A program made the position numbers and the translations under genes. Below, piece by piece: positions 1 through 41,594 of a DNA stretch of 41,594 nt; position 1 is the first letter of the stretch; each line of letters starts with the position of its first letter. Under the pieces are notes generated by a model. That model saw only the letters and a list, made by a program, of their open reading frames with translations. It ran no database searches and was not told where the DNA came from. The stretch is from Aurantiochytrium sp. KH105 (Eukaryota > Sar > Bigyra > Thraustochytrida > Thraustochytriidae), in contig BGKB01000303.1 of assembly GCA_003116975.1 (NCBI GenBank), positions 1 through 41,594 of the forward strand. Direction: 5' to 3'.

Positions 1-797
1 TGCTCTGCCGCTTTTTGTTGCTCCTCGATTTGGGCTTCGATATCAATTTTGCGGCCAAACTCGTCGCGAAACACGGTTTGTGGTGGTGGCGCAGACGATC
101 TTGACGCGGGCGAAGACGCTGGCGAGGATGCAGACGAAGAACTGTCCGAGGACGCCGAGTCAAGCCGTGGTCTCCGTCTGACAGGGCTAAGATCTCGCAC
201 AGGTCCGCCTGGTCGCGGAGACACAGATGCCCCAGATGCCGCTGATGAAGACGACGAGGAGGCGGATGAAGCGTCTGACCCGGAGCGAGCACGTGAACGA
301 CGCCGAGGAGGACTCAGATCTCGGGCCATGGTTGTTGACAACTTGGGAGTATTTTGCGCAGACTCTTCAGAGTCCGAGTCATATCGCTGACGCTTGCGAC
401 CGCGCGATGCTACCGATGAAGTCGACGACGCGGGCGAGGCCTTGATACCGTCGACGTTGACGCGCTTGCCGTCGTCATCTTCGGAGTCCGAGTCGAGCCG
501 CTGGCGCTGCAAGTGCGGCGTTGCCTGTGCCTGTGCCAAAACGCTCAGATCAGAATCCTTGACCCTGGTTGCTGGAGCCGTTGCATTCTTGTACGGGACG
601 TCTTGATGGTCCTCGTTGGCCTCTGCCGCCGGGCCGTAGCGGGCAGCGAGCTCCTGAGCGGAGAGTCTGTGACCTTGTGGGCCTCTGCGGCTGCTCTTTT
701 TCGCCTTCTTTTCCTTTTTTGCTTTTTTCGCTTTCTTCGCCTTCTTTGCTTCGCGTCTGCGCGATGAAGCCTCGCCGCCCTCCGCGTCGCTGCTCAT
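1..797 (-). CDS. BUD13: BUD13-like pre-mRNA splicing factor, N-terminal part (runs off left edge)
   Basis: An open minus-strand frame from the ATG at 797 to the window edge gives 265 codons without a stop. Residues 15-36 are a Lys/Ala-rich basic stretch. The middle is Ser/Asp/Arg-rich and repeats RYDSDSE/RLDSDSE and DLSPPRR/DLSPVRR, the style of repeat typical of BUD13 proteins. Just before the edge comes TVFRDEFGRKIDIEAQIEEQ, which matches the start of the conserved BUD13 C-terminal block (VYRDxxGRK). Known role of the family: the RES complex with Snu17 and Pml1, bound to the activated spliceosome in the nucleus. The C-terminal part that binds Snu17 lies outside the window. The gene is divergent from the myotubularin gene. 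Identity rests on motif recognition; the low-complexity middle alone would not suffice. The start is the first ATG of the frame, and an upstream exon cannot be excluded. Confidence 0.72.
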   Translation of the reverse strand, partial: MSSDAEGGEASSRRREAKKAKKAKKAKKEKKAKKSSRRGPQGHRLSAQELAARYGPAAEANEDHQDVPYKNATAPATRVKDSDLSVLAQAQATPHLQRQRLDSDSEDDDGKRVNVDGIKASPASSTSSVASRGRKRQRYDSDSEESAQNTPKLSTTMARDLSPPRRRSRARSGSDASSASSSSSSAASGASVSPRPGGPVRDLSPVRRRPRLDSASSDSSSSASSPASSPASRSSAPPPQTVFRDEFGRKIDIEAQIEEQQKAAE

Positions 798-1025
798 GCT
801 GCCGCCCGGAGCGGGCTTCCGGCACTGCTCGGGTTGCCGGCGTCCCCTTCTTGCTTGTCCTTTTGTCTGGATGCTTACTGTTAGTCGGCCAGCTGCTGCG
901 AGCCGCCGCGAGCAGGATTTTAAAAAAAAATTCTTGCTTGCTTTCTTGCTTTTGCTTGCTTTTCTTTCGACATTTCTCTTCTTCCTTCAAAGTCACGAGG
1001 GGCCTTGCGAAGATCGTCGAAGCGG

Positions 1026-1973
1026 CGCTTGCGACACGACCTTCCCTGGCTTCGATTTCTTGCAGACTCTTTTCCAAATTTGTTTGGTGAGAATCGAGGA
1101 AAGCCGAAGAGGCAAGGTTAGAAAAAGTAGAGAAAAGCCCGGTGCAAAGCGGGCTTTGGGGTTTTGCTACACGAGCTTTGCCGCAGACTCTTTAGTCACT
1201 ATTGGTTCAAAAGCTGTCGTTTGTAGTAAAGCAATCGTGGGCAGTAAAGTCTGGGCCGACCCGCCTTCCCAGCGCACAAAGAACGAGACAGGAAACATGG
1301 ACTCCATCCTCCCTCGCGTCGCACGACAGTACTTGCGGAGAGCATCGTAGCAACGCTTGCAACACGACTTTTCTTGGTTTCGATATCTTGCAGACTCTTT
1401 TTCGCTTTCGTTCGGTGAGAATTGAGGAAAGCCGAAGAGGCGAGGTTAGAATAAGTTGATAAAAGCCCGGTGCAAAGCGGGCTTTGGGGTTTTGCTACAC
1501 GAGCTTTGCCGCAGACTCTTTAGTCACTATTGGTTCACAAGCTGTCGTTTGTAGTAAAGCAATCGTGGGCAGTAAAGTCTGGGCCGACCCGCCTTCCCAG
1601 CGCACAAAGAACGAGACAGGAAACATGGACTCCATCCTCCCTCGCGTCGCACGACAGTACTTGCGGAGAGCATCGTAGCAGCGCTTGCAACACGACTTTC
1701 CTTGGTTTCGATATCTTGCAGACTCTTTTTCGCTTTCATCCGGTGAGAATTGAGGAAAGCCGAAGAGGCGAGGTTAGAAAAAGTAGAGAAAAGCCCGATG
1801 CAAAGCGGGCTTTGGGGTTTTGCTGCACGAGCTTTGCCGCAGACTCTTTAGTTACTATTGGTTCACAAGCTGTCGTTTGTAGTAAAGCAATCACGGGCAG
1901 TAAAGTCTGGGCCGACCCGCCTTCCCAGCGCACAAAGAACGAAGCAGACTCCATCCTCCCTCGCGTCGCACGA
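1026..1973. repeat. Three tandem copies of a 328-bp unit
   Basis: Units begin near 1026, 1354 and 1682; both spacings are exactly 328 bp. The third unit has a short deletion of about 13 nt near 1940, where the others read ACAGGAAACATGG. Each unit contains a perfect 8-bp inverted repeat, AAAGCCCG...CGGGCTTT with an 8-nt loop (first copy near 1134-1157), followed by GGGGTTTTGC. The units differ by scattered substitutions, so they are not very recent. The hairpin could be an RNA structure or simply an inverted repeat. I do not recognise a known RNA in the unit. Confidence 0.85.
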
Positions 1974-2079
1974 TGGGCCTCGCCACATCGGCCGTGGTCG
2001 GGCCTAACGAACCAACCTCCCCTGACAGTGAGCTAGCTAGCTCTCTCTCCCTCGCTCTGTGTCTCTCCTTGCCGGCGGC

Positions 2080-2290
2080 AGAAGCTCAATCCAGGCGGCG
2101 GCGCAGCGAAGCAGGCGGCGGCGCAGCGAGGCAGGCGAGGTGCGCGGCGCGGCGGCGGCGCGGCGGCGAGACCCAGCGGCGGCGCGAGACGCGGCCCTTG
2201 GCGCAAGGGAAGAAAGAGCTCCTGCCGCGGGGCGGAGCGGAGGCGGCGCGCGACGAGGCTCTCGCTCGGCATCGGCGCGAGGAGATTTCC
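2080..2290. repeat. GC-rich low-complexity tract with ~20-bp direct repeats
   Basis: GCGGCGGCGCAGCGARGCAG occurs twice in direct succession from about 2096. Irregular GCGGCGGCG and GCGCGGC runs follow. It lies about 370-580 bp upstream of the myotubularin start, so it is probably promoter or 5' leader DNA of the CpG-rich kind. Similar tracts precede other genes in the window (19.5-20.2 kb, 27.3-28.0 kb, 36.2-36.4 kb). Confidence 0.6.
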
Positions 2291-2656
2291 TCCTTTCTTA
2301 GTTTTGCTGGCCTTGGCCTTCCTTTCGCGCAGCCGCGGCAACGGAGCGCGTCTGCTGCGCGAGACTCGCGCGGCGCGGAGAAGAGCCGCAGAGCGTGGGA
2401 GCAAATTATCTGGCGGGGCCGCGCTGCAGGGTGCGAGGTCACGAGAAGAAAGGAGCGTGGACAGCAAAGTCTGCGGCAAGCCCTTGCTATTCTCACAACG
2501 ACCCTCGAGGGCAAGTTTTCAAGGGCGACGAGGAGGACGAGAACGGCGCCCTAGTCCGAGTCGTCAAGGGCAACGTCGTAAGATCGGAGACGTTCTTGCA
2601 TCGTGCAGTCTCGTCGAGCGCGGGAAGGGAGATTCCTGTCTTGCTCAAAGCAAAGC

Positions 2657-4465
2657 ATGGCCGGACAAACGACGGGCAGTGCGACCTCCGTGGGCGCGGC
2701 CCTCGTGAGCGGTGAGCGGGTCCTCTTTGCTGCTCAAATGGCCCAGCGAGACGAAGACGAGAACGGCAGAGACTCGGGATTTTTCCAAACAGGCGGAAAT
2801 GACGCTGACACGTCCACGGCACCCGAGTGGGTGACGGTGACCTCTTTTCGAATTTGCGTCGGTGGACCAGCGCCTCGGGAAGTTCCTCTTGGCGCCATCT
2901 CATCGGCCAAGGCGTCTCACGGCTCTGTTCACGTCCAGACGCGCGGACCGTTGCACATCAACGTAGCGTTTGCCAAACCAGAAGACGCGACCAAGGCGGC
3001 CCAGGTGATTCGCCACGCGGCAACCGTCGGCAAAGATGAGAGCATGAGCGCAATCGCGCGAGCAAAGCTGCTCTGCCCGAACGAGGCTGCCCGCGAAGGG
3101 TGGCGTCTATACGATGATCGCGCAGAACTGACGCGTCAAGGCCTTCCGAACTACTTGCGCATCTATGACCAAACGGAGGCCTACAAATTGTGCAAAAGCT
3201 ATCCCCGATTCCTTGCTGTTCCAGCATGTGTTAGCGACGAGGTTCTTCAAGCCTCAGCCGCTTTTCGAAGTGGCGGCCGTCTTCCCGTTGTGACGTGGAT
3301 TCATCCACGAACGCGTGCCGTCATGGCACGCAGCGCCCAGCCCCTCGTTGGCATTCGGAATCAAACGTCCGACATGGATGAGTTGCTCGTCGAGGCGCTC
3401 ATGATGCCGGACCCGAACGCACCCCCGGCATCCCCCAGTTCGAGCGTGACAACGACGACAGCGGACACTGTGGCTGGTACTGCGCCACCAAAATCGGGAG
3501 TCGTCGACGGCTCTCTTGCCAATGAGCCAAGGGTGCAGCCAAGGTCCATTCCCAAGAAGAGAAACGAGGATCGCAGCGTGCAGCAGTTTGTGGCCAACGT
3601 GTGGAGCAACATTTTTTCTGCTGAAGAACACGGTTACGTGATCATGGACGCGCGCAGCCAGATTGCAGCAATGGGCAACGCCATGATTGGCAAGGGAACA
3701 GAGAACCCAAACAACTACAAGGGCGCTCGCGTGGTCTTTAATGGAATCGAGAACATTCACGCCCTGCGCACTTCGTATCTTCGTTTAGTGCGCCTTGCGC
3801 AAGACGATAATTTCGAAGGGGATTTCTATGCTGCTGTCGTGGACTCGGGATGGGTACAGCACGTCAAGGCTGTTTTGCGTGCGTCGGTGCGTCTTGCGGA
3901 AATGCTCGATGTCGAAGGCGTGTCTGTGCTCACGCACTGCTCGGACGGTTGGGACCGCACCGCCCAAATGTGCGCCCTCGCGCAGCTCATGTGCGACACG
4001 CACTTTCGAACGCTCGAGGGTTTTGCAGTCCTTGTAGAGAAGGAGTGGTGTGCCTTTGGCCACAAGTTTCGCCACCGCTGTCGCAACGCTACGAGCGACC
4101 AAGAATTTTCTCCCGTCTTCTTGCTCTTTCTCGACTGTGTGCGTCAGCTTCTTCTTCAATTCCCCCGTGCCTTCGAGTTCAATACCGACTTTCTTCTCTA
4201 TCTCGCGGATGCGACGCAGAGCGACGAGACGGCCACCTTTCTCGCGAATACACAGCAGTACCGTAAGGCGATGGAGTTTTCGACTTCGACAGCCTCTATC
4301 TGGCCCTGCTCGCCTGCCGCACGGGACAAGTTCCTGAATGCGCACTATGATCCAGCGCGTGCCGTGGGCAAACTCATGGTACCGTCGCTGAACGGGAAAC
4401 GCATCAAGTTATGGACAAGCTTCTTTTTTCGCTACGACGCCAACTTTATCTCCGACGCACGCTGA
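2657..4465 (+). CDS. Myotubularin-family phosphoinositide 3-phosphatase
   Basis: A single-exon protein of 602 residues. Residues about 10-130 fit a PH-GRAM domain (VSGERVLFAAQ, then VTVTSFRICV and a strand-rich stretch to IRHAA). Residues about 145-580 are the myotubularin phosphatase domain. The signature HCSDGWDRT starts at His427, with the nucleophile at Cys428 and the P-loop arginine at Arg434, so the enzyme looks active rather than a pseudophosphatase. Other family landmarks are NYLRIYDQTEAYKLC, the IHALRTSY segment and VEKEWCAFGHKF. The family removes the 3-phosphate from PI3P and PI(3,5)P2 on endosomal membranes. Linker residues about 255-300 are Pro/Ser/Thr-rich. The frame is open upstream to 2603 without an ATG, so I start at the ATG at 2657. 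No coiled coil or FYVE domain follows, making it shorter than most animal members. Confidence 0.93.
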   Translation: MAGQTTGSATSVGAALVSGERVLFAAQMAQRDEDENGRDSGFFQTGGNDADTSTAPEWVTVTSFRICVGGPAPREVPLGAISSAKASHGSVHVQTRGPLHINVAFAKPEDATKAAQVIRHAATVGKDESMSAIARAKLLCPNEAAREGWRLYDDRAELTRQGLPNYLRIYDQTEAYKLCKSYPRFLAVPACVSDEVLQASAAFRSGGRLPVVTWIHPRTRAVMARSAQPLVGIRNQTSDMDELLVEALMMPDPNAPPASPSSSVTTTTADTVAGTAPPKSGVVDGSLANEPRVQPRSIPKKRNEDRSVQQFVANVWSNIFSAEEHGYVIMDARSQIAAMGNAMIGKGTENPNNYKGARVVFNGIENIHALRTSYLRLVRLAQDDNFEGDFYAAVVDSGWVQHVKAVLRASVRLAEMLDVEGVSVLTHCSDGWDRTAQMCALAQLMCDTHFRTLEGFAVLVEKEWCAFGHKFRHRCRNATSDQEFSPVFLLFLDCVRQLLLQFPRAFEFNTDFLLYLADATQSDETATFLANTQQYRKAMEFSTSTASIWPCSPAARDKFLNAHYDPARAVGKLMVPSLNGKRIKLWTSFFFRYDANFISDAR

Positions 4466-4863
4466 TCTCTTCTTTTTTACCCTTTCGCAAAGCTATCATC
4501 CGGCTCTGCTTTAGTGTGGGGGGTTGCTCCTTTTGTCTGCAACGGAAGGACGACAAACGATCTTACTATCTGCTGGGCCTACGCGCACTACTCACTGTAC
4601 CAACGCGCATTTGTCGGTAACACGGGCTGCCCAGAGATCCGTTCTTGTTTAGGAACCTGTATACATGAGTCGGAGATTGTTCGATACTCACAATAACGTT
4701 CAAAGAGAGCGCGCGAGAACTCTTGAATGGCCTTGCGTGTGCCAATATGAGCATCGAATCTGGTGGGTGTGCGGAAAGCTCGCCGAATCTTAAGGACCGA
4801 AGGCGAAGAAGCCTGCACAAGCCACGAACCACCTTGATCCCTCGTCCACTGCAACTGGGCTGA

Positions 4864-5853
4864 TCAACATCCTGCTGCTTGATCTTCTGATGAGGAAGCG
4901 TAGGGACCGAGCGTGAGCAGGGCAGAGCCCTTGAGGCCATTAGCCATGAGGTCAATAGCGTCGCTCGTGAGAGGAATAGATCGTGGATCGTTGTCGCCTG
5001 CGTCCAGGCGCATCAAAGCTTTGGGTTTGCTGCGGTGTCTCGCTGCACGAAAGGCGACTTCGGCACCATCGCAGACAAATGTCCCTGAAACGATGAGCCG
5101 ATGTCTCTGCTGATCGGACTCCACTCTGGGCATCTTTTCGGGAAAAGTACGCATGGAATTCAGGACTCGTCGGAGTTGCTGCCCATCAATACCGGGCAGC
5201 GATGAAGTCTCCTTTGGCTTTGGGGTGTCTTCATTGCCAAGTGCGTACATGTTGAGAGTATAAAATATATACAGGACGCAATGTTGATAACCTTGTTCGT
5301 TGACATCCAAAGCGGTCATGACGTGACGCATGAAGTTGGTGCGCAGGGAGCCTTCAAGTGACGAGAAGGCAGAAGTTGTTATGAAATTGCTCGTATCCTG
5401 GCCAATCTTTGAAAGCTGTGTGGTTGCGAGCGGGGCGCCAAATAGGACGTTGATGGTCTCGAGCTCGAGCTCGGGGATCTCGGCGCTCGTTGCAAGCAGC
5501 ACCATGAGACGAATGAACTCCTTTGGTGTCTGCGGAGGTGCTTTGTACGCCGACAAGGCATCTGTTCTTGGGCGTTGAGGGGCCGTAAGGCGTTCTCTTG
5601 CGAGCGCGAACGCAAGAAACCGAGCAAACCAGACTTTGTTTTTGCGCTCGAACGCGTGGTGTGCTAGAACAAGCTTCCACAGTCTCCATGGCGCCTTGGT
5701 CGACTCGGTCCAGCGGGCTTTGGTCTGGAGGAAAAGCACAATGATCGGTTTGCTGAGACCGAGCTCCCCGCACACCTCGTCAGCTTCTCGCTCTTGGTCG
5801 TCCGCAAAGGCATCCCATATGTCCTCGAGGTTTTTCGAGGTTGCCCAGACCAT
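4864..5853 (-). CDS. Hypothetical protein; frame continues past one in-frame TGA to 4588
   Basis: 329 residues from the ATG at 5853. The frame is open upstream to about 5958 without an ATG, so an upstream exon is possible. I recognise no domain. Composition is soluble and mixed, with a likely helical middle (FIRLMVLLATSAEIPELE; MRHVMTALDVNEQ) and a strand-rich C-terminal third. It ends ...SSEDQAAGC then TGA at 4864-4866. The same frame then stays open for 92 more codons to 4588 and still reads like protein (for example RKAIQEFSRALFERYCEYRT). Options are a recent nonsense mutation, a sequencing error, readthrough, or a splice event I cannot see. GTGAGTA near 4700 could be a donor. The gene converges on the myotubularin gene, with roughly 120-400 bp between their ends. 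Confidence 0.55.
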   Translation of the reverse strand: MVWATSKNLEDIWDAFADDQEREADEVCGELGLSKPIIVLFLQTKARWTESTKAPWRLWKLVLAHHAFERKNKVWFARFLAFALARERLTAPQRPRTDALSAYKAPPQTPKEFIRLMVLLATSAEIPELELETINVLFGAPLATTQLSKIGQDTSNFITTSAFSSLEGSLRTNFMRHVMTALDVNEQGYQHCVLYIFYTLNMYALGNEDTPKPKETSSLPGIDGQQLRRVLNSMRTFPEKMPRVESDQQRHRLIVSGTFVCDGAEVAFRAARHRSKPKALMRLDAGDNDPRSIPLTSDAIDLMANGLKGSALLTLGPYASSSEDQAAGC

Positions 5854-5959
5854 TTCAGGCGTTGATCCGTGATCGTGGCTGCGTGGTCGCACTCTGCACT
5901 CGACACAAGCGTAGATAGGTTGTGGCAGACCCGCGAGGCGAGGCCACCATGCCCGCACA

Positions 5960-6817
5960 CAGGTCGGCTGGCGTTTCCTCGCCTGGTCTCGCGCCGCCCG
6001 TCCTACCCGGCCTCGTGCGCGCTCGTGGGTCGCGTTCGCTGTTTGTCCTCTTCGCTAGAGCAGGGACCCCAGAGTGACCTCACTTTCTTGCTCCCCATAC
6101 GTACGTCCGTCCACCTTGGTTTGCTCTGTGCCGGTGAGCGAGAGACCAAAGACAGCAGCCAAAGAGCAGCACACGGCGGCTGGATTACGAAGCAGCCTTA
6201 TGCCGTTCAAGGTTCTATAACTGGGGCCAAAGAGCAGTGAGGTGACGACGTCGAAGTATAACAAACTGATGAATTTGACGTGGAAGTGCTTGTCTTCGCG
6301 CAATGCAATTCCTTGGGCAAATCACCTTCTTCGACGTTCGACGCCAGTGCGAATAACTCACAATCTGTCAGTGACGGTGCGGCAAGAGCAATTCTTACAT
6401 GCGGTGGGGCTCGGCTTGACGCGTCACGAATGCCCTTAAAAAAAGAGAAAGCCCAGAGACGTCCATGGAAACATAGTCAGATATGCCCATGGTTTTCTCT
6501 CCCTTCGCTCGCTTCCTCTCTCTCTCTTTTTTCAAAAAGCACAAGCTTCAAGATGTCGCGTGCTCCCTCTAGCTCCTCTGGACAGAAGAAAAACCAAGAC
6601 TGGGCCTTCGCGTCGTTGCAAAGCAAATTCACCGCCAGCAGATTCAAACCCCGGGAGGCCCCTTTCCTGCGAAAGAGTCCAAACTCCAAACCCATCTGTT
6701 CCATGCTTTGGTGAAACGACCTTGTGAAAGGTCCGCAGGGAACGATGCTATTCATTCAAAGGTGCGCAATCTATGACTCTCCGTGCAACAACAGCATATT
6801 TGAAGTCTCAGCGTATC
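5960..6817. other. Intergenic DNA upstream of the 4864-5853 gene
   Basis: The first 250 bases (C/T-rich on the plus strand) probably hold the promoter of the minus-strand gene. No supported gene was found. Positions 6553-6630 resemble the internal part of the dispersed repeat family (GTGCTCC...AGCTCCTCTG...ACCAAGACT...GCAAAGCA), in plus orientation and truncated. Confidence 0.45.
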
Positions 6818-7090
6818 GAATTTTGGACTGGAAAAAAAGGATTCTGGGTTATTCGAGATCGGCTATGGTGATTTCGAGTCCTGGTTTGACTGGTGTGCAG
6901 AGAAGCTCGAGAGGAGCTCAGGACTTCTTGAGGTTTAACGCCGAGGATACATTCACTGCCGTGACTTTCCTGGCTGTGCCCCTTGGTATGCTGACTGTCA
7001 TGAGAGCTAGATGATGCCCCCCATGGGCGAAACCTTGAAGTCATTTTGTCTATGGCGATCACTCGTGGTAGCGTCATTCTTGCTCCTCGA
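6818..7090 (-). repeat. Dispersed ~300-bp repeat family, copy 1
   Basis: On the minus strand it begins TCGAGGAGCAAGAATGACGC and ends near the GGACTG at 6825-6830. It shares CCATGGGCGAAA (plus strand, 7021-7032), the GTGACTTTCCTGGC block and the terminal GGACTG block with the copies at 10236-10546 and 17088-17400. It is diverged and without an intact frame. Terminal inverted repeats or target-site duplications were not recognised by eye. Confidence 0.65.
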
Positions 7091-7623
7091 TACAGTGCAG
7101 TTGCACAAGACAGACAATTTTGACGCAAGGTCAGTATCCTACGGCGTGGATCGGGATGACGTTTCGCGCGCGCGCAGCCTGGAGTGGAAGAATGTTGCCG
7201 GCCTCTCTGGCACTTTAACCTTTTCTCTCTTTCTTATGATACCGACTTGGTGGATGGAAAAAGTGCACGTTCCAAGGGATGAAGTGTAGCAGCTTGTGCA
7301 TTCGTGTCACGCTCAATCGATTCCTCCATGGGGGCGATCGGAAATGTAAAGATACGGTAGTGCCTAACAAAAGGATACAGCGTCAAGCCTTTGAAAATTC
7401 ACGGCCCAACGATAATCCTTTATTTTTCTGCTGGTCTCATTGGCTTTGAGCATGTTTTCCATAGCGGCCTCAATAAGACTTACTGCAAACGAGTACACAC
7501 ATTTCGAACGAGGACCGGCGTGTGCAGCTGCGCAGCAATCCGAGGCCCGACCCAAATCGATACAAACACTCTGCACGCATGGTTCGCAGCCGAGATCTCA
7601 TGAATCTGGCCACGCGCAAAAAA

Positions 7624-7866
7624 TTAAATCACGTAGACTGCCATTGCCAAATCCTCCAAGCTCACATTCTCCTCTACCTTGCAGCTGCCATCAGATCAAG
7701 AGCCCGCCACCTCGCCAGTAGCTTGCAAACCTTGCGCTGCTTGCTGCAGAAGCATGAATGGCAGGGTGATGCGCACGCCAGCGCTCTCCGCCAGGTGCAA
7801 CACAAACTCTACATTGGGATCTACTTGGCCTTGCAGGCAAAAGATGTGTTGGCCGTGCGATGCAAC
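7624..7866 (-). pseudogene. Coding-like fragment, unrecognised
   Basis: The minus strand reads QHIFCLQGQVDPNVEFVLHL, then about 30 residues of plausible helical protein to a TGA at 7696-7698. It resumes in the same frame (KVEENVSLEDLAMAVYVI) to a TAA at 7624. It looks more protein-like than the competing plus-strand frame. It has no start codon and could be an internal exon or a relic; GTAAGT lies just upstream at about 7868. No family is assigned. Confidence 0.3.
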
Positions 7867-8454
7867 TTACGGTGAAATTAATGTGCGCGATGAAGCATGC
7901 CTTGGCAGTGACAACTTCATGTTTTGCCCCTCCGAGTTTCGGCGGTGAGAACTACTAAGATCACCAACCATCACTATTCGATGAGTTTTCTCGTACGTAA
8001 ACTGAGAGCAAAGCAATGTCGTGCATACGCACCACTCATCTGTCGACAGATCATTTGCTAAGCCTCTTTGATGAACAAAACAAAAGTCCACACAACATCG
8101 CCAAGGGCACTGAGAGGCCACAAACCAAACAAGACAAGCAAAGAGGGCACTATTTTACCTTCTCCAAGTACCCAGAGACCAATTAGAGCACTTGTGATGA
8201 ACTATCCTGCATTAGAAAAGTGATTGTTAAAACAGATCAAAATCGTGTCCTGAAGGATGCTGGCAAAACGTCCAAAACGCTTTAATAGACTCCAGAATGA
8301 GCTGATAGGACATGAAATGTATTCATCCAGGCCTCTTTGGACACTTGAACTACTCACATAGCCTTGGATGTGTAAAATTTATTCCTGAAAGTCAAAATAC
8401 TACCTGAAGACTGTTTCACTTTTCCAAAAATGATAAGTGACATTGTTCAAATTT

Positions 8455-8700
8455 AGCATGATTTTGTAGTAAAATATAATATATAGTCAAAATATATCTA
8501 TTATAAGATAAATTTATGGAAAAAAGTAGTTTCGAGGGTGTTACTTTTATATGTATAAAAATTATTTTGCGTAATGTATATACTTTATCAGATTATTTAT
8601 ATTTTTTGTTGTCAAAGTATATATTCTTTTTCAAAATATGCACAAAGCTTTAAATTACATTTTTTTTAAAAACCGTATTACGTGGCATAGAACAATTTTG
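8455..8700. other. AT-rich island
   Basis: About 245 bases made largely of A and T (TAATATATAG, TTATTTATATTTTTTG and similar runs), in a window that is otherwise GC-balanced or GC-rich. No frame or RNA was seen. Possible readings are a scaffold-attachment or replication-origin-like tract, an insertion of organellar origin, or simple drift in non-coding DNA. Confidence 0.6.
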
Positions 8701-9214
8701 ACAATTCAAAATGGGTCTATATGGACAAAAGAGGATGTGAAGTAGCGTTGAATAGATTTCGGACTGAATAAGAGCCATGAATCAGATAGAAATCCCCGAT
8801 GGATCGGGCTGAGGCCTCGGAAGGCTTCGTTTGTCTTGGCGACATCTGAGATGTATAGAGGGGGGTTTGAAGCTCCAGATCAACAGAAAAGTACAGCATG
8901 CTGGTTTTGCATACATACAAAGCTTCCTTTACAGACTGCAGTCTCTCACGGCTAGGAATTTGGCTTGAAAAGGGCGAATCGAGAATGTTGCAACATTTCT
9001 GAAAATGGAGTTGGTCAGCCCTCGTTCCGGGCTTTAAAAGGTCCAATGCCTGGATGCAGGCTATCATAATGCGCAGCGGCAAGTGTGCTTAATCTTTTTA
9101 CGTGCTAAAAAACGTTAGATTTGCTCTATCCTTCGACATGCATGGGGTAGATAGAAGGTACGAAAGGATACGCTTTCAGGATCGAAGTGCCAGTGCCCAC
9201 CGGCGACACTTTCT

Positions 9215-9514
9215 CTAACGTACAATCCTCACACGAAATTGACTCTCAGAGCCTTGTACTATGCTGCACAACTCACTACGCGAGCGAGCGTGGAGAGTAT
9301 CCCATGTGCAAAGCCACAGACGAACAAGGTTCTGCTGCTCTTCGTCAAACGTGAAGAGTTCGTAGACTCTCGTGATTTGATCGGCACAGTCTGTGGAGGC
9401 ATGCGCGTGCCGAATTAAGAATGACTCTCGGACACGCTGAAGAGGTCCTCGTGGACCTTTGCGCGCAGGAGGATCAACTCGCGCCGAGAGACTTTCGGAG
9501 CAAGTATCGCCCAA
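9215..9514 (-). CDS. Coding-like exon, weak resemblance to DUF4476
   Basis: The frame has a TTG codon at the top and no ATG, so it would be an internal or terminal exon ending at 9215. It reads ...DCADQITRVYELFTFDEEQQNLVRLWL..., resembling the DUF4476 pattern in which a sensor-like helix is followed by L-F-x-F-D and a leucine-rich helix. The rest (DTLHARSRSELCSIVQGSES) would then be the second half. The dispersed repeat at 9541 begins just upstream of the exon, so the gene may have been interrupted. The match is from memory of the family pattern and is weak. Confidence 0.28.
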   Translation of the reverse strand: MGDTCSESLSARVDPPARKGPRGPLQRVRESFLIRHAHASTDCADQITRVYELFTFDEEQQNLVRLWLCTWDTLHARSRSELCSIVQGSESQFRVRIVR

Positions 9515-9540
9515 TAGTTGAAGTGAAGTCTTGCCTGGTA

Positions 9541-9870
9541 TCGAGAAACAAGAATGAGGCCACTACGGGTGCACGCCATGGACAAGATGATATCAACCAC
9601 TCGCCCATGGGGCGCCCCGTCTAGCTCGCACAGTAAGTCAAGGTACCAAGAGAAGGCAGCTAGGAAAGTCTTGGCAGTGGACGTCTCCTAGCTGGTTACT
9701 GTTAGTCTCACAATGTCCTGTGCTCCTCCTCACCAGCTCCTCTGTACATCAGTAAACCAAGACTCAGTCCTGACGCCGGAGCAAAGCAGTCCCATCGTGA
9801 CAAGACCCGAAACATCAGTAGCCGATAGCCGATCTCAAGTAAACCAGATTCCCATTTATACAGTCCAACA
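9541..9870 (+). repeat. Dispersed ~300-bp repeat family, copy 2
   Basis: It starts TCGAGAAACAAGAATGAGGC and contains GCCATGGACAAGATGAT, CGCCCATGGGG and CTCACCAGCTCCTCTGTACA. It ends near CAGTCC at 9861-9866. It is colinear with the copy at 17088-17400. Confidence 0.75.
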
Positions 9871-10235
9871 CCCAATATCAGGGGACAGATGAGAAAGTGA
9901 TGATGAACGAAATAAAATCGTAGAAAAGGATCCCCTCTCCCGTGCATGTGCACGAGAGTGGCTACGAAAGGCAGCAAAGTTTTCGCTATGCTGTTCGGAG
10001 ACTTGTAAGAAAAGCGATTATCTTGCTGACGACAAATGATCAATTTTGTCGGCAAGGATTCTGGAGTAACAGAACGCAAACTCCATTTCCAACACCGCTA
10101 AATGGAGAACAGGCACGCCACGACACATTCTGACCGAGGTCATCACTTCTTGAGGGACTAATGGGGGCACTTGCGTTATGCATCATGCATTGTCGCCTTG
10201 ATATGCTTTCATGATGTTGACCGCATTTTGAAGAA

Positions 10236-10546
10236 GTGGACTGCAAGATGGATTCTGTTTAGCGCTGATTGGCTACGGATATTTCGGGTCTGCTCGTGAC
10301 GGGACTGCTTTGCCTCGGCGTCAGGTCCGAGACTTGATTAAGTGATGTACAGAGGAGCTGGTGAGGAGCACGGGCCCGTTCTGAGGCTTTCCAGCTAGGA
10401 GACGTCCACCACCGTGACTTTGTAGTCTGCCCTCGCCTAGTACACTGACCGCTGCAAGGGAGATAAATGAGACTTCCCATGGGCGAAAGGCTGACGTCAT
10501 CTTGTCCATGCCGTCCAGCCGTGGTGGCGTCGTTGTTTATCCTCGA
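10236..10546 (-). repeat. Dispersed ~300-bp repeat family, copy 3
   Basis: On the minus strand it runs from TCGAGGATAAACAACGACGC through GGCATGGACAAGATGACGTC to AGAATCCATCTTGCAGTCCA. It is close to a reverse complement of the copy at 17088-17400, sharing the start, the CTGTACATCAC block and the AGAATCCATCTT end. This pair defines the family limits best. Confidence 0.8.
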
Positions 10547-10565
10547 TAAGAGCACAGGGATTCTT

Positions 10566-10745
10566 GGAATTAGTGTTGCATTGGACAAGTTCGCTACCGT
10601 GACGTTCCTGGCGGTTCTCTCTGGATATACTGGCTGCCATGAACGCCAGTTTCCGTTGCTTTGGCAAGACCTCTCTCGGGCTAGAGCTTGACGTCACCGT
10701 GTCCATGACGTGCGCTCAAGGTGGCGTCATTCTTGGTCCCCGACA
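10566..10745 (-). repeat. Dispersed repeat family, truncated copy 4
   Basis: It directly follows copy 3 in the same orientation. On the minus strand it begins GACCAAGAATGACGCCACC near 10740 and covers only the first ~170 bases of the element. The adjacency suggests nested or tandem insertion. Confidence 0.6.
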
Positions 10746-12034
10746 ATGCACATCGCGAGCAACATATATGCAGAGTGGAGGTCAGGAACGAAGACGCGTC
10801 GCAATGCTGCACCTCCTTTCCCCTCACCGTGACTCCACCCCTCAAGACACGAGCGACCAATAGTGAACATTGCTATCTGCAAGAAAGGAAGGACAGAATC
10901 TGAGAAGCAAAGAGGCACTGGACGATTACGCTACATTGGATGGAAAGTTGCGGCGGCAAAAACGTCCATGCATGCACTAGAGAGTGTCCTCGTCTGGAAA
11001 CAGTCTGTGCCGAGTCTGACACGACGTTGCGAGAGGCAAAACTCGCATTTTTCTGGTACGAAAGAGAAAGCATTCCAAATCGCGTGATTCTCGTTGGCTT
11101 TTCCGCGTACATTGGCACAGTCACGGAATCGGCCAGGTACCGATTTCATTGCAGCAGGTCTGTATCTGTGATCGTCGCTTTCGCTTGAGCCGCTGAAGAT
11201 GCCTCTTTATCATCTTTGCATGGGCATGCAGGCACGTCAACCAACACCCCATGTAACCTAATCATCTAGAATGGGATTCGCTCAAGATATTTTGTGCCCG
11301 TATCTAAGCGCCGCCCCTACAAACCATCTATTGTCTTGGCCCATCATCGTGAGGTACCGCAAGACGTCGCACTGGCAAACAGACGCTTCTCAGAATTCAT
11401 TACTTTCCTCTGCATTTTTTGTTTATAATAGTCAAACAAACAATCGTCTGCATCGCCGCTGAATATCATCGGCCAGCTCTTGTTGTCATAGTTTATCTCC
11501 CTGGGCGCTGCGCGGGACACTTTCTTGGTTGTTTATTTCTCGGCCACCCATGCGCTTTCCAGTTATCTCCACTGAACCAATCATCCAGAAAATCGCAATC
11601 GGGATGAGCTCGCCGCAGCGTCTCGAGTCCAGGGTGCACACTGTGAGCTGAGCAAGAGATTACATGATCTATCACAAACAGATCGTGTTCGAGGACTCCA
11701 AGTGGCACACCCAATGCTCAGCACGAGTGGAACTTTTTCGGCATCAAAGATGCGCCGCACTAGACTCAAATATCTTGCCGCTTGAGCGTTTAACAAGGCG
11801 GCACCATCGTCGGCTCGAGAGCGCTTGAGTACGTTTGTCTCAACAACAAGCGCAGCCCATTGACCACTTGACCTAAGTTGCCGGAGACAACAAAGATCAC
11901 CTTTTCCTTGCGTCATACCGCGGTTATGCTGAAGTGTGAACTTGTACGCGCAGAGCGAACACAAGCAACCTTTCGAACTCAATTGTGCGAGGTTGGTCTC
12001 TTCGCGGCCTCTTTTGCAATATTACGTTTGCCAT

Positions 12035-12292
12035 TCATGATGCTCTTGTGTCTCGTGTAGCTGAAGCGCTTCGTTGGCTCTGGTGTATCGCCGCAGGCGT
12101 CCGAGAATGGTGCTTGGACAACCACGGCTGCACATATTGCTGCAATGCGGGGTCGTCGAGCAAATCCCGTAGCTTCGGAGCAGGTTCTGGTGTCGGCTCC
12201 GGCGCCGGCAGCAACGGCTCCGGTGCTGGCGCCGGCACTGATGCAACTTGTATGACCGATGTCTCTTTGGCCGCCGACAGGCAGCTGCCCAT
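12035..12292 (-). CDS. Possible first exon with myristoylation motif and RGS-like start
   Basis: ATG at 12292. The N-terminus MGSCLSAAKE fits an N-myristoylation signal (Gly2, Ser6) with Cys4 as a possible palmitoylation site. A Pro/Ala/Glu linker follows, then LRDLLDDPALQQYVQPWLSK. That resembles the first helices of an RGS domain, which usually opens with LxxLLxDPxxxxxFxxFL and then HSxEN. After HHS the resemblance stops. No clear donor is visible there, so the exon end is uncertain and the frame runs to 12035 without further similarity. Two fragments downstream on the same strand (about 11880-11740 and 11710-11550) look protein-like and could be later exons or relics. If real, it would be a membrane-tethered regulator of G-protein signalling. 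Confidence 0.35.
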   Translation of the reverse strand: MGSCLSAAKETSVIQVASVPAPAPEPLLPAPEPTPEPAPKLRDLLDDPALQQYVQPWLSKHHSRTPAAIHQSQRSASATRDTRAS

Positions 12293-13016
12293 GGTGCGCT
12301 CGCTGCACGCCCGCGCGTGTGAAAGTTGTGTCACGAGCTTGCTTTCTGTGGGTTTTGGATTAGGTTACGTTTCGCTCGCGCGCGACTGACACTTATCTTA
12401 CTGAGCGCTCTCGGTGCATGACCGACCTCTCCTCCATGGCGCACGGCAGCGCTCTTTGATTTTCTTGTACAACGGAATCGAGCTCATTTGCGAGAACAGA
12501 GCGCGTAGAAACGGTCAACGGGTGGTCGTATCGAAAAGTGATGGCAGGTACATGGATCGACAAAAACAACTCGATGCGAACAAGGCGCTCAGCAGATGCA
12601 GTACGATCAGCTTCTCTGGGTAGTATGGACATGGTCGGCGCGGAAAGTTGCCAACAGTCCTCCTACATCATCCCGTGAAAATAAGAACCTTTTGATCTTC
12701 CACAACGAAAGCAGATGAAGTATCTAAAGCAAGATTCCGCAAAAGCGCTCACAAAAGAAGGTTTGCCTTCCGCATGCTAGCAATGCTAACTCTCTCCAAG
12801 GGACACTGACTTTATTCTTCTTGGCTTGAGCGGTTTTTCCCGGTACGTCGAAAATGTTGCAATGGACGAGCCAACAATGAGTGCTCTTTATGCTGGCTCC
12901 GAGGTCGCATACGGAGATCGGCATGTTCGTTTGCAGACTTCTGCAGAGAAAAGCAAAAAAGAAGGTTTTTTGCTCTGCGTTGCTGATAATACTCGTAAAC
13001 TAACTTGTGTTCCGAT

Positions 13017-13574
13017 CTACGCTTGCTTTGGCGTCAGGCCGAGCGAACTATTTGGGATCGGTTTCTGCAACTCGGAGCGCAGCAAGTGTTGCTGCTTTTC
13101 ATTCATCGCCTTGCACGTTACTATCAGCAGATTGCACGAGAAAAAGCTCATGTAGTCAGGGGCTAGGGTCACGAGAAGGACAGCAACGGCGAGCTCGTCC
13201 AGCTCGGAGTGATCGACAAAGCCGAAATGGTGACGAGCGCAGAAACCATAGCAAGCCCCCATGCGTACAGACTTTGATGTTGAAGGCATGCGAAAGATAC
13301 GCTCAAAGGTGCAGTCATCGTCTTGCGCGAAGTAAACGAGGGAGCATGCTATTCTTGTTATCTCGGGCGGAGCTCGACATTTGCCGAGGGCGACTCGCCA
13401 ACCCACTCTGGCCGCACCAACGAATCGAGCCAAGACGCCGGAGAAGCGTTGGTCGGTCGGTAGGCAGGCTGGCAAAAAGAGCGCTGGGCTTGCTACGTCT
13501 CTATGCATCGGCGCCTGGTCAAACTCCGACGAAGGTTCCTGGCACTGCAGCTTCTGGTTCAAGTTGGCCAACAT
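13017..13574 (-). CDS. Hypothetical protein, possibly part of a larger or decayed gene
   Basis: An ATG at 13574 gives 185 residues. The C-terminal two thirds are the more protein-like part (HSELDELAVAVLLVTLAPD, then KAMNEKQQHLLRSELQK). The N-terminal part is weaker, so an acceptor inside the frame is possible. I recognise no family. The neighbourhood is repeat-rich and gene-poor, so this may be a relic. Confidence 0.25.
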   Translation of the reverse strand: MLANLNQKLQCQEPSSEFDQAPMHRDVASPALFLPACLPTDQRFSGVLARFVGAARVGWRVALGKCRAPPEITRIACSLVYFAQDDDCTFERIFRMPSTSKSVRMGACYGFCARHHFGFVDHSELDELAVAVLLVTLAPDYMSFFSCNLLIVTCKAMNEKQQHLLRSELQKPIPNSSLGLTPKQA

Positions 13575-13899
13575 GCCCCGAGTCGAATGTGGCTCGCAAC
13601 GATCTGCTCTTTCTTTCTTTGCTCACCGCAAGCGCAGCGGCACGGCGTTGGGCTCGCGCAGGATGCATGGCTGGTGCGCCTCATACACGCTCGCGCTGGA
13701 CTGCACCTAAACCCGCTCGCACGCACGCTCGCTCGCTCACTTGCCGCGCGTGGCCTGCAGGGAAAAAAAAAAGGTTTCATCGATTCTTTTTTATTTTCGC
13801 TGCGTCCACGGCTGGTTCTGCTTGCTTCAGTTGCAGCGAGTTTTCTCGCCGCGTCTGAGTGCCTGGCGAGTCCAAAGAGCGCAAGCGGACGGGGACAGG

Positions 13900-14054
13900 G
13901 GACGTTGGAGGAAGTGGGGTGGCCTGGGAACGGCCGTCTGGCACATTTGAAAGGAGCTTTGTGCAGTATGACATTTTGATTCGAAAACTTGAAGAAACGG
14001 ACATTGCGGAAGTCAAGGCACTGACTGACACATCCCAATGTGGGGCGTACGATA
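13900..14054 (+). pseudogene. Exon fragment resembling the N-terminus of a GNAT acetyltransferase
   Basis: The plus frame reads DILIRKLEETDIAEVKALTD, the usual first strand and helix of GNAT N-acetyltransferases (IRxLxxxDxxxVxxL). It then runs to a GTAAGC donor at about 14056. No downstream exon with the acetyl-CoA motif was found; joins at the nearby AG sites give early stops. No ATG opens the frame. A solitary exon relic is the simplest reading. Confidence 0.22.
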
Positions 14055-15079
14055 GGTAAGCGAAGCAAACGGCATGTACCATGTGATGAAAGCGTCTAGG
14101 TGCTGACGCTTTGATGTAGACGCCGTGAGGATTGTCAATGAAATGAGATCTGACCAGCTGGACAACGGAAAGAAGATTTCGCACAAGATGGCACCTACTT
14201 GCTTATAAACTAAACTCGGGCTCTCTCTGTCGGGAATGGAGTGATGTCCAGGTAAGTAAAAGTGTTGAGAATGTTCATCTATTGCTTTGACTGGCTTGAT
14301 TGCGAAGGTGCCCGGCCCTTAGTGACCCCGATGAGAAGTCGCAGGGCAAATTTCGCCATTGATTCTGTATCCGATTTTGAAGATAAGTCTTTGAGAGCGA
14401 TTGATCGATTCAAGTAAATAAATGCACTGTCACCGCTTGGCTTACGAAGAAAATATTTGACGTGACGATGACGAAAAGCGCAGGTCAGTCTGATCAAGCT
14501 TCATCGTGATCTGGGGGTCCCAAATTTACAATGCTGATTCAAGCTATTTGCGTGCACCGAATGGCGCGCAATGACACTCGTTAGATCGTTTATTGTGCCA
14601 TTGGGGTGAAGGGTAGGTTTCGAGCTTGCTAAATCGATCGTTATTTGCCTGCGATTGCTGTCGGCGGACTCTCAAGTTTGCCTTTCTGGCTCAGTGCCAC
14701 AGCAACTACCACAGCTTACACAGTGGAATGAGTCGCTTCCTGCTCTTGGGGTGGAAGTGGGGTGTCTGTGGGAGTTGTTTTGCGCCTGGCTGTTGTAGGC
14801 TACCTTTCTTGCATGGCCCTCTGCGCTGATGATCGGTCGTTAGGTAGACAGACAAACAGTACGGAAGCGGTGGGCGTACAGACTCAAAGGTGAAGGACGG
14901 CTGACAGCTTTCTGTGCGCGGTGGGGGCATGCGGGCCCCGCGATGCGGGAGGCTGGTAGCCCGAGGCCTCACAGTGTCAATACGTGTCCGCGAATTGGTC
15001 GGTGGTTAGGTTGGGCGAGTGCGACGGTTAGTCTGAGAGTGCGCGCTAACTAGCGACAAGTGCTCGCGGTGGGGGCGGG

Positions 15080-15240
15080 CGCGCGCTGCTGCCAAGGCGG
15101 CAAGGCGGCTGTAAGGCGGCTGCAAGGCTGCGGCAAGGCAAGTTGGCGGCAAGGCAAGGCGGCCGCAAGGCTGCGGCAAGGCAAGGTGGCGACAAGGCAA
15201 GGTGGCGGCAAGGCAATGCGGCGGCGGCGGCAAGGCAACC
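15080..15240. repeat. Minisatellite of GGCGGCAAGGCAAG-like units
   Basis: Imperfect tandem units built from GCGGC, AAGGC and AAGGTGG run for about 160 bases, then give way to CAACCAAAGC repeats to about 15262. The strand asymmetry (G on plus, C on minus) produces long open frames on both strands that I do not take as genes. Confidence 0.8.
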
Positions 15241-16204
15241 AAAGCCAACCAAAGCCAACCCAAGGTGATGAGCACTGAAAGTGATCTTGACTTTGATGAA
15301 CATCAAGCTGCGCCGGTGAGCAGCTCTCTTCGAAGGTGCAAGACACCGTCTTATTGATTGGTCAGTGAGCCCAGGGATGTACAATGGCATGCCACGACTC
15401 CTTCTCTTTCCCACATCAATTCTTTCTCAAGGGCTTCATGCAACCCTTTTGGTACTCTTCTGGATAAAATGCATCGCGCTTCTCGACTGCGAGTTAGAGA
15501 AAAGGAAGCTTTGCCAGAAGAAGAGAGCCGACGCGGAAGCTTCAGAAACGTTCGGCCTCCGCGAGCAGCGCTTGATCGAGACCACTTTTAGCATCATTCG
15601 CTGCAGGCAGGAACATCCTCTTGCTAAGGAAACTGCGATCTTCGCCATCGCCCAGCGCAAGCGTTCAAGTTTCCTCGACGCAAAGATCGCTCTCGCCCTC
15701 GACAAACATGTGCCGTCACCTCCGCGATGGTTTGTTCATCCAGCCTCACTGTTGTGAAGAAAGCCTCAGCTTGGATTTTGCATTATACTTTTTTTTTCCC
15801 CCATTCATGCGACAAGCGCTTGTATCGCTTGCACTCTGCATCGGCAAGTTGCAAGAACCGGTCCCCGCTCGATCGCATTCGGCAACCTGGTTTTGGTTAC
15901 AGAAGTGGTCTCGCCCGACCTTGTACCGCACTCGGCTCTGCCGAAAGCCGACCTCTGAGCGCGCAGAATTTGGTCACGATCTTGGCGGCGTGAGATTTGA
16001 CTGGTTTGGCGCCCATCGCTCATCGGCGTTTACCTGGCCATTGCCGCGCATATCCTGACTTTGGAGTGTGGCTTAGGGCATCGACGAACGCAAAGTCATG
16101 CTCGCTATGGAGAGCTAGCTCTCTCGCCGCTGTGACATCGCGTCCACCATCCTCGTCTGCCCTCTGCCGCGCGCATGTGACGCAAGCGTGAGAGTGTTTC
16201 AAAT

Positions 16205-16212
16205 CTATAGAT
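16205..16212 (+). promoter_or_regulatory. CTATAGAT element upstream of tRNA-Glu copy 1
   Basis: CTATAGAT lies 41 bases upstream of the mature tRNA start. The other tRNA-Glu has the same octamer 40 bases upstream. Position and AT-content suit an upstream TATA-like element helping TFIIIB placement, as known for tRNA genes in plants and fission yeast. Confidence 0.45.
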
Positions 16213-16245
16213 GGGACCGGCTCAGCTGGCGACCACAAGTTAGCC

Positions 16246-16316
16246 TCCGTGTTGGTGTAATGGTAACATCTGACGCTCTCACCGTCAACCCCCGGGTTCG
16301 ATTCCCGGACATGGAA
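16246..16316 (+). tRNA. tRNA-Glu (CTC), copy 1
   Basis: 71 nt. The acceptor stem TCCGTGT pairs with ACATGGA (one G-U), with discriminator A. The anticodon stem is TGACG/CGTCA with loop CTCTCAC, so the anticodon is CTC (glutamate, GAG codons). The T arm is CCGGG-TTCGATT-CCCGG and contains the B box GGTTCGATTCC. No intron. The D and variable loops are each about one base shorter than in many eukaryotic tRNA-Glu. A run of nine T at 16322-16330 ends transcription. The mature sequence is identical to copy 2 at 31130-31200. Confidence 0.96.
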
Positions 16317-16321
16317 TATAA

Positions 16322-16330
16322 TTTTTTTTT
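16322..16330 (+). terminator. Pol III T-run terminator
   Basis: Nine consecutive T residues start 6 bases after the tRNA-Glu 3' end, the standard RNA polymerase III stop. Confidence 0.85.
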
Positions 16331-16806
16331 GGCCCTTTTCATCTGCGGATTCTGTAAATTGGTCGATAGTGGTCGCAAATTTTCTGGCAGCCTTTCATTT
16401 TTTTGGGCTCTGAGACCAGGACTTGGTGCGGAGTTTGAGCTCTGATAAACACTGCGCGTTGACGACGTCGCCATGAACGAGATAATAACATGCTCATACG
16501 GCGGACGTTGATGAGAGAGATTTGATGGCCTAGGACCCACACCGATCTGAGCACCACTCACGGCATGACGACCTCCCTCTTCCCAAAAAACAAAACAAAA
16601 CAATGAAGGAACGAATGAAATGAATGCGGAGCCAAAAAGGAGAAAAAAAGAAAACATTCAACACCGGGACTTCGCGTGCAGTCCCCTATCACACTACTAA
16701 CCCGGCCCTACGTGACTTTTCTGCTCAGTGCGAATGAGATGAGGAGTTACCCACGTGGTATGATCGAATGTAGTGCTTACAGAGAAACGCGTGCTCATAA
16801 ACATGC

Positions 16807-17097
16807 ATGCCCACGTCCCGAGAATGGGCGTGGACGAGATACCGAGAGTTGTTCAAGTACGAGACCCGAAATCATTACCAGAAAGTGTTCATCCGAGGTG
16901 CAAAAAAAGCGCATCTGCATGACATTGATCATCTGAATATCAAGATCGACGTTCCGGAGCACGATGATACAAGAAGCGGGACTCGCACTTTGTTCTGCGA
17001 AGATGCTCTGCATTTACGCTTTTCTAAAGCCAGGATGGCATTCGGCCCGTTTGATTCGGTTTCACAGCTGCTGCTCATGAACCCGTATAGAGGATAG
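16807..17097 (+). CDS. Hypothetical 96-residue frame, possibly truncated by a repeat
   Basis: From the ATG at 16807. The protein-like sequence includes TRYRELFKYETRNHYQKVFI and HDIDHLNIKIDVPEHDDT. It ends ...LLLMNPYRG at 17097, within the first bases of a dispersed repeat that begins near 17088. The stop may therefore come from the inserted repeat. No family was recognised. Confidence 0.3.
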   Translation: MPTSREWAWTRYRELFKYETRNHYQKVFIRGAKKAHLHDIDHLNIKIDVPEHDDTRSGTRTLFCEDALHLRFSKARMAFGPFDSVSQLLLMNPYRG

Positions 17098-17400
17098 ACA
17101 ATGACGCCACCACGGCTGGACGGCATGGAGAAAATGACGTCAACCTTTCGCCCATGGGAAGACTCATCTAAAGCCCTTGTAGCGGTCAGTGTACAAGGTG
17201 ACGGCAGACTACAGAGTCACGGCAGTGAACATCTCCTGGCCGGGAAGTGTGACAAAGTCCCGTGCTCCTCACCATCTCCTCTGTACATCACTTATCCAAG
17301 TCTCGGACCTGGCACCGAGGCAAAGCGAGTCCCATCACGACCAGATCCGAATCATCCGTAGCTAACCAGCGCTAAGTAGAATCCATCTTACAGTCCATTT
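17088..17400 (+). repeat. Dispersed ~300-bp repeat family, copy 5 (best preserved)
   Basis: It starts TAGAGGATAGACAATGACGC, continues GCATGGAGAAAATGACGTC and CTTTCGCCCATGGG, carries CTCCTCTGTACATCACTTA and ends AGAATCCATCTTACAGTCCA. It aligns along its whole length with the inverted copy at 10236-10546. It has no long conserved frame, so it is probably a non-autonomous element (SINE or MITE-like). Confidence 0.8.
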
Positions 17401-17519
17401 CTCAATACAATGCGAGCTGGAGTCTGCATCGAGGACGCTCATTTTCCGCGACCGCACGTCCACCCACCCTGCTTCTTCTACTCTTAGCGCATTGGGAGGC
17501 GAGCAAGAATCTGCTAGAT

Positions 17520-19480
17520 GTTTATGGCCACATAAATTGAGTCCTTTTGAGAGAGCTTGCGTCTGCGTTGATGCGATACGAGAACGAACACGCCGAAACA
17601 AATTTGCTCGTGGTCGAGATGGCAGAACCGCAAATCAGCCACTCTTTCGCGCTAAAGTAGTCCGTAACGGGCATCAGGTTTAGAATAAGCGTGGTATCAT
17701 CAACTCTCGCGTACGTCTCGCACTCAACAAGGGGAGTCGCCAACTCCTCATTGAGGTAAATGATACCCTCAGCAGGTAGCAATCGAGGACGCCTTGGCGC
17801 ACGATCACAGGGAGCTGTTGAAGCGTTCGCAAAACTCGTCGTTACCAGAGAGCGTGATCTCGAGTGCCATTTCCTCGTGCGTGATGAGGTTCGTCTAATC
17901 CGTCATGGTCAACACATTCGTCACCGTTGTCGTCATCGGTTCAGTAGGGTCATTAGTGGTTTGATCCGTACCATGAACCTGAAAAGTCGAGTTGCCAAAA
18001 ATCGCCGACGCACCGCCATCCACACCTGCCGAGGACGGGTTCCTTTCACGACACGCCGAGCACGGGGTCCTTCCACTCGTTATCGCAATCCGCAAAATCC
18101 GTGTCGCCTGTGATCTCGACCATGACGCTCGAATCATACGGCGGGAATTTGAGCGAGGAATTCGGACGAAGGAGAACACCAATCTTCACCGCATGCGCAG
18201 GTGCAAGAATCGCCACACTGCCCATCCCGCCCAGGGTCGTGCACGTGATATCCAGCAATTTTTCGTCCTGAGAAGCCAGCACGCGATGCGAACAATGCAA
18301 TCCCACACGTCCCTCAGTCCGCGTCCGTCACACTAAACGACAACAGCTGCGCGCCGACCAGCGAGGTGTGAACCGCCGTCTCGGTATTGACAGTCTGCTC
18401 CGGACCAACATTCGTGTCAATCGCCCGGTCCGGGTGGCAGGGTTGCCGCGCCCGATATCATCGATCCATCTGAGCCAGTCACCGTAGAAACCGTCGTATT
18501 CGACCAACTCCAGTCGCCCGCTAAGCCGTTTGGCCACTTCAAATCGGCAACGGCAGGGTTCGCCACCGCCAGAGGGTGATCACGTTGACATTGTAGCGGA
18601 ATGAGTTGCCTAGGAAACTGCCGTAGAACTCGTCAACGTGTACGGCATCGACTTGGTGCCGAAAAGCACATCATCAAAGTCAGTCACCACCTTGAACAAT
18701 TCCACATCCGAGTATTCATCTTCCGAAACGTCTGAGGCTCAACATCGTTTGTAAGCACCGGACCCAAACTCAACGATTTTTGCAGCAAAGTTACTGGCGA
18801 CCGCCGCGGTGACCAATGTCAACTTGTACAAAGAGAAATGCAAGATGCCGCCGGGGAAAGAGAAGTATGGGGTGCCGCCGGTGTTGGGAGCGGAGAAAGC
18901 GAAAGGCGAAGATCCCAGGCGCAGGATGTGCGCAGAGACGAAGTCGGAGAAAGATATTGAATACCCATTCAATTGGTTCACGGATACATCGATTGACTCG
19001 TCCTGAAGTAATTGCTGAGTGTTCGTCGCGAAGATGCCACTTCAGGATGTGCCCTTTTTTGATAATAAGCTTGGCATGATCCAACACTCGAGCGTGAAGT
19101 CGGTGACGCCATCAAGCTCAGAAAAGAGGCTCGCCGCGGTCGAAGTGCTCTTTGCCGAGTCATCGCGACTGAGGTTGGTGCCAGATCCAGAGTCAAGATA
19201 CCTCGCTCTGATGGAGTGCGTGACGTCGTGAGCGTACTCAAGGACGCTGCAATCGAAATCTGTGTAAGCAGGGCCCAACGTGCTCCTCGGATAGGTGAGT
19301 GAGTCCTCCAAGATAATCTTAGATGATGCTGCCGGCAAAGGCCCTCGCCTTGCACTCTGCCTGGCTAAACGTGAACTCCGTCAGCAGGTTACCCTCGTAC
19401 CTCGCCGCCTCGACGCCGCTGTTCGCTACCGCCACGACGGCGGCCACGACGGCCAGCGCTCGCTGCCTGTCGCACGCCCA
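17520..19480 (-). pseudogene. Decayed secreted multidomain protein with LamG-like domain
   Basis: Reading down the minus strand, a hydrophobic signal-like segment (ALAVVAAVVAVANSGVEA, about 19405-19465) is followed by a frame at 19042-19338 containing LFSELDGVTDFTLECWI, the usual opening strand of a LamG/concanavalin-like domain. After a TGA at 19042-19044 the same frame resumes with QLNGYSISFSDFVSAHILRL and SLYKLTLVTAAVASN, the closing part of such a domain. It then stops at 18739. Below that, Thr/Val-rich strand-like protein continues across several frames (for example FYGSFLGNSFRYNVNVITL, TVSTVTGSDGSMISGAAT, FQVHGTDQTTNDPTEPM, GIIYLNEELATPLVECE), broken by stops and frameshifts. This fits a large extracellular adhesion-type gene that has lost its reading frame. 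Undetected introns could explain some breaks but not all. Confidence 0.5.
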
Positions 19481-20280
19481 TCTTCCCCCTCCTCCTTGTC
19501 CTCTCCCGGCCTCCTTCGCTCTTGCTCCTCTCGCTCCTCTTGCGCAGCGGCTCCGCGCTCGCCGGTGCACGTGCGGGTGCACGCGCGAGAGGCGAAAAGT
19601 CTCTGCCTGCACGCCCTGGGCCCGGCCTCGCGAGCAGACCGGCGCGGGAGGAGGGAGGAGCGAGGAAGCGGCGGCCGCGGCGGCGGAGAGAGCGGGCAAG
19701 CGGGCGGACGGGCCGGACGCGCTGGACGCGCAGGCGGCGGCAGAGGGAGGAGGGGAGGGACGGCCGCGGCGGAGAGAGGGGGCGGCGAGGAGCGAGCGCG
19801 CGCACGTGCACACACGCGGCCGGGTTTACCCGAGAGGGGGCGAACGCCAGTGGCGGGGAGACTTTGGGCCGCAGCTGCACCTCCAATCGCGGGGGCAGAG
19901 TTTTTAGTTGCGAAGATAGTTGCGACTAGTTTGAGCGGATCGTTTTTTGGGGGTGTGCGCCGGGCCTGTGGAGGAGGAGCACGTTGTTGTAGGTCAAGGA
20001 TTTCTTTCGCCCTGGATTTCGCCTTGGAATTGGCGGAGAAGAGCTGGAGCGGACGCCAGGAGGCGCGCGCGGCGATGACGCGGATGGCCGAGCTTGAGCG
20101 CGTCCGCGCGGAGGCGGAAGCGAGGTTTACTGCGGCGCGTGGAGATGTAAAGAAGGCGAACTTTAGACGGCGCGCACGGAATTCGGGAGGAGCAAGAAAC
20201 TTGGCGCAGCGTGGGCCCGGTGAGAGGAGAAGGTGCAGGCACGGAATGGCAGTCGCACGCAAGGTGCGCGCGCGCTGACG
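19481..20280. other. GC-rich tract, no gene supported
   Basis: Very GC-rich DNA with long open frames on both strands, caused by base composition. Near 20070-20160 the plus strand reads ELERVRAEAEARFTAARGDV, which is coiled-coil-like but has no flanking support. A palindromic element lies at 19913-19932. The tract may include the former promoter of the LamG-type gene. Confidence 0.4.
19913..19932 (+). promoter_or_regulatory. 20-bp palindromic element, copy 1
   Basis: AAGATAGTTGCGACTAGTTT matches the inverted form of the perfect palindrome at 30871-30890 at 16 of 20 positions. A partial extra copy (TAGTTGCGA) lies just upstream at about 19905. Confidence 0.45.
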
Positions 20281-21180
20281 AGTGCTAAAGAAGTGGAAGA
20301 TACTATACCTGCTTTATTGTGCGGGTTTTAGAATGAAGATAGCTCTGACGAGAAAGCCTGCACGTCACAGATCTTGGACAAGGCGAGAATGGCTTACGAG
20401 CTTGCGAGTACAGATCAAACTACAGCAGGCTTTCGCCGCTGCAACGACTCATGCATTCTCATGTAGGACCGGTGACGTCTACGTAGTCACAACCCCGCAA
20501 CTCCAAACTATTATTTCATCACACCCGGTTCAGTTGGACTGATAAATGTCTCATTGGAGGAGGAGTACAGTCGGTCATAGCGCTTGGATGAGGCTGCTCA
20601 AGCCCTCGATTTGAAGCATGCGAAGCCTACAGCAAAGCGCGCGCGTAAGACCTGCACTCAGGAGCACTTCGACGAAAGAATTTGTTAGAAGTCGTTTTCG
20701 TCACCGAAGAACCGAGAAGGCATCGGAGGAGAGCGAAAGCCTTACGTTACTGTACTTCTTCCTCTCCTATCAAGTGCAAGATAGGACTTCATTGCTTCGT
20801 GTTCTGAACTACATAATCTTTGGAAATTAGTTGTATCGAGGCCGCGTGTTGACTTGCGAGAGGAGATCCAGCGCCGAAGTATCAGCCATGCATGTGGTCA
20901 CACTTTGCCCCAAAGAAGCGTTCGTTCTATCGTCTTCGTCGAAATCAACTGAGCAAACGCGTGAAGCGAAAGTCATCGATCCGTGCTGTCGATGCAAAGG
21001 CCAAGCCGAGTCTGCCCCGAGAAGGCATAACTTTCGTCTGCGCTGAAGCAAAGGCCGATGCCAACTCTCTATTCCCTTCCATACGTTGCGAATAACTTTT
21101 TCGTCAATGTTCACTGCAGAGAGAGCGAATCCACCACTGACGAGACATTATCATCAAAGACGAAAGCATTGGGTCTTTAG
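20281..21180 (+). pseudogene. Relic coding sequence, unrecognised
   Basis: One plus frame, interrupted by about nine stops, carries protein-like stretches: KACTSQILDKARMAYELAST, then RLDEAAQALDLKHAK and ARKTCTQEHFDERI, later ASCSELHNLWKLVVSRPRVD. In 20892-21095 a second frame is open (FYRLRRNQLSKRVKRKSSIR). The mix of open pieces and stops looks like a decayed gene or transposable-element frame. I cannot name the family. Confidence 0.3.
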
Positions 21181-21307
21181 CTTTGCAGAGTATTCCTGCT
21201 CCTAGGCCAAGATATGCACGAAAGGACCATCTGAAACCATTTGATAAAGTCTGTTAAACTTATACTCCTTTTTGAATTTGCGAGGCTCGCGAACCTGCGA
21301 CCATTTC

Positions 21308-24300
21308 TCATTTTCTGGACGCCGCCTCCTCCTGCAAAGCGATAACTTCCCTCACTTGCGACGCGAGTTCTTCGACCTCTTTCTCCAGACCACCGCCTAA
21401 CATTGAGACAAAAAGTGGATTTCCACTCCAACCTGCGCGAAAGGCATTGTGCCAGCTCGATGTCTTGTCCAACCCGGATTCTAGCACGCATGGAATCATG
21501 TTCGCTGGTTTATGACTCTCCAATGCATAATAAAACTCTGTGCGACAGTAGTCATCTTCAGTTCTCTCCTTGTTGACCTTCTCCATGTACCTGCTTGTGA
21601 CAAAGACTATAACCACCTTGGACTGATCGATCCCGTCGGCCATTGACTTGAGAATGTCTTGTTTCATATCGTTCGTGTCGAGCCAGCAGTTGATGCCCCG
21701 AGCCTCGAGAGCTTTGGCCACATTTTGGACAATAACGTGCGTTTCGTGATTTACCCCCCAATCATGCGACAGGAAGGCATGAAAACGCTTATCAGTGCTA
21801 AGTAGACGCTTTGCCTCTTCGCTGGTATCAGCGAAAATTGCGAACGAGGACACGGGCAGCGATCCAATCCCAAGCGAAGGCACCATCTTGCTGCCCTTGG
21901 TGAGGGCATTTTCGAGCTTCTTCATCGAGACGCATGCAGCCTTTAGGTCCGTGCCATTTGAACTGACAAAAAGCCTTGGGCCGAGATTTCCCTTCATGAA
22001 GTGTGAATTGATGGAGTCGAGACTTCTCTTGAGGATCTGGACATGATGCGTCAAGTGTTTGTCTTTGGGCTTTTCAAAGTAGAACATCACTCGTTGACCG
22101 GTCGTCTCCAGTACTACGCCCACATTATCAAAGTTGATACTTGCGAAATCCGCACACAGTGTCAAGACGCGCATATAATCCGAGAGACTCTGAACGATAC
22201 TGGCAACATGACGCTGAAAGACACCTTGAGGCAGAACTCTGAAATCGACGTACGCCAATGCATGATCTCCACCAAGTTGCTCAAAGGCTTCGCTCTTCAC
22301 ATCATCATCAACGGGGCGCAAAATGCTTGGCAAGAGTAGCGCGCCTTCTTCGTCCACTTCATCTTCATCCTCTTCATCTTCGTCACCAATCCAAGGACTT
22401 GGGCACGCCAAAAGCATGGACTTCATCAGTTCCGTCAGGTACTCGACAGGTTGACCTTCCCAGAGACCTTCCAAAAGCTCGCGACTCGCGACTCCACGCG
22501 TTGACCAGCGTTCAAGCGCATCTCTCAGCTCGCTCGAGAAATCTTCGTCACCGAGTAGCCTCTGTTTGTGCCTCTCCATGTGGCCCATCTCCGGGTCGCA
22601 AATGACGCGCGAAAGGTTTTCCAGAAGCCACTGTGGCCGAATCACGACAATTTGGCTCAACATGTCATTCTGCCCAGAGGTCAGGTGTACAAGCACGCCG
22701 AGTTCGTGCATGAACTTTAGCATCTTGTCCACATTTTCCTTTGGGACATAGCATCTTTCTTCGGCAAGCTTTCTCACCGCGTTCAGCGACAGGTAGTCAA
22801 CGTCCTGCGAAAGAAGCTGCTCCAAGCAATATGACCACCGCACAGGTACCTTTTCCTTGACAAAGTTTTCCTTTGCCGCCGAGGCAGAGAGTGCCACGCG
22901 CAGACGAGAAACGCGCTCATCTGCGTCCTGCCGATCCATGTTGTCGATGGGGAAAAAATAGAGGGTTGTCTTCTTCTTTCCTTTGCCCGTCGTGTTGCCA
23001 ATCACAGTCGACAAGCCACCATGTTTTGGGTTTAGCACCTTTGTCCGAAGAATTCGATCGATCTCCTTGTGTTGCTCCAAGGAAGACACCTCGTCAAGAT
23101 AAGTCCCAACAATCGCAATCTTGACGTTTGGTGCGTGAAGGCGAATGGAGTCGATCCAGAAACAGAGGGTCTCCAAGGCCTCCTCTTGCGAGGCGAGCTT
23201 CTCGACCTCTTCTTCCTCGAGAATATTTTCAGAAGGTTCTTTGCCCAGTACCTCGCGCATGTCAAAGACGAGTACGTAGACGCCGTATTGAGTAAGAAAG
23301 AGATGGTGCAAGGCGTAAAAGACCTCCTGTCCACCGTAATCCCAAATCGTGAAGCTGATTTCCTCATCCGGCTCGCCAGCTTTCTCCTTTACCTGAAGAC
23401 GAAGCGGCGTGCTGACTGCTTTCGCGACCTCTTCTTCGTCAAAACGCATCGGTACTGGGCTCGAAGCAGACTTGCGAGATCTGGAAACTCGTGTCGCAGC
23501 AAGTGATGCACGGCGGGAGACGCGCTTAGCAAAGCTCTGCCGGCGATATTGAAGCTTGGAAAGTAGCTCGCCCAGATCGGAGTCGGAGATGTTATAACGC
23601 TCCTTCCAGTCATGCGTGCTTATAAGTGAGAGGTCCACGCCAATTGTAGATTCATGAACGCGTTTGACTGGTTGATCCAAAAGCGTGCGAATCGTCGAAG
23701 TCTTGCCTGCGGCGCCCTTGCCCACAACCATGAGTTTGGCGCGACCCCAGCGGACTTTTTTGTTGGCCTTGAGCGCCTCAACAGCTGCTCTGCTAGCCTC
23801 ATCTGCCTCGTCGCTCCGAAGCTCAATTCGAGCTGGTATGCGGGCCAGAATTCCGGCTGAGATTTTGCCTTCGTCCAAGCTGATTTTGAAAGAGAAATTG
23901 ATCATTAGTCCCTTCACTTCGTCTTTCCTGTGATAGATAACAGAATTCTTGCAAACGTACCTGATTGTTTTCAAAGAGGTGTTCTTCTCCAGCGCTTTCA
24001 CCAAGGCTGCTGCACCCACATCACCGATGTTGTTCCTGCTTAGGCTGTGGTTTTATGTATCAGAGTAAGTACAAAACGCTCATTGCCTTTACCCTTATCT
24101 TGTATAATCACGTCTCTCTGCTTTTTGCTTCCACAATCGAAACGCTTGCCTCCAATCAAACGCAGCAAAACACAACCGAACCAACTTACGACAAAGACGT
24201 AAGCGAGCTGTTCTTGCCCAAGCCTTCCCCGAGTCCAACGGCGCCCGAGTCGCCGATCTTGTTCGACTCAAGACTGTGCATGATGATTGTGGTATGGCAA

Positions 24301-27075
24301 GGTATTCATTGCATTGATTGCATTCATTGATGAGCGCGAAATGGCTGTCAGTATCCACCCTCATGTCGCCGTCGCCGTCGTCTTGGCGCAGTCCCGCCTT
24401 GCTGCTCTCCGCCACGAACGCCCATCTGCCTTGCTTCACGCAGAAATCCACGCATGCCGCCTTCTTGCGTTGTCCAATCCAAAGTCTTGCCTCTAATCAA
24501 ACGCAGCAAAACACAACCGAACCAACTTACTTCAAAGACGTAAGCGAGCTGTTCTTGCCCAAGCCTTCCCCGAGCCCAACGGCGCCATCTGGGCCGATGT
24601 TGTTCGACTCAAGACTGTGCATGATGATTGTGGTGTGGCATGACATTCATTGCATTCATTGCATTCATTGATGAGCGCGAAATGGCTGTCAGTATCCACC
24701 CTCATGTCGCCGTCGCCGTCGTCTTGGCGCAGTCCCGCCTTTCTGCTCTCCGCCACGAACGCCCATCTGCCTTGCTTCACGCAGAAATCCACGCATGCCG
24801 CCTTCTTGCGTTGTCCAATCCAAAGTCTTGCCTCTAATCAAACGCAGCAAAACACAACCGAACCAACTTACTTCAAAGACGTAAGCGAGCTGTTCTTGCC
24901 CAAGCCTTCCCCGAGCCCAACGGCGCCATCTGGGCCGATGTTGTTCGACTCAAGACTGTGCATGATGATTGTGGTGTGGCATGACATTCATTGCATTCAT
25001 TGCATTCATTGATGAGCGCGAAATGGCTGTCAGTATCCACCCTCATGTCGCCGTCGCCGTCGTCTTGGCGCAGTCCCGCCTTTCTGCTCTCCGCCACGAA
25101 CGCCCATCTGCCTTGCTTCACGCAGAAATCCACGCATGCCGCCTTCTTGCGTTGTCCAATCCAAAGTCTTGCCTCTAATCAAACGCAGCAAAACACAACC
25201 GAACCAACTTACGACAAAGACGTAAGCGAGCTGTTCTTGCCCAAGCCTTCCCCGAGCCCAACGGCGCCTTCTGGGCCGATGTTGTTCGAACCAAGACTGT
25301 GCATGATGATTGTGGCATGGCATTCATTGCATTGATTGCATTGATTGATGAGCGCGAAATGGCTGTCAGTGTCCACCCTCATGTCGCCGTCGCCGTCGTC
25401 TTGGCGCAGTCCCGCCTTTCTACTCTCCGCCATGAACGCCCACCTGCCGTCCTTCACGCAGAAATCCACGCATGCCGCCTTCTTGCGTTGTCCAATCCAA
25501 AGTCTTGCCTCCAATCAAACGCAGCAAATCACAACCGAACCAACTTACCCCAAAGCCGTAAGCGAGCTGTTCTTGCCCAAGCCTTCCCCGAGCCCAACGG
25601 CGCCCGAGTCGCCGATCTTGTTCTTGTGAAGACTGTGCATGATGATTGTGGTGTGGCATGGCATTGATTGCATTGATTGCATTCATTGATGAGCGCGAAA
25701 TGACTGTCAGTGTCCACCCTCATGTCGCCGTCGCCGTCGTCTTGACGCAGTCCCGCCTTTCTGCTCTCCGCCACGAACGCCCACCTGCCTTCCTTCACGC
25801 AGAAAGACATGCATGTTGCCTCGTTGATCATTGTCAACATACAATCAGAACTTACCTGAGAATTTGCAGCGACGAGTTCGTGGAGAGCAAGTCTGCGATT
25901 GCTTTGCCGCCAACCTCGCTGATCCCGTTGAAGCTGAGACTGTGTGTTGCCAGTGAAAATAAGATGAAATGTCAGTCTTGTAATTTCAGGATCTGCCGCA
26001 GGAGTGTCGTCACAAGTCCTCTGCACCTATCTCAAGCCACCAACTTACTCCAAGAACGTGAGTATTGTATTGTCGCTTAGCGCATCGACGAGCGCCAACA
26101 CCCCATCGTCTCCAATGTTATTGCTCTTCTCGTTCCACTCGCTTCCAAGACTGTTGACGTCGTGACAATGAGCGAGCCATGTGAGTCTTCGATCAACTCA
26201 TTTCCAGGAGTCCCTCTCTTTGCTTGATGTGACCTTAGCACCGTAAAGATGGCACCAGAGCTGAGTGCTCGACTAGAGGATCCCGGCAATAATTGCACGA
26301 GGCCATTTTTGTGTCAGAACGACAAATTGAGGCTCAACTTACTTCAGCGAGCAGAGCGTGATATTCACGCTCAATGTGTGAGCAAGAGCAACCGCGCCAT
26401 CGACACCAATGCTGTTACACTTGAGACTGCATTCATTGAAAGTCTGTGGCTGTCAGTCTCTTGCTTGTTATGTAACGGCGTCGTTTCGACGCTAATATTC
26501 AGCTGCCTTTACCAGAGTATCTCTTATTGGTACTGTGCCCTAATCAACCCCGCGACAAGCTTCGACTTACGAAAGCGTGGTAAGGGAGCAGTTCTGGTGC
26601 AGGGCTTTGGCCAGAGCAGCGCCGCCCTCTCCATGAATCCCATTCTGTTCAAGACTGGGTGATGGCGACAAGCACATAAAGTCAGTGTCCTGCTGGCGTT
26701 GTGCAGCATTGGACTCAATTGGACCACTCCGGTTCTTCCTTGCGCAAAGATGTGCTCGCTTCCAACAGAGAAAATCCCGCTCAAACGCGAACTTACTTCA
26801 ACGAAACGAGCGAGGTATGTGCGCCAAGCTCTTTTCCCAGTGCCATTGTCCCTTCGTCGCCGATAGAACGCTTGGTGAGACTGCGGATAATTTTGGGAGA
26901 ATACGTCAACAGGCCAAATCGCACGAAACTTTTCGAATCCTTAAGTAAGCACTTCAACGTACTCAATCGTTTTGACGCCGTTCCGCATCAGTTCAATCGC
27001 CTTCTCCACCGCAGGTTGCCCGCTGAGACCTTCCTCGACGCCTTCCTCGGGCGTCTCATCTTCGCGCTCGGACAT
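21308..27075 (-). CDS. LRR-ROC-COR-TIR protein (ROCO family), 13 exons
   Basis: Exons (minus strand, in order): 26963-27075, 26797-26880, 26571-26654, 26343-26426, 26049-26150, 25856-25939, 25549-25632, 25213-25296, 24872-24955, 24531-24614, 24190-24273, 23961-24044, 21308-23879. Total 3627 nt, 1208 residues, in frame, stop TGA at 21308. Every intron is GT-AG and phase 2. Exon 1 starts MSEREDETPEEG. Exons 2-12 each encode one ribonuclease-inhibitor-type LRR (LxxNxIGxxGAxxLxxxLxxNxSLxxL). All are 84 nt except exon 5 (102 nt). The last exon carries a ROC GTPase with P-loop GKGAAGKT (residues 405-412 region), switch STIGVDL and DYGGQE; the usual THxD is replaced by TYLD. A COR-type dimerisation region follows, then an acidic EDEEDEDE linker. 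The TIR domain spans about 1051-1180 (FLSHDW, a BB-loop-like LDTNDMKQDI, DDYCRTEF). Glu1133 sits where TIR NADases keep their catalytic glutamate. Likely cytosolic receptor or signalling NADase; function inferred. Confidence 0.92.
23880..23960 (-). other. 81-nt in-frame intron between last LRR and ROC domain
   Basis: Donor GTACGT at 23960, acceptor CAG at 23880. Its length is a multiple of three and it contains no stop in the reading frame. Retention would therefore add 27 residues between LRR 11 and the ROC domain. I call it an intron because splicing restores the LRR pattern (SLKTI then SLDEGKIS), its borders match the other introns, and it is phase 2 like them. Confidence 0.75.
24190..25855. 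repeat. Five tandem exon+intron units (~341 bp), each with one LRR exon
   Basis: Units start at 24190, 24531, 24872, 25213 and 25549. Spacings are 341, 341, 341 and 336. Each holds an 84-nt LRR exon and a ~257-nt intron (shorter in the last unit) with a CATTGATTG/CATTCATTG microsatellite. Units 24531-24871 and 24872-25212 are identical base for base by eye, including the intron. In the other exons the second half is nearly constant (GAVGLGEGLGKNSSLT) while the opening codons differ. Confidence 0.93.
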
Positions 27076-28794
27076 CGCCCCTTTCGCGCTCGGTGGCCTA
27101 CGCTCGACCTAGCAACCGTGAGCTCTGACAGTCGGTGCGAGCGAGGCTCGAGAGTGGCCAACTGCAAGCACGGCAAGGCGGCCTCGACCTCGAGCGCAGG
27201 CAGGTGCAGGCAGTTCAGGCTTTGCCGCCGCGCCTGGCTGCTGCGCTTGTTGGCCCTGCAGGCAGCCTCTGCCTGGCGCATGCAGCATAGAAGAACGAGT
27301 GCACACGTGGCCGGGCCGGAAGTGCGAGCAAGAAGTTTTCCCGTGCAGGCTCTCTCTCCGTTCTGCGACTACGATCTCTCTCCCCCGCCTCGCCGAAAGC
27401 AAAGCGCGCGCAGCAGCAGCGCGTGCAGCCGCGCCTCGGGCAGCCGCGGCAGCTTTGTCGCGCGCGCACGCGGAGACGGAGGCGCGAGCACGGAGCGCGT
27501 GCCGCCAGCCAGCAGCAGCGCTGCAGCCAGAGCGGCACACAGACAGACATACCTGGCTCGAACACGCTGCAGCTGCCGGGGCTGCGCTGCTCGAGGCGGG
27601 GCGGCGCGACGCCGCGGAGCGAGGAAGGGAGGGATGCCGGCGCTGGCTGTGCGGGAGAGCGCAGCGTCAAGGCGTGCGCGGAGGAGGCAGGTGCGGACGA
27701 GTGGACGCCCGCGGGTCTCTTCTGCGGCCTTGGGCTTGCTCGCGGCGCGAGGAGGTAGATTGGCGCCAGCATGGGCGCCCGAGTCGGGACGGCTCGGCAT
27801 GAAGAGACAAGCGGCGGGAGGGCGGGAGAGAAGGAGAAAGAGGGAGGTCAGGGCAGACAAGAACTACGTGAGCTGGCCGCTGGCCGGGGGGCTGCTGCTG
27901 CTGCTGCCGCGCGGAGCGGGTATCGAGGAGGCGCCCCAGGCGCTGGCTCCGCTGCTGCTGTTGGTCGGCGTGCGGTACCGACCGTCGCCTGCGCTTGGAG
28001 CTGCGGCCGCCACTGCCGAGCCTCGCGGACAGTGTAGCCTGGCTAGGTGTGGGCGCTTCTGCCAGTGGGTCCAGATGGGACAGTCAACATCTGTTAGTCG
28101 ACTAGGTAAGGGCGAACAACGAGAGAGCACGCGTGGCAGTGGCAGTGGCAGTGGCCAAGGTGGCAGTGGCATTGGTTGCAAAGGGGGAAAGGGGGAGGGA
28201 GAGAAGGCCGCAGTGCGAAAAGGTTGCGTCGCCTTGATAGTGTGTGAGTTTGAGATGGACAGAAAAGAGCAACGCGTCTATGAGCGCAGGCGACAGCGCC
28301 GGAAGGCCCTTGCGGCGCTGCCGGCTGCGGCTCCCGGACTGCGTCTTTCTTTGCCGAGCGCGGAGCTTCCTCATGGAAGACAATGCAGAGGCTCTGCAGC
28401 TTTGCGAAAGTCTGCGTTGTTTGCCCCTTCTGCCAAGCGTCATCAGCTGCAGCATGCAGCTGCTGCTGCAGCACTCGCATCGATGTGTGCGGCACGCGCC
28501 GTGCCACAGTCAACGGTGGAGAAAATTTTGTTTGGGGACAGCGATAGCGACCTGGCGGATGAAGGAAGCTTGGTGGCATCGCCCACGTGCTAGGTCCGCA
28601 AGAGAGGGAAGGGCAAGACGAGCACCGGCCACGGCCACGGATCGCAGTCGAAGTCACCTTTAGGAGAAGAAGGCCACTGACGGAGAGCTGAATCGATTTC
28701 CGCGGCCGGATGGCGATGTGCTCCCGGGAGAGAGGGAGGAATGGGTATACTTTCGGTGGCAGACCCGATAGTCTGGTGCGGAGCGTGTAGATGT
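27076..28794. promoter_or_regulatory. GC-rich region upstream of the ROCO gene
   Basis: This is the 5' flank of the ROCO gene (ATG at 27075). Positions 27300-28000 are highly GC-rich with compositional open frames on both strands. A GGCAGT hexamer tandem lies at about 28134-28172. A plus frame from the ATG at 28075 (MGQSTSVSRL...) is open to 28593 but is not convincing as a gene. A GTAAGG donor-like site sits inside it at about 28107. Confidence 0.4.
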
Positions 28795-28814
28795 GGACTA
28801 GTCGCGTCTAGTTT
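28795..28814 (+). promoter_or_regulatory. 20-bp palindromic element, copy 2
   Basis: GGACTAGTCGCGTCTAGTTT matches the element at 30871-30890 at 16 of 20 positions. Copy 3 follows 52 bases later. Confidence 0.5.
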
Positions 28815-28846
28815 TGTAACGCGATAGCACATTTCTTACAGTCATG

Positions 28847-28866
28847 AGACTAGCTGCGACTAGTTC
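28847..28866 (+). promoter_or_regulatory. 20-bp palindromic element, copy 3
   Basis: AGACTAGCTGCGACTAGTTC matches the inverted form of the 30871-30890 element at 17 of 20 positions. Confidence 0.5.
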
Positions 28867-29624
28867 TAGATCGTTCAGGCGGAAGGAGGAGGACTCGGCT
28901 CAGAGCCAAAGTCGCGCGGCGCGCCCCGCGCGAAGGAGATGGGCGGCGGCGGCGCCGGATGTCGAGCCTGAGCTTCTGCGCGTCGGGATGTAAGAGATTC
29001 GAGACTATGACTGGTTTAACAAGAAGGAAAGAGAAAACGTGGACAGAAAGGACGAAAAAGCATCACGGGTCAAGATCGTTGCGCTAAACCGAAACGCGCA
29101 GCAGCTATGTCGCGCCTCGGCGCGGGCGCGGGGCGTGCAATCAGCCATGCGGCTCTCTTCGCATTGATTGCAGTCGATCGGACGTTTCCGATCGATGATT
29201 GCAGTCGTCCGGACGTTCCCGATTAAGACGCAAGGAGAGGGTGAGACGCTTTCTTATCGGGCTTTCTCTTTTGGTGTACGTCTAGAGTGATTGCGAGCCA
29301 CTCGCATGACGTGTAAGGTGGAGATGGCAAAGATCGATTTGCACTTGGTGCGAGATTTTGCGTGCTACCGGACTCCATCAAAGCTTGGCCGAAAGTGCTT
29401 CGAGCTCGCAAACGGAGCGATATCGTGGCCTTTGAACGTAGTGAGCCCTTCCTTTTTTGAGCTTACAGTAGCATGCCTTTGCCAAAGATTGCGTGGGTTA
29501 TTGTGCTCCATGTTGCGAGCGAACTATCATTCTCGGGCTGCTTCAAGTATCAGGTCAAGAAGTTGAAGTCTCTCCTCTCTGTGCTTCTCTCAAAAAGCGA
29601 GTACTGGAGTCCGAATTGAATCTT
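28867..29624. other. Intergenic DNA downstream of the membrane-protein gene
   Basis: GC-rich to about 28980. Then a short stretch reads EIRDYDWFNKKERENVDRKD on the plus strand after a stop, with no other support. A short repeat with a perfect inverted repeat lies at 29163-29223. No gene is supported. Confidence 0.4.
29163..29223. repeat. 31-bp direct repeat containing a perfect 8-bp inverted repeat
   Basis: Two adjacent, slightly diverged copies of ATTGCAGTCG..CGGACGTT.CCGAT. The first holds CGATCGGA-CGTT-TCCGATCG (29175-29194), a perfect inverted repeat with a 4-base spacer. The second holds GTCCGGAC. It could be a protein-binding site or a small hairpin. Confidence 0.6.
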
Positions 29625-30383
29625 TCAACACCTCGCGCCTGCTATGCCAAGTCTTTGCATGATGGAAAGCATGGGCTCAGCAGAGGAGGCGTCTCGTTCA
29701 GCTTCGTTTGGAAGAAAGTCCTGAACCGAGTTTTGCAAACGCATGGGGTCATGCGGCACAATGTATAGCGTCGATGATCGATTCTTTTCTTGCGGTTTGT
29801 AGACGATCTTGAGACACGCAGATTCGTTACTATACCTCATGTCGGTGATGGCGTAAAATGGCACGCGAATTTTATGGTGTGGCAAGTAATAAATCATGTC
29901 TTCTGCAGGATGGCAAACGTGAAAGACTCGTACAACGAGCAAAGCTTCATCGGAAATGCCAATGAATTCGCCAGTCAAATGAATCGTCTCTTGGCAAAGC
30001 GGAAACAAACGTAGTACGATGATGTACAGAACCGTACTTCCCAAGGCGACAGAAGACAATGACGCCACAATGTGGAACTCAGTTCCCAAAAGCAACATTT
30101 TCTCGCAGTCCTCCTCTTTGGAATTTAGATGCGCGGCGCGATTGAATGAAATGCCCATGATGATAATCAGTACCACGCATTGCCAGATGATCATAAACCA
30201 AAGTCTGGCATTCCACATTTCTTCGATAACGTGACGGTTCCCCGTAAGCGTATACAATTCAGCTCTTGTTTGAGGCAGATGTTTCCGGTTCCCATGCGTC
30301 CGTGACGGAAACTCTTCAATGACATCTTCCGTTGGAAAGGCATGTCTGAATGCGCAGCTAGTCGGCGGACCCGCTGCCGTCAT
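29625..30383 (-). CDS. Membrane protein with two transmembrane helices and a PH-like C-terminal domain
   Basis: ATG at 30383, 252 residues, single exon. Hydrophobic helices lie at about 61-80 (LWFMIIWQCVVLIIIMGISF) and 103-125 (FHIVASLSSVALGSTVLYII). They are separated by an acidic, Cys-containing loop of about 22 residues. The remaining 120 residues alternate short strands and turns (LLVVRVFHV, RVPFYAITDMRYSN, LKIVYKP, STLYIVPHDP) and end in a helix. That pattern fits a PH-like or bPH-like fold facing the same side as the N-terminus. No signal peptide. I do not recognise a named family, and the fold call is inference. The next gene on the same strand lies beyond the tRNA at 31130. The upstream 30384-30700 region should contain its promoter. 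Confidence 0.7.
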   Translation of the reverse strand: MTAAGPPTSCAFRHAFPTEDVIEEFPSRTHGNRKHLPQTRAELYTLTGNRHVIEEMWNARLWFMIIWQCVVLIIIMGISFNRAAHLNSKEEDCEKMLLLGTEFHIVASLSSVALGSTVLYIIVLRLFPLCQETIHLTGEFIGISDEALLVVRVFHVCHPAEDMIYYLPHHKIRVPFYAITDMRYSNESACLKIVYKPQEKNRSSTLYIVPHDPMRLQNSVQDFLPNEAERDASSAEPMLSIMQRLGIAGARC

Positions 30384-30870
30384 AGTTCCAGGTTCGGAAG
30401 TTGGCGCGCAAACGGAAACGGGCGGTTCTGAGAAAAGCGACTACGTCTGGATGGGCGAACGAGCGTGGAGGCGGGCGGACGGGCAGGGCAGGTGGACCCT
30501 TTGTACGAATTGATTGGCCTCGTTACGATTCTGCTGCCAGTCCTTTTCTCCGGCGCGGAACGCAAACGCAGGACAGCATTGTAATCCTTTAGTCTATGTC
30601 TCAAAGAGAGATTGTGCACAGTAGCAGTAGGCCTAGTACCTTCCTCGCACGATGAAGGGGTTGGCCGCAACTATTACTGGAAAGCACTTGTCCTAGCACT
30701 ACGCCACTACGGTTGCTGAGGCCATGTGCTCTATCTTCGAGCTCGGTGGCAGCAAGCGCCAGCGAGCTGGACGCGAAGTTTTTCCAGCGCATGAACTTGT
30801 GCGTTTTGGGTTTCGGGTTGCGCTGTCCACAATGTACATGCTCGAAACCCTTTATCATGGTACAGTTCTT

Positions 30871-30890
30871 GAACTAGTCGCAACTAGTTC
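30871..30890 (+). promoter_or_regulatory. 20-bp perfect palindrome GAACTAGT-CGCA-ACTAGTTC, copy 4
   Basis: Two perfectly inverted 8-bp arms separated by CGCA. It lies about 490 bp upstream of the membrane-protein start and 240 bp upstream of a tRNA. This is the best copy of the family. Confidence 0.6.
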
Positions 30891-31089
30891 CATTCTTGTA
30901 GACCTTTGTTGTTTTCTGCACAAGCACCAAAAGTGGATGAAAATGCCTTGCACGCAGCTCGAGGTGAGGTCTATAGTGATTTTTTGAATCTCAAAATCAC
31001 GGATGCAGAGGGAAAAGCTTATTGTTAGTCAGAATGCAGCGACTGTCGTGGAAAGCGTCTTGCTTGTTTTGCGCCTGTATAGAACAAAA

Positions 31090-31097
31090 CTATAGAT
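31090..31097 (+). promoter_or_regulatory. CTATAGAT element upstream of tRNA-Glu copy 2
   Basis: The same octamer as at 16205, 40 bases before the tRNA. Around it the two flanks share ACCG, CAAGTT/CAAG and AGC pieces but are otherwise different. Confidence 0.45.
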
Positions 31098-31129
31098 AGT
31101 ACCGCGCCGCCAAGTGGTCATCAGCAAGC

Positions 31130-31200
31130 TCCGTGTTGGTGTAATGGTAACATCTGACGCTCTCACCGTCAACCCCCGGGTTCGATTCCCGGACATGGAA
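31130..31200 (+). tRNA. tRNA-Glu (CTC), copy 2
   Basis: Identical over all 71 nt to the copy at 16246-16316, with anticodon CTC in loop CTCTCAC. Immediately followed by TA and nine T residues (31203-31211). The flanks differ from copy 1 apart from the upstream octamer and a few bases. This is therefore an older duplication with the gene body conserved by selection or gene conversion. Confidence 0.96.
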
Positions 31201-31202
31201 TA

Positions 31203-31211
31203 TTTTTTTTT
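31203..31211 (+). terminator. Pol III T-run terminator
   Basis: Nine T residues beginning 3 bases after the tRNA 3' end. Confidence 0.85.
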
Positions 31212-31293
31212 CTCTTCGATGAATTTTTTTTCCCAGTAAGCAGCGAGAGAGTCATCTCACACAGTCGATGCGTGGAAATTGAAGTTCTCTGAT

Positions 31294-31900
31294 TCATCTA
31301 AAGTCTAAAGCGAGCTCCGGCGTGAGCAGCGGCTGCAGGTTTTTCAGGACCTCTTTGCGCTTGTCAATGCTCTTGATTCTCTTCGTCATGTACTGACGGA
31401 GACGCCGCGCCCGAACTTTGGCCCAGGCCTCTTGCACTGTCCTAAAGCTGGCATAGTATGGATCTGCGCTCCGTTTTGACGGGCAATTGGCAACGTGCTG
31501 ATGACAGCCTTGGCTGCTGTTCCCAGTATCCTTGAGACACCATGCACAGAAATAGCATGAGCAGTTGTTGCTGCACTTGAGCGCACAACACCCATCAAAA
31601 TCGGCAAAGGCTGCCGAGCAACGGGGGCACGTCATGGTCAAGATCTCATTCTGGATCTTGCGAACGTGCTTGTGCATTGTCGAATCGCGTCCTTGATTAC
31701 GAAGCGCTTCATTGACGCGCCGCTGGACATCACGTTCATGCTCCGTACCAATTCGCGTTCCGTATGCTTGCGCACAATCCTTTGAAGCACCTTGTAGTCC
31801 TTTTCTGGTACCGCAGCTGCAATGGTACGCCCGAATATACGGCGTTTGCAGCCGAATATTATGCATTCCATGCTGCCGTCTTTAAGAATCTACACGTAGC
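31294..31900 (-). pseudogene. Truncated RBR ubiquitin-ligase copy (RING2 end only)
   Basis: It is similar to the C-terminus of the 38196-41594 gene. One frame reads DGSMECIIFGCKRR and IAAAVPEKDYKVLQRIV, matching the stretch between RING1 and RING2. Near 31740-31755 the similarity switches frame and continues GTEHERDVQRRVNEALRNQG, then the RING2 block (CPRC, DGCCALKC, CYFCAWC, CHQHVANC) and the tail LQPLLTPELALDF to the stop at 31294. Upstream of about 31900 homology is lost or unrecognisable, with a stop in the joining stretch. RING1, kinase and ankyrin parts are absent. The 190-residue frame from the ATG at 31866 could still be expressed, but it lacks the parts an RBR ligase needs. It is the leftmost of three same-strand paralogues. 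Confidence 0.75.
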
Positions 31901-32484
31901 CGTCAGGTTTCCGCCGCCACGTTGCCACCGAGGTGCGCGCGGTCTTTGCATGCGGCGCGCCTGCCGAGCTCACAAGAGCCGTCGAAGTGAATTTGCACCT
32001 GGTTGCCCCGAGAAGAAAATCCAGCCTGGATAACCATACGATGATCCCGCGTGACCGAGCCGTCACCGTCCGCGTTAGGCAGGCGGATGGTCACACTTGA
32101 TCGTCCGCGAAAGGCAGCTCTAAAGGGAGAGCGACAAGGACACAAGTGAGAGCTTGATAAGTTCAAGAACGAGAACAGGACGACGATGAGGACGTTGAAG
32201 ACGCGAAGGCGCGAAGGAGTGTTTCCGGATGCGGTGCCGGCGATGCGAGCGAGCCACAAGAGGATTGGTGATCCAGAACGCGAGTGTGTTTGGCGAGCTG
32301 CGGTCCATGGAGGCGCGTGAGCTGAAAAGGCCATCTTGCGCTGTTCGAAGATTCGACCTTGTGAGCCAGCAGCAAGTAAGGCGAGGGGAAAGCCGCAGCA
32401 GCGTCTTTGGCCTCGACGAGCACTTCAGGTCACCGGTAAACCTCTATCAAGGCAACGACATTTCGAACATTCCCACAGCTTTTA
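31901..32484. other. Spacer between two RBR copies
   Basis: A minus-strand frame (31903-32334) reads SVTIRLPNADGDGSV and MVIQAGFSSRGNQVQIHFDG near its end, which is protein-like but unplaced. It may be a diverged remnant of the missing middle of the left copy. No gene is supported. Confidence 0.3.
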
Positions 32485-35400
32485 CTACTCAAATTTAAAG
32501 TTTTCGCCGACAATGTCCGGCGTGAGAAGAGGACGCAATTTGTTCTCGACGCTGGCACGCACGCCTGGGTCTTTGATTCTCTCTGCCATGTAGCGACGAA
32601 GACGCTGCACTCGAAGTCGAGCCCAAGCTTGCTGTACGACAGCAAAATTGCTAAACAATGGATCTCTTTCGCCAGCAGGCTTTGCCGTACATGTTGCAAC
32701 GTGCCGATGACAAGCATTTGAGTCATCGCCTGTGTCCTGCAGACACCACGCGCAGAAACGACACGGGCAAGCGGCACATGACAGAGCACAGCAGCCGCCA
32801 AAGTCAGCAAAGACCGCTAAGCAGCGCGGGCACGACATGGTCAGGACCTCATTTTGAATGGCGCGAATGTGATTCTGCGTCGTCGGGTCCAACCCGTGTT
32901 CGCGGAGCGCTGCGTCCACACGATCACGGAGCTGACGCTCTTGTTCGGCTGCAGCGTCTCGCTCAAAGTGCGCGCGCACAATGTCAAGCAGAGCTGCAAA
33001 ATCCTCGAGGCAAATGGCACACGAGGCCGCTTTTACTAGCTCAATCTGAAAGGCCCTGTGACGCAATGTGCAGTGGGTCGCTGTGTTGGATCTGCAGACT
33101 GAAGAGACGAAATGAGCGACTGCATAGCGTCGGGCGTTTCCGAGCCTTCATAGAGGTCCGCGAGGACCATTCCTGCGGAAAATAGATCCACAGCAGACTC
33201 TACCTTGTCGACATTTCCGCTGCGAAGCTCAGGGGCCATGTATTTTAAGGTGGCTTGCATAGGCTGCGTCATGGTCACATTGAGCATTTGTACACCATCA
33301 AAATCACCAAGAACAGGTGAAAGGCCTTGGGCGAGGAAGACATTTTCTGGCTTGACGTCGCAGTGCACGAAGCCTTGCGAGTGCAAATCGTCAAGGCCAG
33401 ACAAGAGACCAATGGCGATGCATCTGCGCGTCGCTACCTCTGCGTGTGGATTGTCGCGGATCCAAGCGGAAAGATCGCCGCCCGAATAACAGGGCATCAG
33501 CGTGCATCCATGATGCGCGTCTTGCATGAATACGCCTTGGATGCGCACAATGTAGGCTTATTTGATCCGGGCAAGCGCTGCAACCTGGCGATAAAAACGA
33601 CTGCTCCACTCTTCGTTGGCGAGATGAAAGGACTTGAGCACAAAGTCTCGGCCGTTGAGATCGCGCACTTTGAGCACGGACTTGCCGGGCTTGGACGCAA
33701 GCTCGCGAGGGTCTCAAAATCCCCGCGCTTTGCATTGGTCAGCCAAATACCCAGCGTGGACAGCTCCTTGGGTACGCTCTTGATCACGCCCAAGGTCTTG
33801 ATCCACTATTGATCTCCGAGCAATTCGGGATAATGTTCTTCCGCATGCCTCAGCACCCGTGCGCGCTCCCTGCGCAGTTCGCTGCCCAGCTTGTAAGCAC
33901 TCTCGATCTGAGCAAGCTCTTGCTCGAGGCCCGGAATTCTGGCCTGCGCTTCAGCATCTCCGTCCATGGCATCCTCACGGGTGCATTGGAGATGTAGTTC
34001 AAGATCTTCTCGCTTTCTCTTGTTTTGACGATTTTTCCTGATCATTTCCGTCACACGTGATCTATCCTGCGCCGAAACCCCGGGAACGTGCCGGGAAAGA
34101 GAAGCTGACAAGTCTGTCACGGCCGTCTGCAAGCGCGAGACCTCATTTTGGACTGTGCGAGTATAGTACAAGATCGTGCTGGTCAGGGCTCGACGCACAT
34201 CCTCCAACGGGGCGTCAGCCATGGGATCAACGTTCGTCAAGGTGTCGAGCTCTGCTTCAAGTGCTTGCTGCACATTGTGAAGCTCCGTCACGAGAACCCT
34301 TGCCCTTTCGGGATGTCTCAGCGCCATGAAGAAAGTTGATTGGATGCCAAGGCGCGCTGTGCTCTCATCCAAAGCATCGATGGCTGTTTCCGTGTGCTCG
34401 CGCGCAATGCTCGTGTCGTGTCGACGTTCCCAGGCCTTTACGGCTTCGATCGCAGCTTGCGTTGCTTCCTGCACTTGCTCAAAAGTCACTGGTACGTGAA
34501 CATCATCAATGTCCACAGGTTCTTTCAGAATATCCTCCCACAGACTATGATAGGCGTCCAGCACGGACTTGATTTCTGGGTCCGTTTCTATCTTTTCTAG
34601 CTGACCCTCGACTCCGCTCGACAGAGCATCTCGGATACCCGCAACGAGGTCGCATCGGGCTTCATTCCGTTGAGAAATCTTGTTCACGTCCGTCTTGACA
34701 GCCTCTTGAAGCGCAGTCAGCTCTTGCTCCTTTTCATGAAGGGTGGCTTGCTGCGTGTCAAAGTCTGCAAGAGATGCGACCGGGTCCTTGCGCAAAAGTT
34801 GCTCGGTAAAGATCTCGTGCAGCCTCGGATGGAGAGTGACTTTGCCTTCTCCTCGTTCTGTCCGCGCAAGCGAAACCTTTGCAGCTAATGCATCAACTTT
34901 GCTCGTTTGCTCAGGATCCGCGACCGCTTGGAGAAAGTCAAGCCGATCCTGTGCACTTGATATCCCCACTTGTTCGAGGCGAGCACTGGTGAGCTTGTGG
35001 GCTTCTTCCAATGTTCGCACACCCTGATTGAAAAGCTTAATGACAGTCACTCGCAGCGCCTTGGTGGCAAAGTGAGCGAGCGGCAACGATTGTACGAAAG
35101 ATAGAAAGGTGGTCAAGTCCATGCGATCTTTCCAAGAGGCAAGCGCAAGGGCCTCCATTATCCCGGGAGACTCGCTTGAGAGACCTGCGCTGTGCTCGAA
35201 AAGAAGCTTAGCTAGAACAAGGCTAGCTTCTTCGTCGTCGGCTCCGCAAGCGTAGATCATTGGGGTCAGGCCCAAGCTGTCTTGCGCATAAATCTGTGCG
35301 GCGTCTGCCACGAGCTCCTTTGCCTTGGAAACATCGCCATTCTTGCATGCTTGCATGAGAGGCGTCTGGCTCTCTTTGTGCATTGCTTGAGCACGGTCGA

Positions 35401-36185
35401 GGTTGGTTTCGAGATCTTTGTCACCGTTTTTTGTGCTGCATTTTTGAGAAAATTAAAAATGAACGTCAGATGGAGAGGTGGCGCAGACTCCGTTATTTCT
35501 GTGTAACTTACTTTTGCGTCTGCAACGACGCCACAAAAACGCTCCGCGGCTGCTGCAACTTGCCTTGCAGACCCCGCGCCACCTCCAACATTGTCGCGAA
35601 CTCTAGAAACGCAACGGCATCTTCGCGTTTACGGTACTTGGCCAGCGCCAGTGCGTCCCTCCCTTTCTTAGTTTGCATATCCAGAGCGGCGCCCGCCGCG
35701 TAGCACAGCTTGAGGCAGCGCAGGAGACCCGCCTCGGTGTGATGCGGTTCCTCTGGCTGTTGACATGCCAGCATGAGCGCGGTGTATCCAATCTTCTGCT
35801 GCATGTCAAGCTCTGCGCCGTGCTCAATGAGGGAGTGGACTGTGTCGGGCTGGTCGTAGCGGCACGCCCACATGAGCGCGGTCCATCCAGTGTTGTTCTG
35901 CAGGTCAAGCTTTGCGCCGCGCTCAATGAGCAACTGGGCCGTGTCGGGCTGGTCGCCGCACCCGAGCATGAGCGCGGTCAATCCATTGTTGGTCTGCAGG
36001 TCGAGGTTGGCCTTTTGCTCAACGAGCCACTGCGCGATGGCGGGGTGGCCCCCGGAGTTTTTGTGAAGAGCCCACATGAGCGGAGTGTGTTGTGCAAGCG
36101 TCACCGTCGCGTTGAGCAGGGCGGGGTCGTTCTGCACGGCGCGCTGCACGCCGGCGAGGTCGCCATTCTTGATGAGATTGTACAT
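32485..36185 (-). pseudogene. Decayed ankyrin-coil-kinase-RBR gene (middle copy)
   Basis: It is colinear with the open gene at 38196-41594. Order: ankyrin exon 35512-36185, intron 35437-35511 (GTAAGT...GCAG), then the large effector exon from 35436. Lesions seen by comparison: one extra T near 35400 (CCTTCGACC); a nonsense TAG at 33806-33808 where the homologue has GAG after CAA; a 1-nt loss near 33706-33713; a TAA at 33558-33560; an 8-nt loss near 33068; and an in-frame deletion of 66 codons near 33010 that fuses CAICL directly to EDFAALL and removes RING1. Kinase landmarks survive (HCDVKPEN, GDFDGV, YMAPEL), as do RING2 cysteines. Several independent breaks make sequencing error unlikely. 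The ankyrin part alone may still be translated and is listed separately. Confidence 0.85.
35508..36185 (-). CDS. Ankyrin-repeat sensor exon of the middle RBR copy (open frame)
   Basis: ATG at 36185 (MYNLIKNGDLAGVQ). Read unspliced it gives 225 residues and a stop just inside the intron. Spliced at GTAAGT (exon end 35512) it leaves two bases, phase 2. It has about five to six ankyrin repeats: TPLMWALHK, GLTALMLGCGDQPDTAQLLI, GWTALMWACRYDQPDTVHSL, GYTALMLACQQ, GRDALALAKY. Ankyrin stacks bind protein partners, so this is a plausible ligand- or partner-sensing module. In the neighbouring paralogue the corresponding place is taken by an LRR exon. No frame lesion was found within it, unlike the effector exon downstream. 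It may be a free-standing ankyrin protein or a remnant under weak decay. Confidence 0.6.
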   Translation of the reverse strand: MYNLIKNGDLAGVQRAVQNDPALLNATVTLAQHTPLMWALHKNSGGHPAIAQWLVEQKANLDLQTNNGLTALMLGCGDQPDTAQLLIERGAKLDLQNNTGWTALMWACRYDQPDTVHSLIEHGAELDMQQKIGYTALMLACQQPEEPHHTEAGLLRCLKLCYAAGAALDMQTKKGRDALALAKYRKREDAVAFLEFATMLEVARGLQGKLQQPRSVFVASLQTQK

Positions 36186-38195
36186 GCTTGCCAACCTGCG
36201 CGCGCGACGCTGTCCTCGCCAGAGGTCGTCCAGTTCGAGCGAGCCTCCTCAACTCATCCAACCGCGCGCCGATCCGCCCGATCCGCGCCGCTGCCGCTCT
36301 GCGCCGCTCTGCGCCGCGGCCTGCCGCCGCAGCCCGCGCTCTCCGCGCGCGGGTCTGGCCCGAGGGCGGTGGCCGGTATGGGCAGAAGAGGACGAGGGAG
36401 AGCGAGACGGTGTAAAGGTCACGCCGCAGCGCGACAATGGCAGCCCCAAGCGGGCGAGTAAAAAATGAAAAGAAAAAACAAGGGGGTTTGGATCGCTGGC
36501 CACAGGATCGTGGCAACCGCAGAAGAGCAAGACAGGACGAGACGTCGCGGTCCGTTGGGGTTTGGAGAGAACGTTGATGAATACTACCAGAGTCGCTCTC
36601 GAGGTGCTGTTTTGCCCTGTTTAGGCAACGAGATGTCTCAAATTGGTTGACGCGGGCAAAGTGCAGGGCGAGAAGACCATGGCACTTGAGCAGTGCCGGT
36701 CGAAGACAACTTCTCGTCCGCTTCTTCGTTTTTGGGCGGGACAGAGCAGTCAATCACGCGCGCGCGCGCATTGGGCGCAAGCCCGCTTGAATGATACGTC
36801 TGGCGCGCTTTATGAGCAAGCCATGCCTTTCAATACTGCAAGTACAAAATGGACGCAAGCTCGCGCGTCAAACTTCTCGGCCGAATGCCTTCGAGTAGCT
36901 GGCGCGGATGAGGATGCAGTGTGGACTTTCGCTTTGCGAAATTATGCAAAGAGCCCGCAAAGAAAAGGAGCCACAGGGCCACGGTCTTGAATGAGCAGTC
37001 ACAGCGAAGAGAAGAAAAAGAGGCGAACGAAGCGAGATGCTTTCAAAAACGGGTGGGCGTGGAGGCACCTTTCGTGGAGCCCCTTGTTGTCTGAGAAATC
37101 GACGTTGCACCCTCGGGCTCTTGGACATGACGAAGAAGCCGAGTTTCCTGATAGCAGAGCTAGCCAAATCAAGCTTGGACAGTCTTTTTGCGCTGCAGGC
37201 TCATTCAGGCTTGCACGTAAGCGAAACGCGCTCGTACCGGCAGACAGACTGAAGTGAACGAGATTAACCGGTGGAACCGAATCGTAGACATCGAGGACAG
37301 CAACGACCTCTTGACGTGCTCTTGCTCAGCTCACCTTGCATTGCCAAACAAGTGCGTGCGTGGGCCGACGTTGTTGTGCACTTTATCCTTCCCGTGAACT
37401 CACGCAAGGTCGCCGGGGTCATCGCGGCGTGCCGCGCTCGTCTTGACACGACCCTCGCCACCGCATCCCTCCTCTTCTTTTCTCTGCCCTGTTCTTGCGC
37501 GCGGCGCTGTCGCTCAACGACGCAACAGCAACCTTTTGCGTCTGTGTTGCTGCTGGCTGGCTGGCAACCTCGGTCGGGCGCTTGGAAACCTCTCTCCAAC
37601 GCGCAGATGAGGCAGGCGCACACCCCAAGCACACACCCTTCCGCGCACCCCTAATCCTGCATTCACGCGCACCCCTCCCAGGAAGCTAGCTGCCTGTACC
37701 GGGCGCTGAGGCTGTGGAGGGGGGCACTCAAGACAACAGAGTGGCTCTGCAGCGCGCTGCACGAGCACGAGGACGAAAAAGGCCGGCATTCGGTTTTGAG
37801 GGCCACGTCGGAATCTGAATAATCGCTCGAGAAACGCTCGGGCACGATACGCGTTTCGAGAACTGAGCCACGCATGGCAACATGGAAAAAAGAAACAAGT
37901 AGAAATGGGGATAACGCACCTTCTGCATGCCACTGGTGAGCGGTGTCAGACTCTTTTCCTTGTGATCATCACTACATAACAAGCACCTGTGAAAGAGATG
38001 ACAAGACTTGTGTACAAAGGACTGCCTGTACGCTCATGCACAAAGCCCGTCCGAACGTGCGAGCAAGCCATGCAAGAGCTCTTTGCTCCAATCCGTCGAG
38101 AACATCATCAAAAGGATGAGCCCACGAAATGGCGAGACTCAGACAAGGCAACAAAATGCGACCAATCAAATCGATTCTGTTCTTCTCGGCATCTA
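36186..38195. other. Intergenic region between two RBR paralogues
   Basis: About 2 kb. A GC-rich tract at 36200-36420 should be the promoter of the ankyrin gene. A minus stretch near 36990-37140 (MSKSPRVQRRFLRQQGAPRK...) has a basic, mitochondrial-presequence-like look but no continuation that I can support. Positions 37600-37690 contain CGCACCC/CACACCC repeats. The rest holds nothing that I can assign. Confidence 0.4.
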
Positions 38196-41100
38196 TTATT
38201 CGAACCTAAAGTTATCGCCGACAATATCTGGCGTGAGGAGAGGGCGCAGGCTCTGCTGGACGTGGGCACGCACGTCTGCGTCTTCGATCTTTTCCGCCAT
38301 GTAGAGACGAAGACGTTGTGCACGAAGCCGAGCCCACGCTTGCTTTACAACAGCAAAATCGCTAAAGAATGGGTCTTCTTCGCCAGCAGGCTTTGACGCG
38401 CATGTGGCAACGTGCTCATGACAAGCATCTGAGTCATTGCCTGTGTCTTGCAGACACCATGCACAAAAATAGCATGCGCAAGCGCCACATTTGAGCGCAC
38501 AGCAGTCATCAAAGTCAGCAAAGACTGTCGAGCAGCGCGGACACGACATGGCGAGGACCTCATCTTGAATGGCGCGAATGTGATTCTGCGTCCTCCGGTC
38601 CAATCCATGTTCGCGGAGCGCTGCGTCAACGCGGTCACGAAGCTGACGCTCTTGTTCGGCTGCAGCGTCTCGCTCAAAGTGCGCGCGCACAATGTCGAGT
38701 AGAGCTGCAAAGTCCTCGTCTGGAACCGCGGATGCAATGGCTCGACCAGAAACAAGGAGTTCACAGTCGGGCGCGACACAGCACATGCTTCCATCCCGTC
38801 GTACGTTGACGTGAGCCTGAGCTTGAGTCGCGGCGCGAACCGACTCGCTCAGGCACTCTTTGCACGTAAAGTGGCCGTCGGCGCAAGAGACGCCTCCACT
38901 GACTGGATAAACGTCGAGACAAATGACACATGAGGCCTTCTTCATAGGCTCGGCCTGGAAGGCTTCGTGACGCAAGGCCTCAAGTGCAGTGGGCCGCTGT
39001 GTCGGATTTGCAGACTGGAGAGACGAAATGAGTGCTTGAATTGCGTCAGATACCTCTGAGCCGTCAAAGAGCTCCGCGAGCACCACACCCACAGAAAACA
39101 TGTCCACGGCAGGCTCGACCTTGTCGACATTTCCGTTGCGGAGTTCTGGCGCCATGTACTTGATGGTGGCCTGCATCGGCTGCGTCATGGTCACATTGTG
39201 CGTCTGCACGCCGTCAAAGTCGCTCAGCACCGGCGACAGACCCTTTGCGAGAAAGACATTTTCTGGCTTGACATCGCAGTGCACGAAGCCTCGCGAATGC
39301 AGATCGTGCAGCCCGCTCAGAAGACCGATAGCGATGCGCAGACGCGTCGCCAAGTCTGCGTGCGAATGATCGCGAATCCACGTGGCGAGGTCGCCACCCG
39401 AATAAAACGGCATCAGAATGCAGCCATGATGCGCATCCTGCATGAAGGCGCCCTGAATCTGGACAACGTAGGCCGATTGAATCTGGGCAAGTGCCGCAAC
39501 TTGATGGTAAAAGCGACTGCTCCACGCCTCGCTGGCGAGATGAAACACCTTGAGCACGAGATCGCGGCCATCGGGGCCACGCACTTTTTGCACAGACTTG
39601 CCAGGCTTGGACGCAAGCTCCTTGAGAGTGACAAAGTGCTCGCGACGAGCCGTCGTCCGCCATAAGCCCAGCTTGGACAGCTCCAGCGGTGCCCCGTCGT
39701 CGCCCACACCCAGGCGCTTCAGCCACTCTTGGTTCCGGAGCAGCTCAGGGTAGTGCTCTTCTGCGTGACGCAACAAGCGAGCCCGCTTCTTGCGCAGCTC
39801 GCTGTCGAGTTTGTCAACACTTCCGGTTTGAGCAAGCTCTTGCTCCAGGTCAGCGATTCTCGCTTGAGCTTCCGCGTCACCTCCTCTGGCATCCTCGCGG
39901 GCGTCGTCGAGTTCGAAAGCAAGACGCTTGCGCCTTCTCGTCTTGTTTCTGAGGCTCTTGAGAAGAAGCTCTGCCCCCTCGGTGTTTGGCTCGGTAAGTC
40001 CAGACGTGAGGCGAGAGAGCAAATGCCCAAGGTCCTTTACGCGCGAGACCACGCTCGAAATCGTACGAGTGTAAAACGAGAACATGCAGGCCAACGCACG
40101 TCGCACTTTGTCGAGCGGGGCATCTGCCATGGGATTGCCTTTTGACAAGGCGTTGAGTTCCGCAACAAATGCTTGGTGCACATCCTGAAGTTCCAATACC
40201 AACTCCTGGGATCTCTCGGGATACGTCAGCGTCATGAAGAATGTAGGCTGAATGCCAAGGCACCTCGTGCTCTCTTCTAGTGCGTTGAGAGCTGCAGTGG
40301 TGCGCTCGCGTGCAGCAATCGTATCATGGCGAGCCTCCCACGCCTTGATGGCCTCCATCATGGTTCGAGTTGCCTCCTGTACTTGTCCAAAGGTCACTAG
40401 TTCCACTGCATCGTCGACGTTTGCCGGTTCACCCAGAATGTCTCGCCAGAGCTTGCGACAAGTATCGACCACGTCGTTTGCATCATCTTCAAGCTCATGA
40501 AGCTTGATTTGCGAACTCTTTGCGAGAGTCTCTCGAATATACGCGATAAGGTCGCGCCGCATCTGGTTCCGTTCATGGATCTTTTCTGGGTCTGTCTTGA
40601 CGGCTTCCTGCAGTGTGGCGAGTGCTTGCTCTTTCTCAGATACAGCTGCTTGCTGCGAGTTAAAGTCTGCAACGACTGCAATCGGGTTTTCGCGTGAGAG
40701 CTGCTCGGCAAAGAAATCACGCAGCATTGGATGCTGGAGTTCAGCCTTTTCCTCGCTGCGCTTTGCCCGGGCATTGGAAAGCTCCGTGGCAAGAATCTCG
40801 AGCTTGCTTGTTTGCCCAGGACCTACAAACACTTGCAGCAACGCACGGCGGTCTTGCAAGCTTGCTATCCCCAGTTTCTCAAGCTGGGCGGAAGTAAGAC
40901 TGCGAATCTTTTTCAATGTCTGCACGCCCTGCTCGTAAAGCTTGACAACCATCTCTCGCAGTGCGTTGGTTTGCAGCTGCGCTAACGGCAACGAGTGTAC
41001 GAAAAATAGGAAGGCGGACAGCTTCATATGATCCTTGGAAGAAGCATTCGCAATGGCCTCTCTTATTCCAAGAGACTCGCTCGAAAGACCTACGCTGTGC

Positions 41101-41594
41101 TTGAAAAGAAGCTTGGCTACAATAAGAGCATTGTTCTCATCCTTTGCTTCGCAAACGTGAAACAGCGCTGTCTGACCAAAAGTGTCCCGCGCGTCGATTT
41201 GAGTCCCGCCAATGACCAACTTTTCTGCCTCCAAGATGTCCCCGTTCTTGCACGCCTGCATAAGAGGCGTCTGACTCTGTTCGTACAGAGTTTGATTGCG
41301 TTCGAGAGCGGCATCGAGAGCAGGATTGTCGTAGTCGATGCTGTAATTTCAAAATGTCAGAAGTAGGAATTTTATGCGGTCTGTGGGTCCTCTTTGGGAC
41401 TTACCCGAGCGTTTGCAATGTTTTGTTTTCTGCGAGTGCGTTCGCCAGCGCCGTCCAGCCCTCGTGGCCAATGTGGTTGCAATCAAGACTGCGCCCGTCA
41501 TAACATGAGACGCCAAGATGAACGAAATCGCGCCAGTGTTTGCATTCCGTCGCATCCCATGTGAGCAGCCGTGTGCGAGATCTGATCAGCTCTT
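38196..41594 (-). CDS. LRR-ankyrin-coiled-coil-kinase-RBR E3 ligase (5' end outside window)
   Basis: Exons seen: LRR exon 41405-41488 (84 nt, LDCNHIGHEGWTALANAL..., phase 2 on both sides), intron 41341-41404, and a terminal exon 38196-41340. Further 5' exons lie beyond the window. Residues are numbered from Met at 41261. An ankyrin-like repeat pair (SQTPLMQACKNGD, GQTALFHVCEAKD) covers about 1-60. A long charged, helical region (about 100-540) contains coiled-coil stretches. A protein kinase covers about 545-760, with Lys571 (VLK), HCDVKPEN at 661-668 (Asp663), DFD instead of DFG at 681-683, and APEL. RING1 starts at Cys778 (CVIC...CADGHFTCKEC). RING2 starts at 907 (CPRC). Cys920 in DDCCALKC aligns with the RBR catalytic cysteine. 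RBR ligases pass ubiquitin through that cysteine. A kinase fused to an RBR suggests phosphorylation-controlled ubiquitination downstream of an LRR sensor. No lesion was found. Confidence 0.88.
41405..41488 (-). other. Single-LRR exon of the RBR gene
   Basis: An exon of exactly 84 nt with donor GTAAGT at 41404 and acceptor GCGCAG at 41489. It starts with T as third codon base and ends with two bases (GG), so it is symmetric phase 2-2, like the ten 84-nt exons of the ROCO gene. The LRR is of the same ribonuclease-inhibitor type. Confidence 0.9.

Follow-up and report, generated by a model that had tools for sequence, protein, structure and literature searches.

Predicted LRR-ROC-COR-TIR receptor gene of Aurantiochytrium with single-repeat exons from a cassette set also present in predicted LRR-kinase-TIR genes

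In Aurantiochytrium sp. KH105, a contig of 41,594 nt (C303, hereafter the window; genome assembly 76.0 Mb in 367 contigs) carries a predicted gene for an intracellular LRR-ROC-COR-TIR receptor. Its 84-nt phase-2 LRR exons belong to a genome-wide set of cassettes that also occurs in predicted LRR-kinase-TIR genes, and we consider it probable that recombination turns over the array in which they lie and that selection diversifies the residues facing the ligand. The favoured process is germline cassette turnover combined with diversifying selection.

The gene is predicted on the minus strand, from an ATG at 27075 to a stop at 21308, and comprises 13 exons encoding a product of 1208 aa (Table 1). 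A first-pass annotation had described eleven exons carrying one LRR each, ten of them 84 nt long, with phase-2 borders, and the exon rebuild recovered this layout exactly: exons 2 to 12 each encode one LRR, exons 2–4 and 6–12 are 84 nt in length, and all 12 introns are of phase 2 with GT-AG ends. The 28-residue repeat encoded by an 84-nt exon is one that we take to be RI-like. In the spliced product, residues 1–393 match the Pfam LRR_6 profile in eight stretches (2e-51), and hydropathy analysis of the 1208 aa revealed no membrane helix, the top 19-residue value being 1.52. Two units of the tandem array, 24475–24815 and 24816–25156, are identical at 341/341 bases, which fits both a very recent duplication and an assembly duplication. 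Exon 12 was considered as a marker of the ROCO type and dropped, its best match to ROCO last exons being 14 of 27 residues, compared with a mean of 13.0 and a maximum of 15 to the cassettes.

Table 1. Features of the predicted receptor gene in the window
Feature	Position	Strand	Description	Basis
Exon 1	26963..27075	-	113 nt, start codon at 27075, without LRR, donor GTACGT	Exon rebuild
Intron 1	26881..26962	-	82 nt, mosaic switch from ROCO sister type to kinase-class type	Identity to C101 and C225
Exon 2	26797..26880	-	LRR, 84 nt, phase 2	
Exon 3	26571..26654	-	LRR, 84 nt, phase 2; missing in C101 and C90	
Exon 4	26343..26426	-	LRR, 84 nt, phase 2; missing in C101 and C90; relatives at kinase-class loci	
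Exon 5	26049..26150	-	LRR with 6 additional residues, 102 nt, phase 2	
Exon 6	25856..25939	-	LRR, 84 nt, phase 2	
Exon 7	25549..25632	-	First hypervariable cassette LRR (LHKNKIGDSG...)	
Exon 8	25213..25296	-	Cassette LRR (LGSNNIGPEG...)	
Exon 9	24872..24955	-	Cassette LRR (LESNNIGPDG...)	
Exon 10	24531..24614	-	Cassette LRR, equal to exon 9	
Exon 11	24190..24273	-	Cassette LRR (LESNKIGDSG...)	
Exon 12	23961..24044	-	Final LRR exon, 84 nt; common to C303, C101, C342 and C90	
Exon 13	21308..23879	-	Roc GTPase, COR-A, TIR_2, stop codon	Pfam and fold search
Tandem array	24134..25805	-	About 5 exon+intron units of 341 nt	Tandem Repeats Finder: period 341, 4.9 copies, 94% matches

Several other features lie in the same window. 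An open frame at 38199–41348 (minus strand) matches Pkinase (6.8e-29) and, weakly, ankyrin; an 84-nt phase-2 LRR exon is located just upstream of it at 41488 (minus strand), and another LRR/ANK-kinase gene may thus begin beyond the window. Ankyrin-repeat open frames occupy 33809–36248 (minus strand), with a 99-nt tandem repeat at 35768–36032. A further tandem repeat (period 328, 2.9 copies, 94% matches) is found at 1004–1942, and a myotubularin-like phosphatase domain (4.3e-113) at 2582–4462 on the plus strand.

The effector part of the predicted receptor is encoded by exon 13, which matches the Pfam profiles Roc (3.1e-16, 60.1 bits; curated cut-off 27), COR-A (2.4e-11, 44.2 bits; cut-off 35.3) and TIR_2 (1.2e-14, 55 bits; cut-off 28). 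The initial description of the effector as ROC-COR plus TIR is borne out by a profile search in which all three domains exceed their cut-offs. ROC is followed directly by COR, the arrangement of ROCO proteins, in both the Pfam and the fold matches. Compared with the PDB, an AlphaFold model of exon 13 (mean pLDDT 79, pTM 0.73, 23 sequences) returned exclusively ROCO and LRRK chains at ranks 1–28, including LRRK1, LRRK2 and the Roco proteins of Chlorobium and Methanosarcina, with E values down to 2.5e-15; weaker matches comprised the TIR domain of SARM1 (7djt, 8.3e-4) and other TIR chains. The TIR_2 profile and the SARM1 match both identify the fold of TIR NADases, and Pfam searches of exon 13, of the last exons of the kinase class described below and of the spliced LRR part gave no match to NB-ARC, which places the protein outside the TIR-NB-LRR (TNL) type.

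The glutamate first proposed at residue 1133 occupies the same position in the rebuilt product. It lies in the motif CRTEF, corresponds to the nearly invariant E785 of our alignment A1 and is a glutamate in at least 90% of the 23 aligned proteins. We presume the position to be that of the catalytic glutamate E642 of SARM1, and Glu1133 could act in NAD+ cleavage. By analogy with the protein families concerned, binding of a ligand by the concave LRR face would change the GTPase or dimer state of ROC-COR, which would bring TIR domains together and allow Glu1133 to cleave NAD+, the receptor's likely task being to let a single-celled thraustochytrid recognise microbes, parasites or viruses. An alternative function is that of a non-immune LRR-GTPase scaffold in self or mate recognition or in development, with TIR as a binding domain. 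Function is unreadable from sequence, allorecognition would also fit the diversity of the repeats, and Dictyostelium ROCO proteins act in chemotaxis and the cytoskeleton, as stated in an excerpt of PMC11378527; nevertheless, the TIR glutamate is kept not only across the alignment but also in the TIR pieces examined from both the ROCO and the kinase class, and we regard a scaffold role as unlikely.

The exon layout extends to the whole family. Among 174 LRR exons called in 41 genome pieces, which include both haplotypes, 172 are of phase 2 at both ends, 155 measure 84 nt and 17 measure 87 nt; the exon caller was phase-agnostic and counted only exons with an LRR core that also have a strong donor and an acceptor close by, and both the caller and the regular expressions are biased towards well-formed exons. 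Because 172 of the 174 called exons share phase 2 at both ends, the one-LRR layout is beyond chance. COR-A matches number 124 in the genome (116 above the cut-off), and these probably include both haplotypes, given that several pairs of contigs are 95–96% alike. In the closely related labyrinthulomycete Hondaea fermentalgiana, the gene model P0001, a separate prediction rather than a transcript, splices three 84-nt exons at matching phase-2 junctions of its near-identical copy C6; the genome copies C6, C201 and C22 are 99.2, 98.6 and 99.2% identical to Hondaea P0001, P0004 and P0027, respectively. With phase 2 on both sides, the frame is kept however many cassettes are present and in whatever order they lie. 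The early proposal that exon gain or loss leaves the frame intact agrees with the sister genes on C303, C101 and C90, whose frames are open with 11, 6 and 4 LRR exons, respectively. In C101 and C90, exon 2 leads directly into the array, and the four cassettes of C101 find their best C303 exon match at 82, 93, 98 and 86%.

A cassette consists of one LRR exon and about 257 nt of conserved intron, and the borders of the exon fall within a codon belonging to the predicted LRR beta-strand. A 300-nt exon+intron query yielded at least 82 DNA matches on 23 contigs, with 74–100% identity introns included and many at 90–97% across the intron. Six contigs begin or end inside or at cassette arrays (C57, C66, C300, C29, C217 and C143), and arrays are therefore undercounted. 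Such near-identical long introns would offer a footing for unequal crossing-over or gene conversion.

Cassettes run into ROC-COR-TIR at C303, C101, C342 and C90, and seven loci (C57, C42, C69, C300, C225, C116 and C29) join them to a second predicted output that pairs a protein kinase with TIR. The last exons of C57 and C42 match Pkinase (4.3e-21 and 1.9e-19) and TIR_2 (2.2e-8 and 4.6e-9) in Pfam, and the cassette loci of the other five match this type of kinase exon at 70–87% identity; in the genome, the kinase exon is present at 23 loci with a piece above 260 bits. The kinase-TIR genes would thereby supply a second output for the same recognition units. C215, at first assigned to the kinase class because of its flanking parts, is not among the seven, having no kinase match and lacking the H[GR]D[IV]K motif in its forward frames; its last exon (C215:49500-54000, L054) is that of the kinase class minus kinase and TIR, the frame passing from the N-terminal to the C-terminal part. 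The fourth ROCO-TIR sister (C342:1-5557, L011) contains one in-frame TAA and is pseudogene-like. At C9:122500-127500 (L056), two cassette groups surround a run of 1312 N bases, with a kinase-class exon about 16 kb off. Cassettes may have passed from the kinase class into one ROCO-TIR clade, a direction suggested by their presence, among the ROCO-TIR genes compared, in C303, C101, C342 and C90 only, C6 and C98 aligning in exon 13 alone. The first-pass annotation treated a single gene; its layout and domains stand, and its picture was incomplete in that the cassettes occur genome-wide and are common to a kinase-TIR class, the C303 gene is a mosaic, and variability is concentrated in a few LRR codons.

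The evidence for the mosaic comes from comparison with C101, which is collinear with C303 over window positions 17408–41486, at 94.8–97.7% in long flanking blocks, and may be either an allele or a segmental duplicate. To the left of position 17408, the window is similar to C65 instead. A dispersed repeat (17086–17402 and 9539–10548 in the window) has copies on many contigs, partly as inverted pairs, and the end of C101 collinearity at 17408 lies beside one copy. The 5'UTR of C303 is identical to C101 at 121/125 positions, and exon 1 at 110/113, against 111/113 to C90 and 89/108 to C225. From intron 1 onwards, the kinase-class C225 is the closer relative: 66/82 compared with 48/82 for C101 in intron 1, 72/84 compared with 60/84 in exon 2, and 73/85 compared with 32/62 at the start of intron 2, segments in which C101 and C90 agree at 76/83, 72/84 and 53/62, respectively. 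On these identities, the C303 gene is a mosaic in which a 5'UTR and exon 1 of ROCO sister type (97% to C101) are followed by sequence nearer to C225 (80–86%) than to C101 (52–71%).

One possible alternative is an old family history, in which the kinase-TIR and ROCO-TIR classes both descend from one ancestral LRR gene through a single swap of the last exon, with only within-gene tandem duplication and loss thereafter. On the intron tree, ROCO cassettes cluster, requiring 6 class changes compared with 11.0 in label shuffles (0/500 as low), with C215 still labelled as kinase class, C9 and C66 given no class and 7 of 50 inner branches well supported; the classes are therefore not freely mixed. The last cassettes of the four ROCO genes form one group on this tree, and exons 9 and 10 represent a plain tandem duplication. 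On the other hand, the ancestry of C303 changes within intron 1, and under the same class labels the nearest intron of the 12 ROCO cassettes lies in a kinase-class gene in six cases, in another ROCO gene in four and on the same contig in two. An old history as the whole explanation thus has a rather low probability. A 36-nt insertion common to the introns before C42_205224 (kinase) and C90_5210 (ROCO), with a support of 100/100, was discarded as evidence of transfer, being an expanded CAATCAATG microsatellite.

Arrays and mosaic could also be artefacts of misassembly among similar loci, as might be expected from the two identical 341-nt units, from the several contigs that end at arrays and from a window contig whose left end matches C65 and right end C101. 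However, the intron 1 switch lies outside the tandem array and is 80–97%, never 100%, identical to any other copy found, frames are open across the exons of C303, C101 and C90, and the remaining window cassettes differ from every other copy collected, which makes an assembly origin very unlikely.

The cassettes differ most where ligand contact would be expected. The comparison covered 55 cassettes obtained from 74 84-nt exons in 13 array contigs, 19 having been dropped on account of the class pattern or less than 100 nt of upstream sequence; the exon-collecting pattern partly fixed conservation at codons 1, 4, 6, 7 and 10–15, codons 16–24 being free of it. Nucleotide diversity reaches 0.38–0.72 at each base of codons 2, 3, 5, 8 and 9, compared with a mean of 0.139 across the 198 intron columns, four of which reach 0.45, and the five residues occur in 46 distinct combinations among the 55 cassettes. 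In cassette pairs with a 3.6% intron difference, 50% of the bases in codons 2, 3 and 5 differ; in 36 pairs at an intron distance of 0.01–0.03, these codons differ at 43% of bases and the remaining exon at 6%. Across 130 pairs no more than 0.05 apart in the intron, codons 2, 3 and 5 diverge 13.8 times as much as the intron (bootstrap 10.7–17.0) and the other codons 1.4 times as much. Codons 2, 3 and 5 have a pN/pS of 1.59, the remainder of the exon one of 0.55. The pattern, with near saturation of concave-face codons beside unsaturated introns, is consistent with filtering by diversifying selection.

This variation may not be wholly attributable to selection on residues, since codons 2, 3 and 5 also have an elevated pS (0.338, compared with 0.073 elsewhere) and, in codon 2 pairs sharing the first two bases, the third base differs in 20/35. 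Targeted mutation of the variable block, suggested by the raised pS and by third bases near saturation, was rejected as the main cause, though not fully. Codon 4, one of those at which the collecting pattern partly fixed conservation, encodes Asn in 55/55 cassettes and has a third-base diversity of 0.20, close to the intron level, which argues for selection on residues and against mutation of the block. Cassettes with closer introns are not more alike in the variable codons (Mantel r 0.003, with 206/500 permutations as high, and 0.027), and the two flanking introns predict each other poorly (r 0.064). In a second array family, consisting of ROCO-TIR genes on C72 and C156 (L030, L031, L035 and L036) with 84-nt LRR exons and 182-nt introns, codons 2, 3 and 26 stand out among eight exons. 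The contrast between codons and introns carries little meaning in a third set, comprising 20 exons whose introns are themselves too diverged. Four other ROCO gene pairs at 95–96% identity differ at 2/126 variable-codon bases, compared with 18/126 in three pairs of lower identity; fast turnover is therefore not general to ROCO genes and belongs to arrays with alike introns.

Somatic or mitotic rearrangement of the arrays, by which a clonal culture would hold many receptors in an anticipatory or adaptive manner as proposed for Ectocarpus, could draw on the near-identical long cassettes and perfectly phased exons, the six contig ends at arrays, the independence of hypervariable codons from intron history (Mantel r 0.003) and the different array content of C303 and C101 at 95% flanking identity, but contig ends at repeats are expected in any assembly, the codon-exact boundaries point to selection and an excerpt of the brown algal study (PMC11378527) reports no somatic recombinants, leaving this explanation a very slight probability. 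A broader proposal, which we consider doubtful, is that this single-celled stramenopile recombines a pool of hypervariable one-repeat LRR cassettes, both within clonal lines and between generations, into GTPase-TIR and kinase-TIR chassis of differing output, forming a modular anticipatory immune system that exchanges its recognition and signalling parts as exons.

Among known systems, the C303 gene and its cassettes most closely resemble the exon-shuffled LRR-ROCO genes of brown algae, reportedly described by Zambounis et al. in 2012. According to the excerpted text of PMC11378527, LRR-ROC-COR genes of Ectocarpus, Saccharina and others are built by exon shuffling from 72-nt exons encoding a 23-residue LRR, LRR-only sequences with shuffled exons occur as well, and each of several other SAR species, including Schizochytrium aggregatum, has no more than four ROCO copies. 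The likeness noted at the outset between the present gene and these single-LRR-exon ROCO genes is confirmed by that excerpt for the one-LRR exons with phase-2 borders (the C303 gene and 172/174 family exons), the ROC-COR effector, the proposed diversity by exon shuffling and the excess variation at concave LRR sites, which are placed here by the LRR consensus and not by structure. In contrast to the 72-nt exons and the sole LRR-ROC-COR architecture given for brown algae in the same excerpt (PMC11378527), the exons of this other stramenopile lineage measure 84 nt (155/174) or 87 nt (17/174) and the C303 protein has a C-terminal TIR (TIR_2 1.2e-14); moreover, DNA cassettes are common to a kinase-TIR class, with a mosaic between the classes.

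ROC-COR is likewise combined with TIR in the TPR-ROCO-TIR protein of the red alga Chondrus crispus, which has TPR repeats instead (excerpt of PMC11378527), and in prokaryotic LRR-ROC-COR-TIR proteins (P0067-P0072 and P0076; approximately 20–22% identity); among the material compared, exon cassettes are known in neither. Hondaea fermentalgiana has both architectures, LRR-ROC-COR-TIR and LRR-kinase-TIR (P0001, P0003, P0004 and P0006; P0077 and P0084), under the names LRRK or protein kinase; its protein set contains nothing better than 60% for the C303-type ROC-COR-TIR, which reflects either real absence or the draft assembly. Plant TIR-NB-LRR proteins combine hypervariable concave LRR residues with a TIR output, and lamprey VLRs combine such residues with modular LRR units. 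The present protein has ROC-COR where TNLs have NB-ARC, and while lamprey VLRs are assembled somatically, the C303 array is known from assembled genome sequence. In the open-licence literature searched, nothing among the titles listed treats thraustochytrid ROCO genes or labyrinthulomycete exon shuffling, the one exon-shuffling passage found, an excerpt, concerning Ectocarpus, and the available part of PMC12258536 contains none of the terms leucine-rich, TIR domain, LRR or immun.

What is new with respect to brown algae is that, in a unicellular and fast-growing thraustochytrid, two catalytic-looking outputs draw on a common pool of cassettes, one gene spans a mosaic junction, and the presumed binding codons are close to saturation next to introns that are young. 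Whether brown algal ROCO diversity is somatic or germline is a standing question, and thraustochytrids are clonal in culture, so that array stability is directly measurable with long reads. The LRR-ROC-COR-TIR and LRR-kinase-TIR proteins, which databases name LRRK or protein kinase, join the candidate immune receptors of protists.
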